In this document: one piece after another, positions 1 through 64,000 of the stretch
How positions within the stretch are numbered: position 1 is the first letter of the stretch
Layout: every line of letters starts with the position of its first letter
Assembly: GCA_036504735.1 (NCBI GenBank)
Contig: DASXUQ010000005.1
Location: forward strand, 217,377 to 281,376
Direction: 5' to 3'
DNA from: a bacterium
GTDB lineage: Bacteria; Electryoneota; RPQS01
DNA: 64,000 bases
Program-made: the position numbers and the translations under genes
The notes under the pieces: generated by a model
Database searches by the model: none
The model's input: only the letters and a program-made list of their open reading frames with translations
Told to the model about the DNA's origin: nothing

Positions 1-2710
1 TGTAGTTGAAGCGGGTCCGGCGTCCGGCTTCCGCCAGGCGCACCACCGAGTAATAGTACTTTCCATTCGCATGGGTAGTGGACACCAGATGCAGCGCCTG
101 ATCACGCGTCCACGTAAAGGGCCGTCTCGAATCCGCTACAGGAAGAGCATATGGAAATCCGGGGAAGGCGCTGCCATTATGGGATACTGCCGCAACCCTG
201 GTGTGCACGATGCTCGTTGCCGGAAGCGTGGAATCCGCCACCTGACGATCAGCCAGCCCGATCAGATCCGGATCGCCGCTGCAATCCACATCCATAACCC
301 ACGAGGTGTCTGCCGCTATGTGCGGAGCGTCCTCGCGCTCGAGTTCATGCCGTCCGAAGCGTCCACCGCCATCGGGGATGCCATCGCCGTTCCAGTCCAC
401 CTGAGGAGCCACACATTGCGGCTCTTCACAGAGCGTGGCGCCGGATGCCGCGCTGACATAGCCGAAGCCCTTCAAGTAAACATAAGACGAATCGCCGTGC
501 ACATTCACAACAATCGCCTGCGGCTGAATCCGCTGGTCGCCTTTGGTCCACGGCCAGGCAAACGACGAATCGCGCACGCTCAGGCACACGGCGGAGTCGT
601 TGGCCATGAGGACAAAGCCGGGCGACGGAAACGGTTTCAGATTGAAGGGAACGGTGGACAGGCCCGTGCCATGAACGGCACTCTGCCAGGAGACAAGGCG
701 GTTCAGATCGCCATCGTAAAGCGCGGTATAGAGGGTGCCGATCATCTGGTTGGTGTCTGCCGCGACCGCGAGAACTCGGGGAACGTAGGCCTCGGAACCG
801 TCGACCATCGCAGGATAAAGATGCACGTCGTTGTATTCCAGCGGCGGCAGCAAGAGCAGCGTATCGACACCGTTCACATTGCGCACGAGACCGACGCGGC
901 GGCCTTCGAACAGCAATTGATCGCGGAACCCGTCGCCGACAGAGGCAGGGAGCGAGTACCTGCTTAAGTGCATACCCGTGAGAAGATGAGCAACGAAGGA
1001 AAGATGCCCGACGGAATCGGCCTTGATCAGCGAATCGTTCGACGCAAAATAGATTTCCGGGCGGCCGTCGCCGTTCAGATCAGCCGTGACCCAGTCTGCG
1101 GGCGCGGTTAAGGCGACGGGAAATCCCGGTACAACCTTAGTCGACCGCACGACAAAACTCATCACGGGAGCGACGTCGGTAAAGTGTGACACATCCAGGT
1201 GCGGCAGGGAGCCGTCATAAAGGCGGTCGGAGGGGAATGTTCCGTCCGCAAAGCGCACGGTGAGCGAGTTGCCGTTGGCATCGCGGTGAAAATTGTTGCT
1301 GCTGTACCATGCGTCTTCGGGAACACCCAGTTCGGTCCCCGATCCTGCCGAGGCAAAGCCATATTCCTGCCCGATGTCCTGCGCACCGTCGGCTTCCACA
1401 AGATCAACACCGCGATGGTCGCGATTCGTGTTGACGGAGTTGGTCGAGAGCCCCTGCGCAATGACGTCTTCATCCACATGCCAGATCAGAACCCCGTTGC
1501 CGGGGATGCCGAAATCATAGCGATTGTCACGCACCCGCACCGCAACGCGAAATCCGGGTTCGATAGCCATGCGGCCATCGCGATACACCTGCAGGCGGCG
1601 ATTGCCGCGATCAAGCAATTCGACATACGCGCCGGTATCGGGAATCGCCGTAAAGGGAGAGTCCAGGTCGGCAGCACGGTTCTCGATCAGATAGTATTCG
1701 CGCGGAGTGACCGGGAGCTTCACCACCTGAAGCGTATCGGAACTGCCGAAACGGGCCACGTGGAGGGTGTCGCCGGATCCGGACGGCACAACTTCGAGCG
1801 GATGTTCCCAACCCATATAGACACGCGACCAGGCATCCGGCAGGGCAGGAACAAGGGCATTCACGTTGCCCGATCCCTGATCCATCATGCCCCAGCGGCC
1901 AATGCCGCTGGTCCCGGTTTGGGTGTTAAACAGATCGGGAAGGCCCAGCCAGTTGCCGAAGAGCTTGACCATAATGCCGTTCATGGACAGTTCGATGCCA
2001 AGGTCGAGGGCTTCCTGCTGGTTCTCACCTTCGGGAAGAATCAGACCACGGACCACACCGCTGGGAACGGTCTGCCCGGCCAAGTCCGTCTCGTTGATGT
2101 ACGCGGACGGAATATCAAACGGAGTGTTGTCGAAGCCGAGATTAAAATCTTTGCCGGTGCCCGCATGAAAGACAATGACGGCATCGTAGAGATTGAAATT
2201 CAGCGAGGGGTCCTGCTGGGCGGCTTTCCGCACGGCGTCCACAAACAGCGACACGAGACCGCGATTCAGATCCTGTTCGCTGGTGTTGTGGTTATAGTGC
2301 CACATCGGGTAATCGAGCCGGTAGGCCGCATGGGAGCTATCGCCGGCAGGGAAAACGGGGATCGTGTCAGCAAATACGATGTGGCCCTTGGAGACGGTCT
2401 CGTAATATGTGCGGAGAAACTTCAGGTGGTCGGCGAAATACAGGCTGTCGTGCGGGAGGGGATCGAGCACGAGAGACGTATCGAAGGCCGACTCCATGAG
2501 GCCGTTGCCCGTTGTGCCGGTCACGCTGTCTTCCCGGAATTCAACACGCAGCGCGAGCACGCGCAGAGGCCGCCCTCCGATCCAGCGATCATCGAGCGTC
2601 CGCGCGGTGGAAGGCACGGCGAGCGGCCGTGCCGCTTTGACGGCAGCGGGGGCTTCATGAGACAGAAGCCCCAACAGCGCCAGTGAAAGTACGAGGTGTC
2701 TTGCTGACAC
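1..2710 (-). CDS. Secreted M6-like (immune inhibitor A type) protein with a degenerate zinc site, 3' end outside window
   Basis: I read this frame directly from the reverse strand: it is open from a GTG at 2710 to the left edge, so the C-terminus is missing. It begins with a signal peptide (hydrophobic LVLSLALLGLL core). Residues of about 50-330 resemble the M6 peptidase fold: a GLPDLF stretch followed by SGIGRWGMMDQGSGN is the usual sequence just after the zinc helix. The expected HEFGH is KLFGN at residues 249-253, so both zinc histidines and the catalytic glutamate are replaced. Downstream are FG-GAP/EF-like calcium-loop motifs (DLNGDGRPEIYF, DWNGDGIPDGG). It starts 10 nt after the porV stop, so it is probably co-transcribed with porU-porV and may be a T9SS cargo or accessory protein. 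A sorting tail would lie outside the window. The M6 assignment is good; catalytic activity is doubtful. Confidence 0.75.
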   Translation of the reverse strand, partial: MSARHLVLSLALLGLLSHEAPAAVKAARPLAVPSTARTLDDRWIGGRPLRVLALRVEFREDSVTGTTGNGLMESAFDTSLVLDPLPHDSLYFADHLKFLRTYYETVSKGHIVFADTIPVFPAGDSSHAAYRLDYPMWHYNHNTSEQDLNRGLVSLFVDAVRKAAQQDPSLNFNLYDAVIVFHAGTGKDFNLGFDNTPFDIPSAYINETDLAGQTVPSGVVRGLILPEGENQQEALDLGIELSMNGIMVKLFGNWLGLPDLFNTQTGTSGIGRWGMMDQGSGNVNALVPALPDAWSRVYMGWEHPLEVVPSGSGDTLHVARFGSSDTLQVVKLPVTPREYYLIENRAADLDSPFTAIPDTGAYVELLDRGNRRLQVYRDGRMAIEPGFRVAVRVRDNRYDFGIPGNGVLIWHVDEDVIAQGLSTNSVNTNRDHRGVDLVEADGAQDIGQEYGFASAGSGTELGVPEDAWYSSNNFHRDANGNSLTVRFADGTFPSDRLYDGSLPHLDVSHFTDVAPVMSFVVRSTKVVPGFPVALTAPADWVTADLNGDGRPEIYFASNDSLIKADSVGHLSFVAHLLTGMHLSRYSLPASVGDGFRDQLLFEGRRVGLVRNVNGVDTLLLLPPLEYNDVHLYPAMVDGSEAYVPRVLAVAADTNQMIGTLYTALYDGDLNRLVSWQSAVHGTGLSTVPFNLKPFPSPGFVLMANDSAVCLSVRDSSFAWPWTKGDQRIQPQAIVVNVHGDSSYVYLKGFGYVSAASGATLCEEPQCVAPQVDWNGDGIPDGGGRFGRHELEREDAPHIAADTSWVMDVDCSGDPDLIGLADRQVADSTLPATSIVHTRVAAVSHNGSAFPGFPYALPVADSRRPFTWTRDQALHLVSTTHANGKYYYSVVRLAEAGRRTRFNY

Positions 2711-2720
2711 GAGCTTGGAT

Positions 2721-3770
2721 TTATAAATCAACGGAGAGTGAGTACCGCATGGTATCTGTGAGCGGGTGATTGGCGCCCGCGGTCAGATAGCTGAAATCGA
2801 ACCGGTAGCTACTGTACTTGAGAGAAATACCGAACGTATACGGGAAGACCTTCCCAAGGTGATCATTCCAGTAACCGGCGCGAAGGCCGACCAGCGTGGA
2901 ATACCAGTATTCCGCGCCGATGTTCCAGATCATGGTCTTGAGCAGGGCGTTGTCGTTCCACGCGCTGAAGAGCGCCTCGTAGAATTCGTCCGACTTGCCG
3001 GAAGGATAACGCTTGACCAGCTCCTTGTTGAGGTCGGAGGCGACGGTCAGCTTGTTGTATTCCTGATCGATGATCTTGTACGCAAGACCGGCCTTGAGGG
3101 TGGTGGGAAGCGGATCCGCCTGGGCACGGTCAATGTAAGAGACCTTGGGACCCATGTTGGAGAGGTTCGCACCGAACGACAGTCCGCGCATAAAGGGAGT
3201 CTTATAGAGCAGGCCGACGTCCGCGGCCACGGCGGTGGCGGTTCCGGTGCCGGCTTCAGCGCCCGCGCCGCTCGGCGACAGGTTACTGTAGGCCAGTTTG
3301 AGGGCGACGCCCATCGCCAGATGGCGGTTGATCTGCGCGCCGTAGGTGCCGGTGACGGCCATTTCGTAGGACGAGAAGGTTCCGAGCGAGTGGGCCTGTT
3401 CGTCCGTACGCTGGGTCTCTCCGAGATTGAGGAAGATAATGTTACCGCCGAAGGTTCCCCATTCCGGGACCTCGTACGTTCCGGCCATGTACGCGTAGTA
3501 GAGGTCGGACAGATTGAACTGCGGCAGCCAGCGCACGTACATCATGGTGAACTCACGGCCGTGCTGGAAGCCCAGCCCGGCGGGATTCCACCACGTCGCC
3601 GTGGCGTCATCGGCCAGTCCGACGAAAGCTTCGCCCATGCCCGCGGGCCGCGCACCGGGCGCGATCTTCAGGAACAGAAGCGTAGCCTGACTGACGCTGG
3701 CAGCTTGCGCCGTGGCTGCGAAAGTCACAAGCCCGGCGACCAGCAGGAACAACCCCATTCGCTTCATCAT
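2721..3770 (-). CDS. porV: PorV/PorQ-family outer-membrane beta-barrel (T9SS shuttle protein)
   Basis: 349 aa with a clear signal peptide (MGLFLLVAGLVTFAATAQA). The mature N-terminus carries the family hallmark PGARPAGMGEAFVGLADDA followed by the WWNPAGL motif seen in PorV/PorQ/UPF0164 barrels. The rest alternates amphipathic beta strands and ends in an aromatic, barrel-type C-terminus (MRYSLSVDL). In known T9SS, PorV (LptO) carries substrates from the translocon to the PorU sortase. The gene lies 40 nt downstream of porU, and this pairing argues for PorV rather than PorQ. It is in the same transcription unit as the M6-like gene that follows. Family membership is clear; the exact PorV role is inferred from context. 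Confidence 0.85.
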   Translation of the reverse strand: MMKRMGLFLLVAGLVTFAATAQAASVSQATLLFLKIAPGARPAGMGEAFVGLADDATATWWNPAGLGFQHGREFTMMYVRWLPQFNLSDLYYAYMAGTYEVPEWGTFGGNIIFLNLGETQRTDEQAHSLGTFSSYEMAVTGTYGAQINRHLAMGVALKLAYSNLSPSGAGAEAGTGTATAVAADVGLLYKTPFMRGLSFGANLSNMGPKVSYIDRAQADPLPTTLKAGLAYKIIDQEYNKLTVASDLNKELVKRYPSGKSDEFYEALFSAWNDNALLKTMIWNIGAEYWYSTLVGLRAGYWNDHLGKVFPYTFGISLKYSSYRFDFSYLTAGANHPLTDTMRYSLSVDL

Positions 3771-3810
3771 GCCTCCATTAACTATATAGACTTCGTTTGC
3801 TCGCGTACGT

Positions 3811-6800
3811 TCAGCGCAGAATCACCAGTTTACCGGTGGCTTCCGCGCTGTGACCGTTGGTGTGTTCGGCCTTGATGCGATAGAAATAGACGCCGTTTCC
3901 CAGCGGATGGCCTTCCCGGTCGCGGCCATCCCACGGGCGATCCGCATTGCTGTTGAATGCCGGGCCGCGCGTGCCAAGACCATTCATCTCATAGACCAGT
4001 TTGCCGGAGAGCGTGAAGAGCTTCAGACTCACCCGGCTGGTGCCGTCCTCTGTCAGGAAATAGGTGAAGTGCGTGACGTCCTTCATGGGATTCGGCCAGT
4101 TGTAGACGTCGCGGATGGCATAGCCTGCCTCGCCGCCCTGCCCTACCATAAAGGTAAGCGTCGTTTGATTCAGATTATTGAAGGAGTCCCAGGCTTCGAT
4201 GATCAGGCGATGCTCGCCGACGGTCAGCGGTCCGAGGACTTTCTCTAAGCTGCCTGTGGTATAGCGGTCCAGATCATAATTGAAGAAGGACGTCAGATCT
4301 TCGGTCTGCGCGTCATCAATCCGGCCCGTGATCTTGTGGCCAACTTCGCCGGACAAGTTCAAGCCGGAGTTGTCCGACAGATTGACATGCAACTTCGGCG
4401 TGCTGCTGACCAGATCGCCGGGCTTGAACGACGGTACCTCCAGCCATGCGCTGATCGCCGGCGGAATGGTGTCCTGCTCGGCAGAAGGCTGGCTGGCAAT
4501 CGGAATATGCTCCTGAATACCGATGCCGTCCGCCGAATCCGCGCCGGCGCTGTTATCTGCCCCATAGAAATAGAGGCTGATCTTGGCATTGTTGCCACCG
4601 AAGCGCACATCGCGCGGAACACGGAACGTCACATGAAACCGTCCGCTGTCCACCGTAGCCGTGCCGCGGAAGATTGCGTTGCCGGGCAAGCCGTAATAGA
4701 ACGGGGTATCCGTAGTATTTCCGCACCAGTAATAGGCAGCGGAATCCTGCGTATCAAACACACGGGCATCCACCACACCGCGGAAGTTCGACCAGACCGG
4801 GCCGCCATTTGTCTGCGAGACTTCGCCATCGAGATGAAAGAGCGACAGTGCCTGCAAGGTATCGTCGCTGGTGGGAGTCACCTTGGCGAAGAACTCCGGC
4901 GTAGCCAGACGCAATGCCGGATCACCGATGCAATGATAGTATTCGGTTCCGAGAGAGTGCGCAGCTTTGGCGGTGAGCATAGCCTCGCCGAAGCTCGTAC
5001 GCTGAGCCAATCCGGGACGGAACAGGCTGTCATAAAAGGCCACCATAAAGGCCTGGTTCGAGTAGGGATATGTGAACCGGGTGGCGGCCAGACTCATTAC
5101 CGAACCATCCGTGGGATCGGTAAGCAAGATCTCAGGGAAACAGCGGCCCACGGGGCGGTCATACTGGCCCCAAGAACAGGTGGCCGCCAGATAGAACGGC
5201 CATTTACGACCGTTGCGGAGCAGATTCTTATCGCGATCCATGACCAGCAACTGCTCGTCGGTCCATACCGTGGGGTTGCCGTGTCCGGTAAAATTGACTA
5301 CCAGAGTGCCACGATTAATGGCCTCAATAAGATCCCGGGTTGCATCGGGCTTGATGGAGCCTAAAGGACTGGATCGGAACGGATAGAGGATCTCGTAAAT
5401 CTTCTTGAAGGTGAAATACTGAGGAAGCACCGTAGACATCAGGGCTTCAGCCTGCTGAGTATGGGTGGTCTCCCCGCCGCCGCATCCTCCCTTCCATTCG
5501 TCATCCGCCGCAAAGGTTGCGGTGTTCTTCCAGGGACCGTAGAGTGGATGGACGGCATAGGCGATGGTTTTGGCCATCGCGTTCTCCAGTTCTGAATTGC
5601 CCTGAACGGGCCAGCGGCCAATCCGCAGCGACGGAATGGTGGAGCCCGCGGAGAACATCACGTAACTGTCATCGCGGCAGTCCTCCCCCAGTTCGAAGGG
5701 CGGCATCCAGTTGGCATCGGCGGCCGATTCAAGGTTGCGGTAATCATAATCACCGTCGCCGACGAACAGGACGTATTTGAGCGTTTGGCCACTCCACATG
5801 ACAGAGGCATATTTCAGGAAATTGCGGATTGCGACGGCGTCGTGCGGTCCCCAACTGAACTCGTCATACACATCGGTCAGCCGTACGCGCATCGTGCGCA
5901 GGGGCTCTTCGCGATAGGTCTCGTGGAACCGTTTCAGTGAATCCAGCAGCGTGTATCCATCGTCGTAAGTGAGGATGATCATATCCGCCACATTCGACGT
6001 GTCGCGCAGGCTGGTGTAATCCAAACCGTTAGGATTGCCCGGCTTGACACCGCGGGACTGCGGCGTCCGAATGCCGGCAGACTGAACGGCGAAGTACCGG
6101 TGCTGGGCCGACACAAAGGAGGAATCTACGATGGTATTGCCGACAGCGATGCGCGGAACAAGCGGATTGGTGACGTCGAGAACATAGCCGCTGGGATCGA
6201 ATTCGGTTACCGAGTAACGGAAGAGTCCGGTCTGGCTGGGCGGGGCATAGAATTCGGCAGAGCCACTGGCCGCCGTCAAAGTCCGCTCGTAGCGCACTTC
6301 AAGGAAGTTCACATAGATCGTGGCACTGGACGTATTCTCGAGCCGGATGACCACGTTGTTGCCGCTCCCTGTGCGGTTCAGCACGCCGCGCGGAATGGGC
6401 AGCATCATGCGGTCATTGTAATAGTTGGTAGAGATGGTTGTGTCACCGACCCAGACGGTCAGACGGGCGGGATAGGCGCTGACCTTATCCAGGGCCAGCA
6501 TCAAGGTGTCAATCGTTGCACCGGTCGCACCCTCGAGGGTCATCGTAAAACTGCGCGTTTCCGAAGGGCCGATGGTGGTCATGAACCAGACGAGGCCGGA
6601 TTGAGGCTCATTGCCACCGGCGAAGATAAACACGTCTTGATCAATATAGGCGCGGGCGCGACTGGCAAGGACGTTGGTGGCTCCGCTTCCGGTTGTAGGA
6701 AGGGCAGCCATGCGCAGGCCATCCGTCGCGGCGGGGTCCGCTCCAAGGAAGTAAATGTTCTCCGTGGTGTACGGACTCTGGTGAGCTTTCCCGCCCAAAT

Positions 6801-7728
6801 CGGCATTACCGTCACAGTAGTCCGCACCTTTGACGCCGCGGCCATAGAAGAGGATGCGGTCCTCCGCCTCAAAGACGCCGTTGCCATTGCGATCATCCAC
6901 AAAGATGGCGTCTTCTTTTAATGAGGAATCCACTTGGGTGTCGGGATTAACCGGCAGCAGCCGACCGCCATTGCCGAAAAGCTTGATGCTCCCGACCTGC
7001 CGGCCAACCAGACTGGACCCGATGACGGAATTTCCTCTCACCTCATACAGTCCCGCCTCCGTAACGGCAAGCCGCTGGAGGTCAAATTGAGGCCAAGCTG
7101 ATTGGACAGACTGGATCGTGGGGGTGGTCTTGAGGGCGCGGCGCTGATCCTGCCACCACGTGGCGGCGATGTTGCCGTTCATTGCTATGCGGCGCAGCGA
7201 TGCGGCTTCACGTGGCTGGGATGCAAACGAAGCAGGAGAACCCGTGAAAGCGAGGGAAAGGGAAATGTCGTCGAGAGTGGCACTGCGGCTGGCATCTCCG
7301 ACTTGGAGATACACCGTAACCTGCGCCAGGCGGAAGCCGCGCCAGTCTTCAAGATTGGTAAGCCGAGCCCATGCGGTGCTGGGAGTTTCCGCGCGGACGG
7401 CAGCGACCGGAGGCCTGCCCGGCAGACCGCGCAATTGTCCCGTCGTGCGGACGGATTGTATGGTGAGCTGCGGGGTTGTGCCCGGCGGAACTGCGATATA
7501 GAAGATGCGAACCGGCTGGACCAGATTCCGGCAGGTCAAATAGTCGGCATCCGCCCACTGCAGATTCACACCCTGAGTGTTGATGGAGTCCTGCTGCTCG
7601 AGGGTTGGCTTTCCGGGCGAATAGGTCCAGACAAACTCCTGAGCCGACGAGCGCACGGCACTGGTCCCGGCAAGGGCCAATGAGGCGCAAAGGGCGAGGG
7701 CTGCCACGGCGTAAGCAACTATTTTCAT
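3811..7728 (-). CDS. porU: T9SS sortase PorU (C25 gingipain-family peptidase)
   Basis: 1305 aa with a signal peptide (VAAL ALCASLALA core). After about 550 residues of beta-rich N-terminal region comes a C25 caspase-like domain. His816 lies in the FTGHGNP motif and Cys851 in AATCSWGQYDRP, spaced like the gingipain His/Cys dyad; the Cys context resembles PorU of Porphyromonas. A C-terminal Ig-like and FlgD/T9SS tail (VYNWPNPMKD ... GNGVYFYRIKA) closes the protein. PorU removes the C-terminal signal of T9SS cargo and links it to the cell surface. It is followed by porV and preceded by a long leader with its own promoter and terminator hairpin. Start ATG at 7728. This could be a gingipain-like cargo protein, but size, motif and the porV neighbour favour PorU. 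Confidence 0.85.
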   Translation of the reverse strand: MKIVAYAVAALALCASLALAGTSAVRSSAQEFVWTYSPGKPTLEQQDSINTQGVNLQWADADYLTCRNLVQPVRIFYIAVPPGTTPQLTIQSVRTTGQLRGLPGRPPVAAVRAETPSTAWARLTNLEDWRGFRLAQVTVYLQVGDASRSATLDDISLSLAFTGSPASFASQPREAASLRRIAMNGNIAATWWQDQRRALKTTPTIQSVQSAWPQFDLQRLAVTEAGLYEVRGNSVIGSSLVGRQVGSIKLFGNGGRLLPVNPDTQVDSSLKEDAIFVDDRNGNGVFEAEDRILFYGRGVKGADYCDGNADLGGKAHQSPYTTENIYFLGADPAATDGLRMAALPTTGSGATNVLASRARAYIDQDVFIFAGGNEPQSGLVWFMTTIGPSETRSFTMTLEGATGATIDTLMLALDKVSAYPARLTVWVGDTTISTNYYNDRMMLPIPRGVLNRTGSGNNVVIRLENTSSATIYVNFLEVRYERTLTAASGSAEFYAPPSQTGLFRYSVTEFDPSGYVLDVTNPLVPRIAVGNTIVDSSFVSAQHRYFAVQSAGIRTPQSRGVKPGNPNGLDYTSLRDTSNVADMIILTYDDGYTLLDSLKRFHETYREEPLRTMRVRLTDVYDEFSWGPHDAVAIRNFLKYASVMWSGQTLKYVLFVGDGDYDYRNLESAADANWMPPFELGEDCRDDSYVMFSAGSTIPSLRIGRWPVQGNSELENAMAKTIAYAVHPLYGPWKNTATFAADDEWKGGCGGGETTHTQQAEALMSTVLPQYFTFKKIYEILYPFRSSPLGSIKPDATRDLIEAINRGTLVVNFTGHGNPTVWTDEQLLVMDRDKNLLRNGRKWPFYLAATCSWGQYDRPVGRCFPEILLTDPTDGSVMSLAATRFTYPYSNQAFMVAFYDSLFRPGLAQRTSFGEAMLTAKAAHSLGTEYYHCIGDPALRLATPEFFAKVTPTSDDTLQALSLFHLDGEVSQTNGGPVWSNFRGVVDARVFDTQDSAAYYWCGNTTDTPFYYGLPGNAIFRGTATVDSGRFHVTFRVPRDVRFGGNNAKISLYFYGADNSAGADSADGIGIQEHIPIASQPSAEQDTIPPAISAWLEVPSFKPGDLVSSTPKLHVNLSDNSGLNLSGEVGHKITGRIDDAQTEDLTSFFNYDLDRYTTGSLEKVLGPLTVGEHRLIIEAWDSFNNLNQTTLTFMVGQGGEAGYAIRDVYNWPNPMKDVTHFTYFLTEDGTSRVSLKLFTLSGKLVYEMNGLGTRGPAFNSNADRPWDGRDREGHPLGNGVYFYRIKAEHTNGHSAEATGKLVILR

Positions 7729-7760
7729 AGGTATTTAGGCTCAGAAGAGTGGGTTAGAAG

Positions 7761-7803
7761 AAACAAAAAACGACCGAACGCGCCTTCGGGGCACGCCCGG
7801 TCG
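7761..7803 (-). terminator. Intrinsic terminator in the porU leader
   Basis: On the minus strand a 14-pair stem (three G-U pairs) is formed by 7803-7790 and 7784-7771 around a 5-nt loop, followed at once by six T residues (7770-7765). It lies about 146 nt downstream of the predicted transcription start and 33 nt before the porU ATG. So it would end most porU transcripts unless it is regulated. Confidence 0.75.
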
Positions 7804-7949
7804 CATGTATCCACGTCAAAAAAACTCATCATGCCCATTGCGGAAAGAGGTGTCAGCGGAATTATCCTTGGAAATAGCGACAGAACAATAAATCCTCTAC
7901 CGAACGGGCATGTCTCTCCTGACCTTGGAACTCGCGAACAAATACTTAA
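7765..7949 (-). ncRNA. Structured porU leader RNA or small RNA
   Basis: The 319-nt stretch between porU and the HD-GYP gene has no convincing coding sequence. From the promoter at 7956-7984 it would give an RNA of about 185 nt ending at the terminator at 7761-7803. A 7-bp long-range pairing (CATGCCC at 7912-7906 with GGGCATG at 7836-7830) encloses shorter possible helices (GTCAG/CTGAC and AGAGG/CCTCT). It fits either an attenuator or cis-regulatory leader of porU or an independent small RNA. I do not recognise it as a known riboswitch class. Confidence 0.45.
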
Positions 7950-7955
7950 CGACTT

Positions 7956-7984
7956 AGAATAAAGATTTTTACGACGAATGTCAA
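7956..7984 (-). promoter_or_regulatory. Sigma-70-type promoter of the porU leader
   Basis: Minus-strand TTGACA (7984-7979), 17-nt spacer and TATTCT (7961-7956). Predicted start is near 7949, giving an untranslated leader of about 220 nt before porU. Confidence 0.7.
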
Positions 7985-8047
7985 GGTTAGTCGGCAGAGT
8001 GAATTTCCTGACGGGACTACTCCACAAATGACCTAATCTATTGTTTC

Positions 8048-9271
8048 TTAATTCAATACGGAATCCACGCGCACCGAACTCGAGGCAGGTCGAAGCCGGA
8101 GGAAGTCCTCCTCCCACTGTTCATCCTGATAATTTGCGTCCGTGTCTCCGGCAAATTCTCCTCGGCTGTTGAGTGCAAAGAGTAATGCACCCACACACAG
8201 CGGGCAGAATTGTGAACCGGTGCCGGATTGCAGTTCAAGCATCGCCTGCTCTTTGGTCAGCGCGCGGCGGTAGGCGCGATCTGAGCGCATGGCATCGTAG
8301 GAATCGGCAGTAGCCAGAATGCGGCCTTCAAGGCTGATCTGTTCGCTCTTCAGACCCAAGGGGTATCCTGAGCCGTCACAGCGTTCATGGTGTTCACTGA
8401 TGATCTTGCGCACCTCTCCCAGAAACGGCAGTGGATGCAGGATCTCTTCAGTGAACGTGGTGTGTGACGCCATGGTGCGCTTTTCGTCAGCGGACAGGAA
8501 TCCGGTCTTCTGCAGAATGGAATCCGGAATGCCGATCTTTCCCAGATCGTGCAGCACGCTGGCGATTTTCAGATCCTGGCGGCTGGAGTCAGGCAAAGAC
8601 AGCACGTCCGCCATGATCGAGCAGTAGTAGTAGACACGCTCGCTGTGGCCGCGCGTGTACGGGTCCTTGGCTTCAATCGCCGCGGTGAGCGAGGTAACCG
8701 TGTGAAGGTAGGCGCTCTGGATTTCGTTGTACAGCGATTCGATGTGCGCCTTCTGGCGTTCCACCGTCTCTTCTTCCACGCGGATCTTGTCCGCGGCCTG
8801 AAGCAAGCTGCGTTCCCGGACCTCAGCCTCGCGGCGCAGGCGGTCATTGTGTTCGATGATCTCCCGCGTCAGACGCTCCTGTTCGCGCAGCGCCGCGTAG
8901 TGCTGCAGCGCGCGATGGATGGTCTGCGTGAGGGCCAAGACGTCCAGCGGCTTGGCCACAAACTGATAAACCTTCCCCCGGTTGATGGCTTCGACGGCGA
9001 CGTTGACGTCCATGAGCCCCGTCATTAAGATCGGCACGGACTTCACCCCCAGTGCCCGCATTTCCGTCAGAAAGTCCACTCCATAGCCATCGGAGAGATT
9101 GTGATCCGAGAGCACAACCTTGAAGGCATAGTAGCTCAGACAGACCCGGGCTTCCTCGATTCCGGTCGCGGTCTGCACCGTCAAGGCGGAATCGGCGAGA
9201 GTCTCAGTCAGGAGGTGGAGAATCTCGGGGTCATCATCAACAATCAGGAGGTCAAGTTCTTGCTGGCTCAT
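8048..9271 (-). CDS. Response regulator with HD-GYP phosphodiesterase domain
   Basis: 407 aa. Residues 1-125 form a CheY-like receiver: acidic pocket VDDDPE, phospho-acceptor Asp in VVLSDHNLSDG and the conserved Lys in FVAKPLD. A coiled-coil linker (about 130-185) joins it to an HD-GYP domain with VLHDLGKIG and HHERCDGSGYP. The HD and GYP elements are intact, so it probably hydrolyses c-di-GMP upon phosphorylation. Beyond the GYP domain is a 45-residue acidic tail with no known motif. No histidine kinase lies next to it, so the partner is unknown. It sits 96 nt downstream of the ABC ATPase. AGGGA precedes the ATG. What signals or outputs it controls cannot be told from the window. Confidence 0.88.
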   Translation of the reverse strand: MSQQELDLLIVDDDPEILHLLTETLADSALTVQTATGIEEARVCLSYYAFKVVLSDHNLSDGYGVDFLTEMRALGVKSVPILMTGLMDVNVAVEAINRGKVYQFVAKPLDVLALTQTIHRALQHYAALREQERLTREIIEHNDRLRREAEVRERSLLQAADKIRVEEETVERQKAHIESLYNEIQSAYLHTVTSLTAAIEAKDPYTRGHSERVYYYCSIMADVLSLPDSSRQDLKIASVLHDLGKIGIPDSILQKTGFLSADEKRTMASHTTFTEEILHPLPFLGEVRKIISEHHERCDGSGYPLGLKSEQISLEGRILATADSYDAMRSDRAYRRALTKEQAMLELQSGTGSQFCPLCVGALLFALNSRGEFAGDTDANYQDEQWEEDFLRLRPASSSVRVDSVLN

Positions 9272-9367
9272 GGTCCCTGCAGGGTGACTTTCGGTTCAGA
9301 CGGATCACGGAATTCCGCGATGCTGTACCGGAAATCGGCAAAAGCAAGGCCAGTTGAGGTCGGGAGT

Positions 9368-10123
9368 TTACAACCGCGTTTCGCCAATCGCTTCGAGGAA
9401 TACCTCTTCGAGGTCCTCTTTTCCCACCAGGTCTCGGACCTCCGCGAGCGTGCCCGCAATACACACCTGTCCCTGGTGGAGAATAACGAGCCGGTCGCAG
9501 AGCTTTTCCGCCTCGCGCATCACATGCGTCGAAAAAATCACACACCGGCCGCGTTCGCGGGATTCGCGAATGAAGCGCACAATCTGCGCAGAGGCAAGAA
9601 TGTCCAGTCCGGACGTAGGCTCATCGAAGATCAGAACCGGCGGGTCATGCATGATGGTGCGGGCGATGTTTACCCGCTGCTTTTGCCCGCTGGAAAGCTT
9701 ATCACATCGCCGCGTCAGGAAACTCTCCATATCGAGTGCCGCAGCAATGTCCTTCACCTGTTGGGCGATTCGGGCTTCGGAAAGACCGTTCAGCCGTCCG
9801 AAATACTCCATCATCTCCCGCGCGGTGAGACGGCCATAAACCCCGGTATCCGCCGAAAGAAAGCCGATAGACTTGCGCACCGCATCCGGCTCCCCAAGAA
9901 CGCTGTGTCCGGCAATATGGGCGTCGCCCGCCGTGGGTTTGAGCACCGTGGACAGCATGCGCAAGGCCGTGGTCTTCCCTGCCCCGTTGGTTCCGAGCAG
10001 GCCGAATACTTCGCCCGCATGCGCCTCGAAAGTCAGGTCACGGCATGCCGTGACCACGCGTCCAAGGGAATCGTAATAGTCCTTGCGGAGGTGTTGAACG
10101 GAGACAAGAGTATCGCTTATCAT
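9368..10123 (-). CDS. ABC transporter ATP-binding protein, NatA/CcmA type
   Basis: 251 aa, one complete nucleotide-binding domain. Walker A is GTNGAGKTT, the signature is LSSGQKQR, and Walker B VLIFDEPTSGLD is followed by the switch His in FSTHVM. The sequence style (RMLSTVLKPTAGDAHIAGHSV) is that of the NatA/CcmA exporter subfamily, which works with ABC-2 type permeases. No permease gene lies next to it in the window: upstream is the GWxTD gene and downstream the HD-GYP regulator. The partner must therefore be elsewhere or the protein may serve a non-transport role. Its ATG overlaps the GWxTD stop codon by one base, which indicates translational coupling. Confidence 0.85.
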   Translation of the reverse strand: MISDTLVSVQHLRKDYYDSLGRVVTACRDLTFEAHAGEVFGLLGTNGAGKTTALRMLSTVLKPTAGDAHIAGHSVLGEPDAVRKSIGFLSADTGVYGRLTAREMMEYFGRLNGLSEARIAQQVKDIAAALDMESFLTRRCDKLSSGQKQRVNIARTIMHDPPVLIFDEPTSGLDILASAQIVRFIRESRERGRCVIFSTHVMREAEKLCDRLVILHQGQVCIAGTLAEVRDLVGKEDLEEVFLEAIGETRL

Positions 10124-11529
10124 CAGCGGGGATTCTGGCCGGCGCGGGGAATCATGGAATTGGTAATCGTATTCCAGTTGGGATTGTAGGTTTCGCCGGG
10201 CATGGTACTATGCACCATATCCAGGTCGCCATAGCCGCGCGTGTCGGCGAACACAAAGATGACGCCGCCCCTCAGTTTGTCGTATTCCCACGTCTCATTG
10301 TCATACGTGGAGGAGTTGACATCGCCGCGCACCACGCGGTCCGGCTCGCCATAGAGCACAAAGATCCGGCCGCGATCTGTCTTCCAGCCCGCCTTCTTCA
10401 GGAAGGTGTAGCGGCGGTTGGCTTCAACGATCCGCGCAAAATACTGGTTAGCCGCATCCGGCTTCTCCAGTTCTTTTTCCTTCCAGTATTTCACCAGAAA
10501 TGCGCGCTTGCCATCGGGCGTCAGCCGCTTGGCCTGTCTGGCTTCGTCGCGGGAGAGCACGTACTTCATCCATTGAATAGCGCTGTCCGCGTCAACCACT
10601 TCCAGGAAATTGGGCGCCGCCGACGCGACGCGCTGGTCATAGCTAGGTTGATGCTTGAAGGTGCTGCCTGCCGCCAGGTCTTCCTTACGGTACGTCCAGA
10701 ATTTCTTTCGGGCCACCGCCGATCGTCCGGACCGGAGGCTCTTCACTTCCACATCGAGGTAATAGATCCCCGTGCGAAGGGTCGTGACGGGAAATCCATC
10801 GGCGATGACACCGGTATGTCCGGCGGCACGATGCATCTTGCTGGTCTCGGGCCGGACCAGTTTGCCTGACTCCGCATCCACCACCCGCTGGAAGACCGCA
10901 TAGGAGTCGACTGCCGCCGAATCGAAGTCTAAACCGTACGTTTCGAGATAGTAATAGAACACCGGAAGCTTCGTTCCGTAGAACCGGGCAGGATTGGGAA
11001 TCAGCAGCACGCCGTTCTTGACGAAAGGCGAGTTTTCCTTGACGAATTCCAACTTGCTGCCGAGTTCGATATCGGATACCCGCAGGGAATCTATGGTCAG
11101 TGCAGACACGCGCAAGGTGTCCTGGATAATATCGCGGGCATCAGGCGCGGCCTGATAGAGAGACGCCCGGATTCCATAGATCCCGGGCACCATGAAGAAA
11201 CGAAAGGCATGGGCAAAATACTGACCGGAGATGTTCTTGCGCGCTTCGGTGGTGTCTACCACGTCCCGCGCCACAAAGGTGTCGGTCATCGAGACTTCGT
11301 TATCCTTGAGGATCTCCAGCAGCACGCGAAAATCTGCGATCAGGGAATCTCCCGTGCGCCGATATTCGAGACCGGCCCGCTGGACTGAGGTGTACACCTC
11401 CACGTATCCGAGCGAGTCTGACGCACGGAAGGCGGCCGCATCCATATCCAGAGTGGAGCCGGCATGGCAGCGATGAGCCGCGACGAGCGTCAGCAGCGCC
11501 GCGAAGAGTAAGGCAGTGAATCGTTTCAT
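10123..11529 (-). CDS. Secreted GWxTD domain-containing protein
   Basis: 468 aa from an ATG at 11529, preceded by AAAGG at a good distance. An in-frame upstream ATG at 11583 lies inside smc and is less likely. The N-terminus is a signal peptide (MKRFTALLFAALLTLVAA). The middle is beta-rich. The C-terminal third holds the name-giving motif GWKTDRGRIFVLYGEPD, as in the GWxTD family found mainly in FCB-group bacteria. The biochemical role of the family is unknown; it is often predicted periplasmic or surface exposed. The gene overlaps the ABC ATPase gene and follows smc by 19 nt, so all three are likely on one mRNA. Family assignment is firm, function is not. Confidence 0.85.
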   Translation of the reverse strand: MKRFTALLFAALLTLVAAHRCHAGSTLDMDAAAFRASDSLGYVEVYTSVQRAGLEYRRTGDSLIADFRVLLEILKDNEVSMTDTFVARDVVDTTEARKNISGQYFAHAFRFFMVPGIYGIRASLYQAAPDARDIIQDTLRVSALTIDSLRVSDIELGSKLEFVKENSPFVKNGVLLIPNPARFYGTKLPVFYYYLETYGLDFDSAAVDSYAVFQRVVDAESGKLVRPETSKMHRAAGHTGVIADGFPVTTLRTGIYYLDVEVKSLRSGRSAVARKKFWTYRKEDLAAGSTFKHQPSYDQRVASAAPNFLEVVDADSAIQWMKYVLSRDEARQAKRLTPDGKRAFLVKYWKEKELEKPDAANQYFARIVEANRRYTFLKKAGWKTDRGRIFVLYGEPDRVVRGDVNSSTYDNETWEYDKLRGGVIFVFADTRGYGDLDMVHSTMPGETYNPNWNTITNSMIPRAGQNPR

Positions 11530-11548
11530 GATGTTCGCCAACCTTTCA

Positions 11549-14500
11549 TCAAGTGATAGATGAAAGCAACCGGACGGAAACAAGCTTGGAAATGCCTTCT
11601 TCTTCCATGGTCACACCGTACAGATTGTCGGCGATCTCCATGGTCCGGCGATTATGAGTAATCAAAATGAACTGCGTATTTTCCGCATGCATACGGATGA
11701 CGCGATTGAAGCGGTCAATGTTGGCGTCGTCGAGCGGAGCATCCACTTCGTCGAAAACGCAAAACGGTGACGGCTTAACGTGGTACAGCGCGAAAAGCAG
11801 GGCAATCGCCGTCATCGTCTTTTCACCGCCGGACATCAGGGACAGGGATTTCAGGCGTTTGCCGGACGGATTGGCCCAGAGGGTAATGTCGGCTTCGAGC
11901 AGATCGTTGCCGCTGAGAATCAAGTCGGCCTCGCCCGCGGCGAAGAACTCCTGAAACAGCCGCTGGAAGTGAGAACGCACGGCCTCAAAGGTGTGCAGGA
12001 AGCGCGCCTGCGCAGTTTCGTTGATGCGGGCAATGGTCTCTTCAAGCGTCTTCTTAGCCTTGAGCAGATCGTCGCGCTGCTGGAGCATGGTTTCGAGCCG
12101 CTGATTCTCGCGGGCGTGCTCCTCGATGGCGAGGGAGTTTACGGGACCGAGGCGCTCGATCTTGTGCTTGCATTCCTGCAGCAATTCCGGCGAGGTCTCG
12201 GTTTGCAGAATATTAGGATTCTGCTCCACGAAATCCTCGGCGGTCAAATCGAAATTGAACTGGGCCTGGGCGCTGTGGATGACCGCATCCAATTCGCCCC
12301 GCAGGCGGGCAATTTCGAGTTCGATCCGGCGTTCTCCCTCGAGTTCACCGGAGTGGCTGTCGCGCAGATTGCGCAAACGGTTCTCCTGTTCGGCGATGCG
12401 GTTGCGGATCTCATCCAATTGCTGCGACGCCTTATCCACGGTTTGCGCGGCCTGATCACGCTCGCGATACTTTTCGATGGACAGCGCGTCCAATTCCTTC
12501 AGCCGCTTCTCCAGTTCGACCAGATCATTGGCGGCCTGCTCAGCATTCTGCTCGGTGGTCTTCAGGTCCTCGGCGAGTTCAGTCAGCGTCTGGTTAATGC
12601 GCTGCTCATCGACATTCAGCATTTCGAGACGGTGACGGGCGGCGTCGTGTTCGCGGTCGGTGGTGTGCTTGCGGTCCCGCTCGGTCGCCACAATGCGCTG
12701 GGATTCGGACAAATCGCGGGCAATGTCGCCGCCGGATGCTTCCGCAGCCTTGACCTCCGCGTCGGCAGTTTGCGTGGCTTCCTGGGCCGCCGTAAGACGC
12801 ACATCACAATCGGCAGTCTTCTGGTCCAGATCGGCAATTTGAGTGCGGGCGCCTTGCGTACGCTCATCAAGGGCAGTGATCCGGGTTTCGAATTTGACCT
12901 GCTGCTCACGGATGCCTGTGCGCCGGGCACTGAGACCATCGATGCGCTTCTGCACACTGCCCAATTCCTGTTCAACCTGCGCAAGTCCGCTGCGCTGCGC
13001 GCGGATCTCTACCAGTGTCGCTTCACGGGTGCGGGTGGATTCGTCGAGACGCTGACGGCCCTCGGTCATCTGGCGGCGTAAGCCGAGATCCACGGGGACT
13101 CCAGCGTCGTTGGACCCGCCGAACAGCAGGCCGCCACGCCCGATCCACTGACCATCCAACGTAACGAGCGTGCAACCGTTATCGCGCGCCCACGCGAAAT
13201 TCGCCACCGCCGAAGACCAATCTTTGACAATGACAACGCGTCCAAGGAAATGCTCGAGCACCGGATTTTGCGCCTGGCCATTCAAAATTCCCAGCGCGGT
13301 GCCGACCGTGCCTTCCGGGGGTTGAACCGGCGGCGGAGCATCCGAACGGAATTCGGATACGGGAAGAAACGTTGTCTGTCCGGCGTTTTCGCGGCGCAAC
13401 AGGTCCATGGCGTCCAAGGCGGACTCGACCGATTCCGTCAGATAGTAGTAGGCGGCGGGACCCAATGCGGTCTGCAAAGCGCGGCGGTACTCTTCGGCAA
13501 CGTCAATGGTATCGCCCAGCAACTCGATCAGTCCGCTCACAGGTTTGGACTTCAACGTGCGCAACGCGCTGTGGGAGCGTGGCCCCTTTTCTTCGAGAGT
13601 GGCCAGCAGCTCGAGCTTGGAGCGAGTGGCGTCAATCAAGGAAGCGAGGGCGCGCACATTCTCTTCGAGCCGGGAGAGTTCGGCGCTGCGGGTTTGCGAT
13701 TCTGAAATCAGCCGCGCTTCCTCCGCGCGGGCGGCAGCCTCCTCGGCGTCCGACGTCCCCATTTGTGCCTTGAGTTCCTGCAACCGTCCCGCTGCAGATT
13801 GACGCTCCGCATCCACCGATTTCAGGTCGTTCTGCAGCATCTCTTTGCGGCTGACGAACCCGGCACGGGCCATGGCGATCTGCGTCATTTCGTTCTGGCA
13901 TTTCGACGCGTGGGAACGCAGCCCAGCCAGTAATTCCGCATGGGCACGGGAACGGGACTGCACTTCCTGCAAGCCAGCCTCGGCGGCAGCCAAACCTTCA
14001 GCGGCCTTGCGCATACGCTCTTCAGCCTGCGTCAGTTCTTCGCGGCAAACCGTCTGTGCTTCCTGAATACCGGAACGGCGGGTTTCGAGCAGGCCGCGCT
14101 TGTCCATGTGCATCTGACGCTCGCGGCGCGCACGCTCAATGGTCTGCCGCGCAGATTGGTCACGGGCGCGCAGTCCGGCTTCTTCCGCTTCCATCGCGGA
14201 AATTTCCGATACCACCGCTGCCAGTTTCTGGCGGAGCGCGCTCGCATCCTTGTTGACATCGATTTCGGTGGTACGAATGGCCACAAGATTCGCTTCCTCG
14301 AGACGGATCGCGGTCTTGACGGCTTCGGACGATGCCGAAGTTTCCTGCATCGCCTGCTCGAGAGGCAAGAGTTCGTTGCGGAGCCGGACATATGACGTGT
14401 AGGCCAGCGCAGCCTCTAAGGCATGCATCTGCGCGGTCAGATCGTCATAGCGCTTGGCCCGCATGGCCTGACGCTTTAGAGAAGACACCTGGCGCTCGAC

Positions 14501-15091
14501 TTCACTCACGATGTCCGCGAGACGAACCAGATCTTCTTCCGTTTGACGAAGCTTCTGCAGCGCCTGTCGGCGGCGAATCTTGTAATGGGCCACGCCGGCG
14601 GCCTCTTCAAACAATGTGCGCCGTCCTTCGCCATCTTCCCGCAAGATGTCCTCGACCATCTTGAGTTCAAGAATGGTGTAAAGGTTCGGGCCCATGCCGC
14701 TGTCATGCAGCAGATCGGTGATGTCCTTCAGGCGGCGTTCGCTGCCATTCAGCAGGTACTCACTCGTTCCATCGCGGTACAAGCGGCGGGCGATTTCCAC
14801 TTCGGCGTAGGGTACATTCAACCGACCCGACTTGTTGTCGAGCGTAATCTTGACCTCGGCAAGACCCGCGCCGTTGCGCGAAGCAGTGCCGTTGAAGATC
14901 ACATTCTCCATGCGATCGCTGCGCAGCACATGCGAGCGCTGTTCACCGAGCACCCAGCGCAGCGAATCCACAACATTGGACTTGCCGCAACCGTTCGGGC
15001 CGACCACGCAGGTAATGCCGGGAGCGAATTCCAGCCGGGTAGGTTTGGCGAAAGACTTGAATCCGTTGATGGAAAGAGAGAGAAGCTGCAT
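11549..15091 (-). CDS. smc: Chromosome partition/condensin ATPase SMC
   Basis: 1180 aa, the usual SMC length. The N-terminal head starts with the FKSFAKPT loop and has Walker A GPNGCGKS (residues 31-38). Two long heptad coiled coils (about 170-500 and 690-1010) flank a hinge (about 520-680). The C-terminal head has the ABC signature LMSGGEKTM and Walker B CVFDEVDAPLDDAN. It is the core of the condensin that compacts and segregates chromosomes together with the kleisin ScpA and ScpB, both encoded at 53999-55544. The gene is followed by the GWxTD gene (19 nt gap) and preceded by gatB (30 nt gap). Nothing is missing. Confidence 0.97.
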   Translation of the reverse strand: MQLLSLSINGFKSFAKPTRLEFAPGITCVVGPNGCGKSNVVDSLRWVLGEQRSHVLRSDRMENVIFNGTASRNGAGLAEVKITLDNKSGRLNVPYAEVEIARRLYRDGTSEYLLNGSERRLKDITDLLHDSGMGPNLYTILELKMVEDILREDGEGRRTLFEEAAGVAHYKIRRRQALQKLRQTEEDLVRLADIVSEVERQVSSLKRQAMRAKRYDDLTAQMHALEAALAYTSYVRLRNELLPLEQAMQETSASSEAVKTAIRLEEANLVAIRTTEIDVNKDASALRQKLAAVVSEISAMEAEEAGLRARDQSARQTIERARRERQMHMDKRGLLETRRSGIQEAQTVCREELTQAEERMRKAAEGLAAAEAGLQEVQSRSRAHAELLAGLRSHASKCQNEMTQIAMARAGFVSRKEMLQNDLKSVDAERQSAAGRLQELKAQMGTSDAEEAAARAEEARLISESQTRSAELSRLEENVRALASLIDATRSKLELLATLEEKGPRSHSALRTLKSKPVSGLIELLGDTIDVAEEYRRALQTALGPAAYYYLTESVESALDAMDLLRRENAGQTTFLPVSEFRSDAPPPVQPPEGTVGTALGILNGQAQNPVLEHFLGRVVIVKDWSSAVANFAWARDNGCTLVTLDGQWIGRGGLLFGGSNDAGVPVDLGLRRQMTEGRQRLDESTRTREATLVEIRAQRSGLAQVEQELGSVQKRIDGLSARRTGIREQQVKFETRITALDERTQGARTQIADLDQKTADCDVRLTAAQEATQTADAEVKAAEASGGDIARDLSESQRIVATERDRKHTTDREHDAARHRLEMLNVDEQRINQTLTELAEDLKTTEQNAEQAANDLVELEKRLKELDALSIEKYRERDQAAQTVDKASQQLDEIRNRIAEQENRLRNLRDSHSGELEGERRIELEIARLRGELDAVIHSAQAQFNFDLTAEDFVEQNPNILQTETSPELLQECKHKIERLGPVNSLAIEEHARENQRLETMLQQRDDLLKAKKTLEETIARINETAQARFLHTFEAVRSHFQRLFQEFFAAGEADLILSGNDLLEADITLWANPSGKRLKSLSLMSGGEKTMTAIALLFALYHVKPSPFCVFDEVDAPLDDANIDRFNRVIRMHAENTQFILITHNRRTMEIADNLYGVTMEEEGISKLVSVRLLSSIT

Positions 15092-15121
15092 TACAAATTC
15101 TGGCGTTTAGAGGGTGAGCGA

Positions 15122-16549
15122 TTACGCGTTTAACAAATCCTGCAGGAGAGTATTCAGCACCTTGGGATTGGCCTTGCCGCCGGTGAGCTTCATCGCTTCT
15201 CCCATGAAGAAGCCGAACAGGTTCTTCTTGCCCGAACGGTAGCGGCTGAGTTCATCGGGGAACCGGTTCACTAAGTCGGTGAGCAGCGGTTTCAATTGAT
15301 CCGAATCGCCGGTTTGCGACAGGCCTTCATCCTCGATGATTTTGGACGCGCTGCGGCCATCGGTAATCATCTTGCGGAAGACATCCTTCGCCTTGGTCAG
15401 CGAGACCGTCTCCTGCTCGACGGCACGGATAAGTTCTGCCAATCCTTCGGGAGCAAGCGGGAAGTCCGCGATGGACCAGCCGCGTTCGAGAAGCGCGCGG
15501 CGAATTTCGCCCTGCATCCAGTTGGCGGCGGCGCGGGGGTCGATCCCGGTGCGCATCAGGGACTCGAAATAGTCGCCCATGTCGCGTTCCGAGGCGAGCA
15601 GGGAAACGGCTTCCTCGTGCAGTTTCAATTCTTCGCGATAACGGCGGCGGCGCTCCCACGGCATTTCGGGAAGGCTCGAACGGATGCCAGCCACGTAGGC
15701 GGGAGCGACGTTGAGCACCACAAGATCCGGCTCGGGGAAGTATCGGTAGTCATCGGAGCCTTCCTTGCGGCGCATGGCACGGAGTTCCTCAGTGGACTCG
15801 TCCCACAGCAGGGTCTCGCGCCGGATCGTACCGCCGGATTCATAGACACCGATCTGGCGCTTGCGTTCCCATTCGATGGCCCGTTCCACCGCGCGAATGG
15901 AATTCAGATTTTTGATTTCCGACCGCTCGTTCAGCGTGTCCTGGCCGACAGGCCGAACCGAAATATTGACATCGCAGCGCAGGGAGCCCTCTTCCATGTT
16001 GCCGTCGCAGACTTCGACATAGCGGAGCAGTTCCCGTACGGCGGTGACGAAGGCTCCGGCTTCCTGCGGAGTTCGAAAGTCCGGCTCGGTGACGATCTCG
16101 ACGAGCGGCACGCCGCAGCGGTTCATGTCGACAACCGTGGAGCCGTCATTCTGGTGCATGGATTTGCCGGCGTCTTCTTCGATGTGAGCGCGCGTGATGT
16201 TGATGCGCTTGATGCCGGCGTCCGTCTGAATATCGAGGAATCCGCCCGTACTGAAGGGCTCGTCATACTGCGAAATCTGGTAGCCCTTGGGCAGATCCGG
16301 ATAGAAATAGTTCTTGCGGTCGAACTTGCAATGCGGATGAATCGTCGCCTGCAACGCCAGAGCAAGCTTCGCCGCCTGCCGCACGACATCCTGATTCAAC
16401 ACGGGCAGCGCACCGGGCATGCCAAGGCATGTCGGACAGGTGAGGGTATTGGGCGGTTCGCCGTACCTGTTCGGGCAGCGGCAGAAGGCCTTCGTCGCCG
16501 TCATAAGCTGCGCGTGAATTTCCAGACCAATGATCAGTTCATACGTCAT
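15122..16549 (-). CDS. gatB: Aspartyl/glutamyl-tRNA(Asn/Gln) amidotransferase subunit B
   Basis: 475 aa from the ATG at 16549, whose ATGA overlaps the gatA stop; an upstream start would run into gatA. It begins YELIIGLEIHAQL, and has the zinc-type cysteines CRCPNRYG and TCPTCLGMPG. These are followed by the GatB core with FDRKNYFYPDLPKGYQISQY and a C-terminal YqeY-like helical tail (about 330-475). GatB phosphorylates the mischarged Glu-tRNA(Gln) or Asp-tRNA(Asn) and passes ammonia-derived nitrogen from GatA. It is translationally coupled to gatA. No gatC gene is adjacent. Confidence 0.96.
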   Translation of the reverse strand: MTYELIIGLEIHAQLMTATKAFCRCPNRYGEPPNTLTCPTCLGMPGALPVLNQDVVRQAAKLALALQATIHPHCKFDRKNYFYPDLPKGYQISQYDEPFSTGGFLDIQTDAGIKRINITRAHIEEDAGKSMHQNDGSTVVDMNRCGVPLVEIVTEPDFRTPQEAGAFVTAVRELLRYVEVCDGNMEEGSLRCDVNISVRPVGQDTLNERSEIKNLNSIRAVERAIEWERKRQIGVYESGGTIRRETLLWDESTEELRAMRRKEGSDDYRYFPEPDLVVLNVAPAYVAGIRSSLPEMPWERRRRYREELKLHEEAVSLLASERDMGDYFESLMRTGIDPRAAANWMQGEIRRALLERGWSIADFPLAPEGLAELIRAVEQETVSLTKAKDVFRKMITDGRSASKIIEDEGLSQTGDSDQLKPLLTDLVNRFPDELSRYRSGKKNLFGFFMGEAMKLTGGKANPKVLNTLLQDLLNA

Positions 16550-17976
16550 CGCGCGCCTCCGCTCTGAAGGTGCTCGACGTCTTCGCCAAGCTGAAGGATC
16601 AGTTCCTCGGAAAAATGCGGGCCGCAAATCTGCATGCCGATGGGCAGTCCGTCGCGATCTTTTCCAACGGGAACGGATACGGTGGGAATGCCCGCAAGAT
16701 TGGCAGGGACCGTGTAGATGTCCGACAGATACATGGCAAGGGGATCATCGATCTTTTCGCCGAGACGAAACGCGGTGGTGGGGGTGGTCGGCGTAATCAT
16801 CACATCGACGTCGCGGAAGGCCTGCTGGATCTCGTCAAGCAGAATCCGGCGCACCTGCTGCGCTTTGCGGTAATAGGCGTCGTAGTATCCGGCGGAGAGT
16901 ACAAAGGTGCCCATCATGATGCGGCGACGGACTTCAGGGCCGAAGCCTTCGCCGCGCGTCATGGCATACACATCGGCCACGCTTTTCGCGTCAGGATCAC
17001 GCCAACCGTAGCGCGCGCCGTCGAAGCGAGCCAGATTGGAACTGGCTTCCGCCGTGGCAAGAATGTAATACACCGGAATCGCATATTTTGAATGCGGGAT
17101 GGAAAGCTCCACGACGTCATGACCCGCGCCGCGAAGTTTGTCCACCATCGCCATGACCGATTGCTCGACATCGGGAGCCAGACCGTGTTCAAAACAGTCC
17201 AACGGCAAACCGATGCGCAGCTTGCGATTGAGTGGACGGAGGCCGCCGTTATGCTGCGGAGGCGGAACATGCGCGCTGCTCGAATCCATGCTGTCCACGC
17301 CCGACATGACGCACATCAAGTCGAAGATGTGGCGGCAGGAATGCGCGAACGGCGAAATCTGATCGAGGGACGATCCGAAGGCGACCAGTCCATAGCGGGA
17401 AATGCGGCCATAGGTCGGCTTAAGGCCCACGATGCCGCAAAAGGCAGCGGGCTGACGGACGCTGCCGCCGGTCTCGCTGCCGAGTCCACCGTGCACCCAT
17501 CCGGCGGCGACGGCCACGGCACTGCCGCCGGAAGACCCTCCGGCAACGCGGGTTGGGTCGATCGGATTGTGCGCCGGTCCGAAGATGGTGTTCTCCGTGG
17601 AGGAGCCCATAGCGAATTCATCGAGATTGGTTTTGCCAAGCACGATGGCCCCGGCACGTTCGAGACGTTCCACAGCGGTGGCGGTGAAGCCACTGTGAAA
17701 ATCATCCAGAATGCGCGAGGCGCAGGTCAGGCGCTCGCCCTTGATGGCGATGTTATCCTTGATCGCAAGCAACCAGCCGCCGAGAGGAAGATCCTCCCCA
17801 CCCTTCAGCGCATCGCGTACGCGCACAGCTTCTCGCCGCGCACGGTCGTCAAAAAGAGTGACAAAGGCCCGCAGATCTTTTCCGTCTCGGGCCAGTGCAA
17901 GGGACTGTTCAACTGCGTCCGGAATCCGGTCCGGGTGGAGTTTCAGATGTTCGGGGCTGGGCAGCAGGATTGGCAT
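16546..17976 (-). CDS. gatA: Aspartyl/glutamyl-tRNA amidotransferase subunit A
   Basis: 476 aa amidase-signature enzyme. The catalytic triad is visible as Lys73 (LLAIKDN), Ser148 (AGGSSGGSA) and Ser172 (SETGGSVRQPA). GatA releases ammonia from glutamine or asparagine for the GatCAB transamidation that makes Gln-tRNA or Asn-tRNA. The first 68 nt overlap the 3' end of tatA in another frame. I see no usable start further downstream that would avoid this. gatB overlaps its stop. The small subunit GatC, often encoded upstream of gatA, is not found here. Confidence 0.96.
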   Translation of the reverse strand: MPILLPSPEHLKLHPDRIPDAVEQSLALARDGKDLRAFVTLFDDRARREAVRVRDALKGGEDLPLGGWLLAIKDNIAIKGERLTCASRILDDFHSGFTATAVERLERAGAIVLGKTNLDEFAMGSSTENTIFGPAHNPIDPTRVAGGSSGGSAVAVAAGWVHGGLGSETGGSVRQPAAFCGIVGLKPTYGRISRYGLVAFGSSLDQISPFAHSCRHIFDLMCVMSGVDSMDSSSAHVPPPQHNGGLRPLNRKLRIGLPLDCFEHGLAPDVEQSVMAMVDKLRGAGHDVVELSIPHSKYAIPVYYILATAEASSNLARFDGARYGWRDPDAKSVADVYAMTRGEGFGPEVRRRIMMGTFVLSAGYYDAYYRKAQQVRRILLDEIQQAFRDVDVMITPTTPTTAFRLGEKIDDPLAMYLSDIYTVPANLAGIPTVSVPVGKDRDGLPIGMQICGPHFSEELILQLGEDVEHLQSGGAR

Positions 17977-18214
17977 GGACTTCGGTTTTAGGTGGCTCGC
18001 TGTCGGAAGTCGCGGTGGACGGCGGGGTAGGCTTTACAGGTGGTGGCGGTTCGTTCAGTGGGGCGTTAAGTTCCCGTTGAACGTCCTGCGTGGCGCGGCG
18101 GAATTCCGCCAGCCCCTTGCCAAGGGATCGGGCCAGTTCGGGCAGCCGCTTGCCGCCGAACAGAAGAAGAACCACGACGAGGATAAGGAAGATCTCGGAA
18201 CCGCCGAGATTCAT
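17909..18214 (-). CDS. tatA: Sec-independent protein translocase TatA/TatE-like subunit
   Basis: 101 aa. A short N-terminal hydrophobic helix (GGSEIFLILVVVLLLFGG) is followed by the hinge and amphipathic helix KRLPELARSLGKGLAEFRRA, the hallmark of TatA/TatB. The last about 50 residues are a Pro/Ser/Thr-rich tail. The FGGKRLPELAR context and length fit TatA better than TatB. TatA forms the export pore for folded twin-arginine substrates in the inner membrane; tatC is not in the window. The 3' end overlaps gatA by 68 nt in another frame, so the tail sequence is constrained by two proteins. Confidence 0.88.
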   Translation of the reverse strand: MNLGGSEIFLILVVVLLLFGGKRLPELARSLGKGLAEFRRATQDVQRELNAPLNEPPPPVKPTPPSTATSDSEPPKTEVHANPAAQPRTSETPPGPDSGRS

Positions 18215-18237
18215 GGACTCCGCTCCTTAATGCCGCT

Positions 18238-18969
18238 TCAGGATGCGAGTTCGGGCAGCGGCTTCTTCTGAGCCGCGCGCGAAAAGGCATCCGCCATGGA
18301 AAGGAAAATCCCCGCGCCGTCCGTGCCGTTGATCAGCGGATCGCAGGCGCGTTCGGGGTGAGGCATCAGACCCAAGATATTTCCCGTGGAGTTCGTAATG
18401 CCGGCGATGGCATTGATGCTCCCGTTCGGGTTTCCGGCATCCAACCGGGTTTCATCGTCCGTGGATGCGTAACGGAAAAGGACGCGGCCTTCCGCTTCCA
18501 GTTCGCGGATGGTGTTCGCATCGGCCACATAGCAGCCTTCGCCGTGAGCGATCGGCATCGAAATGAGCTGGCCTGCCTGATAGGCAGAGGTGAATTGTGT
18601 GCGCGAGTTCTCGACGCGCATGGTGACCATGCGGGACGCGAACTTCAGCGAACGGTTGCGGATTAACGCTCCGGGCAGCAGTTCCGCTTCGCAGAGAATC
18701 TGGAAACCGTTGCAGATGCCGATGACCGGACCGCCACGTTTGGCAAAGGCCCGCACGTCGTTCATGATCGGCGAAAGCTTGGCCAGCGCCCCGCAGCGCA
18801 GATAATCGCCATAGGAGAACCCGCCGGGGATCACCACGGCGTCGCACGCGCCCAGAACGTTCTCCTTGTGGAAGACATCCCGCACTTCATAGCCCAGAAC
18901 GCGGCCCAGCGAATCCACACAGTCCCGGTCACAATTGGAGCCGGGAAAGGTGATGACAGCGAAAATCAC
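18238..18969 (-). CDS. purQ: Phosphoribosylformylglycinamidine synthase subunit PurQ
   Basis: 243 aa class I glutamine amidotransferase. It starts FAVITFPGSNCDRD, the typical PurQ N-terminus. The nucleophile elbow is GICNGFQ with Cys86, and His204/Glu206 sit in LMPHPERA. PurQ supplies ammonia to PurL in the fourth step of purine synthesis, with PurS as bridging subunit. purS overlaps its start by ATGA, and purC and purB lie just upstream of the phospholipid genes. purL itself is not in the window. The three-subunit form (PurS-PurQ-PurL) is that of most non-proteobacterial bacteria. Confidence 0.96.
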   Translation of the reverse strand: MIFAVITFPGSNCDRDCVDSLGRVLGYEVRDVFHKENVLGACDAVVIPGGFSYGDYLRCGALAKLSPIMNDVRAFAKRGGPVIGICNGFQILCEAELLPGALIRNRSLKFASRMVTMRVENSRTQFTSAYQAGQLISMPIAHGEGCYVADANTIRELEAEGRVLFRYASTDDETRLDAGNPNGSINAIAGITNSTGNILGLMPHPERACDPLINGTDGAGIFLSMADAFSRAAQKKPLPELAS

Positions 18970-19205
18970 GGAACCTCCACCCGGTAGGTCTCGATCACAG
19001 GATTCGCCAGCACGGTGCGTCCGATCTCATCAAGCAGTTGGCGCGCTTCGGCATCCGGCATATCGTCCAGTTCGAATTCGATCAATTTACCGATGTGGAC
19101 ATCCCGCACCTTGGACTGTCCCTGATGCTGCAAGTATTGGCAGACGGTCTGGCCCTGCGGATCCAGCACCCCCGGCTTATAGGTCACGTAGACTTTGGCT
19201 TTCAA
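18966..19205 (-). CDS. purS: Phosphoribosylformylglycinamidine synthase subunit PurS
   Basis: 79 aa, the normal length of PurS. It has the family start KAKVYVTYKPGVLDPQGQTV and the central GKLIEFELDD strand. PurS has no catalytic residues; it forms a dimer that links PurQ to PurL. Both ends overlap neighbours by four nucleotides: the start with the pssA stop and the stop with the purQ start. So purine and phospholipid genes are translationally coupled here. Confidence 0.94.
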   Translation of the reverse strand: MKAKVYVTYKPGVLDPQGQTVCQYLQHQGQSKVRDVHIGKLIEFELDDMPDAEARQLLDEIGRTVLANPVIETYRVEVP

Positions 19206-19975
19206 CGTTGTCCCCGATGATAAACGGTAACAGGTTCGGTGTTCTCTTCATCCAGTTCCTCGTCCTCTTCATCTTCCTTGACTTCGCGCACGAACAGCGC
19301 ACGCAGCGCGCCGGTAATGAGCGCAACCGAGACCACGGCGGCCAGGGACGGGAAGGTGTAACGCGGCGGATTGATCACGATGAACGCCACGGCGATCATC
19401 AGGAAGAGCATCTTCACAAGATTATAGCCCGGCTCGCGCAGCGTGAAGCGCGGCAATCCGGGGAGCGGCAAACGACTGACCATGAGCAGACTGGTGAGAA
19501 TCACCAGACCGGCCAGAATGTTGGTGTCGAGGATCTGTCCCCACGTCGAGTAACTCATGACCACGAAGGACGCGATCAGGCAGGCGTGGAGCGGGGAACT
19601 CAAGCCGATGAAGTCGTGCGCTTTGCCGTCGGCGGTCACGTTGAAGCGCGCCAGACGGATGGCGGCGGCCAGAACCGGGATAAAGGTCACAATCAGTCCG
19701 GGCATACTCAAATTGGAGAATGCAACCGTGTAGATCAGGCATGCAGGCGCGAAGCCGAAGGACATCATGTCGGCCAGCGAGTCGAATTGCAGGCCGAACT
19801 CGGAACCGCCACCGAAGAAGCGGGCGGCTTTGCCGTCAAATGCATCCAGCACGGCGGCAAAGACAATCAACCACGCCGCCAGTTGCGGATGGTTCTCCAT
19901 TGCCAGCAGAACGGACAAGAAGCCGCAAAACAAGTTGCCCGACGTCAGGATGTTAGCAGGCCATCGTCTCATCAT
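19202..19975 (-). CDS. pssA: CDP-diacylglycerol-serine O-phosphatidyltransferase
   Basis: 257 aa inner-membrane enzyme. Residues 47-70 hold the complete CDP-alcohol phosphatidyltransferase motif D-G-x2-A-R-x8-G-x3-D-x3-D (begins DGKAARFFGGG). About seven hydrophobic helices follow or precede it, and the C-terminus is a highly acidic Glu/Asp tail (VKEDEEDEELDEEN). The N-terminus NILTSGNLFCGFLSV is typical of the Bacillus-type PssA. It makes phosphatidylserine from CDP-diacylglycerol, which the overlapping upstream gene psd decarboxylates to phosphatidylethanolamine. cdsA at 37188-38000 supplies the CDP-diacylglycerol. Confidence 0.95.
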   Translation of the reverse strand: MMRRWPANILTSGNLFCGFLSVLLAMENHPQLAAWLIVFAAVLDAFDGKAARFFGGGSEFGLQFDSLADMMSFGFAPACLIYTVAFSNLSMPGLIVTFIPVLAAAIRLARFNVTADGKAHDFIGLSSPLHACLIASFVVMSYSTWGQILDTNILAGLVILTSLLMVSRLPLPGLPRFTLREPGYNLVKMLFLMIAVAFIVINPPRYTFPSLAAVVSVALITGALRALFVREVKEDEEDEELDEENTEPVTVYHRGQR

Positions 19976-20610
19976 TTATCCTCTGTTGGAAATTTCGCGA
20001 TCACAGATTCTCCCGCATGCACCACTTGTCCGGGCTGGGCTAACAGCTCAGCGGATGCGGGCAGATACACATCCATTCGCGAACCGAAATAGATCAAACC
20101 GAAGCGGTCGCCCGTTTTGACACGGTCGCCGCTCTTCAGACCGCAGGCGATTTTGCGCGCAATTGCGCCGGATACCTGCCGCCAGCCCACGGGTCCGTAG
20201 ACGGACTCCGCCTGGACCTCCACGCGGGCATTTCCCGAAGCGCGTTCCGAACCTGCGTGGAAGTACGAACCCGGAATATTGTTGACCACCTGCACCTGAC
20301 TCGAAAACGGCACACGGTTTACGTGCACGTTGAAGACGGACAGGAAGATCGCCACGTGCTTGCGACCATCGGGCAGCGACTCCACGGCAAGCACTTTGCC
20401 ATCGGCGGGGGACACGACAATGCCCTGCCCCTGCGGAGTGTGACGCACCGGATCGCGGAAGAACGCCAAAAGCACCAGGCCGAGAAACGCGAAGACGGCG
20501 GCCAGGGTGATGGCCAGAGTGCTGCGGGAGACTCCCACCCAAATCAGTGCGGCAACCGCAAGACCAAAGAACGGCGCGACAATAGGAAAAGCTTCAGGCG
20601 CAAATCGCAT
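19972..20610 (-). CDS. psd: Phosphatidylserine decarboxylase (short, archaeal/Psd-A type)
   Basis: 212 aa proenzyme. Two hydrophobic helices at the N-terminus (about 8-48) anchor it. The core has FFRDPVRHTPQG, SPADGKVL and FLSVFNVHVNRVP, and near the C-terminus the self-cleavage site YFGSRMDVYLP with Ser177, which would become the pyruvoyl cofactor. The short form uses FGS rather than the LGST of E. coli. It overlaps pssA by four nt, so phosphatidylethanolamine synthesis is encoded as a unit. A strong GGAGG ribosome-binding site precedes the ATG. Confidence 0.94.
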   Translation of the reverse strand: MRFAPEAFPIVAPFFGLAVAALIWVGVSRSTLAITLAAVFAFLGLVLLAFFRDPVRHTPQGQGIVVSPADGKVLAVESLPDGRKHVAIFLSVFNVHVNRVPFSSQVQVVNNIPGSYFHAGSERASGNARVEVQAESVYGPVGWRQVSGAIARKIACGLKSGDRVKTGDRFGLIYFGSRMDVYLPASAELLAQPGQVVHAGESVIAKFPTEDK

Positions 20611-20640
20611 CAGTAGCCTCCTGCGCGCACGACGGAAAAC

Positions 20641-21351
20641 TCATATGGCATGAATGAGACGTTCAAACAACTCCCGGTATGCTTTCTCGACGCCGCCAAG
20701 ATCCTGCAGGAACCGGTCCTTGTCGAGCTTCCGGTTTTTCTTCTTATCCCAGATCCGGCATGTATCCGGAGTGATTTCATCTCCAATGCAGAGATGGTCT
20801 CCCGAAACGCCGAATTCAAGAGAGAATTCCACCAGCAGCAGCCCGCGGCGGTCGAACAGTGATTTCAGAATCGCGTTGGCCTTGGAGGCCATGCGTGCCA
20901 TGGTGCGGATGTCATCCGTTTTGGCGTAGCCGAAGGCCTGGGCGTGGGTGTCGTTAATTTGCGGATTTCCCAGCCGCGGAGCCTTGAGAAAGAACTCCGT
21001 TACCGGCGAATCCAGTTGCTGCCCTTCGTCCAGTTGAAAACGTTGAGCCAGTTTTGCCGAAGCGACGTTATGCACCACGACCTCAATCGGGATCATCCGG
21101 AGCTTGCGCACCAGAAAATCGGCCCCCACGTTGGGCTCAACAAAATGGGTGGGCACATGCGAATTCTCGAGATACTGAAAAAGGAAACTCGAGATACCCG
21201 CGTTGATTTCGCCTTTGCCCGGAATGCGGCTCTTTTTGCTTCCGTTCTGGTCGAGGAAATCATCTTTGAACTCCATGACCAGCAGATTCTCGCGGTCTGT
21301 CGTGTAGAACCGCTTGGAGCTACCTTCGAAAAGCAATTCCCGTTTGTCCAA
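20641..21351 (-). CDS. purC: SAICAR synthase
   Basis: 236 aa, the usual size. It starts KRELLFEGSSKRFYTTD and has the GSKKSRIPGKGEINAGIS and VEVVVHNVASAKL-type elements of PurC, plus LLLVEFSLEFG and GDEITPDTCRIWD near the active site. It joins CAIR with aspartate in purine synthesis. The start codon is TTG at 21351, with AAGGGA six nt upstream; no ATG fits. It lies 25 nt after purB and 30 nt before psd. Confidence 0.95.
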   Translation of the reverse strand: MDKRELLFEGSSKRFYTTDRENLLVMEFKDDFLDQNGSKKSRIPGKGEINAGISSFLFQYLENSHVPTHFVEPNVGADFLVRKLRMIPIEVVVHNVASAKLAQRFQLDEGQQLDSPVTEFFLKAPRLGNPQINDTHAQAFGYAKTDDIRTMARMASKANAILKSLFDRRGLLLVEFSLEFGVSGDHLCIGDEITPDTCRIWDKKKNRKLDKDRFLQDLGGVEKAYRELFERLIHAI

Positions 21352-21376
21352 GGTCGTCCCTTATCTTTTGAGCCGG

Positions 21377-22681
21377 TTATTCGGCTTCAAGAATGCCAAG
21401 CCGGCGCAGGATTCGATCCGACATGTCGTAGCGCGGTTCCACACGCAGAAGGTCAGCAAGCTGCTCCCTGCTCAAAACCGCCGTCACTTCTTCGTCCTTC
21501 GCAAGTTCATCAAGGAAGGAACTGTCTCTCTCCAAAACAGCCTTCGCTGCCTGCTGCACATGAGCGTAGGCCGTCTCCCGCGTCCACCCTGCCTTGGTCA
21601 AGGCAAGCAGCACGCGTTCGGAAGCCAGCAGGCCGTGAGTCATATCCAGATTGCGGGCAATGCGCCGCGGATTTACATCCAAACCGTCCAGCACCCGGAT
21701 CAGCACATGCAGCATGTAATCCAACGCGATGCAGGCATCCGGGAAGATCACGCGCTCTGCGGACGAATGGGAAATATCGCGCTCGTGCCACAGGGCAACA
21801 TTCTCGAGACCTGTCAACGCATAGCCGCGGAGCAGCCGCGCCATGCCGCAAAGCCGCTCGCAGAGAATCGGGTTGCGCTTATGGGGCATTGCCGACGAGC
21901 CCTTCTGCTTCTTGCCGAACGGCTCGAAGGCTTCGGCCACTTCGGTGCGCTGCAGATGGCGGATTTCGGTGGCAATGCGCTCCACGGTGGTGCCGACCAG
22001 CGCCAGCAGCGACAGGAATTCAGCGTGCCGCTCGCGCGACACGACCTGCGTGGATATCGGCGCGACGCCGATGCCCAGCCGCTGCATCACATTCTCTTCC
22101 AATTCCGGGTCGGTGTGGCCATAGTTTCCTACCGCACCCGACAGCTTACCGACCAGCACGCGCTGCAAGGCCTGAATCATGCGCTCGTTGTGGCGGGCGA
22201 ATTCATCTTCCCACAGGGCGAACTTCAATCCGAAAACCGTCGGTTCCGCGTGAATGCCGTGGGTGCGACCGACGGTCGCCGTACGGCGGAATTCCAATGC
22301 CCGGCGGGACAGGATCACGCGCAACGCCGCCATGTCTTCAAGCAGCAGTTGCGACGCGTCCTTGATCTGCAACGCGAAGGCGGTGTCGACCACGTCCGAA
22401 GACGTGAGACCGACATGCACGAACCGGGAATCGGGTCCGACATAGCGGGCGATCACTGTCAAGAAAGCGATGACGTCGTGTTGGACTTCCGCTTCGACTT
22501 CCTGAATTTCCGCCGGCGTAAATTTGGCCGCCTGCAGGATCTGCCGGGCCGCGTCAGCGGGAATCTCGCCGCGTTCCACCCGGGCTTCCACCACGGCGGC
22601 TTCTACCTTCCACCAATTTTCATAGCGCGCCTGCTCGGTCCAAATCCGCGCCATGGGCTCGCGTGAATAGCGTTCGATCAT
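21377..22681 (-). CDS. purB: Adenylosuccinate lyase
   Basis: 434 aa. It shows the fumarase/aspartase superfamily regions: FVHVGLTSSDVVDTA, TVGRTHGIHAEPTVFG with the active-site His, and the signature GSSAMPHKRNPI with the mobile serine loop. PurB cleaves SAICAR and adenylosuccinate to release fumarate, so it acts in both IMP synthesis and AMP synthesis. It follows the HtrA-like gene with an ATGA overlap and precedes purC by 25 nt. The SAICAR made by PurC is thus its direct substrate. Confidence 0.97.
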   Translation of the reverse strand: MIERYSREPMARIWTEQARYENWWKVEAAVVEARVERGEIPADAARQILQAAKFTPAEIQEVEAEVQHDVIAFLTVIARYVGPDSRFVHVGLTSSDVVDTAFALQIKDASQLLLEDMAALRVILSRRALEFRRTATVGRTHGIHAEPTVFGLKFALWEDEFARHNERMIQALQRVLVGKLSGAVGNYGHTDPELEENVMQRLGIGVAPISTQVVSRERHAEFLSLLALVGTTVERIATEIRHLQRTEVAEAFEPFGKKQKGSSAMPHKRNPILCERLCGMARLLRGYALTGLENVALWHERDISHSSAERVIFPDACIALDYMLHVLIRVLDGLDVNPRRIARNLDMTHGLLASERVLLALTKAGWTRETAYAHVQQAAKAVLERDSSFLDELAKDEEVTAVLSREQLADLLRVEPRYDMSDRILRRLGILEAE

Positions 22682-23943
22682 CCGGCTCCCTGGCCTTCCT
22701 GTGGAAGGGCGACAAGCGTTAATGTAATGTCCATTGCCCGGCCTTTGCGGAAGATCTTCAGCGGCAGCTTATCCCCTACGCGCAAGTCGGCGCTCTTCAA
22801 AATTTCCTGCGCCCCCATCGCGGTCTCGATGGCCTTGCCGTTGATCTCCAGCAGAATATCCTCCACGTGAATACCCGCCTTGGCGGCTGGGCTGCCGGGA
22901 TCCACACTGGTTACGACGGCGCCGTGGTTGTTGGCTAATCCTTGCAGGCGGGCGTACGTCGGTGACAGATCCAGTGCGCGAATTCCGACCCAGAACTTGC
23001 GGTTGACTCCGCCCTTCAGAAGATCATCGATCGTGGCCGTGATGCGATTGGACGGGATCGCAAAGCCGATGCCGACCGAACCGCCTGACTGTGAAAAGAT
23101 CATCGTGTTCATACCGACAGCGACTCCATCGGCATTGAGCAACGGTCCGCCCGAATTGCCGGGGTTGATGGCAGCGTCGGTTTGGATCATATCGGTGTAA
23201 ACGCGTCCGTCGATCGCGCTCTGAAAATCGCGGTGCACGGCGGAAATGACACCGACCGAAACGGACGGTTGATCATTGATATCAAACAGACCGTACGGGT
23301 TTCCCAGTGCAATCGCCCATTCACCGACCAGCACATCCTGGCTGTCGCCCAGCGGAATGCACGGCAGATTCTTGGCGTCGATTTTCAACAGGGCCATATC
23401 CAGCAGCGGATCGGTGCCCACCACTTTGGCCGGATATTTGTTGCGCGTGGTGGTCGTAACAAACACCTGCGCGGCGTCGCGCACAACGTGTTCGTTGGTG
23501 ACGATGTAGCCATCCGGGCTGATAATAAACCCCGAGCCGAGGTTCTGCACCTTCTGTTTGATGGTCGGCGGCCACAGGCGCTCATCGAACATCATCCAGC
23601 CGAGGGGATCCACCGGCCTGTAGGGATTGCGCACTTCGCGAAGTTGTACAACGTTGATGCCGACCACTGCGCCCGAGGTATTGGCTACCGCGCGGGTAAT
23701 CGCATTGGAGCGGCTGCCGGACAGTTCGGCGGTCACATCGTGCGCCTTGGGATCATCGGTCGAAAACGTTTTGGGCGCGTCTGTCCCCGCGCCGGACGCG
23801 AGATGGGCACGTGCCACTTGAGAACCCGTAGCGAACCCCCGCAGCACGTCAATCTCCTGCTCAAGCTGCTGATTGCGGTGGAACTGGTAAAAGAACAGTC
23901 CTCCGAAAATCAGGCCGATTGCAAAGAAATTAAGTACTTTCAT
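22678..23943 (-). CDS. Membrane-anchored HtrA/DegP-like serine protease with one PDZ domain
   Basis: 421 aa from the ATG at 23943. The N-terminus is an uncleaved transmembrane anchor (LNFFAIGLIFGGLFFYQF), then a low-complexity linker of about 80 residues. The trypsin-like domain has the full triad: His152 (VTNEHVV), Asp182 (LLDMALLKI) and Ser264 (GNSGGPL). One PDZ domain (about 325-410; GIHVEDILLEINGKAI) follows. The layout is that of DegS rather than DegP, which has two PDZ domains and a cleaved signal. It probably works in the periplasm in stress sensing or quality control. The ATG shares one base with the truA stop; the gene overlaps purB at its other end. Confidence 0.92.
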   Translation of the reverse strand: MKVLNFFAIGLIFGGLFFYQFHRNQQLEQEIDVLRGFATGSQVARAHLASGAGTDAPKTFSTDDPKAHDVTAELSGSRSNAITRAVANTSGAVVGINVVQLREVRNPYRPVDPLGWMMFDERLWPPTIKQKVQNLGSGFIISPDGYIVTNEHVVRDAAQVFVTTTTRNKYPAKVVGTDPLLDMALLKIDAKNLPCIPLGDSQDVLVGEWAIALGNPYGLFDINDQPSVSVGVISAVHRDFQSAIDGRVYTDMIQTDAAINPGNSGGPLLNADGVAVGMNTMIFSQSGGSVGIGFAIPSNRITATIDDLLKGGVNRKFWVGIRALDLSPTYARLQGLANNHGAVVTSVDPGSPAAKAGIHVEDILLEINGKAIETAMGAQEILKSADLRVGDKLPLKIFRKGRAMDITLTLVALPQEGQGAG

Positions 23944-24767
23944 CACCACGTGTCAGAATCCTCATTCCTTGGCTGGCTATGTTCCCGCCAGGGTTCGTAA
24001 CCTACTTTGATCAGTGTCAGGCCTGCCGCTGGCGCTTTCGGTCCGGCTTGCCGGACATCTTCCGCCGCCATAATTTGCTTCAGTCGTTCGATTTCAGTCT
24101 TTCCACGGCCTATGTTGACAAAGGTTCCAACAAGCAGCCTGACCATGCCGTGCAAAAACCGGTTCGCCTCAACGCGGAATTCAAGGAAGGGATCAGCGGC
24201 GATCCATTCCGCGCGGTAGACGGTGGAGAGGTAGTGAACCTCTTTGGGATTGAAATGGGCAAAGGCCCGGAATCGGTGACTGCCCAGAATGAGTTGCGCG
24301 GCTTCATGCATTGGACGGTGGTCCAGGGTATTGGGACACGTCCAGCAGTAAGAACGGCCAATGGCAATCGGTCTGCGAGCAATGCGGTAGCGATATCCGC
24401 GCCACTGTGCGCTAAAGCGCGCATGAAAGTCGGATTCTGCCAGTTGAACATTCCGCACGCGAACATCCGGGGGAAGCAGGGCGTTCATGGCCCGGAAGAC
24501 GACTGGCGGCTCACGGTAGCTGTCCACCCGAAAATGAGCGACTTGCCCAGTGGCATGAACTCCAGCGTCCGTTCGCCCGGCCCCGATGACAGGAACCTCT
24601 TCGCCGAATAGCTCTATTACAGCCTTCTGAAGGCAATCCTGAACGGTTCTCTCGCGCGGCTGGAACTGCCATCCGGCGAAGTCCGTGCCGTCATATTCCA
24701 CATCGAAGCGATATGTATATTGTCGATGCAGATCGGAATCGATGGGAGCGCTCAGGTTCAGGTCCAT
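23943..24767 (-). CDS. truA: tRNA pseudouridine(38-40) synthase
   Basis: 274 aa from the ATG at 24767, which lies just inside ecfT; a GTG 15 nt upstream is an alternative. It has the TruA start YRFDVEYDGTDFAGWQFQP and the catalytic loop GAGRTDAGVHATGQ with Asp67. Further family elements are RGYRYRI and NRFLHGMVRLLVGT. It converts uridines 38-40 of the anticodon stem to pseudouridine. The same ecfT-truA order is known from Firmicutes, where both sit in one operon. The stop shares a base with the htrA-like start. Confidence 0.95.
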   Translation of the reverse strand: MDLNLSAPIDSDLHRQYTYRFDVEYDGTDFAGWQFQPRERTVQDCLQKAVIELFGEEVPVIGAGRTDAGVHATGQVAHFRVDSYREPPVVFRAMNALLPPDVRVRNVQLAESDFHARFSAQWRGYRYRIARRPIAIGRSYCWTCPNTLDHRPMHEAAQLILGSHRFRAFAHFNPKEVHYLSTVYRAEWIAADPFLEFRVEANRFLHGMVRLLVGTFVNIGRGKTEIERLKQIMAAEDVRQAGPKAPAAGLTLIKVGYEPWREHSQPRNEDSDTW

Positions 24768-25516
24768 AAGGTCAGAACACACCCTATAGCGAACAGAAAG
24801 GTGGCAACCCCTTCATACGGCGACACTTCGGAAGCATTCATGGAGGTGCGTTTCGCCGCCGGATCAAAACCTCGGGCTTCCAGGGCCAGGGACACCTGAT
24901 CCGCGCGCCGGAAGGCATTGAGCATCAGCGGGAAAAGCAGCTTTCGATTTCGCGTCAACTTGTCCCAAATTGTCTTGTCTGCTGGTTCTCCGCGTGCTGC
25001 TAAGGCAAGGTTCAGCCGTTGATATTCCTGTTCGAGGAACGGCACAAACTGCAGGGCCAAGCTTATGGTCAATTCGAGATGCGCCGCCTTTGCCCGCCAG
25101 AATGGCAGTTTAGCAGCCAATCGCGCCAACTCCCGGCTATACTGTTGGGGGGTGTACGCATTTAGCAGCGCAATTCCCAGCGCGAGGATCACCACAAGGC
25201 GAGTCGTGAAGAATCCGGCAGTGGCAAGCCCCGACGCATTAAGATCAATTCTTGGCCAGAAGCTGAAAGCTGCGGATGGATGGCTGCTTAGCGCTGCGTG
25301 CAGCAGGAAGGTCAGCAGCAGGAACGGCCACAGCTTTAGCGTCTTCCGTCCGACCACAGTTAGCGGGACGCGCCCCGCCAGCATCATACACAAACACAAT
25401 ACTATCAGTAAGATAAATGGAAGTAAGCGATTGACAAAGATCAACGTTCCCATCAGGACCAGCGAAGCAAAAAGCAGGCTAACGGGATGGGGACGGAAAG
25501 GCGCGCCCGACTCCAA
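24758..25516 (-). CDS. ecfT: Energy-coupling factor transporter transmembrane protein EcfT
   Basis: 252 aa. It has five to six hydrophobic helices and the two Ala-Arg-Gly coupling motifs of EcfT (LALAARGE and LALEARGFD). It would join an EcfA ATPase pair to substrate-binding S components in a group II ECF importer. No EcfA gene is in the window. One S component is encoded far away at 61878-62435 under a cobalamin riboswitch. The start is TTG at 25516 with GAGG five nt upstream; a promoter lies at 25547-25575. The last base pairs overlap truA. Confidence 0.9.
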   Translation of the reverse strand: MESGAPFRPHPVSLLFASLVLMGTLIFVNRLLPFILLIVLCLCMMLAGRVPLTVVGRKTLKLWPFLLLTFLLHAALSSHPSAAFSFWPRIDLNASGLATAGFFTTRLVVILALGIALLNAYTPQQYSRELARLAAKLPFWRAKAAHLELTISLALQFVPFLEQEYQRLNLALAARGEPADKTIWDKLTRNRKLLFPLMLNAFRRADQVSLALEARGFDPAAKRTSMNASEVSPYEGVATFLFAIGCVLTLWT

Positions 25517-25546
25517 AAGTACCTCTTTATCTGCGTGAAACTATCA

Positions 25547-25575
25547 AACATACAAAGAATTGCAGCCAAAATCAA
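25547..25575 (-). promoter_or_regulatory. Sigma-70-type promoter before ecfT
   Basis: Minus-strand TTGATT (25575-25570), 17-nt spacer and TATGTT (25552-25547). Predicted start near 25540, 24 nt before the ecfT TTG codon. It is the likely main start of the long ecfT-truA-htrA-pur-psd gene run. Confidence 0.55.
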
Positions 25576-25605
25576 GCGGCTCTTTCTGCCCATCTCCGAA
25601 GCGAA

Positions 25606-25635
25606 ATCGCCCCGGGAAGAGCTTCCCGGGGCGAT
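25606..25635 (-). terminator. Perfect 14-bp inverted repeat after ndk
   Basis: 25606-25619 is the exact reverse complement of 25622-25635, with two bases between. It lies in the 144-nt gap between ndk and ecfT. Read on the minus strand the stem is followed by ATTTCGCTT, a poor T-run. It is probably a terminator of the succinate-thiokinase/ndk unit, though the weak T-run leaves room for another role. Confidence 0.55.
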
Positions 25636-25660
25636 CCCAAAAATCAACGGAAAAAATCGC

Positions 25661-26059
25661 TTATGCGAAGAAGAAATTGGTCTCGATTTCACCGTTCTCC
25701 GGAGAGTCCGAACCGTGCACCGCATTGCTTTCGATGTTCGTGCCGTACAGCTTGCGGATCGTCCCGGGATCAGCCTTCTCAGGATTGGTTGCACCAATCA
25801 CCTTACGCCAGTGATCCACGGCGCCTTCACGCTCAAGACGGCCAACCACAACGGGACCACTGGTCATGTAGGCCACTAAGCCGGAGAAGAACGGACGCTC
25901 TTTGTGGACGGCATAGAAGGCTTCCGCCTGCTCCTTTGTCAGGTGCAGATAGCGAAGACCGGTCACGTTGAAGCCTTCCTTCTCCACACGGGCGACGATG
26001 TCCCCGATGTGTTTCGCCCGCACAGCGTCGGGCTTAATGATCATCAGCGTTTTTTCCAT
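25661..26059 (-). CDS. ndk: Nucleoside diphosphate kinase
   Basis: 132 aa. The start KTLMIIKPDAVRAKHIG is typical, and the phospho-histidine His115 lies in SNAVHGSDSPE. It moves the gamma phosphate between nucleoside triphosphates and diphosphates. It directly follows sucD, sharing the base at 26059. This pairing is sensible because Ndk can interconvert the GTP or ATP made by succinyl-CoA synthetase. The C-terminal FFF is a slight oddity with no clear meaning. Confidence 0.96.
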   Translation of the reverse strand: MEKTLMIIKPDAVRAKHIGDIVARVEKEGFNVTGLRYLHLTKEQAEAFYAVHKERPFFSGLVAYMTSGPVVVGRLEREGAVDHWRKVIGATNPEKADPGTIRKLYGTNIESNAVHGSDSPENGEIETNFFFA

Positions 26060-26934
26060 TAACGTCCCATTGCCTTTACCATCTGCGCACCGATGTCGCC
26101 GGGCGAATCCGCCACGAAAATGCCGGCTTCACGCAGTGCTTTCACCTTCTCCGAAGCCGTGCCTTTGCCACCGGCGATAATGGCACCGGCGTGGCCCATG
26201 CGACGTCCCGGAGGAGCCGTCATGCCCGCGATGAACGCGGCGACGGGCTTCTTGAATTCTTTCTGAATGTACTCGGCCGCTTCTTCTTCCGCGCTGCCGC
26301 CGATCTCGCCGATCATGACCACCGAATCGGTGTCCGGATCGTCTTTGAAGAGCTTCAGTGCGTCGAGGAAGCTGGTACCGTTGACCGGATCACCGCCGAT
26401 GCCGACGCAAGTGGACTGGCCGATGCCGCGATCCGAAAGCTGCTTCATAGCTTCATAGGTGAGCGTGCCGGAGCGGCTGATAACACCGCACTTGCCGGTC
26501 TTGGCGATCATGGTGGGCATGATACCCATTTTGCCAATGCCGGGAGACAGCACGCCGGGGCAGTTCGGGCCGACCATGCGGGAATTGGAATTGCGCAAGA
26601 AATGCTTGACGCGCACCATGTCCTTCACCGGAATGCCTTCGGTGATGGTGACGATAAAGCCGATGCCGGCGTCGATCGATTCGAGGATGGCGTCGGCGCA
26701 ATATGCCGGGGGAACGAAGATCACCGAAGCATTGGCGCCGGTCTCTTTGACTGCCTGCGCTACGGTGTTGAATACGGGAAGTTTGCCTTCCCACGTCTGC
26801 CCGCCCTTGCCGGGCGTGACACCACCGACAACCTTGGTGTTGTAGTCCAACATCTGGGTTGTGTGGAAGGTGCCTTCCGTGCCCGTGATGCCGACCACGA
26901 GGACGCGGGTTTTGTCTGTCAAAAGTATGGCCAT
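26059..26934 (-). CDS. sucD: Succinate-CoA ligase subunit alpha
   Basis: 291 aa. The N-terminal CoA-binding Rossmann fold is visible ([28 protein letters not shown]). The mid part has [14 protein letters not shown]. The phosphorylated His lies in [20 protein letters not shown]. With SucC it forms ATP or GTP from succinyl-CoA in the citric acid cycle. sucC is 62 nt upstream and ndk directly downstream. GGAG precedes the start. Confidence 0.97.
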
Positions 26935-26996
26935 TTACGGCTCCAATCCGAAAGGATGAATTTACAGTTGTATGTTGTGACTCAAGCCCGCGATGC

Positions 26997-28160
26997 TTAC
27001 GCCTGCGCGGCCTTCACCGCCTTCTGAGCGGCATCTGTCAAGTCTTTCGCCACGATAAACGCGACGCCGGATTCGGCCAGCATCTTGGCGGCGATGTCGG
27101 CGTTGGTGCCTTCGAGACGGACGACGACGGGCACCTTCACCTTCGTCTTCTTCACGGCTTCAATCACGCCGCCCGCGACGCGGTCGCAACGGACGATACC
27201 GCCGAAGATGTTGATGAGAATCGCCTTGACGTTCTTGTCCGAGAGAATAATTTCAAAGCCCTTGGACACGGTCTCCGTGTTGGCGGTGCCGCCAACATCG
27301 AGGAAGTTAGCCGGCGTGCCGCCGAAGAGCTTGATGATGTCCATCGTGCCCATCGCCAAACCGGCGCCGTTGACCATGCAGCCGACCTGGCCGTCGAGCT
27401 TGATGTAGTTCAGATTGAACTTGGAGGCTTCGACTTCCGCCGGATCTTCTTCGGACAGATCGCGCATCGCGAGGATATCGGGATGACGGTCGAGGGCGTT
27501 GTCATCGAGATTAACCTTGGCATCGAGGGCGATCACCTTGCCGTCACCGGTAACGACGAGCGGATTGATCTCGAGCAGGCTGGCATCTACGGCTTCATAC
27601 GCCTTGTAAAGCGTGGTGAAGGTCTTGACACCGTTCTTGAATGCATCGCCGGTCAGACCCAGAGCGAACGCCAGACGGCGCGCGTGATAGGGCTGAAAAC
27701 CGGTAGCGGGATGAATGTAAACCTTGACGATCTTTTCGGGAGTCTCGGCGGCGACCTTCTCGATCTCCATGCCACCTTCGGTCGAGACCATGAACACATT
27801 CTGCGACACGGCACGGTCGAGCAGAATGCCCGCGTACAGTTCGCGCTTGATGTCCATGCCTTCTTCAATCAGCAGACGCTGAACCTTCTTCCCTTCCGGG
27901 CCGGTCTGATGCGTGATGAGTTGCATGCCAAGAATCTGGCCGGCGTACATGCGGACTTCTTCCTCACTCTTCGCGAGTTTGACGCCGCCGCCCTTGCCAC
28001 GGCCGCCGGCGTGAATCTGCGCCTTGACTACGACCGGATATTTGCCCAGACCCTTTGCGATCTCCACCGCTTCGTCCACCGAGAATGCCACGCGGCCGCG
28101 CGGCACGGGAACGTCATAGCGGGCAAGAATCTCTTTACCTTGATGTTCGTGAATTTTCAT
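26997..28160 (-). CDS. sucC: Succinate-CoA ligase (ADP-forming) subunit beta
   Basis: 387 aa, the normal length. The ATP-grasp domain starts [19 protein letters not shown] and has [19 protein letters not shown]; the ligase domain has [19 protein letters not shown] and [10 protein letters not shown]. It binds the nucleotide and succinate, and pairs with SucD encoded next. It lies 54 nt downstream of the carbamate kinase gene, with GGAG before the ATG. So the two may be read from the promoter at 29239-29267. Confidence 0.97.
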
Positions 28161-28214
28161 TTTGGCTCCACGCCTTTAGCAGGGAAATGCACGCACGCGC
28201 CCGGTTTCATAGAA

Positions 28215-29180
28215 TCAGTCCGGTACGATCGTGGTGCCACTGTTGCCGTCCAGACTCTCCAGAAATCTGGAGAGTGCACAAATAATCACTCGCTGTCCGC
28301 CCGCGCGCAGGAACTTGATTGCCGCTTCGATCTTCGGCCCCATGCTGCCGGCGGGAAAATGTCCTTCCTTGTAGTAGCCTTCCAATTCGGAGACCGTCAC
28401 CCGTTCGAGATTCTTCTGATCGGGGGTTCCGAAATGCAGAGCTACGTAATCCGCGTCGGTGAGGATAAACAATTCCTGCGCGCCAATGTCGCGACCCAGA
28501 ATTGCGGCGGCACGGTCTTTGTCAATCACTGCATCCACACCTTCCAGCCAGCCGTCCGGCTCGCGATAGACAGGGATTCCGCCGCCACCTGCCGCGATGA
28601 CGATCTTGCCGGACTCGATGATCTGTTTGATGGTCGGACCGTTCACGATCTCGAGGGGTTGCGGGCTTCCCACCACACGGCGCCAGCCACGATCCCCGTA
28701 CGGTTTCACCGTCCAGCCGTGCGTTTCCGCCAGTTCGGTCGCCTGACGCTCCGAGTAAAACTGTCCGACAAACTTGGTAGGATTGAGCAGCGCCGGATCG
28801 TTGGGATCGACCAGCACCTGCGAAACAACGGTCACGACTTCCGGATGCAAGCCGCGGCGCAGCAGCACGTTTTGAAAGCACTGCTCGATCATATACCCCA
28901 TGCCGCCTTCGGTATCCGCCACAATAACGCCAAGGGGCAGCAACGGCGCACGATCCTTGGCGCATTCCACCCGCAAAAGCGCATTACCGACCTGCGGACC
29001 GTTGCCATGCGTGATGGCCAGCCGATAGCCGCGCTCCACCAATCCGGCAACGCCGGTCAGCGCCTCGCGCGTGTGGCGGAACTGGTTGGCAATGGTGTCG
29101 GTTTCGCGGGGATTGGAAATGGCGTTGCCGCCTAAGGCAACAACAGCAACCGGCGATGAAGATTCCGGGGATTTGGGCAC
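28215..29180 (-). CDS. arcC: Carbamate kinase
   Basis: 321 aa from a GTG at 29180. An upstream TTG at 29240 would lie before the predicted transcription start, so I reject it. The amino-acid-kinase fold is clear: VVALGGNAI, THGNGPQVGN, DTEGGMGYMIEQ and AAGGGGIPVYRE; it ends PAGSMGPKIEAAIKFL. It makes ATP from carbamoyl phosphate and ADP. No arcA, argF-like or other fermentation genes adjoin it. It may therefore salvage carbamoyl phosphate from another route (for example ureide or purine breakdown), which is inference. It has its own strong promoter and may extend into sucCD-ndk. Confidence 0.92.
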   Translation of the reverse strand: MPKSPESSSPVAVVALGGNAISNPRETDTIANQFRHTREALTGVAGLVERGYRLAITHGNGPQVGNALLRVECAKDRAPLLPLGVIVADTEGGMGYMIEQCFQNVLLRRGLHPEVVTVVSQVLVDPNDPALLNPTKFVGQFYSERQATELAETHGWTVKPYGDRGWRRVVGSPQPLEIVNGPTIKQIIESGKIVIAAGGGGIPVYREPDGWLEGVDAVIDKDRAAAILGRDIGAQELFILTDADYVALHFGTPDQKNLERVTVSELEGYYKEGHFPAGSMGPKIEAAIKFLRAGGQRVIICALSRFLESLDGNSGTTIVPD

Positions 29181-29238
29181 AGGAGTAGTTGATTCACAAG
29201 AAGATAGTTTGCAATAACTATCACAACGCAGAGTGAAC

Positions 29239-29267
29239 AATATACAAGAACTTGCTCAGAATGTCAA
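29239..29267 (-). promoter_or_regulatory. Sigma-70-type promoter of arcC(-sucCD-ndk)
   Basis: Minus-strand TTGACA (29267-29262), 17-nt spacer and TATATT (29244-29239). The -35 box overlaps the last codons of the ABC-F gene. Predicted start near 29232. Confidence 0.75.
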
Positions 29268-31264
29268 GCCGGATTTGCGCCGGGTTGGGACTTCAATTCG
29301 TCCAATTTCTGACGTTCCAGCTCTTCAAGACGGACTGCCGCCTCTTCCCATTGTGTCAGCAGTGCCGGTAGTTCTTTGCGAATCTGTTCATATTCCGACA
29401 TCAGAGTGCGGCATTTGTCCGGATCCCGATAGAGTTCTTCATCGGCGAGGAGTTTTTCGATTTGAAGTTTGCGCGCTTCGTGCTTGTCGATGCGGGTCTG
29501 GAGACCATTCACGTCGTCCCGCACAGCACGGAATGCGCTGGACAAACGGTTGCGGATTTCCGCTTCGGCGCGTTTCTGCTCTTTACTCTTGAACTTGGCG
29601 TCGGTGCCGGTCGCAAAGGGGATGCGCTCGGACTTATTGTCTTTTTGCGCACTTGAAGCATCGGTCAGGCCCTTGCGGGACAGGTATTCGGAGAGGTTGC
29701 CCGGCCAGTCGCGCAGCGTTCCGCCTTCGATTTCCAGCACTCGATTAACGAGCCGGTCGAGGAAGTAGCGATCATGGCTAACCACGAGCAGTGTTCCTTC
29801 ATAGGCATTCAGAGCATCGAGCAGCACGTTCTGAGAGGCCATGTCGAGATGGTTGGTGGGCTCGTCGAGAATAATGAAATTGGACGGATGCAGCAGCATC
29901 TTGGCCAATGCGAGGCGTGATTTCTCTCCGCCGCTGAGCACGGACACGCGTTTGTAGACATCGTCGCCGGAAAACAGAAACGCACCGAGCAGACTGCGCA
30001 ACCCGCTCTGCGGCGCCGAGCCGGATTCGGCCTCGAGCTGCTCGAGTACAGTCAGGCTGGAATCGAGGTGGAAATCGGCTTCCTGCGCGAAGTAATCGAC
30101 CGTCACGTTATGGCCGAGTTTGATTTCGCCCGTGGTCGGCTGATCCACACCGACAATCAGGCGGCAGAGCGTTGACTTTCCCGCACCGTTCACGCCCACC
30201 AGTGCCACCTTTTCGCCACGGGACAACACCACGCCGGCATCATGGAAGACGTTGCGGTTGCCGTAGTTCTTGGTAACGGCTTTGATATCGAGTACCACGC
30301 GACCGCTGGACGGGGCCGCAGGAAAACGGAAATGCACCCGCTTCGTGTTTGCCGGAGTGACTTCGACGTCTTCCAGTTTTTCGAGCATCTTGACGCGGCT
30401 TTGAACTTGCCGGGCCTTGCTGGCTTTGTAGCGGAAACGGTCGATGAACGCTTCCAGTTTCTCGCGCTCGCCTTCCACCTTCTCCGCACGCGCTTCAAGC
30501 TGTTCCTGCCGTTCGGCGCGCGCCTTCTCGAAGGTCGAGTAGTCGCCGAGATAGACAATCAGTTCGCTGCGCTCCAGAGACGCGATACGGCCTACAACAC
30601 GGTCCAGGAAGCTGCGGTCATGGCTGACAATGATCAACGAGCCGGAGAATCGGCGCAGGTAATCTTCGAGCCAGACCAGCGCCGGCAAATCCAGATGGTT
30701 GGTAGGCTCGTCGAGCAGCAGCAGATCGGGATCGAAGAGCAGGAGTTTGGCCAGTGCAATACGCATCTGCCAGCCGCCGGAAAACTCTTCGATCTGGCGT
30801 GTGAAGTCCTCTTCTCTGAAGCCCAGACCGCCCAGCACACGCGCGACCTTAGCTTCGGCGTGATAGCCTTCGAGATCTTCCCAGCGATGTTCGAGCACGC
30901 CCAGTTCTTCGATCAGCTCGAGGTTGTCCGGTGATGCGGCTATCTCCTCGCGCAGTGCCGTGATTTCGACCTGGAGATGCGGCAGGTCAGGAAGACCGCT
31001 CCAGGCTTCTTCAAACAGACTGCGGCCCTTGTGAGCGACGCCATCCTGCGGCAGATACCCGACCGTCAGATCGCGGCTGCGTTGAATTGTGCCGGATGAG
31101 GGTTCATTCTGCCCGGCAATCAGCCGAAGAATCGTAGTCTTGCCCGCGCCATTGGGGCCGACAAGACCATATCGCTCGCCGCGAAAGATAGACCAGTTGA
31201 CATGGTCAAGCAGCGTGCGGCCCGGCAATTCTACGGTCAGTTCGGAAAGGTGCAGGAGTCTCAT
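29264..31264 (-). CDS. ABC-F family ribosome-associated ATPase
   Basis: 666 aa with two ABC ATPase domains and no membrane helices. The first has Walker A GPNGAGKTT, signature FSGGWQMR and LLLDEPTNHLD; the second has GVNGAGKST, LSGGEKSR and IILDEPTNHLD. Between them is a charged P-site tRNA-interaction linker (about 240-320). A C-terminal coiled coil (about 545-660) is present, as in Uup and YheS-like proteins. Members act on the translating ribosome or give antibiotic protection, or act in rRNA processing. Subfamily cannot be settled by eye. Its ATG overlaps the lamin-tail gene stop. Confidence 0.92.
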   Translation of the reverse strand: MRLLHLSELTVELPGRTLLDHVNWSIFRGERYGLVGPNGAGKTTILRLIAGQNEPSSGTIQRSRDLTVGYLPQDGVAHKGRSLFEEAWSGLPDLPHLQVEITALREEIAASPDNLELIEELGVLEHRWEDLEGYHAEAKVARVLGGLGFREEDFTRQIEEFSGGWQMRIALAKLLLFDPDLLLLDEPTNHLDLPALVWLEDYLRRFSGSLIIVSHDRSFLDRVVGRIASLERSELIVYLGDYSTFEKARAERQEQLEARAEKVEGEREKLEAFIDRFRYKASKARQVQSRVKMLEKLEDVEVTPANTKRVHFRFPAAPSSGRVVLDIKAVTKNYGNRNVFHDAGVVLSRGEKVALVGVNGAGKSTLCRLIVGVDQPTTGEIKLGHNVTVDYFAQEADFHLDSSLTVLEQLEAESGSAPQSGLRSLLGAFLFSGDDVYKRVSVLSGGEKSRLALAKMLLHPSNFIILDEPTNHLDMASQNVLLDALNAYEGTLLVVSHDRYFLDRLVNRVLEIEGGTLRDWPGNLSEYLSRKGLTDASSAQKDNKSERIPFATGTDAKFKSKEQKRAEAEIRNRLSSAFRAVRDDVNGLQTRIDKHEARKLQIEKLLADEELYRDPDKCRTLMSEYEQIRKELPALLTQWEEAAVRLEELERQKLDELKSQPGANPA

Positions 31265-33000
31265 GACCGTCTCGCCAATGCAACCGGACGGCGCGCCGTT
31301 TGAATGCGCGTGCCGCCTTTACCCAAAGCTTCAAGATAAATAATATAGAGTCCAGTAGGCATCATGCGCCCGTGATCATCCTTTCCATCCCACAGTTTCT
31401 CGCCCGAGTAACCCGCCGCTTCGTTGTTGGCGAGACGGCGAATCAGGCGTCCTCGCACATCGTAAATCTTCAGATCCAATCGTGAATCCGGCTGCTCGAG
31501 GCGGTACTGAATACTGAGCACTTCGTTCCGGCCGTCGCCATCCGGCGAAAACGGATTCGGCTGCACGCGCAGCACTTCCACTCCACCACCCGCGAAAGGC
31601 ATGGCGCGGGAGTTCGGCCGTCCCGGCGTGGATCCGGTGCTGTCCAGACACGAGGCCCAATTCAACAGGTCGTTCGACGCAGCCTGCGACGCGACGCGCT
31701 CAATGCTTATCCCTGCGACGCCGCTACTCCATGAGGGACGGTAATCCACACGATCTATCATCTGGCCATCGGCACTGTAGAGAACCAGGGAATCTCCGCT
31801 GTTGTTCAGCGTGACGTGTGTGGTGTTCCATATGACAGTCGGCACATTCGCCGGAACATTTTCGAAGAGCATGGTGGAATCGGAGGCGAGCAGCGCGAAA
31901 CTCTGCGGCGCAATGGTCACATCCGGCAGGTTCACACGCCGGGACGTGTCGCCGATGCCGGTGCCGTCGCTGAACCGCCAGCCTGCCAGATTCCACGGGA
32001 CCGCGCTGGGGTTAAACAGTTCCACCCATTCGCTGCGTTGCGGCTCCGGGCTGAACATAATCTCGTTGATGACAATGGCAAGAGGGGCACCCGCAGCTCC
32101 CACAAGCAGCATCCGGCGGTCATTGGTCTCGATCTCATCAGCACCGCTCAGATCAGCCACCAGAGACAGCGGAGCATTGGACTCCATGCGCAGGCGGTGC
32201 GAGAACCGGGCAGAGTCGCCCACGCTCAGCGTTCCGGTTGGCCACGCGGCGAGCAGCGTCAGCACATTTCCCGATTCCGACCGGTACAACGACAAGGAAT
32301 CGCCAAACACGGATCTGCCGACGTTGGTGACTTGTATTGTCACACTGAAACTGTCGCCCGATTGAGGTGATGAGGGTTCAGCAAAGAAGGCCGTGACGGC
32401 CAGATCCCTGTCTGGAGGTGTTACGCTGTTGCGCGCACCGGGCGTGCCGTACAACACAGCGGAGTCTCTCCAGTTCGAGAGGCTGTCACCATCTTGCGGC
32501 AGGATCTTCTCATCGGAGAATCCTTCCGTGTTGCCGATATGATAGGCGTAGCGGGAGCGGATGTGGCCTTGAGCATCGATGAGCGTGAGTGTATCGGAAC
32601 GGTCGTTCACTAATCCGCGGCTGCCGAAGGCGGTATTGTCGATCGTCACGACCAGCGCGGACGATGGAATGCGCCCGTCGTAGGTAGTGCTGCCTTGAGC
32701 AAAGTAGTCCGGGTCCATAATGAGCACATACTGGTGTGGAGCGGCAATCAGCCCCTGCTCCATCGCCACGACCGCGTCCGTATCGGCACCGATCACAAGC
32801 CGCCAGCCGCTCACTGAGGCGGCGAATTGGCTCTCGTTGTAGAGTTCGACGAACTCGTCGGTGTTATCGGCACCGGCGGGATTGTACATGATTTCGTTCA
32901 GCGTCAGCGCAAAACCATGCTTTGCCATCATGAGCCCGCAGAGCAAAAGCAAAGCCGGGGCGGCGCTAAAACGCATTTTCAATATGACGGATCTTGACAT
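31261..33000 (-). CDS. Secreted lamin-tail-domain surface protein with FlgD/T9SS-like tail
   Basis: 579 aa from the ATG at 33000, which has GGAG seven nt upstream; an ATG six nt earlier and one at 32976 are alternatives. After a signal peptide (APALLLLCGLMMAKHGFA) come two lamin-tail domains (start motifs LTLNEIMYNPAGADNTDEFV and IVINEIMFSPEPQRSEWVEL). They flank a CARDB-like Ig domain (about 200-300). The C-terminus has NPFSPDGDGRNE and PTGLYIIYLEA, a FlgD-like/CHU_C-type tail seen on surface or T9SS cargo in the FCB group. Function unknown; such proteins are often adhesins or nuclease-associated. It overlaps yraN upstream and the ABC-F gene downstream. Confidence 0.85.
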   Translation of the reverse strand: MSRSVILKMRFSAAPALLLLCGLMMAKHGFALTLNEIMYNPAGADNTDEFVELYNESQFAASVSGWRLVIGADTDAVVAMEQGLIAAPHQYVLIMDPDYFAQGSTTYDGRIPSSALVVTIDNTAFGSRGLVNDRSDTLTLIDAQGHIRSRYAYHIGNTEGFSDEKILPQDGDSLSNWRDSAVLYGTPGARNSVTPPDRDLAVTAFFAEPSSPQSGDSFSVTIQVTNVGRSVFGDSLSLYRSESGNVLTLLAAWPTGTLSVGDSARFSHRLRMESNAPLSLVADLSGADEIETNDRRMLLVGAAGAPLAIVINEIMFSPEPQRSEWVELFNPSAVPWNLAGWRFSDGTGIGDTSRRVNLPDVTIAPQSFALLASDSTMLFENVPANVPTVIWNTTHVTLNNSGDSLVLYSADGQMIDRVDYRPSWSSGVAGISIERVASQAASNDLLNWASCLDSTGSTPGRPNSRAMPFAGGGVEVLRVQPNPFSPDGDGRNEVLSIQYRLEQPDSRLDLKIYDVRGRLIRRLANNEAAGYSGEKLWDGKDDHGRMMPTGLYIIYLEALGKGGTRIQTARRPVALARRS

Positions 33001-33367
33001 CGTCATGCTCCCACCATACGGAAATTACGTCGAAACGGTACGGCACTACGCCGTACTTGTGTCCGAGATAGAATCGCGCCAGCGTGTGCAGCCGGCGGCG
33101 TTTGTCCTGATTGACGCGAGTTTCCGGCGGAAACTCGGTGAGCCTGCGGCTGGCCTTCACCTCGACAAACACCCACGCGTTCTGGTGACGGCAGATGATG
33201 TCCATCTCCCCCGCCTTGCACGACCAGTTGCGCTCCACGACTTGGAAGCCGAGGCGCGACAGATGCTTCACCGCAGCATCTTCGCCGTCCCTGCCGATCT
33301 GAGCAGTGGTGCGCGAGGCCAGCGGCTTATTTCGTCTCCAGATTTTCTTGAAAAAACTCGCGAACAC
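32966..33367 (-). CDS. YraN family endonuclease-like protein
   Basis: 133 aa from a GTG at 33367, inside the end of rnhB; a longer reading would exceed the family's usual 110-130 aa. It has the YraN pattern: GRDGEDAAVKHLSRLGFQVV, then NWSCKAGEMDIICRHQN and VFVEVKASRR. These are the E, D and ExK positions of a restriction-endonuclease-like fold. The family is widespread next to rnhB and its cellular role is not known. Adjacent overlaps with rnhB and the lamin-tail gene show coupling. Confidence 0.88.
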   Translation of the reverse strand: MFASFFKKIWRRNKPLASRTTAQIGRDGEDAAVKHLSRLGFQVVERNWSCKAGEMDIICRHQNAWVFVEVKASRRLTEFPPETRVNQDKRRRLHTLARFYLGHKYGVVPYRFDVISVWWEHDDVKIRHIENAF

Positions 33368-33986
33368 CTTGAAATGTCCTGCGGTGTATGGGGCACGGCC
33401 CCAGTTGCTTGAGAAGGCGGCGATGTTCCTCTGTCGGATATCCGAAATGGCGAGCAAACCCGTATTCCGGATGCACTGCATCGTAATCGCGCATCAGACG
33501 GTCGCGAGTAACCTTGGCGATAATCGAAGCTGCGCTGATGACCGCCACACACGCATCGCCGTGCACAATCGCGCGCGAAGGCAAGCTTGGATTGAGGCGG
33601 CGGTTGCCGTCGACCAGAATCATCTGCGGTGGGCACGGCAGCAACGCAACCGCCCGTTCCATCGCCCGCAGAGACGCCTGAAGGATATTGATCTCGTCGA
33701 TTTCCTCCGGTGTACACGCGCCGACCCCGAATTCCAGCTCGTGCGGCACCCGGGCAAAGAACTCTTCCCGGGCGGAGACAGTCATCTTCTTGGAGTCCTG
33801 CGCCGACCAGAGCAGTTCGCAATCGCGGAACAGCACAGCCGCTGCCACGACGGGTCCGGCGAGCGGCCCGCGCCCGGCTTCGTCCACACCGCAGATGAGC
33901 GACATTCCAGAGGCAAGCAGTTCCCGCTCGATGGGCAGACGCGCACCAAACAGTTCGTCTCTTTGTCCACGGGAAGGCTTACCCAT
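33327..33986 (-). CDS. rnhB: Ribonuclease HII
   Basis: 219 aa. The catalytic acidic residues are in ICGVDEAGRGPLAGPVV, LVDGNRRL and HRDRLMRDYD-like context (VTRDRLMRDYD). The ASIIAKVTRD element is also typical. It cuts RNA in RNA-DNA hybrids, including single ribonucleotides in the genome. It overlaps comEC at its start and yraN at its end. The yraN-rnhB pairing is widely conserved. Confidence 0.96.
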   Translation of the reverse strand: MGKPSRGQRDELFGARLPIERELLASGMSLICGVDEAGRGPLAGPVVAAAVLFRDCELLWSAQDSKKMTVSAREEFFARVPHELEFGVGACTPEEIDEINILQASLRAMERAVALLPCPPQMILVDGNRRLNPSLPSRAIVHGDACVAVISAASIIAKVTRDRLMRDYDAVHPEYGFARHFGYPTEEHRRLLKQLGPCPIHRRTFQGVREFFQENLETK

Positions 33987-36405
33987 GCGGCAGTCTCCAC
34001 AAACGTGTCAGCCGCGCGGCGCGGGATTCCTCCCGCGTCCACTTGTGCCCATCCGACGCGTACGTCACAGTTCCTTCGCGAGATGTCATATGGATGGGAA
34101 TTTTCAGTGACTCCAGCCGCGAAATTACAGACAGATGCGGGTGGCCATACAGATTGTGCCGTCCCACCGAAATGATTCCTTCTGTGGGTGTGGTCTGTTT
34201 GAGGAACGCTAACGTGGTAGATGCTTTGCTTCCATGATGAGCGATTTTCAGCAAATCTACATCCAATTCCGCTCCCCAAGCCTGCAAAGCACACTCCATG
34301 GCGCTGTCCACATCGGCGGGAAGCAGGGCCGTGCTGTGGCTGCACTTCAGACGCAGCACAAGGGAACGCTGATTCTCCGTTGCCATCATCGGCCTCACAG
34401 CGCTGTCCGGTGAGAGCACCATTACAGAAACCTGATCGGACAACCGCACCATATTACCGGCAGTCAAACGTTGTTCGTGGATTCCTTTGGCACTCTCGGC
34501 CACATCCAGCCGCACCCGCGTCTGCGACGGCGAAACGTCCCCGTTGATATAGACGTGATTTACGGGCATGCTCTCGATGATCTTTGCCGCGCCGCCGATG
34601 TGGTCGTTATCCGGATGAGTCAGGATCAACGCGTCGAGGTGCCGAATACCCTGCTCGGCGAGGAAAGGCAGAATTCTATCGGCGGCGCTCCAGTCCCCAA
34701 ACGCAGGGCCGGCATCTACCAGTATCTGTCCACCCGACGGCGTAGAGATCACCGTTGCATCTCCATTGCCGACGGAGAGAAATGATAGACGGCACAGCGG
34801 ATCGGGTTTGGCAAATACCGCAGCCCATACAATGACATTGCCCGCAAGCAACAGCGATGCACCGATCCAGACCCGATGGGATATGGCAAATCCGAGCAGT
34901 AATCCTGCCGTTGCCGCATATAGCAAGACGGCAATCCAAGGCGAAAACAACGGCACCGAAAGGCTGGCCAGCGGGAGCGACGCTGTGAAGCTCACAAGAC
35001 TCCCCATGAGGTAGGCTGCGCCATTCAGTGAGCCCGCAAACCATGGCGACAGTGCGGGAACAACGGCCTCTATTATCAGCAGGGCTACGGCCAAGAGCAG
35101 CATCGCGCCAAAGGCAGGCACCGCGGCAATGTTGCCCAGGACGCCCAGTACGGGAATCCGTCCGAAGAGAAATCCGGTCATGGGCAGAGTGCCAATTTGC
35201 GCGCCTGCCGAGGCAGATAATAATTCTATGAGCGCCCGGAGAGTGCTCTTCCTTCGCGTAAGGCGCGCAGCGGCGGCCAGTTTCTCATGAATGTACTCAT
35301 AGCCGCCAATCAGTCCAAGCACCGCCAGATAGGACAGGGCGAATCCCGCGTCGACAATGTCCAGCGGCCGCCATAGGGTTTCGACAAACGCCGCACAGGC
35401 CACCGAATTCACGGGGCTGGGTCTGCGATGCAGAACCGCACCCGTTATGTAGATTGCCGCCATGAGCGTGGCGCGCACCAGCGACGGCGCTTCTCTGCCG
35501 AGCTCCATGTACAGCAGGACAATGCCGAACAGCACGCCTAACCGAACGCCGCGAGGCACGAACAGTACGCTAAGCAGCACCCACACCGTCGCCATCAGAA
35601 AGCCGACATTCATGCCACTGAGAGCAAAAACGTGGCTGAGACCCGTCAGCCGCAGACGGTCCGAGAACGCCGCGCTGAAATCGGATCGGTTTCCCAGCAC
35701 AAGCGCCTTGCAGAGCGCTGCGCCATCGGGACTCAGACGCCGGTCGTACGTGCCGGTAATGAAACCTCGCAGGCGGTCCACCATCCGGCGCAGCGAAAAT
35801 CCGGAAACATGCTGCACCACATACGACGCGGTGTCCGCGTAAAGCGAAGCAACATCGCGCTGCGACACGAGGGTAATCATGCTGCCAACGCCGGTTTGGC
35901 GCTCCGCCGCCGCCACAAGCCGGCCTCGAGCATACAGCAGGTCGCCATACTGCAGATCCGCAAGCTCTGTCGAACTCCCGAATATTCGCGCGCGCATCGA
36001 CCCGCAGGCTACCGTTTGAGAGTCCGCCACAAGGCTCACGGATTGCACAATCACTGCGCTGTTGCCCTCAGATACGTCGGGGCTGACGGCGACGGCTCCG
36101 ATGATGGCAACGACCGAATCCTGTTCCGCCAGCGTGGCCACGCGCGAGCGGATCTCCCGTCCAAGGTTGTCCGTTGCGCGATAGGCGCCCAGAGCTGCAA
36201 AGAACAATAACAAAGGCAGAAGCGCCACGAGCCGCGTGCCGAAAGCCCAGAGCGCGGCGCCACTGAGCAAAAACAGTCCGGCACAAGCAACGAGCAGCGT
36301 ACCGGACCGGAAATCGGAGTAAAGTGCGGTGACAACTCCGACAATCACCGCCAGCGCAAAGGGCAGAACAGGCACCTTGCGCGGGTCAAGGGCGGCCGCT
36401 TTCAT
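33979..36405 (-). CDS. comEC: ComEC/Rec2 DNA uptake channel
   Basis: 808 aa. The N-terminal region has membrane helices plus a DUF4131-type OB-like domain. The central Competence domain shows LTGLSHVFALSGMNVGFLMA. About ten helices follow, then a C-terminal metallo-beta-lactamase domain with LSVGNGDATVI, LVDAGPAFGD, LTHPDNDHIGG and KIAHHGSK. The zinc motif is complete. ComEC moves single-stranded DNA across the inner membrane in natural competence. All three domains are present, so the cell may be transformable; no other competence genes are in the window. Confidence 0.94.
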   Translation of the reverse strand: MKAAALDPRKVPVLPFALAVIVGVVTALYSDFRSGTLLVACAGLFLLSGAALWAFGTRLVALLPLLLFFAALGAYRATDNLGREIRSRVATLAEQDSVVAIIGAVAVSPDVSEGNSAVIVQSVSLVADSQTVACGSMRARIFGSSTELADLQYGDLLYARGRLVAAAERQTGVGSMITLVSQRDVASLYADTASYVVQHVSGFSLRRMVDRLRGFITGTYDRRLSPDGAALCKALVLGNRSDFSAAFSDRLRLTGLSHVFALSGMNVGFLMATVWVLLSVLFVPRGVRLGVLFGIVLLYMELGREAPSLVRATLMAAIYITGAVLHRRPSPVNSVACAAFVETLWRPLDIVDAGFALSYLAVLGLIGGYEYIHEKLAAAARLTRRKSTLRALIELLSASAGAQIGTLPMTGFLFGRIPVLGVLGNIAAVPAFGAMLLLAVALLIIEAVVPALSPWFAGSLNGAAYLMGSLVSFTASLPLASLSVPLFSPWIAVLLYAATAGLLLGFAISHRVWIGASLLLAGNVIVWAAVFAKPDPLCRLSFLSVGNGDATVISTPSGGQILVDAGPAFGDWSAADRILPFLAEQGIRHLDALILTHPDNDHIGGAAKIIESMPVNHVYINGDVSPSQTRVRLDVAESAKGIHEQRLTAGNMVRLSDQVSVMVLSPDSAVRPMMATENQRSLVLRLKCSHSTALLPADVDSAMECALQAWGAELDVDLLKIAHHGSKASTTLAFLKQTTPTEGIISVGRHNLYGHPHLSVISRLESLKIPIHMTSREGTVTYASDGHKWTREESRAARLTRLWRLPHG

Positions 36406-36431
36406 AGCGACGGTTGTGCTTTATGAGAGAG

Positions 36432-37133
36432 TCAAGTCTTCTCAAGAATGAACAGTCTGGCAATTCCCAGACTTAGCCGCTTGTTCTCCGTGCAGGTGAA
36501 TCCCACTTCGGAGAACAAAGCCATCAACTCTGCGGACGTGGAAAATCGCTCCACCGTTCGAGAGAGATAGGTGTACGCCTCGCGGTCATGCGAGATCAGC
36601 GCACCCAGCGGCTCCATCACATGCTTCATATACCATTGGAACATGCGATTAATGAGACGTGCGCGATCCGGAGTAAACTCCAGCACGGCGCCCTTTCCGC
36701 CCCTTTTCAGCGTACGATGCAGCTCGCGCATGCCCTTTTCGAGATCCACGAAGTTGCGCACGCCGAAGGCCACCATGAAGCGGTCAAAGGACTCTGAAGG
36801 AAAGGGCAGATTTTCGGCCACTCCGCGCACCAGCCGGTAATCCTGCGGACGGATGCTGCCGGACTTGCTGTCCGCTATATTGAGCATGGCCTGAGCCGGA
36901 TCCAGCAGCACGGCACTGATGCCTTCCACGCGCTCCAGCGCCGTGAGGGACATGTCGCCCGTGCCCGCGCCGCAGTCCAAAATGCGGCACCCGGACGAAA
37001 GGTCGAGCCGGCGGATCGCGATTCTGCGCCACCGGCGGTCCGTCCCAAAGGAGAAGAAGTGGTTCAGAAAATCGTAGGATCGCGAGATGCGGTCAAACAT
37101 CCCGGCGATCTCTCGGGAAGCCACACGGCTCAA
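36432..37133 (-). CDS. menG: Demethylmenaquinone/ubiquinone C-methyltransferase
   Basis: 233 aa SAM-dependent methyltransferase of the UbiE/MenG family. It has MFDRISRSYDFLNHFFSFGTD, the SAM motif ILDCGAGTGDMS, and the family signature YMKHVMEPLGALIS. It performs the last C-methylation in menaquinone (or ubiquinone) synthesis. In FCB bacteria menaquinone is expected, so menG is the more likely name. The start appears to be TTG at 37133, or GTG nine nt downstream. Confidence 0.9.
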   Translation of the reverse strand: MSRVASREIAGMFDRISRSYDFLNHFFSFGTDRRWRRIAIRRLDLSSGCRILDCGAGTGDMSLTALERVEGISAVLLDPAQAMLNIADSKSGSIRPQDYRLVRGVAENLPFPSESFDRFMVAFGVRNFVDLEKGMRELHRTLKRGGKGAVLEFTPDRARLINRMFQWYMKHVMEPLGALISHDREAYTYLSRTVERFSTSAELMALFSEVGFTCTENKRLSLGIARLFILEKT

Positions 37134-37187
37134 AGTTCCGGAGTCCTATGTGTTGCGCGGCAAACCGTCGCCGAAACGTGCGCCGGA

Positions 37188-38000
37188 TCAGTTAGCCGTC
37201 AGGAGCAAATATGCAAAGAAGAATGGCGTTGAGAGTAGCAGGGAATCGAAGCGGTCAAGGAATCCGCCATGCCCGGGAAAGAAGGCCGACGTGTCTTTCA
37301 CGTTTACCTCGCGTTTCATAAGGGACTCGAGCAGGTCGCCGCATTGGCCAATGATGGACACAATGAAGGGAAGCGCAAGGTAGTCCCACAGCCTGGGCTC
37401 AGCCCAGCCGAAGACGGACAACACGGGCAAGACTACCGCAGCGAACAGAATACCGCCAAAGAACCCTTCCACGGTCTTGTTCGGACTGGCGGCCACGTAC
37501 AGCTTGTGTTTGCCGAAGGCCCGTCCCATGAAATACGCCCCGGTGTCACACATCCACGTGGCAAGAAGCATGGCGGTCAGTGCGCCTGCCGGGCGGTAAA
37601 AGGTGGAGGACCTTACAGCATCGAGCTGCGTCCAGAGTGCCAATGGCAGCGCCGCATACAACAGGTAGAGAGCGGACGCGCTGAGATTAGCCAGCGGTTT
37701 GCGGTCGCCGCGAAATGTCTCGGACAACAACATCACGCCCAGTCCAAGAGTGGCCAGTGCCATCGCAGGCGGATGGCCGTTCATAAAGATCGCAGCGTCG
37801 AGACCTGCGGTGGCGACAAGCAGACCGGGCCAGAAAATCCGTGCATCTCGCGCGGTATTCAGCCGGTTCCACTCCCACAGAACACCGACCTGCAGAGCAC
37901 ATGCAAGGAGGTGCAGCGGCCAGGAGCCGTGGATCGCGATGAACACGACCAGCGGCGCTCCGATGGCGGCAACGATAACACGGCGAAGGAGATTACTCAC
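37188..38000 (-). CDS. cdsA: Phosphatidate cytidylyltransferase
   Basis: 270 aa from a GTG at 38000 that shares one base with the stop of the TPR lipoprotein gene. About eight hydrophobic helices are seen. The C-terminal CdsA signature is complete: LMKREVNVKDTSAFFPGHGG followed by FLDRFD, with PNKTVEGFFGG before it. It makes CDP-diacylglycerol, the substrate of PssA encoded at 19202-19975. The residues for metal binding are all present. Confidence 0.94.
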   Translation of the reverse strand: MSNLLRRVIVAAIGAPLVVFIAIHGSWPLHLLACALQVGVLWEWNRLNTARDARIFWPGLLVATAGLDAAIFMNGHPPAMALATLGLGVMLLSETFRGDRKPLANLSASALYLLYAALPLALWTQLDAVRSSTFYRPAGALTAMLLATWMCDTGAYFMGRAFGKHKLYVAASPNKTVEGFFGGILFAAVVLPVLSVFGWAEPRLWDYLALPFIVSIIGQCGDLLESLMKREVNVKDTSAFFPGHGGFLDRFDSLLLSTPFFFAYLLLTAN

Positions 38001-41000
38001 TATCGGAAATGGCGTCCACGAAGAGTTTCCTCGGAAGGCGGCCAACCGCTTTCATCTTGTTTCTGATCGAACAGCGCTTCCACCGGCTCCCGTTTGCCGA
38101 ATAATTCGGCATCGGACATATTGAAGATCGAATTGGAGTCGGGCGGCGCAACCTTGGCTTTGGAGATTACCTCCATCGCCGAGTCGGGATTCAGTGCCAG
38201 CAGGTGCTGGTACACGACGCGCGCCTGATCGTATCGGCGCAGATCCTTTTCGAGGAGAGTAGCCTTGGCAAACAGCGCCTTCTTCCCTTCCCGGCTGGTC
38301 GAGTCGAAGGCGATCACGTGACTGTATAGAGCCAGCACGGAATCCACAGGCGCATGGGGTGTGAACTGCGCGTTTTCGGCGGCGTGCAAAGCGGCGACCT
38401 GAGCGGGAACCGGCACCTCGATCAGTGGAAGCTTCAACGCGGCCCGCGCCGCATTTGCCGCCGCCGATGGCACGCTGTCGGCTGCGACCACATAGCGATA
38501 GTGGTCCGCGGCCTCGCCCGTCAGCGAATCTCTGGCTGTGGAGTCGGCTTTGGGAGTAAGTGCGCTTCCCAGAAAGAGGTTGGACCGCCAGAAAACCTCG
38601 GCGTTGACCGGCGACGTTGCCGCGAGCCGATAGTAGTTGAGCGCGCTGTCCTGCTCCGTCAAACTGTATGCATAGAACTCCGCGGCGTGCAAATAGGCCA
38701 ACTGGAGTTCCCGCTCCTTGGCGAGCAACTGTGTGCGTAGCGTCTGCGCCGGAGTGGCGCGCACAGAGGCGGCGGCAGTGCTGTCGGTATGAGTAGGTCT
38801 TACCGATGAACCGACAGGATGCGGAATCGTGTCAGGCCGCGCGGAATCCACCGGAAGCGGGCGCCGATCTGTCGAATCCGAAGCAGACAAGGGAACAAAG
38901 TGCTGCGGCCGGGTCCCACCGAACGTGGAGTCGGCAGGTGCTGGCCGTGTCGGTGACGGCAACGGAGGCAATGGCGGCCGCGAACCACCGACCGGAATGG
39001 AATCCTGCGCGGGCGGCTTCTGAGTGGAATCCGGCGGAGCGCCACCTTGCGAATCTGCCGTTGAACGAAATCCTCGCAGGCTGTGCCGCTCATCTGCGGG
39101 CCTTGTCGTATCGGGAGAAGACGGACGGGCCAGAGTATCGGTTCTCACGGGGGCCGCAGCAGAATCCGAGCGAGCCATCCGGCCACTCGCGGCAGCATTC
39201 ACCTTCTCCACGGAATCGAGTGCGCTGGGAGCAACGGCAACTCTGGTGGCTTTCTTCGGCGAGGCATTTCCCTTGAGCGAGTCGGCCACGGCAGGGAGGT
39301 TCCGCGTACCGACACCGTAAGCACGGTTGATCACGCCTTGCATTCGCAGCACGTGGTCGTTGTTTCCTTCGGTTCTGGATGAATCGCGCGTCTCGATCGC
39401 GCGAGTCAACGTCTGCAAGCCGAACCGTTCTTCGAGGATCATCGCACGGAAGGCGCGCCGGGCCAGTTCCCACGTCTCGTTGGAATCCAGTGGCGTGGGT
39501 ACGGCCTTTACCAGAGGCGGCGGCGACACGGTCTTAGCCACCGGAGGCAGCGTATGGACAACTGCCGGTCCAGCAGGCTTGCGCGTCGAATCCTTAACGG
39601 CATGTGGGAGCTTTGGACTCGCAGGAGAATGGCGCGCCGTATCCGTTGCCGCAGCGACTGGCGGCAGCGCAGGATGGGCAGTATCGGGCGCTGCCGCCTG
39701 CTGAACAGGAGCCGGCGGCGCCTTTACGACGGCGGGTTTCAGAGCCGATTCCCGGCGGCGCACGGAATCCTCGAATGCAAGCAACGCCGAGGGAGTAAGC
39801 GCATCACGCGGAATCGAAATGCTGTCCGCCTGAGTTTGGAGATCGGCAATTTCGGTCTGCAATGCCTTGATCTTATCGAGCGCGAGCAGGCCCTTGGAAA
39901 TCTGCTCCATTGCCGCGCGAGCCGAGTCACCGATCTGGCGGCTCGGTCCGACCCGCATGGCGCTATCGAGCAGCGCCTTGGCCAAAGTCAGATCGACCCG
40001 CTGATCACGATGTATCAGCGCAAGCCTGTAGAACGCGAGACCGCGCCGCTCACCGTTGGTATGCTGGTCAATGAACTCCTGGTACAGGCGGATGCCTTCA
40101 TCCACGCGCCCGGTACGCACGGCCAGTTGAGCCAGTTCCAACGGAATATCTTCGGAGTAATCGAGGAAACGCTCGCCGGACTTGAGCTTCTCGATAATCA
40201 ACTGCGCCCGGTCGAAATGTTTCAGCTCTACCTCGCACTGCGAACAGCGGATAGACGCATCGTACCCCTGTTGCACGTCGCCGGTCGAGGATGCAACCTC
40301 GGCAAAGGCGTCACGAGCCTTCTCGAAATGGCCCAGATCAAACTCCGCCTGACCGTAGCTGTTCAGCGCATTAATGCGGTCGATGTTCGGCTGCCGCATC
40401 CCGGCGGCTTGCTCGAAATAGCCCGATGCATCGGAATAGCGCTTGGCGTCGTAGCAGAGGGATCCCATCAGGAGGAGTGCGCTTGCTTTTTCCGGACCCG
40501 GTTTCAGCAGTTCGAGTCCGGTCTGCAGCAGTTGAATCGCGTCGTCCTTCTTCTTCTCTGCGGCAAGGGTCCGGGCTTTCCACAACGTGGCTTCGCTGAC
40601 CAGCTTGCTGTTGGGAAAGAGCGTCATCAACTCGGTGAACTTGCGTTCTGCGCGAGGCAGATCGCCCAGACGATAGTATGACACTCCCATCAGGAACAGG
40701 GCATCGTCGGCCCAGCGGCTCTTGGGATGCTCTTCGAGCAGGCGCGCAGACGTTTCGATGACCTTGCGGTACTTTTCCGAAGCTACACCCGATTGTCCCG
40801 GTGCCCCGCCCGCCCCGGGAGGAACACTTCCTCCCTGCTGTGGAGGCGCATTGGGATTATTCGGCTGCTGCGGCTGTTGCTGCTGCTGGCGCCGCGCCTG
40901 CCGTTGCTGGGCGCGGGTATCCCGCTCCGCCTCGCCGAACTGCTTCTTGGCGTTATAGAACGTGTTGAAGTAGCCGCAACCGGAAAGCAGAAGCAGCGAC

Positions 41001-41035
41001 AGAAAAATTGCTATGAAAAGGGGAAATCGTTTCAT
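38000..41035 (-). CDS. Large TPR lipoprotein, FNTFYNA type
   Basis: 1011 aa. A lipoprotein signal with lipobox LLSGC is followed by GYFNTFYNAKKQFGEAE, a start known from FCB-group TPR lipoproteins. A Gln/Pro-rich stretch (about 45-80) leads into TPR repeats (about 85-400). Residues of about 430-760 are low-complexity Pro/Ser/Thr/Asp-rich. A second TPR block (about 770-970) ends the protein. The N-terminal part resembles BamD-like and SprE/PorW-like lipoproteins, so a role in outer-membrane or T9SS assembly is possible but unproven. It overlaps sirtuin and cdsA genes on either side. Confidence 0.75.
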   Translation of the reverse strand: MKRFPLFIAIFLSLLLLSGCGYFNTFYNAKKQFGEAERDTRAQQRQARRQQQQQPQQPNNPNAPPQQGGSVPPGAGGAPGQSGVASEKYRKVIETSARLLEEHPKSRWADDALFLMGVSYYRLGDLPRAERKFTELMTLFPNSKLVSEATLWKARTLAAEKKKDDAIQLLQTGLELLKPGPEKASALLLMGSLCYDAKRYSDASGYFEQAAGMRQPNIDRINALNSYGQAEFDLGHFEKARDAFAEVASSTGDVQQGYDASIRCSQCEVELKHFDRAQLIIEKLKSGERFLDYSEDIPLELAQLAVRTGRVDEGIRLYQEFIDQHTNGERRGLAFYRLALIHRDQRVDLTLAKALLDSAMRVGPSRQIGDSARAAMEQISKGLLALDKIKALQTEIADLQTQADSISIPRDALTPSALLAFEDSVRRRESALKPAVVKAPPAPVQQAAAPDTAHPALPPVAAATDTARHSPASPKLPHAVKDSTRKPAGPAVVHTLPPVAKTVSPPPLVKAVPTPLDSNETWELARRAFRAMILEERFGLQTLTRAIETRDSSRTEGNNDHVLRMQGVINRAYGVGTRNLPAVADSLKGNASPKKATRVAVAPSALDSVEKVNAAASGRMARSDSAAAPVRTDTLARPSSPDTTRPADERHSLRGFRSTADSQGGAPPDSTQKPPAQDSIPVGGSRPPLPPLPSPTRPAPADSTFGGTRPQHFVPLSASDSTDRRPLPVDSARPDTIPHPVGSSVRPTHTDSTAAASVRATPAQTLRTQLLAKERELQLAYLHAAEFYAYSLTEQDSALNYYRLAATSPVNAEVFWRSNLFLGSALTPKADSTARDSLTGEAADHYRYVVAADSVPSAAANAARAALKLPLIEVPVPAQVAALHAAENAQFTPHAPVDSVLALYSHVIAFDSTSREGKKALFAKATLLEKDLRRYDQARVVYQHLLALNPDSAMEVISKAKVAPPDSNSIFNMSDAELFGKREPVEALFDQKQDESGWPPSEETLRGRHFR

Positions 41036-41805
41036 GGGTTGCCGATAGAGGCGTTAGAATGGGGATGCGTCTTCTCATACAGAGCTACGAGGCCCGGCAG
41101 AATGTCTCCCGCTTTGCCTCGCACATGCGCCTTAGCCTGAGATGTGAAGGGTGTCTCCTCGATGTTTACCTCAATAACGACGGCTCCCGCTTGCTGGGCG
41201 ATCCCGGGCAAAGCGGCGGCCGGATAGACCACGGCCGATGTTCCAACGGTTACGAACAGATCACAAGCTTGCGCCGCTCTGCGGGCTGCGTCCACCGCAT
41301 CCTGCGGCAGTGCTTCGCCGAACCAGACCACGCCCGGGCGCAGCATGCCGCCACATGAACAGCACGGCACGTCATCCGTAAAGGTAATAAATTCTAACGA
41401 CGTTTCCACGCCGCAATTGAAGCAACGATTGATGTGAATATTGCCGTGCAGTTCAATAATGCGACGGCTTCCTGCTGCACGGTGCAAGCCATCAACATTC
41501 TGAGTGATAAGTGTAAAATTCTGACAGAGTGATTCCCAATAGGCCAAGGCTAAGTGCCCTGTATTGGGACGAACTTTGGTTAAGAGATCACGCCGCCACT
41601 GGTACCATTCCCAGACAAGCCTCGGATTGGCGACAAACGCCTCTGGAGTCGCTAATTCTTCCGGCCTAAAACTCCGCCAATGACCTTCTGCTCCTCGGAA
41701 TGTCGGGACGCCCGATTCAGCGGAAATGCCCGCACCGGTAAAAACGCATACATGTTCTGCATTTACAATATCTTGAACAAGACCGGCGGCGAGATCCATC
41801 TTCAC
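41032..41805 (-). CDS. cobB: NAD-dependent protein deacylase (sirtuin, class III type)
   Basis: 257 aa. The NAD pocket is GAGISAESGVPTFRG, TQNVDGLH and the catalytic His120 in IELHGN. Zinc cysteines are RCFNCG and PCCSCGG. The Tyr68-x-x-Arg71 pair (WYQWRRD) is the class III mark that favours succinyl- or malonyl-lysine. Desuccinylation would fit with succinyl-CoA synthetase encoded nearby, though the genes are 13 kb apart. It starts 128 nt from the divergent rpsT and overlaps the TPR lipoprotein gene by four nt. Confidence 0.93.
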   Translation of the reverse strand: MKMDLAAGLVQDIVNAEHVCVFTGAGISAESGVPTFRGAEGHWRSFRPEELATPEAFVANPRLVWEWYQWRRDLLTKVRPNTGHLALAYWESLCQNFTLITQNVDGLHRAAGSRRIIELHGNIHINRCFNCGVETSLEFITFTDDVPCCSCGGMLRPGVVWFGEALPQDAVDAARRAAQACDLFVTVGTSAVVYPAAALPGIAQQAGAVVIEVNIEETPFTSQAKAHVRGKAGDILPGLVALYEKTHPHSNASIGNP

Positions 41806-41815
41806 ATTATTTCCC

Positions 41816-41844
41816 TTGACATTCGATTTGTCATTGAGTATATT
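41816..41844 (+). promoter_or_regulatory. Sigma-70-type promoter of rpsT
   Basis: Plus-strand TTGACA (41816-41821), 17-nt spacer and TATATT (41839-41844). Predicted start near 41851 gives an 82-nt leader for rpsT. Confidence 0.75.
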
Positions 41845-41932
41845 AGCTCAATTCTTCCAGTCGGTGCGCGAGCCCCTTGGTTCGTCGTGGTCGACATTCT
41901 GAAAATCAGCTAAGGTCAGAAGACACTAATCA

Positions 41933-42190
41933 ATGCCCCAGCACAAGTCAAACGTTAAGAGGATGAGGACCAGCGCCATCGCGCGTCTGCGTAATCGTCG
42001 TGATCGCTCGCGCTGCCGTTCGGTGGAAAAGCATGTTGTCGAAGCTCGTACTCAGGCCGATGCCCGGGCGCAACTCAGCGAAGTTTTCTCGGTACTGGAT
42101 CATATGGCTGCCAAGGGTGTGCTTCATGAGAATACGGTTGCACGCCGCAAGTCCCGCCTTACGAACCTGGTGAGCAAACTGCCCGCCTGA
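41933..42190 (+). CDS. rpsT: 30S ribosomal protein S20
   Basis: 85 aa, strongly basic, the usual S20 length. The pattern HKSNVKRMRTSAIARLRNR and the C-terminal GVLHENTVARRKSRL element are typical of S20, a primary 16S rRNA-binding protein of the 30S subunit. It is the only plus-strand gene in the window and stands alone between its promoter and terminator. The Shine-Dalgarno is weak (CAGAAGA), which fits translational feedback known for S20 in E. coli; that regulation here is inferred. Confidence 0.95.
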   Translation: MPQHKSNVKRMRTSAIARLRNRRDRSRCRSVEKHVVEARTQADARAQLSEVFSVLDHMAAKGVLHENTVARRKSRLTNLVSKLPA

Positions 42191-42215
42191 AGTTTTCTTA
42201 CATCGTTTCCCCGCC

Positions 42216-42279
42216 GAGCCGGTGTTACTTTGGCGCTCCTCCCCCCTCTTGCCAGAGTCGCGACACCGGCTCTTCTTTG
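42216..42279 (+). terminator. Terminator after rpsT
   Basis: A perfect 10-bp stem (42216-42225 with 42263-42272) encloses a 37-nt loop that may fold further through TGGC/GCCA. TTCTTTG follows on the plus strand. It separates rpsT from the convergent guaB. Confidence 0.65.
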
Positions 42280-42297
42280 TCCGGGAATCCGCTTCTC

Positions 42298-43785
42298 TCA
42301 GGAGTGGCGGTCAAACGGTGACTCGTAGTTCGGCGCTTCCTGCGTAATGATCACATCGTGCGGATGACTTTCCCTGTACCCAGCCGTCGTGGATTGCACG
42401 AGCTGGGCTTTTTCTTGCATCTCGCCGATGGTCGCAACGCCACAATAACCCATCGCCGAACGCAGCCCGCCCATCAGTTGGTAGACCGTATCGGCCAACT
42501 TGCCCTTGTAGGGCACCCGTCCTTCAATTCCTTCCGGTACAAACTTCGCGTTGGCGTCCGAAGCGGATTGGAAGTAGCGATCCGCACTTCCCTGTCTCAT
42601 GGCTCCGAGCGAACCCATTCCTCGGAATTGCTTGTAGCTGCGGCCTTCGAAGAGGATCGTGTCGCCGGGGCTCTCTTCTGTACCGGCAAACAGGCTGCCG
42701 ATCATCACGGAATCCGCGCCCACCGCAATCGCCTTCGCAATATCTCCGGAATAACGAATGCCACCGTCCGCAATGACGGGCACGCCGAGCGGCTTCAAGA
42801 CATCGCTGACTTCGAGAATCGCGGTGATCTGCGGCACGCCCACGCCCGCGACAATGCGGGTAGTGCAGATAGAGCCGGGACCGACGCCAACCTTCAGCGC
42901 GTCCACGCCGGCATCCGCCAGTTCGCGAGCGCCTTCCGGAGTCACCACGTTGCCCGCGACAATATCCACATCCGCAAAACGCTTCCGCAACGCCTTCACC
43001 ACGGTGATGACATTTTCCGAATGGCCGTGCGCGGAATCTACGACCAGCGCATCCGTGCCGGCATCCACCAAGGCCTGGGCGCGTTCTTCGGTATCCGGAC
43101 GGGTTCCTACCGCCGCGGCCACGCGGAGACGCCCATTGGCATCCTTGCAGGCGTTCGGATACAGTGAACGCTTCTGAATATCCTTGGCGGTGATCAGGCC
43201 GGCCAGATGGCCGTCTTTGTCAACAAGCAACAGTTTTTCGATGCGGTGTTTCTGAAGCAGTGCCTGCGCCGTTTTGGGATCCGTGCCCGGAGGCGCGGTG
43301 ACGAGGCGCTCGCGCGGCGTCATAACTTCAGAGAGCGGCTTGGACAAATCTTCTTCAAAGCGCAGATCGCGGTCGGTGACGATGCCGACCAGCAGATCCC
43401 CGTCTACCACGGGCATGCCGCTAATGCCTTTATCGCGCATGAGGGCAATCGCATCCCGCAATCGCGCATTCGACGGAAGCGTGTGCGGTTTCAAAATGCT
43501 GGCGGACTCACTGCGCTTGACGCGGTTGACTTCGGCCGCCTGGGCCTCGGCGCTCATGTTCTTGTGAACGACGCCAATGCCGCCTTCCCGGGCGAGAGCG
43601 ATGCACAGCGAAGCTTCGCTGACAGTATCCATCGCCGCGGACACCAGCGGAATATTCAGCGTGATGTTGCGGCTGAAACGCGAATGAAGGGCTACCTGTG
43701 AAGGAATAACAGTGGAGCGTGCGGGGATGAGCAGCACGTCGTCGAATGTGATTCCCTGATAGCGGATTTTATCCTGTTGAGACAT
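42298..43785 (-). CDS. guaB: IMP dehydrogenase
   Basis: 495 aa, full length. The N-terminal barrel start [13 protein letters not shown] is present, then two CBS domains (about 95-210) inserted in the barrel. The catalytic Cys307 lies in [13 protein letters not shown], and the flap region has [12 protein letters not shown] and [18 protein letters not shown]. It oxidises IMP to XMP, the first step toward GMP. It stands convergent to rpsT and downstream of the GH2-like gene with a 30-nt gap. Confidence 0.97.
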
Positions 43786-43815
43786 TACTTTTTAGCTATG
43801 TTCACGGGTCGTGAT

Positions 43816-46401
43816 CTATCGCGACATGAAAACGTCATGAAAGAATCGCAAATAGGTCAGGGTACCCAAACGGTTTTCCAATAAGACAAGAACAACGGTA
43901 GCGATTACGGCGCCGACGCCCAGTACCGTCACGTAGATCCGCCATGGCGTGGCGCCGAAGCCGGTGCGCAGGGCAGTAAGCAGCCGAATAAAACTCCAGA
44001 CGAGCCCAATCAGCACTCCGAAGAACGCCACCTGCGCGAAGCTTGGCACCTCCACCGCGCGGTAGAAGACCACGGCGATGGGCAACAGGTACAACAGTGC
44101 AGAGAAGGACCAGATCACATAATTAGCGGACTGCCAGAAATCCACGTGCTCGCGGAACAGCAGAGAGATGACCTGCACCAGCAGCGTCTGAACAAGAATC
44201 AGTCCCATGAAGATCGCGGTGAAGAACGCGATGAGTTGGACCGGATTCCAGATGAGATTGATCAGTTGGCCCTTGAGATGCGGCCACGGGAAGAAATGCG
44301 TCAGATAATAGTCCAGCGCAAAGCTGTTGCGGTACATATACAGCAGCGAGGAGAGCAGCAGAGATAGCGTGACGGCTTCGAGGAACCACAACAGCAACGG
44401 CTGGGCCGTATGCAGAAAGCGGCGGTACCGCAAGTCGCTGTAGAATCCGTGCGCGTGGAGAAAAACGCGCTTCAGGTTCTGGCGGAAAACATTGTTGCGG
44501 CGCAACTCTATGGACAGCGCCACCAGGGCCGCTAATCCAATGGCGGGAAATGCCACCGGCGCCTGCTCCGGTGTTCCGGCGGGAACCGGCGGCGACGTCT
44601 GGCCGGTGTGCGCCAACTCCCGAAGTCTCGAGAAGGCGATGCGCTCCTGGCGGTCAAGGCCCACAATGCCGAAGCTCAACAAGAACGGATCGGGACGATT
44701 CGGCTGCGCCAGCAATGGGCTGCTGCCATGATAATCCGAGTAGGCATGGATCAGATAGCCGTCAAGGTTATCGGTCGCCTCAATGGCCAGCACTTCGCGG
44801 ATCAGATACTCGGCCTGATTGACAATCCCTGCGGATGTCTGACTGCGATCCGGATCTTCCATCGCCGCCAGTTTCTGCACGCGGGATACGATCACCGGCA
44901 TGGAGCCTGCGCCAGCCTTGTCCAGCTTCAGTGCTTCGCTGTCCGGACGCAATGAAATCAGCACGAAATCCGCCAGTCCCGCAGCACTCGCGGGATTCTC
45001 CGTCTCGACATAGCAGAGAGCGCCATCCAGGCCCTTCACCGTCTGGTAAAGCCACTGGCTGAAGGCCTGAGTGGCCGGATCGCGCCAGTTCAATTGAGAC
45101 CCAAGCCCCCACGCGAGCACAGAGACATGGTCACGATAGGACAGGACCATGCGCTCGGTGGAATGCTGCACCAGATTCCGGTAGGCGGATTTTGCCAGCA
45201 CATCGCTGGGAATCCAATCCAGCCCCTCCTCTACCAGCACAAGCAGTCCCATTTCGTCGCACAGCGTGAGCAACTCCGGTGGCGGCGGACTGAATGGAAC
45301 GCGGATGACGTTGACGCCAAGATCCCGCATCCGGGCCAGATCTTCGCGTATCGTAGAAACCGCAATGGCCCGGGCTCCACGTGGCCCTTCCGGCACGTAA
45401 TCCAAACCGCGCACGCGAAGCCGTTGCCCGTTCACCATGACGTGGCCGTTACGGATCTTCACGCTTTTGAAACCCACCGTGCGCGAAATGCGGTGCAGGG
45501 TATCGGAACCGGCGACCAGAGACGTCGTCATAAAATAACAGACGGGCCGCGCCGGAGACCAGAGCGACGCGCCGAATCTCGGCATCGGCATCACGGTCTG
45601 AAAGCTCTCGCTGCCGCCGCGCGTCAGCGGTTCGCTCCGCGCTTCCGAAAGGACCTTTCCTCCCGAATCCCGCAAGGCCACGTACAGCCGGACTTCTGAG
45701 GGAATTCTTCCGGAGCTGTCCGCACTCGCGGCTAAGGGACCGTGCTGGGCAACATGGATTTGCGCACTGACGCGAATCGCCGTGGAATCATCCGCCACTT
45801 CCGAAACCAAACTCGCATCTTCGATGGCCCAACTGGGTGTGCCGCGAAGGTAGACTCCCGAGAACACGCCGCCATAATTTGCGGGCTGCAACACTTGCGA
45901 GCGGACCGGCAATGTCTTGCGCGGGCTGAGCCGGTTGCTCACCCGAAGCGTCACCTCATTGGAGGAACCGAAGCGCAACCGTTCACGGGGAATGTCGCAA
46001 GTAAATCCGAGATGGCTTCCGGTAAAGGATGTCACGAAACTGCCGTTCACCCAAACCTCCACCGCATAGTGGATTTCGGGCACGACCAGTTCAAAGTACA
46101 TCGGCTTCAGCGAGTCGGCCAGAGTGAATGTCCGCCGGTAACTGACGACCGTCTCCCCGTTATCGAAGGCCCCGGGGATCCAGCCGGGCGAGTAGTCGCC
46201 CTCATCGCCGACGCGGCATTCCCATGCGCCGGAAAGATCCAGAATGGCCTGATGCGGTTGCGCCTTAAGCTGGGGAAGCGTTGAAGGCACGGGGCTGCGC
46301 TGCTCGTAAAACGTGAAACCCTCGGCCGGACGCACAGGCGCCGTCAGCACGAGGGTCAGCACCAGAAAGAGAGCGCTTACTGCCTGATTGCGGAATTTCA
46401 T
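43816..46401 (-). CDS. GH2-like pseudo-glycosidase fused to a polytopic membrane domain
   Basis: 861 aa. A signal peptide is followed by a jelly-roll sugar-binding domain (about 45-190), an Ig-like domain (about 200-320) and a TIM-barrel region (about 330-600). The GH2 order is clear (FTCDIPRERLR, VGFKSVKIRNGHVMVNG, GVNVIRVPFSP). The acid/base segment that usually reads WSLGNE is WGLGSQ with Gln436, and the nucleophile segment near 507 reads VSRVQ instead of SEYG. So both catalytic glutamates seem lost. Residues of about 610-861 form six transmembrane helices, possibly Yip1-like. It may bind glycans and signal or assemble at the inner membrane. Function unknown. Confidence 0.75.
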   Translation of the reverse strand: MKFRNQAVSALFLVLTLVLTAPVRPAEGFTFYEQRSPVPSTLPQLKAQPHQAILDLSGAWECRVGDEGDYSPGWIPGAFDNGETVVSYRRTFTLADSLKPMYFELVVPEIHYAVEVWVNGSFVTSFTGSHLGFTCDIPRERLRFGSSNEVTLRVSNRLSPRKTLPVRSQVLQPANYGGVFSGVYLRGTPSWAIEDASLVSEVADDSTAIRVSAQIHVAQHGPLAASADSSGRIPSEVRLYVALRDSGGKVLSEARSEPLTRGGSESFQTVMPMPRFGASLWSPARPVCYFMTTSLVAGSDTLHRISRTVGFKSVKIRNGHVMVNGQRLRVRGLDYVPEGPRGARAIAVSTIREDLARMRDLGVNVIRVPFSPPPPELLTLCDEMGLLVLVEEGLDWIPSDVLAKSAYRNLVQHSTERMVLSYRDHVSVLAWGLGSQLNWRDPATQAFSQWLYQTVKGLDGALCYVETENPASAAGLADFVLISLRPDSEALKLDKAGAGSMPVIVSRVQKLAAMEDPDRSQTSAGIVNQAEYLIREVLAIEATDNLDGYLIHAYSDYHGSSPLLAQPNRPDPFLLSFGIVGLDRQERIAFSRLRELAHTGQTSPPVPAGTPEQAPVAFPAIGLAALVALSIELRRNNVFRQNLKRVFLHAHGFYSDLRYRRFLHTAQPLLLWFLEAVTLSLLLSSLLYMYRNSFALDYYLTHFFPWPHLKGQLINLIWNPVQLIAFFTAIFMGLILVQTLLVQVISLLFREHVDFWQSANYVIWSFSALLYLLPIAVVFYRAVEVPSFAQVAFFGVLIGLVWSFIRLLTALRTGFGATPWRIYVTVLGVGAVIATVVLVLLENRLGTLTYLRFFHDVFMSR

Positions 46402-46419
46402 GCAGAGAGGTTGGAAAGT

Positions 46420-47583
46420 CTACACAGAATATTCGTGGTTCTTCCGCACAATCGTCAAACACAGCTTCACACTGGTCTCCATATCCTTGATATGGACGTG
46501 CTCGCTGTTGGTGTGCTCGTTTCTCATACCGCAGCCAATGACGACGGCGGGCAGACCTTTCTCGTTATAGACGTTGGCGTTCGTGCCACCGCCAATGGCC
46601 AGAGGCTGCATCGTAATGCCCAGCTCCTTGCCCGCGTCCGCCGCCAGCTTGTAGGCCGGACTGTCGAACGGAATGTTCATGGCATTGAACTCGCGTTTGA
46701 CGTCCGCGCGAAAAACCGGAGCCACCGTCTTGCCGTCCACGGTCTTGGTGAACTTCTTGACCGCATCTTCGAAACACTGCGTCATATGGCGAGACTGCGC
46801 TTCGAGCACGTCGTTGGAGTGGCTGCGCGCTTCGGCAGTGGCCACCAGCTTGTCCGCCACGATATTGGTCGCGCGGCCGGAATTGACCGTTCCGATGTTA
46901 GCGGTGGAATCAGGGTCCAGCCGGCCAAGCTTCATTCTGGATACGGCCTCGGCAAACACTTCAATGGCCGACACACCCTTCTCCGGCGCCATGCCGGCGT
47001 GGGCCGCGATGCCATCGATCTCGTAATGCATGCGGTTGGCGCTGGGTGCGCGGTAGACGATAGTATCCAGTTCTTCATTATCCAGAACAAATGCGGTCTT
47101 GGCCTTCACGGTGGTAAGATCCACCTGATTGGCACCCAGCAGGCCGATCTCTTCGGCCACATCGAAAATTGCTTCAATCGGCCCGTGCGGCATGTTGGAT
47201 TCATGGAGACAGCGCAGCATTTCCACAACCGTCGCTACACCGGACTTGTCATCCGAACCGAGCACGGTGGTGCCGTCGGAATAGACGACTCCGTCCTTGA
47301 TGACGGGTTTAACACCGAGGCAGGGCATCACGCAATCCATATGAGCGGAAAACAGCAACGCCGGCGCCTTGGAACTATTCGCCGGCATCTTTACGTGCAG
47401 ATTACCGCAGTTGCCGCCGATCTTCTCGCCGGCATTATCGCGAAAGGTGGTAACGCCCAGCGGCGCAAGGATCTTCTCCAGATAATCGGCAACCGCCGAT
47501 TCCTGCTTCGACGGGCTGTCGATCTGTACCAGATCCAAAAATGTGCGGACCAGACGATCCGTGTTGTGAGTCGGGATGTTCAT
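46420..47583 (-). CDS. M20 family metallopeptidase, PepT-like
   Basis: 387 aa from the ATG at 47583, with GGTGAG seven nt upstream; a GTG at 47595 is an alternative. The di-zinc ligands are seen in FSAHMDCVMP, GSDDKSGVA, FDVAEEIGLLG, VLDNEE and HTNSEHVHI. A dimerisation lid (about 195-290) is inserted. The overall length and motif wording match PepT-like tripeptidase or aminopeptidases. Substrate is not certain. It overlaps or directly follows mtaB and precedes the GH2-like gene by 18 nt. Confidence 0.88.
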   Translation of the reverse strand: MNIPTHNTDRLVRTFLDLVQIDSPSKQESAVADYLEKILAPLGVTTFRDNAGEKIGGNCGNLHVKMPANSSKAPALLFSAHMDCVMPCLGVKPVIKDGVVYSDGTTVLGSDDKSGVATVVEMLRCLHESNMPHGPIEAIFDVAEEIGLLGANQVDLTTVKAKTAFVLDNEELDTIVYRAPSANRMHYEIDGIAAHAGMAPEKGVSAIEVFAEAVSRMKLGRLDPDSTANIGTVNSGRATNIVADKLVATAEARSHSNDVLEAQSRHMTQCFEDAVKKFTKTVDGKTVAPVFRADVKREFNAMNIPFDSPAYKLAADAGKELGITMQPLAIGGGTNANVYNEKGLPAVVIGCGMRNEHTNSEHVHIKDMETSVKLCLTIVRKNHEYSV

Positions 47584-47591
47584 GGAGAAAC

Positions 47592-48926
47592 TCACCCTTG
47601 GTTTACAAGTTCGCCCACTACTCCATCGGAATGAAGGCTTGTGATCATCATGTCAACGACACTCCCGGCCACGGACTCGGGAACGTCAGCATACACGTCG
47701 AGGTAATTGGCAGCATGTCCGGCCAGAAGGTCGCCGTGGCGGCGTTTCTCGAAGAGCACACGCTGTGTTGTGTTCAAGAACTTATTGCGGAACTGCAGCC
47801 GCAGGGCGCTGTCCACCGTCTTCAGCGCGTCAACGCGCTCATGTTTATCGGAATCGGGGACGCTGCCGGGGAGTCGCGTTGCGGGAGTGCCCGGACGCGA
47901 ACTGTAGGGGAAAACATGCAGGTAAGCGATGGGAGAATGCGCCAGGAATTCCCGCGTGCGGCCGAAATGCTCTTCCGTCTCGCCGGGAAAACCCACAATG
48001 ATGTCCGAACCAAATCCCCAATCGGACCGCAGCGCAAACGCCTGCTCAAAAATCCATTCGATTTCGGCGACAGTATACCGCCGGTTCATACGGTGCAGGA
48101 TAAAATCCTCGGCGCTCTGCAGCGGGATGTGCAGATGCGGGCAGATCACCGAAGAGTTCGCAACCGTCTTCAGAAAGCGGTCTGTCACCGCCCACGGCTC
48201 AATGCTTCCAAGCCGTATGCGCTGCACACCCTTCACGGACTCGAGCGCCGCCAGCAGCTTGGCCATACCGTCTTCGAGGCCCAGATCGCCTCCGTACGTA
48301 CCGAGCGCCACACCCGTGATCACAATTTCGGCAAACCCGTGATCGGCCAGTTGCTGTGCCTGTTCAACCACCTTGGGAATTTCCAGGCTTCTGCCGCGTC
48401 CCCGCAATTGCGGGATAATGCAGTAGGTGCATTTTTGCGAGCAGCCGTCTTGCACTTTCAAAAAGGCCCGGGTGCGTCCCAGCAGCCCTTCTACCGCAAG
48501 GCCCTCGCCGAAGAAAGATTCGGCGCGTTCCGTCTCGCCAATATGCACTTCCGCTTCGGTTTGTGATGCCGACGGCAGGAAATCCAGAATATGTTCTTTC
48601 TCACGATTGCCCAGCACCGCGTTCACGCCGTCAATCTGCACTAAGGCAGCAGAGGAGCGCTCCGCCATGCAGCCAACGGCCAGCAATGCCGCCTGTGGAT
48701 TCTTACGGTGGAGCGAACGCAGCATGGACCGCGCCTTGCGCTCGGCGATGGCAGTCACGGCGCAGGTATTGACGACGCAGACATCCGCCGCTTCGACGGA
48801 GTCCGTTATCGCGTAACCTGCCTGACGAAACTGAGCCAGAATGGCTTCGCTCTCGTACTGGTTCAGCTTGCAGCCGAGTGTCGAGACCGAGACCGTGCGT
48901 TGCGGATTGTGAGAAGGAACGGCCAT
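47592..48926 (-). CDS. mtaB: tRNA t6A37 methylthiotransferase
   Basis: 444 aa from the ATG at 48926; an in-frame ATG further upstream sits in a hairpin and I reject it. The N-terminal domain has STLGCKLNQYESEA and VVNTCAV, and the radical-SAM motif CX3CX2C is DGCSQKCTYCIIP. The remaining cysteine is in VGCMAERS. It adds a methylthio group to N6-threonylcarbamoyladenosine at position 37 of tRNAs. It follows rpsA and is coupled to the M20 peptidase gene. Confidence 0.94.
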   Translation of the reverse strand: MAVPSHNPQRTVSVSTLGCKLNQYESEAILAQFRQAGYAITDSVEAADVCVVNTCAVTAIAERKARSMLRSLHRKNPQAALLAVGCMAERSSAALVQIDGVNAVLGNREKEHILDFLPSASQTEAEVHIGETERAESFFGEGLAVEGLLGRTRAFLKVQDGCSQKCTYCIIPQLRGRGRSLEIPKVVEQAQQLADHGFAEIVITGVALGTYGGDLGLEDGMAKLLAALESVKGVQRIRLGSIEPWAVTDRFLKTVANSSVICPHLHIPLQSAEDFILHRMNRRYTVAEIEWIFEQAFALRSDWGFGSDIIVGFPGETEEHFGRTREFLAHSPIAYLHVFPYSSRPGTPATRLPGSVPDSDKHERVDALKTVDSALRLQFRNKFLNTTQRVLFEKRRHGDLLAGHAANYLDVYADVPESVAGSVVDMMITSLHSDGVVGELVNQG

Positions 48927-48939
48927 ATCAGGGAGTGAA

Positions 48940-48974
48940 TCGGAGTGGAGCCGCATGGCGCGGCTCCACTCCGA
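48940..48974 (-). terminator. Perfect 15-bp hairpin between rpsA and mtaB
   Basis: Arms 48940-48954 and 48960-48974 are exact reverse complements with a 5-nt loop. It lies 17 nt after the rpsA stop and 14 nt before the mtaB start. There is no T-run after it on the minus strand. It may be a partial terminator or an RNA-stability element that lowers mtaB expression relative to rpsA. Confidence 0.6.
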
Positions 48975-48990
48975 AGGATTCATCTTAGGA

Positions 48991-50868
48991 TTACGCTTCG
49001 GGCTGTTCGGGCGCGTCGGCCGCGCCCGTTTCCGGACCCGGTTCGCCGGCGCTCATGTCGGGAGCCGCTTCATTCGTGGAAACATCCGTCGCATCGGTGT
49101 CACTGCCCACGATGTACTGCTTATAGCTCTCGTCTTCCGATTCGGTCGCTTCCACGTCCGCACCGGCAGGAGCCTGCGCCGCGAGGATGATCTTCTTCGA
49201 CTCGCGGTCGAATTCGATCACTTCGAGTTGCAGTTCGTCGCCGACGGACACGGCCTGCTTGCCGCCGCGGGTCACGCGCTTAAGCTGGCTGTTGGGAACG
49301 AAGCCTTCCACTTCCCGGGGCAGTTCCACAACGACGCCCTTTTCCAGAATGCGGGCGACCTTGCCGGTCGTCTGCGTTCCCACGGAATAGGTGCGCTCGA
49401 ACTCTTCCCACGGGTTCGCCTGCGCCTGCTTCAGGCCGAGGGCGATACGGCGTTCGTTGCGGTCGAATCCGAGCACGACGACTTCAACTTCCTCGCCCTT
49501 CTTCAGGATCTCGCCCGGATGCCGCACGCGGCGCGTCCAGGACAGATCGGAAATATGGACCAGACCATCGATGCCATCTTCGAGTTCGATGAATGCTCCG
49601 AACGGAACGAGATCGCGTACACGGCCACGATGACGTGAGCCTACCGCGTACTTGGCTTCAAGGTTTTCCCACGGATCCGGCTCAACCTGCTTGAGGCCGA
49701 GCGAGATCTTGCGATTTTCCTTGTCAATGTTCAGAACGATCACGTCGATTTCGTCGCCCACCGACAGCAAAGCCGACGGGTGCTTGACGTGCTGCGTCCA
49801 GCTCATCTCGCTGATATGGACAAGGCCTTCGAGGCCCTTCTCGAGTTCCACAAACGCGCCGTAACGCGCGATAGAGACGATCTTGCCGCGCACCTTCGCG
49901 CCCACCGGGTACTTGGTCTCGACACCTTCCCACGGATGCGGCTGAAGCTGCTTGAGGCCGATGGAGATACGCTGGCGCTCCTTGTCATAGTCCAGCACCT
50001 TGACCGTGATTCGCTGGTCAAGCTGCACGACTTCGGACGGATGGCTGACGCGTCCCCAGGACAGATCGGTAATATGCAACAGGCCGTCCACGCCGCCGAG
50101 GTCCACGAACACGCCGAAATCGGTGATGTTCTTGACGGTACCTTCCATCACATCGCCGACCTTGAGTTCGGAAAGCACCTTCTCACGGATGCCCTGCAGG
50201 CTCTTCTCGACGATGATCTTGTGCGACACGACGATGTTCTTACGGGCATCGTTGAGCTTCACAATGCGGAAGTCCATTTCCTGGCCGACGAGCGCATCGA
50301 AATCACGCACCGGGTGTACGTCGATTTGCGAACCGGGCAGGAAGGCGTCCACGGTCATCAGGTCGACGACAAAACCACCCTTGATGCGCCGCACAATACG
50401 GCCCTTGGTGATCTCTTCGTCGCGGTAGATTGCGCCGATCCGTTCCCAGATCTTAAGGAAGTCCGCTTTCTTCTTGGAAAGCAGCAACTGTCCTTCTGCA
50501 TCTTCCACGCGGTCGAGGAATACTTCAATATCGTCGCCGATCTTGAACGTCTCGCCGGGGTTGAATTCATCAATAGCCACGGTCCCTTCGGACTTGAAGC
50601 CGATGTCCACCGAGATGTCCTTGTCGCCTATGGCGATAATCTTGCCCTTGACGATCTCGCCTTCCTTGAACTCCATGATCATCTTCTCATAGAGCGATGC
50701 AAGGTCGGAGGTCTCATCGCGCTGTTCGGTGCGGGCTTCAGGCAACTCAGCGGGCTTCACCTTGCGGCCGCGGAAGCGAACTTCATCGCGGATCACGGGC
50801 GGAGGCGGAGCGACTTCGGTAAACGCCTGAATGGCTTCTTCGGGAGTGGGGTTAGTAGGTTCTTGCAT
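48991..50868 (-). CDS. rpsA: 30S ribosomal protein S1
   Basis: 625 aa with six S1 RNA-binding repeats; repeats 3-6 are plainest (GVFVDLGGVDGLLHITDLSW, GAFVELEKGLEGLVHISEMS, GAFIELEDGIDGLVHISDLS and the weaker GVVVELPREVEGFV). An acidic C-terminal tail follows. S1 binds mRNA leaders and helps initiation on structured or weak ribosome-binding sites. The cmk-plsC-rpsA order is widely conserved. The leader has a hairpin covering its Shine-Dalgarno, suggesting autoregulation. Confidence 0.96.
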   Translation of the reverse strand: MQEPTNPTPEEAIQAFTEVAPPPPVIRDEVRFRGRKVKPAELPEARTEQRDETSDLASLYEKMIMEFKEGEIVKGKIIAIGDKDISVDIGFKSEGTVAIDEFNPGETFKIGDDIEVFLDRVEDAEGQLLLSKKKADFLKIWERIGAIYRDEEITKGRIVRRIKGGFVVDLMTVDAFLPGSQIDVHPVRDFDALVGQEMDFRIVKLNDARKNIVVSHKIIVEKSLQGIREKVLSELKVGDVMEGTVKNITDFGVFVDLGGVDGLLHITDLSWGRVSHPSEVVQLDQRITVKVLDYDKERQRISIGLKQLQPHPWEGVETKYPVGAKVRGKIVSIARYGAFVELEKGLEGLVHISEMSWTQHVKHPSALLSVGDEIDVIVLNIDKENRKISLGLKQVEPDPWENLEAKYAVGSRHRGRVRDLVPFGAFIELEDGIDGLVHISDLSWTRRVRHPGEILKKGEEVEVVVLGFDRNERRIALGLKQAQANPWEEFERTYSVGTQTTGKVARILEKGVVVELPREVEGFVPNSQLKRVTRGGKQAVSVGDELQLEVIEFDRESKKIILAAQAPAGADVEATESEDESYKQYIVGSDTDATDVSTNEAAPDMSAGEPGPETGAADAPEQPEA

Positions 50869-50875
50869 TAGTGGT

Positions 50876-50913
50876 CTCCGGGATTTGTATCGCCCGCCCG
50901 GAGCTTCGGCGGG
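50876..50913 (-). promoter_or_regulatory. rpsA leader with two mutually exclusive hairpins
   Basis: CTCCGGG (50903-50897) pairs over 14 nt with CCCGGAG (50882-50876), which contains the rpsA Shine-Dalgarno GGAG seven nt before the ATG. An upstream hairpin CCCGCC (50913-50908)/GGCGGG (50898-50893) shares two bases with the first arm, and its loop holds most of the rest. Only one can form at a time, which would make an on/off translation switch. Confidence 0.5.
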
Positions 50914-50928
50914 GTTGGTTAGAGACGG

Positions 50929-51609
50929 TTATCGTAAACGTTCGTTCTTCAGAATAGTGCGCTCGTATACCGGGCCCTTGGCGGTCACCTTGCCGCCCGG
51001 CGTTGCGAGGGACAGGTCTCGAAGGATCTCCAGCACACGGTCGGACACCTGCTGGTAAAGGTCCTTCCCACGCAGTTCACCGCTCTTGAGTTCCGACGGC
51101 GAAACCGGGGTTCCGAACACCAGGCTCATCACAGGCCGCCGCGTGAATCGCGGTTTCATTTCCGTGCTTCCGTGAATGTACACCGGAACCACCGGGGCGT
51201 CCGACAGGCAGACAACCCAGCCGAGGCCAAGCTTTGCCTTAAGGAATCCGTCGGCAGGGGCGCGGGTACCTTCGGGAAAGAAGATCAGGCCGCCATCGGC
51301 TTTCAAGACATCGAGGCATTTGGACAGGGACTCACGGTCGAACTGTCCGCGCCGCACCGGAAACGCATTCAAATAGCGGATGAAGCGGCCCAGAAGCGGA
51401 TTGCGGAACAACTCTTCCTTGGCGAAGAAATGCACTTCCCGCGGGATGAACCCGCCGAGGATCGGCGGATCAAAATCGCTGCGGTGGTTCGAGGCAAAGA
51501 TGACTTTGCCCGTGCGCGGAACATTTTCGAGTCCCCGCACCGCGACTCCGTAGAGGAGCCGGAAGGCCGTTCGTGAGAGCCACGAGACGATTCCATAGCC
51601 CGCTCGCAT
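50929..51609 (-). CDS. plsC: 1-acyl-sn-glycerol-3-phosphate acyltransferase
   Basis: 226 aa. The acyltransferase motif HX4D is His42-Asp47 in ASNHRSDFDPP, and the substrate motif is FFPEGTRAPADG. A short hydrophobic N-terminal segment allows inner-membrane association. It adds the second acyl chain to make phosphatidic acid, the substrate of CdsA. It follows cmk by four nt and precedes rpsA by 60 nt. Confidence 0.93.
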   Translation of the reverse strand: MRAGYGIVSWLSRTAFRLLYGVAVRGLENVPRTGKVIFASNHRSDFDPPILGGFIPREVHFFAKEELFRNPLLGRFIRYLNAFPVRRGQFDRESLSKCLDVLKADGGLIFFPEGTRAPADGFLKAKLGLGWVVCLSDAPVVPVYIHGSTEMKPRFTRRPVMSLVFGTPVSPSELKSGELRGKDLYQQVSDRVLEILRDLSLATPGGKVTAKGPVYERTILKNERLR

Positions 51610-51613
51610 GGAA

Positions 51614-52309
51614 TCAGGGATGCGGAGCGCTGATGGAGATCTTGCGGGCCAGCGCCACCACGCGGTCGACCTGGTCGCCGATGGTCAGATCCGTGGTATC
51701 CAGTTCAATAGCATCCGGCGCCTTGCGCAGCGGACTGTGCTCACGGGTGGAATCCCGTTCATCGCGGGCCGCCAAGGCGGATTCGACTTCCGCACAGCTT
51801 TGCTCAATCCCACGTGCCAGCATCTCTTTACGGCGACGCTTGGCACGCGCCTTCAAATCGGCGACCATGAATACTTTCAGGTCCGCGTCCGGAAAGACAA
51901 CCGTGCCGATATCGCGGCCTTCGAGCACGACGCCGCCTTCCTGGCCCAGCTCCCTTTGCCAGCGCACGAGGTGTGTTCTCACGCGCGGATTCTCCGATAC
52001 AGGGCCGACCCACAGAGAGATTTCCGGGGTACGGATTTCTTCTGTGACGTCACGTCCGTCAAGGAAAATGTGGACCTGCGTCTCCGTATCCTTTTGGCCG
52101 ACATGCGTGGAATTCAACATGTCGTCAATTTTGCCGTTGTCTGTCGGCTCCAAACCAACGCGAAGCATCTTGAGCGCAACCGCACGGTACATGGCACCGG
52201 TATCGATGTGCATGTAGCCGAGCCGCTTGGCGACAAGCTTCGCGGTCGTAGACTTGCCGGAGCCGGCGACTCCGTCAATGGCGATAATGAGTCCGCGCGG
52301 TCCGCTCAC
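51614..52309 (-). CDS. cmk: Cytidylate kinase
   Basis: 231 aa. Walker A GVAGSGKST (residues 13-21) lies at the N-terminus, followed by YMHIDTGAMYRAVALK, the typical CMP-binding start. GRDIGTVVFPDADLKVFMVA and DERDSTREHSPLRKAPDA are also standard. It phosphorylates CMP and dCMP. The start overlaps the upstream Rossmann-protein gene by four nt. cmk-plsC-rpsA form a conserved block. Confidence 0.96.
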   Translation of the reverse strand: MSGPRGLIIAIDGVAGSGKSTTAKLVAKRLGYMHIDTGAMYRAVALKMLRVGLEPTDNGKIDDMLNSTHVGQKDTETQVHIFLDGRDVTEEIRTPEISLWVGPVSENPRVRTHLVRWQRELGQEGGVVLEGRDIGTVVFPDADLKVFMVADLKARAKRRRKEMLARGIEQSCAEVESALAARDERDSTREHSPLRKAPDAIELDTTDLTIGDQVDRVVALARKISISAPHP

Positions 52310-54012
52310 GACTTGATGCGCCTGCCCTTTTCTTCTTCGATGAAAATATGGGTGACGATCTTGCCCGCGAAATTATCTTCGCCGCTGCCGAGCACCATGC
52401 GCTCCCACGGGAATGCCGACGAGGTATCCACCGGCGCGCCGGCGCCCGCAGTGGTAAAGAATGCGGTAATCCGCGACTGCCAGCGCTTCACGTTGGACGG
52501 GCGCAGATCCACCCAGCCCTTGTCCGCCCATTCGTCCACCAGCGCCGGATTCTCAATCGAGATCTCATTGCTGCCGGAGTAAGCCGGAATCTTGACTTCG
52601 GGACCACGCAAAATCCGCTTGCCGTCGGGAAGCAGAATGGGGACGCCGATCGAAATAATCGTCGCGCGCAGTTTCTTATCCTGCTCGATCACCTGCAACA
52701 TCTTCTGTGAGACCGTTTCGGGCTTCTCGGAAGGAATGGTGGACGGATCGGCATAGGCCAGCTTCAGCAGATAGGCTTCATACAGCAGTTTGGAAAGGTG
52801 CGGCGGGCCGAGCATTTCGAAGGCCACGCTGGAGGTATTAGTCTCCTTTTCGAGACGGCGCATCTCGTTCAGCGCCGCGCCACGCAGAATTCCCGCGCGA
52901 TAGGACGGGCCCATCACCACGGAGTCCAGCGCGCCGATCACATCCATGCCGCTGTTGCCGCCTTCGATTTCCCACAGCACCGCCTGGCTGATCTCTTCGG
53001 GAGTCACAAACTCCATCTGTTCAGCTGCTGTGATAGTGAAGAATTCGTCGGTGGAAAAAATACCGTTCTCGCCGGTGTCAATGTACACCGACTTCAAATT
53101 CTCGCCCAAGGCCTTGCCGGAATCCGGCTTGTTGCGGACAAACTCGCCGTTGAGCGTCTCCGCGGACTCGGTCGGGCAGTCAAACAACGGAATCGGCTTG
53201 CCGCCGCGCTTGATTTCGCCGTAGGCGATCTTCTTCCAGGCAATTGCCGCGGCAGGCTTAATCTCCTTGACGTACGGACAGCCGGGGGTGCGGCCCATCA
53301 GGAAAAGCAGCAGGCTGTGCGCGCCGCCCATCGAGGACTTGGCCAGAAGCTGGCCCGAAGGCTTTTCTTCAGAATGGGTGTAGGGGATGTTGAATCCCAT
53401 GCCGCCGGTACCGGTGGTTCCGACCTTCACATAGGTGTGGACACCGGCATGCATCGTCGCGTCGGCCAGCACCTGAATATGGCGGATGAGCTGCGGAATG
53501 TAATCCGTGCCGCAGAAGCGCTCGACGGTCTCAAAGAACGGATCATTCGGCGGCAAGCCCTGATCCTTCAGATTAAGCACGCCCTTCAGATCGTAGTAGG
53601 CCGAATAGATGTCCTGATAGGCAAACCCGGTCGCGGAGTTGACACAGTCCACGATGACATCGGGCTTGTGCTCCATGATCAGCTTGTAAAGGAAGAAGCG
53701 GCCAAGGCGGTCAGCAACCGGCTTCTCGAAGACGTCCTCGATAAACTCACGCCGTAAATCCGCGCGCGTCATGATTTCCTTGCGCGGCATATCCTTGTAC
53801 TCTTCACGAACAAAAATGTCACCCCAGGCGGGGACGATCTGAACACCCGGAAATTCCGCGCGCATCTCGCGGCAAGCGTCTTCCGCTTCCGTCTGCTTCA
53901 GGGAATGGATTACCATCTTATCCGGTCCGCGCGAAAGAATCCTGCGGCAAACCGACGAGCCAACCAGTCCCCACCCGCCGACGACTAAAACTTTTGACCT
54001 ATGCAACATCAT
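52306..54012 (-). CDS. Conserved Rossmann-fold protein of unknown function
   Basis: 568 aa from the ATG at 54012, eight nt after AAGGA. The N-terminus has a dinucleotide-binding motif VLVVGGWGLVGSSVC, then a region like SDR/epimerases (YVKVGTTGTGGMGFNIPY). No Tyr-x3-Lys catalytic pair is obvious in the expected place. The C-terminal half matches nothing I know. No signal peptide or membrane helices. It overlaps scpB at its start and cmk at its end, so it is translated with chromosome-segregation and nucleotide genes. A role as a reductase or NAD(P)-dependent sensor is a guess only. Confidence 0.7.
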   Translation of the reverse strand: MMLHRSKVLVVGGWGLVGSSVCRRILSRGPDKMVIHSLKQTEAEDACREMRAEFPGVQIVPAWGDIFVREEYKDMPRKEIMTRADLRREFIEDVFEKPVADRLGRFFLYKLIMEHKPDVIVDCVNSATGFAYQDIYSAYYDLKGVLNLKDQGLPPNDPFFETVERFCGTDYIPQLIRHIQVLADATMHAGVHTYVKVGTTGTGGMGFNIPYTHSEEKPSGQLLAKSSMGGAHSLLLFLMGRTPGCPYVKEIKPAAAIAWKKIAYGEIKRGGKPIPLFDCPTESAETLNGEFVRNKPDSGKALGENLKSVYIDTGENGIFSTDEFFTITAAEQMEFVTPEEISQAVLWEIEGGNSGMDVIGALDSVVMGPSYRAGILRGAALNEMRRLEKETNTSSVAFEMLGPPHLSKLLYEAYLLKLAYADPSTIPSEKPETVSQKMLQVIEQDKKLRATIISIGVPILLPDGKRILRGPEVKIPAYSGSNEISIENPALVDEWADKGWVDLRPSNVKRWQSRITAFFTTAGAGAPVDTSSAFPWERMVLGSGEDNFAGKIVTHIFIEEEKGRRIKS

Positions 54013-54793
54013 GGCCGATGTCCTTCTCAGAATCAGTTTCCTCAACCGGCGGAATATCCGGCCGGCCGTTCGTTTGTGCGTTTGTAAGGCTCAGTTCCAG
54101 AATCTCCCCTCCGTCGTCCGCCGGGGGCGGTTCTTCGACCGGTGATTCATCAATTGCGCGTGGCTGTCCCCACTCACGCAAAAGCTCGGAATCACGGGGC
54201 AGTTCTGACAGGTCTGAAAGACCAAAGTGTTTGAGGAACTCCGGCGTGGTTTCGTACAGCAATGGCCGTCCGATCACCTTCGCCCGTCCTCTCACCGCCA
54301 CCAGATGGCGGTCCAACAATGTGCGCAGCACGCCACCGGAGTCCACGCCGCGGATTTCATCGATCTCCGCCCGCGTTACCGGGCCGCGAAAAGCGACCAC
54401 AGCCAGAGTCTCCAGAGCCGCGCGGGACAACCGCGCACGCGCTCTCTCCATAAACAACTTGCGCAACACGCCGGAGAAGTCTCGCCGCGTGAAGAACTGG
54501 TAGCCGCCGGCCACGGCCAGAATTTCGAAAGCCCGCCCCTGCTGTTCGTACTCGGCGTTCAATTCCGCGACGAACTCGGCCAGGCGGCCCTTGACACCGT
54601 CACCCAAAGCAGCCGCGTGCTGGTTGGCGGTCAGCGGCTCGGTGCTGGCAAAGATGAGCGCTTCGGTGGCGGCAAGCAGAAACCGTTTATCCGGATCCTC
54701 ACCTTCCGGCGGCGCATACAGAATGCGCGGCGGCGCGTCGTTCAGGTCCGGTTCCTCCGGCTCGTCTCTTCTCTCGTCTTCCACCATGCTCAC
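53999..54793 (-). CDS. scpB: Segregation and condensation protein B
   Basis: 264 aa. Two winged-helix domains are visible; the core has ALIFASTEPLTANQHAAALG, RAALETLAVVAFRGPVTRAE and IRGVDSGGVLRTLLDRHLV, which are typical of ScpB. The C-terminal about 70 residues are an acidic, Pro-rich tail that seems lineage specific. ScpB binds ScpA and completes the SMC condensin (smc at 11549-15091). It lies eight nt after scpA. Confidence 0.93.
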   Translation of the reverse strand: MSMVEDERRDEPEEPDLNDAPPRILYAPPEGEDPDKRFLLAATEALIFASTEPLTANQHAAALGDGVKGRLAEFVAELNAEYEQQGRAFEILAVAGGYQFFTRRDFSGVLRKLFMERARARLSRAALETLAVVAFRGPVTRAEIDEIRGVDSGGVLRTLLDRHLVAVRGRAKVIGRPLLYETTPEFLKHFGLSDLSELPRDSELLREWGQPRAIDESPVEEPPPADDGGEILELSLTNAQTNGRPDIPPVEETDSEKDIGHDVA

Positions 54794-54800
54794 AGGTTAC

Positions 54801-55544
54801 CTATGCCGCCTGAAGTTCAGGCACTTCCGCGCGGCTGACATAAATTTCGCTAAACAACTCGTTCTGCTCGACACGGATCCGCTGGCGCTTCGTCATCTCC
54901 AACACGGCCAGAAACGTCACAACCCAGATCATGCGCTCCATCTCGGACTGGAGACAGCCTACAAATCCGAACCGCTCCTTATTCGCCAGCAGGTCAAGGA
55001 CCCATCGGATGCGCTCATCCAGAGTCACCTTGTCCAGCCGCACCTGATGATAGCGCTTTTCTTCTTTTCGTTTCATGATGTCTTCGATGGCGCACGTCAA
55101 ATCGTAGAGCGTCATCTGCATCAGGTACTCTTCCGGCTCCGGTTCGACGGCGGGCGGAACTGCGGGCCTGCCCATCTCGAAGCGTTCGGCCATCTCGGCT
55201 TCGCGCCGCGCCAGATCCGCGGATTCTTCCTTGGTCTTTTGGTACAGCAACAGACGCTGAGCCAGCTCGTGTCGCGGATCATCCATCTCATCCTTGGCGC
55301 CATCGATCTGCGGCCTCGGCAGCAGCATCTTGGCCTTGATGGAGATCAGCGTTGCCGCCATCAGCAGATACTCGCCGGCGTCTTCAAGATTCTCCACGCC
55401 GATAGAATCAATCACTCCGAGGTAGGAGTCGGTGATTTCCGAAATCGGCAGGTCCAGAATGTCGTATTCCTGCTTAGTAACCAGAAACAGCAGCAGGTCA
55501 AGCGGCCCATCGAAGCGCGGAAGTTTCACATGCCAAGCGCTCAT
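54801..55544 (-). CDS. scpA: Segregation and condensation protein A (kleisin)
   Basis: 247 aa from the ATG at 55544, whose ATGA overlaps the trpS stop. The start HVKLPRFDGPLDLLLFLV is the ScpA hallmark, followed by ILDLPISEITDSYL and EYLLMAATLISIKAKMLLP. The C-terminal winged helix (about 175-245) binds the SMC head. ScpA is the kleisin that bridges the two SMC heads. It is coupled to trpS upstream and scpB downstream. Confidence 0.94.
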   Translation of the reverse strand: MSAWHVKLPRFDGPLDLLLFLVTKQEYDILDLPISEITDSYLGVIDSIGVENLEDAGEYLLMAATLISIKAKMLLPRPQIDGAKDEMDDPRHELAQRLLLYQKTKEESADLARREAEMAERFEMGRPAVPPAVEPEPEEYLMQMTLYDLTCAIEDIMKRKEEKRYHQVRLDKVTLDERIRWVLDLLANKERFGFVGCLQSEMERMIWVVTFLAVLEMTKRQRIRVEQNELFSEIYVSRAEVPELQAA

Positions 55545-56536
55545 CCAAACCCCATAGCGTCGTGTACATCGTCCATCGTTTTCGCGGCGACTTCTTGTGC
55601 GCGGGCGTTGCCGTCCGCCATAATCTGCTGAACCTTCTCCGGCTGCGTTTCGAGTTGCAGTCTGCGCTCGCGGATCGGGGCCAGATGCTCGATAATCCGG
55701 TTGGCCGCCCGCATCTTGCAATCGACACAGCCCAGCGCGCCGCTTTCGCAGCCCGCGCGGATCTCCGGCACTTCCGCCGGATTGAACTTCGTATGATAGG
55801 TAAACACCAGGCAGATGTCCGGCCGTCCGGGATCGCCCTTGCGAACCTTTTGCGGGTCGGTCACCGCCTTCTTCATCTTGGCCTTGATGTCATCGGGAGA
55901 ATCGGAGAGCAATATGGTGTTGCCCAGCGATTTCGACATACGATGTCCATCCAACCCCGGCAAACGCGGAAACTCGGTCAGTAAACCTTCCGGTTCCGGG
56001 AAAACGGGTTTCTCAGGGGCAAACACATTATTGAAGCGCCGCGCCAGTTCGCGCGCCATCTCAATGTGGGGAAGCTGATCTTCGCCGACTGGAACCACTT
56101 CTCCCTTGTACATCAGGATGTCCGCCGCCTGTAGAACCGGATAACCAAGATGCCCATAAGTCATTTTGGATTCCAGATCCAGATCGCGTACCTGCTCCTT
56201 CAGAGTCGGATTGCGTTCCAAACGGGCTGTCGTCATCAGCATGGACAAGATCAGATGAAGTTCGGCATGCTGCTTCACTTGCGACTGCACAAAAATCGGA
56301 CTCTTCGCGGGGTCAATGCCTGCCGCGAGCCAGTCCGTCACCATCTCGAACGTGTTTTCGGGAATCAGCCGGGTGTGCTCGTAATCGGTAGTCAGTGTAT
56401 GCCAATCCGCCACGAACAGGAAGCTCTCAAACTGCTCCTGCAGCTTAACCCAGTTTTCCAAAGCCCCGACGTAATTGCCAAGATGCAATCGTCCAGTGGG
56501 CCTCATGCCGGAAAGTAAACGCCGTTTGCGCGTCAT
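55541..56536 (-). CDS. trpS: Tryptophan-tRNA ligase
   Basis: 331 aa from the ATG at 56536; an upstream TTG is rejected because the promoter overlaps it. The class I aminoacyl-tRNA synthetase motifs are HLGN (GMRPTGRLHLGNYVGAL) and RMSKS (GHRMSKSLGN). Length and sequence are typical of bacterial TrpRS. It is the first gene of the trpS-scpA-scpB-cmk-plsC-rpsA run. Confidence 0.97.
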   Translation of the reverse strand: MTRKRRLLSGMRPTGRLHLGNYVGALENWVKLQEQFESFLFVADWHTLTTDYEHTRLIPENTFEMVTDWLAAGIDPAKSPIFVQSQVKQHAELHLILSMLMTTARLERNPTLKEQVRDLDLESKMTYGHLGYPVLQAADILMYKGEVVPVGEDQLPHIEMARELARRFNNVFAPEKPVFPEPEGLLTEFPRLPGLDGHRMSKSLGNTILLSDSPDDIKAKMKKAVTDPQKVRKGDPGRPDICLVFTYHTKFNPAEVPEIRAGCESGALGCVDCKMRAANRIIEHLAPIRERRLQLETQPEKVQQIMADGNARAQEVAAKTMDDVHDAMGFG

Positions 56537-56570
56537 AATTTGCTGGTCTTTACCCTTCAGAATAAACCGC

Positions 56571-56599
56571 AAGATACAATATTTTCACAAAAATAGCAA
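56571..56599 (-). promoter_or_regulatory. Sigma-70-type promoter before trpS
   Basis: Minus-strand TTGCTA (56599-56594), 17-nt spacer and TATCTT (56576-56571). Predicted start near 56564, 28 nt before the trpS ATG. It would let trpS be read independently of the B12 operon. Confidence 0.5.
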
Positions 56600-56631
56600 C
56601 CCAAGTTACCCGCAATAGGTCAGCTTGCGGT

Positions 56632-57903
56632 TCACTTCAGGTAGACAAGCTTTTGCACCGTTTTTGGATCTGCTTGTTCCCAAATAGCGTAATAAATTCC
56701 TGATGTTATGTAACTTCGAGATGAACTCTGAGGTGCCCAGAGAATCTCATTTGCTCCCGCTGGAACCAGCACTTTGGCTATCTGCCTTCCTAATTCGTTA
56801 TAAATCAATATATAACTATTGGCTGGCATCGTCGTGCTGAGTTTCAGGCGGACGGCGCTGTTGAAGGGGTTGGGAAACGCCTCTGTCAGGGCGAATTGCC
56901 TCGGGACAGGCCCAATTATTGGCCTCGCCTCATCTGGGGCACCGAACAACACCATCTGACCGGGGCCTGTGGACATCGGAAAGACGTCAATCCTGCTGCC
57001 GTCACGCATTCGGTGTTCGACCTGATTGGCCGCAAAACAACTGACAAAGAAGGTCGTGTCGGGCTGGGCCTCGACATCCGTCGCCCCCTCTCCCACCGGG
57101 ATCGGGTTAGCCGAACTGTTCAGGATGGACAAGTCATCCAGTCGGTATCGAAAAACCGCTCCGGGTCCACCCCATCCGCCAGCGGCCACGAACGCAGTAC
57201 CGCCGCCGAAGCTGACGTTTCCAGGGGTTCCACCCACGGCCAGAACGGTATCGGTATGCAAAGTTTCCAGATTTACGACATGGATCTGACCGGGTACATC
57301 AGCGTAGTTACCTGTGCAGACCACATGCAGGCGGTTCCGGTCATCCACTTGGGCCGACTGGGGATTTGTGCCTACTCGGATGCTGTCGAGCAGCCTCAGA
57401 GTGCTCCGGTCATAGACCATCACTACTCCGGGACCGTAGCCGGAGGTCTGGTAGCGTGTCAGGCAAACGAACAATCGACTGTCATGTACCAGAATTCCTT
57501 CCGGTCCAAGACCCACGGGGATAGTTCCTACCTGAGCGCCATCGGACAGCCGCAACAGGACCACATTGTTGCTCAGCCAGTTCGTGACGGCCAGAGTATC
57601 ATCATTGATGAAAGCCAGCGAATAGGGGTTCGCACCGCCCGTGACGGGGATTTCGCGCAACGTTGTGTTGGTGACGGCGTCGATTTCCTGAACCGTGTTC
57701 AGCCCCGAGTTGGTCACATAGAGATGGGAGCCGTGCGCCACAATGTCATTGCACAGGTGCCCCAGCGAGAGCACGTGAGTATCCACCTGACCATTGGCCA
57801 GATTGATCTCCCCGAGGGATTCATCACTGACTTGCACCACATACAGCCGCTCCTGAGCCATCAGGGCTCCCGCGCATATCAAAAACACCAGCAGTCGAAT
57901 CAT
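56632..57903 (-). CDS. Secreted seven-bladed YncE-type beta-propeller with T9SS sorting tail (BtuG-like candidate)
   Basis: 423 aa. A signal-peptidase-I type leader (LLVFLICAGALMA) is followed by seven YVTN/YncE-style repeats (about 17-325), for example RLYVVQVSD, HLYVTNSGLNTVQEID and TLAVTNWLSNNVVLL. The end has FPNPFNSAVRLKLS and TSGIYYAIWEQ, closing in KLVYLK: a type A T9SS sorting domain. In Bacteroides the surface propeller BtuG binds B12 next to BtuB; here a propeller lies 13 nt after a BtuB-like gene in a cobalamin-riboswitch operon. No lipobox is present, so T9SS would do the surface delivery. B12 binding is inferred. The DNA of the last about 60 codons is unusually AT-rich. Confidence 0.8.
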   Translation of the reverse strand: MIRLLVFLICAGALMAQERLYVVQVSDESLGEINLANGQVDTHVLSLGHLCNDIVAHGSHLYVTNSGLNTVQEIDAVTNTTLREIPVTGGANPYSLAFINDDTLAVTNWLSNNVVLLRLSDGAQVGTIPVGLGPEGILVHDSRLFVCLTRYQTSGYGPGVVMVYDRSTLRLLDSIRVGTNPQSAQVDDRNRLHVVCTGNYADVPGQIHVVNLETLHTDTVLAVGGTPGNVSFGGGTAFVAAGGWGGPGAVFRYRLDDLSILNSSANPIPVGEGATDVEAQPDTTFFVSCFAANQVEHRMRDGSRIDVFPMSTGPGQMVLFGAPDEARPIIGPVPRQFALTEAFPNPFNSAVRLKLSTTMPANSYILIYNELGRQIAKVLVPAGANEILWAPQSSSRSYITSGIYYAIWEQADPKTVQKLVYLK

Positions 57904-57916
57904 GTTTCTTTACAGG

Positions 57917-60070
57917 CTAAAGTTGGGAAACACGGATAGCCGCATAGATTTCCCGCCCGGGCATAGGGGCAAAGCGCACAATGCGGTAGTTTTCATCAAA
58001 CAGGTTGTTGGCGCCAACGGTCGGTTCAATGCACATGCGGCTCAGACGGAAACCGTAGCTGAAGCGCAGATCGGCGACCTGATACGCGCGAAGCCATTTG
58101 GAATTAGTTTCCAGCACAGGGCGGGCGGACAGCCAACGGCAGTTTGCGACAAATTCCGCACCGTGCAGTTTGAGCGTCAGCGTTCCCCGGTATGAGCGCG
58201 GTGCGCGAAAGGTCAGATACTTGCCGCCCGTGTTGCGGTCATTCGTGGCGTCGCGAGCTTCCGTCCAGTTCACGCCGGCTGACAACTGCACGCAGTCGTT
58301 CCAGGCGGATTGCTTGAGGTCAAGATCGAGAGTCCGCACATGCGCACGATTCAAGTTGAACGGCTTCCAGCGGCCATCGAATGTACGCTTCCAATAAATG
58401 AGGTCATTGACGCGCTGATCCGATGCTTCCGCCTCGAGCCGCAACCCGTGAACGATGGACGGCTCAACGTGTGCGCTGCCCGTCCACTCCGATGACAGCT
58501 CTGATTTCAGGTCCGGGTTCCCCTGTGCCGCCTGGTCATCGAGCCAAAACAGAGAATAGAAGCTTGGCGCTCGATAGGATTTTCCCCAGGACACGGTTGC
58601 TCCTGCATCAAGGGCACCGGGATGGTCGAGAGTCACGCTGACCTTGGGAAGCAGCGCCTGGCCGTGACCGTACGCTTCCCAGCGGGCGCCGCCATCCCCG
58701 GAGAGCGCCAACTCACGGTGTGACGACGTGTAGAGTGTATGGCCGATCTGTGTCCAGCCCGCCCAGCGGGTACGTGCGGCGCGTCCCGCACTAATCTGGC
58801 TGCTGTACAGCGACTCACGGGACACTAGTGTTCCCCCGCTAAGTGAGGCACCCTTGGCCTGCGTGTTGCCGCGCAGTTCACCTTCCCATCCGGAGCTGGA
58901 TTCGGAACTGTACGGCGCGAGGCTATAGATGTCCGGATCCGTGAAGCCGCGCCGATCGTGTCCATAGGCTCCGCGCGCTTGCATGCGAACCGGGCCGATG
59001 CTATGCTCCATGCGCACATTTACCGACTGTTGAGTCGTGCTCTGCCGGGCCAGCGGAGTCAATTGCGGCGCAAGGTAACCCGGCATGCCGCGAACGGCAC
59101 GATCCAAGTAACCTGTGGCTTCAAGCAGGCCATCGCCATCCAACGTGGCGGACAGTTTCAGCAGAAGCTGATCGCGGGCCACATCGGCGTTGATCCTTCG
59201 AAAAGACTTGCCGAGGTTCACAGTGAACGGCCCGTTGCCGTCATCTTCCGTAATGGTGTACCGGAAATCACCGGGACCCTGAGTCCTGCAATACGACAAA
59301 AGACTGGAGAGAGTTCCAGTCTTTGCAGATTTCAGGACATTAAGTGTCTGATAGGTCGGATGCGCCTCACCTTCCACCGAGAGTTCGCCGCGCTCGCCGG
59401 CGTTACGGGTGGTGATTTCCAGAATCCCGCCGATGGCTTCGCCTCCCTCATCCGGACGTCCGCCACGCGACACCTTGACCGACTGGACCCAATCCAATGG
59501 AATAGCCGACAGATCCGCCTCACCACTGCCGAGACTGCGCATGCGCTGACCATCGACCAGCACCAGCACCTGATCGGCATTTGAGCCGCCGATCCGCACG
59601 ATCTGCGCCCCGCCCGCGGTGCCGTCGCTGCGCACATCGAGTCCGGCGGAGCGGTTCAGAAACTCCGGTAGAGTGCGAGCGGTGCCGGCCTGAATGTCTT
59701 TGCGAGTAAAGACGTGTGCGTCGCCCATACGCCGCTGCGTTTCCACGACCACTTCCGGGAGGGTCACGGACAGCCTCTGCAAGGCGATGGGCATGCCCAG
59801 CCGCTGCCCGGGGGAAAGATCAAAGGACGTATCCCGTGCTGCATATCCTTCCGCTGCGGCTTCAAGGCGGTATTGCCCGGCGGCCAATCCGTCAAATGTC
59901 GCTTTGCCCATCTCGTCAGTCTGAGCCGCACGATCAAAAGGCCAAAGCAACACTGTGGCGGAAGATACAGGACGGCCCGCATCCAGAACCCGCACGTCGA
60001 TGGACGCTCCCGTCTGAGCAAGGGCCATGACCGTGCAGATCAGGCAGATCACCGCGGCCAGCCGAATCAC
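57917..60070 (-). CDS. TonB-dependent outer-membrane receptor, BtuB-like
   Basis: 717 aa. A signal peptide is followed by a carboxypeptidase-regulatory-like domain (about 22-100), then a TonB-box-like LPEVVVETQ, a plug domain (about 115-225; VLVLVDGQRMRS, GGILEITTRN) and a 22-strand barrel. The barrel end GANNLFDENYRI and final IYAAIRVSQL are standard. It overlaps the upstream barrel gene by four nt. The riboswitch at the head of the operon makes cobalamin (or a corrinoid) the likely ligand, with BtuB function inferred. Energy would come from TonB-ExbBD elsewhere. Confidence 0.85.
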   Translation of the reverse strand: MIRLAAVICLICTVMALAQTGASIDVRVLDAGRPVSSATVLLWPFDRAAQTDEMGKATFDGLAAGQYRLEAAAEGYAARDTSFDLSPGQRLGMPIALQRLSVTLPEVVVETQRRMGDAHVFTRKDIQAGTARTLPEFLNRSAGLDVRSDGTAGGAQIVRIGGSNADQVLVLVDGQRMRSLGSGEADLSAIPLDWVQSVKVSRGGRPDEGGEAIGGILEITTRNAGERGELSVEGEAHPTYQTLNVLKSAKTGTLSSLLSYCRTQGPGDFRYTITEDDGNGPFTVNLGKSFRRINADVARDQLLLKLSATLDGDGLLEATGYLDRAVRGMPGYLAPQLTPLARQSTTQQSVNVRMEHSIGPVRMQARGAYGHDRRGFTDPDIYSLAPYSSESSSGWEGELRGNTQAKGASLSGGTLVSRESLYSSQISAGRAARTRWAGWTQIGHTLYTSSHRELALSGDGGARWEAYGHGQALLPKVSVTLDHPGALDAGATVSWGKSYRAPSFYSLFWLDDQAAQGNPDLKSELSSEWTGSAHVEPSIVHGLRLEAEASDQRVNDLIYWKRTFDGRWKPFNLNRAHVRTLDLDLKQSAWNDCVQLSAGVNWTEARDATNDRNTGGKYLTFRAPRSYRGTLTLKLHGAEFVANCRWLSARPVLETNSKWLRAYQVADLRFSYGFRLSRMCIEPTVGANNLFDENYRIVRFAPMPGREIYAAIRVSQL

Positions 60071-61881
60071 AGCCAGAGCCTGATCATAAAGCCAAGGTAC
60101 TCCTCTTTGCCGATCATCTTGTACCCCGGGAGAATATAGTATGGCTGATTGAGGAAGTTTTCCGTGCCCCAGATAGCGGTCACACCTCGAATCGTGGCCG
60201 AGATTCGAATACCCATCGAGCTATTAGGACCGAGGACCGCCTGCCCTAACTCCGAATACGCGACGCGCTGCCCGAAAAACTCGTCGCTGACATGAGCGCG
60301 AATAATCAGCGGCGTGCTGAAAAACGCATGCTCGAAATAGAGCCGGGCGTAGCCGCGGGAATCCACAAGATTACCTAGGTCATTGGCCGCCGCTTGTCCA
60401 AATCCCCATCCTTCAAGGCGAAGCCCCCATTTCAAGGGAATGGAAGTCGCTACGGACACCCCGACCTGCGCCGTATCCCTGCTCACAAAAGTTGGCGCGA
60501 GGTAAATGTTGTGAAACTGGTCATTGCTGAGACTGAACACATTCCGCAAATGTCCAGGATGACTCAGGCGCATGGCCGTGACATCCACATATCCGCCGCT
60601 GAGATCCCATCTTACACCCAGGTCGGATTTCCAGTATCTGTCAGTTGCCCGCGCCGTCGTATCTGTGTAGGGAACATATCGAAGGGACACATCACCAAAT
60701 TCCGGGGCGGCCAATAGTGGTCGGTCGCTTAATGTGTACGATCCGAACCGCCATGCCAGCGGCGCCAGTTCTTCTGTCCATTGCGTGCCGCCGTGCAGCA
60801 CGAAATCGGACATCGGCACCGATTCGAATCGCGCGCCGATCCCTGACACGACATCGTTTTGTTTAGGAATGCCCAGACCGGTGTTAGATTCCCGCCGCAC
60901 GTTGCCGAAGACTGTCACACCCCCGACCGCCAAGCCGATGGAGTCCGCCGCATGCAATTCGAGCCAGAGTTCATCCCGTTTGGCAAAGCCCGGGAAGTTG
61001 ATGGTGCTCAAGGTGCTCAGTTGCCGGAATGTGAAACGCTGATCCGGCAGCGTGGCATGGGCTTCTAAAATAGCACCCCGCGTCAGTTCGCGTTGCTGGA
61101 AGGGATTGCCCCACTTCTCCCTGTCCTGCCGGGCGTACAGTTTCAATGATGGATCGAACGCCGTGCGCGCGGAGTCCTTTTGCGCAACGGTGAGAATTCC
61201 CTCGTGCCGCTCAAGATAGAACTGCCGGGGGCTGAGAGGGGTCAGGCTGTTGACCACCGAACCGGCGTAGGTGATGTACGAACGCCAGCGCGGTCCCAGA
61301 TCAAATCCCACGCGTCCTCGCACCCAGCGGTCTCGCGAGGAATCGTTGCGCCCCGGATTGTTCGGGAGGCTGCGCAGTCCGTTATAAAAGAGCAGGCGTC
61401 CCGTCACCTCGAGAGTCAGCGATTTGTGAATGCGTTCGCCCTGCGCGAAGTCTACCGTCCCGTAACCGTAGAATCCCTCGCGGATGTGCACCTCGGTATA
61501 GGGCGTATCCGATTGAAACGTCCGCGTTGCCAGGTCAAACCGGCCCGCTCCTCCATCACGCAGGTAATCATAACGGATCGAGTCGAGTTCGATGCCCGGT
61601 TGCAGATTCGGATCATACAACCCGTCGGAAACACGGTTCTGCGGGATACCGTCGCGATCCACGCGGAGTTCCCAGGGATTCAGATTCCATGGCCGGAACA
61701 GCAGGGGCTGCCCGACGTTGCCGTAGTCCAGCGGATACATGCCGGGATACCGCCGCAGCAGATCGCTGAGATCTTCATACGGCAGTGTCCACAGGTCTTT
61801 CTGCCGGAATACCGGTCCCTGGCACCACGCCGCGCCTGCGGCGAGGATGAAAGCAAGAACGAAAAGTGCGGTACGTTTCAC
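60067..61881 (-). CDS. Outer-membrane beta-barrel with plug-like N-terminus
   Basis: 604 aa. A signal peptide (TALFVLAFILAAGAAWC) precedes a region that resembles a TonB-receptor plug: DLSDLLRRYPGMYPLDYG, then LRVDRDGIPQN and LDSIRYDYLRDGGAG. No TonB box is seen. The rest is amphipathic beta strands with many aromatic girdle residues and ends EYLGFMIRLWL. It overlaps both the ECF S gene and the BtuB-like gene by four nt, so all three are translationally coupled. I do not recognise a named family. It may be a second outer-membrane corrinoid component or a reduced receptor. Confidence 0.75.
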   Translation of the reverse strand: MKRTALFVLAFILAAGAAWCQGPVFRQKDLWTLPYEDLSDLLRRYPGMYPLDYGNVGQPLLFRPWNLNPWELRVDRDGIPQNRVSDGLYDPNLQPGIELDSIRYDYLRDGGAGRFDLATRTFQSDTPYTEVHIREGFYGYGTVDFAQGERIHKSLTLEVTGRLLFYNGLRSLPNNPGRNDSSRDRWVRGRVGFDLGPRWRSYITYAGSVVNSLTPLSPRQFYLERHEGILTVAQKDSARTAFDPSLKLYARQDREKWGNPFQQRELTRGAILEAHATLPDQRFTFRQLSTLSTINFPGFAKRDELWLELHAADSIGLAVGGVTVFGNVRRESNTGLGIPKQNDVVSGIGARFESVPMSDFVLHGGTQWTEELAPLAWRFGSYTLSDRPLLAAPEFGDVSLRYVPYTDTTARATDRYWKSDLGVRWDLSGGYVDVTAMRLSHPGHLRNVFSLSNDQFHNIYLAPTFVSRDTAQVGVSVATSIPLKWGLRLEGWGFGQAAANDLGNLVDSRGYARLYFEHAFFSTPLIIRAHVSDEFFGQRVAYSELGQAVLGPNSSMGIRISATIRGVTAIWGTENFLNQPYYILPGYKMIGKEEYLGFMIRLWL

Positions 61882-62435
61882 GAGACTTTCAAGGCCCTTT
61901 CAAGCCGGGGCACAAAAGGAACAACGATGATGAGGAACACGAGCGTGTTGGAGATCAGATGAATGAGCGCGAACGGCACGCCGGCCGCCAGTGTCACCCA
62001 CATCTCGGAAACAGAAAACCCGGCCATCACGGGAAAGGCCAGGTTCGTTATCAAATCGAAAAATAGAGTGGCGACGATTCCGAGTCCGACCATGACACTC
62101 GCATACCATGTGCCTTTCTCGCGTCCGCGCACGAGAAACGCCGCCAGCGATCCGGCCAATCCCGCCGCCGCCATGCCGATGACCTGCGCCACGAGCACAA
62201 GTCCGAGCGAGCTTCCCATGGGGTTGAAGCCGGCAAACAGAGCCTCGGTCAGACCTCCGGTCAGCAATCCCCCGCCCGGCCCGAGCATGAACCCGGCGAT
62301 AAAGCAGATCGCCGTTACCAGTTCAACATTGGGTATGCCGCTCAGCGCGACTCCCGCCACCAGTCCCAGCGCGACGAACATCGCCAGACGCGTGAGCAGG
62401 AGCGGCGGACGACCCAGCCGGGACTCGATACTCAT
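61878..62435 (-). CDS. ECF transporter S component, putative cobalamin-specific
   Basis: 185 aa from the ATG at 62435, six nt after GGAG. Six hydrophobic helices are seen; the start of the membrane part (LTRLAMFVALGLVAGVALS) and IPNVELVTAICFIAGFMLG are typical of ECF S components (substrate-binding, RibU-like fold). The cobalamin riboswitch directly upstream makes B12 or a precursor the likely substrate. A shared EcfT is encoded at 24758-25516. It overlaps the outer-membrane gene. Whether it is CblT-, BtuM- or CbrT-like I cannot say. Confidence 0.82.
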   Translation of the reverse strand: MSIESRLGRPPLLLTRLAMFVALGLVAGVALSGIPNVELVTAICFIAGFMLGPGGGLLTGGLTEALFAGFNPMGSSLGLVLVAQVIGMAAAGLAGSLAAFLVRGREKGTWYASVMVGLGIVATLFFDLITNLAFPVMAGFSVSEMWVTLAAGVPFALIHLISNTLVFLIIVVPFVPRLERALKVS

Positions 62436-62441
62436 CTGCAT

Positions 62442-62461
62442 CTCCCCGCCAAAGCGGAGAG
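62442..62461 (-). promoter_or_regulatory. Ribosome-binding-site hairpin of the B12 operon
   Basis: CTCTCCGC (62461-62454) pairs with GCGGGGAG (62449-62442) around TTTG. The 3' arm contains the Shine-Dalgarno of the ECF S gene. This is a likely expression platform of the riboswitch, acting on translation. Confidence 0.6.
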
Positions 62462-62494
62462 CCTCCACCTGAACCTTACGACCGAAGGATACTG

Positions 62495-62632
62495 TATACG
62501 GCTGGCAGGTCTCCTGGCTGAGCGCGGCATTCAGTGAAGAAAGCCGCGCTTTCACAGTTGCGGGTCAGCGACGGAATCACACCGTCTTCCCTATTCTTCC
62601 GCTTGCGCGGACACCAACCGCTGGTGTGCAAA
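62495..62632 (-). promoter_or_regulatory. Cobalamin (B12) riboswitch
   Basis: The reverse strand shows the conserved cobalamin aptamer elements in order: GGTGT, AATAGGGAAGACGGTG, TGATTCCGTCGCTGACC, the CCGCAACTGTGAAAGC core, and the B12 box AGCCAGGAGACCTGCCAGC (62519-62501). It lies between the rplS terminator and the ECF S gene. Binding of adenosylcobalamin should lower translation of the uptake operon through the hairpin at 62442-62461. Exact ends are approximate. Confidence 0.93.
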
Positions 62633-62640
62633 CAAAGAAC

Positions 62641-62664
62641 AAAAAGCAGATCGCCGAGGCAATC
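62641..62664 (-). terminator. Intrinsic terminator after rplS
   Basis: A 6-bp stem (62664-62659 with 62654-62649, one G-U pair) and CTCG loop is followed by TGCTTTTTG. It lies five nt after the rplS stop and ends the rimM-trmD-rplS unit. Confidence 0.6.
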
Positions 62665-62668
62665 GAAA

Positions 62669-63055
62669 CTACTTCGCGGCCTCAGCCGTTGCCGTGGTCT
62701 CGGGGACGATCACGCGAGCCTTCTCCTTGATACGCGCCTTCTTGCCCTTCAATCCGCGCAGGTACGTGAGCTTCGCACGGCGGACGCGGCCTTTGCGCAT
62801 CACTTCGATGCGCGCCACGGACGGCGAATGCAGCGGGAAAATACGCTCCACGCCAACACCCATGGAAATTTTCCGGACGGTGAACGTCTCATCGAGTCCG
62901 CCGCTATGCCGGCCGATCACGGTACCCTGGAAGGCCTGCAGGCGCTCCTTATCACCTTCGATAACGCGCACCGAGACACTGACGGTGTCTCCGGGGACAA
63001 AGCTCGGAACGTCTTTGCGCAGGTCATCTTGGGTCCAATTCGAAATGCGGTTCAT
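62669..63055 (-). CDS. rplS: 50S ribosomal protein L19
   Basis: 128 aa. The N-terminal [40 protein letters not shown] and [14 protein letters not shown], and the basic [21 protein letters not shown] are those of L19, at the 30S-50S interface. The rimM-trmD-rplS order is conserved in most bacteria. It lies five nt after trmD. The C-terminal 15 residues are Ala/Thr-rich. Confidence 0.97.
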
Positions 63056-63060
63056 GATAG

Positions 63061-63789
63061 TTACTTATGGTTTCGTCTGTCTTTTTCAAACTCAGGATGG
63101 GCCGCCAGCCAGGCGTTCCACAAATCCGGGCGGCGTTCTCTCGTACGCCCAACGCGCTGATCCATTCGCCAGCGCCGGATATTCTCGTGATGCCCGCTGA
63201 GCAATGCCTCAGGCACCCGCCGCCCATTAATCTCTTCGGGACGCGTGTAGTAGGGCGCGTCGAGCAGGCCATCTTCAAAACTGTCCGTGTCCGCCGACTC
63301 CGGATCGCTGATCACTCCGGGCAGCAGCCGCACCATCGCGTCAACAAGCACCGCGGCCGGAATTTCTCCGCCGCTGAGCACATAGTCGCCGATGGAGACT
63401 TCGTGCCATTCGTCGCGCTCAAAGACCCTGCCGTCGACATCCTTATAGTGTCCGCACAGAAGGATCAGTTCTTCGGCCGTTACCAAATCGCGGACACGCG
63501 ATTGGGTCAGCGTCTGCCCCTGCGGCGACATGTACAGTCGCAACGGCTCTGCGGCGCGGATGGTTTTGAGATGGTCCAGCGCGGCCCATACAGGCTGCGC
63601 CATCAGCACCATCCCGGCTCCACCTCCGTACGGCGAATCGTCAATGTTTCCATGCCGGTCCGTCGTGTAGTGCCGCAGATTATGAACCCAGATTTCCACC
63701 GCGCCCGACAGCAGCGCATTGCGCAGGATCGAGCTGTTGATCAGTCCGGAAAAAATTTCCGGAAAGCCGGTGAGAATGTCAATCGTCAT
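63061..63789 (-). CDS. trmD: tRNA (guanine-N1)-methyltransferase
   Basis: 242 aa from the ATG at 63789, which overlaps the rimM stop by 11 nt. It starts [12 protein letters not shown] and has the SPOUT trefoil-knot elements [13 protein letters not shown] and [13 protein letters not shown], followed by [14 protein letters not shown]. The catalytic Asp lies in the [11 protein letters not shown] segment. It methylates G37 of tRNAs to prevent frameshifting. Standard neighbour of rimM and rplS. Confidence 0.97.
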
Positions 63790-64000
63790 CCGTTTCCGGC
63801 GACGGTTCAATCACTTCCGAACTCGCCAACTGGCGCCAGTTGAGGATTTCGATGGTCCTCTTTTCGGTGTTCACTGTACCCACCCATTCCTTGACGAAGG
63901 GCACCAGCAGCTCGTCCCCATCTTTCTCAAACTGCAGAATGTCCTGCGCTCCGGCCTGTATATCCTTCAGAGTTCCCAGCACAGTTCCGTCTTCCGCCAC
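63779..64000 (-). CDS. rimM: Ribosome maturation factor RimM, 5' part outside window
   Basis: The last 73 codons are present and the gene runs off the right edge. The PRC-barrel half is seen: GTVLGTLKDIQAGAQDILQF and ELLVPFVKEWVGTVNTEKR. This is the C-terminal domain of RimM, which assists 30S maturation. The order rimM-trmD-rplS supports it. The tail ends in several acidic residues. Confidence 0.9.
   Translation of the reverse strand: MAEDGTVLGTLKDIQAGAQDILQFEKDGDELLVPFVKEWVGTVNTEKRTIEILNWRQLASSEVIEPSPETDDD

Follow-up and report, generated by a model that had tools for sequence, protein, structure and literature searches.

Operon and riboswitch

The window, by which we mean the whole stretch of 64,000 nucleotides analysed here, carries on its minus strand, from 62633 to 56632, a riboswitch followed by the genes for an S component, a barrel, a BtuB-like transporter and a propeller. 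The features of this operon, and those found elsewhere in the window, are as follows.

62487–62633, minus strand: cobalamin riboswitch aptamer (RF00174; 80.7 bits against a gathering cut-off of 31.5, E 2.8e-18)
62442–62461, minus strand: hairpin CTCTCCGC/GCGGGGAG covering the Shine-Dalgarno-like GGGGAG, between the aptamer and the start codon
61878–62435, minus strand: ECF transporter S component (PF12822, E 6.9e-10; 39.6 bits against a cut-off of 30.7)
60067–61881, minus strand: outer-membrane protein with TonB-dependent receptor fold and degenerate plug (model and Foldseek)
57917–60070, minus strand: BtuB-like TonB-dependent transporter with an N-terminal CarboxypepD_reg domain (TIGR01779, E 6e-38)
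56632–57903, minus strand: secreted seven-bladed beta-propeller, BtuG-like (type I signal peptide, YVTN repeats, model)
57856–57903, minus strand: type I signal peptide of the propeller, MIRLLVFLICAGALMA, without lipobox (sequence)
56635–56883, minus strand: predicted T9SS type A sorting tail of the propeller, FPNPFNS ... LVYLK (TIGR04183, PF18962)
24758–25516, minus strand: EcfT, CbiQ family, beside truA; the genome's one detected copy
3811–7728, minus strand: porU, T9SS sortase (Peptidase_C25 with CHU_C)
2721–3770, minus strand: porV (PF19572, E 7.9e-23)

The reading frame of the barrel overlaps those of the S component and of the BtuB-like receptor by 4 nt each, and the stop of the receptor lies 13 nt from the start of the propeller. 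The S component likely starts at the ATG at 62435, 6 nt after GGGGAG, while the list of open reading frames has it start at 62555. Judged by eye from the translations, the genes flanking the operon look like rplS and trmD at one end and like trpS at the other end. Its aptamer is the only cobalamin riboswitch in the 4.16 Mb genome (98% complete). A preliminary description of this DNA had claimed a translationally coupled operon with the riboswitch and these four genes, and we confirm that the riboswitch and the coupled operon are real and not a product of chance.

The seven counted pairs of the hairpin form in 7 of 7 close relatives, and in three of these one pair is changed from CG to UA, on both sides. 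Since the hairpin lies over the ribosome-binding site and is paired in all seven, translational control is suggested, and the hairpin is probably the translational expression platform. Its fold energy is unremarkable (z −0.43), and the case for it is made by the conserved pairing and the one compensatory pair. From the aptamer and the hairpin one would expect that translation of the operon opens when cobalamin is scarce.

The propeller and the receptors

The protein encoded at 57917–60070 has TIGR01779 as its top family, but its score of 130.7 bits lies below the curated cut-off of 599.7, and we therefore call it BtuB-like. Its matches in the PDB include E. coli BtuB (E 8e-18) and Bacteroides BtuB1-3. 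The preceding gene (60067–61881) had been taken for an outer-membrane barrel; an outer-membrane protein it is, but of a more specific kind, being itself a plugged TonB-receptor fold. Its sequence matches no Pfam or NCBIfam family, its model (pLDDT 81.6) has E. coli BtuB (2gsk, TMq 0.76) as best Foldseek match, and a homologue at locus L040 matches Plug and TonB_dep_Rec. The operon thus encodes two BtuB-fold proteins. When both barrels were inspected by eye, a TonB-box-like stretch (LPEVVVETQ) was evident only in the 57917–60070 protein and none was seen in the other, which may perhaps serve as a co-receptor. The plugged TonB-receptor-fold protein is retained next to a full receptor; two receptors also precede the propeller at loci L102, L103, L105 and L113, in Ignavibacteria and Neomarinimicrobiota.

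An AlphaFold2 model of residues 17–325 of the propeller, built with 23 sequences, reaches a pLDDT of 95.9 and shows 28 strands, which make up seven blades; together with the sequence, it bears out the earlier reading of the protein as a seven-bladed propeller that carries a type I signal peptide. The solved BtuG structures are among its top Foldseek matches (TMq 0.79–0.84, E 1e-13 to 6e-18), with E. coli YncE clearly behind (TMq about 0.70, E 1e-10), so that the structural comparison with BtuG, which the preliminary description had put forward as a check, returned a BtuG-like fold. The archaeal S-layer propeller 1l0q, which has YVTN repeats as well, scores as highly as BtuG against the model, and for this reason the fold alone is not BtuG-specific; unlike 1l0q, the window propeller has a B12 context and a T9SS tail.

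As a single sequence, the window propeller matches 8ptf/8ptd with E 1.4e-7, over part of the propeller, and BtuG2 with E about 0.5, while the family profile reaches E 6e-23 and 2e-14 against solved BtuG, with 1l0q scoring higher. The sequence link to BtuG therefore appears weak by single sequence and moderate by profile. At the level of sequence, the gap between the window propeller and BtuG is closed by homologues from Bacteroidota: a T9SS-tailed propeller beside a TonB receptor (L205) aligns with BtuG3/BtuG2 over 306 residues (E 1e-25 to 1e-22), ranking them ahead of every other solved propeller, and for a lipoprotein propeller (L228) the matches to BtuG entries have E 2e-25 to 3e-19. Conservation is higher in the loops on the D-A/B-C face (1.73 bits) than in those on the other face (1.14 bits; p 1e-4), and the key residues of the D-A/B-C face are identical across lipid-, T9SS- and dockerin-type propellers. 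We also looked at charge: the ligand face of BtuG2 is the more negative one (PMC10404256), whereas in a crude loop-charge count the conserved face of the present family is not the more negative of the two, which gives no support to a negative ligand face and speaks against the comparison with BtuG.

The linkage of the propeller to the riboswitch and to a BtuB-like receptor, for which a survey of gene order had been suggested, is conserved in relatives. A strong propeller match was found in 37 of the 39 genomes of the window's phylum, and homologues occur in records named, among others, Zixiibacteriota, Cloacimonadota, KSB1, Calditrichaeota, Neomarinimicrobiota, WOR-3, Ignavibacteriae and LCP-89. 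The trio of riboswitch, BtuB-like receptor and propeller is found again in at least six phyla of the FCB group. Outside the Bacteroidota sample, a TonB receptor lies directly upstream of 67 of 92 propellers, and a riboswitch is linked to 51 of the 78 propellers searched, 12 more being 5 kb or less from a contig edge; because the loci examined were the better matches, these fractions are not population estimates. Among 376 sampled genomes of Bacteroidota, 118 have a propeller match, and all 39 of those selected have a same-strand riboswitch no more than about 4 kb upstream. The contig scan used the closer propeller alignment instead of the wide one, and such a single search pattern biases the sample. 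In published descriptions BtuG is a surface lipoprotein exclusive to Bacteroidetes (PMC6143338; PMC10404256; PMC12751083); here the riboswitch-receptor-propeller unit is present in several FCB phyla beyond Bacteroidota as well.

These data bear on whether the propeller binds B12 at all. It could be a surface protein that is regulated by B12 without binding it, for example a receptor cap or a binder of another ligand, as YVTN propellers are generic and 1l0q scores as high as BtuG. However, the riboswitch, the neighbouring receptor and the conserved face are constant across phyla, and the Bacteroidota members provide sequence continuity with BtuG, all of which makes a non-binding protein quite improbable. 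By analogy, the window propeller is probably a surface B12 catcher, BtuG-like in function; as with BtuG, its conserved face would bind cobamides, and the protein would serve the BtuB-like transporter as lid or capture subunit.

Predicted surface anchoring and its exchange

The lipobox, which belongs to the lipoprotein criterion for BtuG (lipobox, cysteine and LES), is absent from the window propeller and from its T9SS-tailed relatives, and this is why we name the protein BtuG-like rather than BtuG. In isolation, its C-terminal tail scores 21.8 bits with TIGR04183, just below the cut-off of 23 bits, and 23.1 bits with PF18962. The domain might on these grounds be an ordinary FlgD-like Ig fold carrying no T9SS signal: the tail falls slightly below the curated cut-offs, and FlgD_ig is matched by 26 of 44 family tails as well. 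Against this, TIGR04183 is matched by 43 of the 44 (E 0.01 or better), the PNPF motif and the terminal K/R are retained, the tail takes the place of the lipobox, and porU and porV are present. We consider an FlgD-like domain without sorting role most improbable, and the T9SS tail proposed earlier is by far the more probable reading; the earlier statement that porU and porV lie in the same window is confirmed. In having a signal peptide and a probable C-terminal sorting domain, with porU-porV present, the window propeller is like T9SS type A cargo handled by PorU/PorV; unlike such cargo in the literature searched, it is a predicted nutrient-capture propeller in a B12 operon. It would be exported by Sec, cross the outer membrane by T9SS via its C-terminal tail and, most likely, be attached to the surface by PorU/PorV.

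The T9SS-tailed propeller is not a one-off: it belongs to a family that spans the FCB group and shows three types of anchor, of which the T9SS tail is one. Scoring the N- and C-terminal ends separately under strict rules, we found among 136 propellers 77 with a C-terminal tail and no lipobox (66 T9SS and 11 dockerin-like), 57 with a lipobox and no tail, and two with neither, both of which show LATC, probably a non-canonical lipobox. Tail and lipobox exclude each other (Fisher 2e-36, a value that ignores kinship). Under looser rules, lipobox calls also appeared inside tailed proteins; these were dismissed, the residue preceding the cysteine not being G, A or S. A quick tree of 134 propellers, whose root is not known, implies about 10 anchor changes, at least four of them forced by well-supported branches, and family f7 alone mixes lipid (L033, L034, L035) and T9SS (L031, L032) propellers. 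The T9SS tail replaces the lipid both outside and inside Bacteroidota.

We lean towards the view that BtuB has long had BtuG-type propellers as partners throughout the FCB group, with an exchangeable anchor: lipid, T9SS and dockerin-like tail would have been interchanged repeatedly while the conserved face stayed unchanged, so that the lid function would be independent of the lipid hinge of Bacteroides. The family makes it testable whether the BtuBG capping mechanism requires that hinge.

Several loci show further arrangements. Zixibacterial B12-operon propellers (L065, L066, L068, L069, L072, L076, L081, L082, L083, L088 and L097) end in dockerin type I repeats, with a dockerin type I match in 9 of the 11 tails of this clade, and a cohesin partner would be expected for them. 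In KSB1/Caldithrix (L090, L093, L098, L111, L112) a further domain of about 200 extra residues stands between the propeller and the T9SS tail. At L070, L073, L074, L203, L204, L241 and L242 two propellers lie in tandem in one B12 locus, a lipoprotein and a T9SS-tailed one.

The tandem pairs could represent a surface form and a released form, and T9SS type A cargo can be either anchored or released. The propeller might accordingly bind B12 but be set free by T9SS, to scavenge B12 in soluble form and bring it back to the receptor. Yet a single propeller directly follows the receptor gene in the window and in most relatives, and what relatives use as the alternative anchor is a lipid, which retains the protein. 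We regard release as rather unlikely and anchoring at the surface as the preferred reading.

The inner membrane step and the proposed uptake route

The S component, the sole PF12822 protein of the genome, has as its best PDB match 6fnp_A, an entry of the cobalamin transporter ECF-CbrT, at a weak E of 0.0014. The window also holds the genome's one detected ecfT, with no ecfA genes beside it. The adjacency of ecfT and truA (23943–25516) is seen in relatives too, and ecfT lies next to truA in Firmicutes as well. None of the ABC ATPases of the genome passes the EcfA cut-off, so that EcfA was not singled out among them. A permease of the FecCD/BtuC type is absent from the genome and present in 13 of 14 control genomes, and CobS was found in 0 of 23 genomes. 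Three B12-binding domains occur in the genome, one of them within a frame of 1166 residues that, from its size and domain, we infer to be MetH. The lack of a BtuC-type permease and of CobS, with one PF12822 protein and one EcfT, fits salvage through an ECF importer; the earlier proposal of an ECF importer instead of BtuCDF is supported by the absent permease and the single EcfT.

The weak similarity to CbrT and the lack of an ATPase above the EcfA cut-off would also suit an S component that imports, say, cobalt, cobinamide or dimethylbenzimidazole, with B12 entering by an unrecognised route. But the S gene is the first after the aptamer, it stays within the operon in several families, and the genome is without BtuC and CobS, which makes another substrate unlikely.

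The operon is like Bacteroides BtuB-BtuG (PMC6143338, PMC10404256) in combining a riboswitch, a BtuB-type transporter and an adjacent seven-bladed propeller, whose model matches solved BtuG structures. Unlike the Bacteroides system, it has an ECF S component in a genome that lacks BtuC, and a propeller that is distant in sequence and carries a type I signal peptide and a T9SS tail instead of a lipobox, in an organism outside Bacteroidetes. The small ECF-family S component and the lack of a BtuC-type permease recall ECF-CbrT of Lactobacillus delbrueckii (PMC5997447); the differences are that the window S component is very distant, that the ATPases were not found in the genome and that a cell with an outer membrane needs uptake across it too. 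In the literature searched, outside which most subscription papers lie, neither BtuG nor B12 uptake was linked to T9SS cargo.

We estimate at about 0.75 the probability that the operon encodes a BtuBG-type system for B12 salvage and capture in which the anchor has been swapped and an ECF importer takes the inner-membrane step. After capture by the propeller, TonB-driven transport by the BtuB-like transporter would deliver B12 to the periplasm. From there the S component would carry it, as its presumed substrate and together with the lone EcfT and ATPases, into a cell that manages without CobS and BtuC. The alternative surface B12 capture system envisaged in the preliminary description, composed of a T9SS-anchored propeller, a barrel receptor and an ECF importer, is supported. 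This suggests that surface B12 capture extends well beyond the gut, and T9SS would gain a role in vitamin uptake.

Finally, at one related locus (L041, oriented 1486–3798) the S component and the TonB-fold barrel lie in a single open frame of 770 aa, which joins an inner- and an outer-membrane protein and reflects either a fusion or a missing stop.
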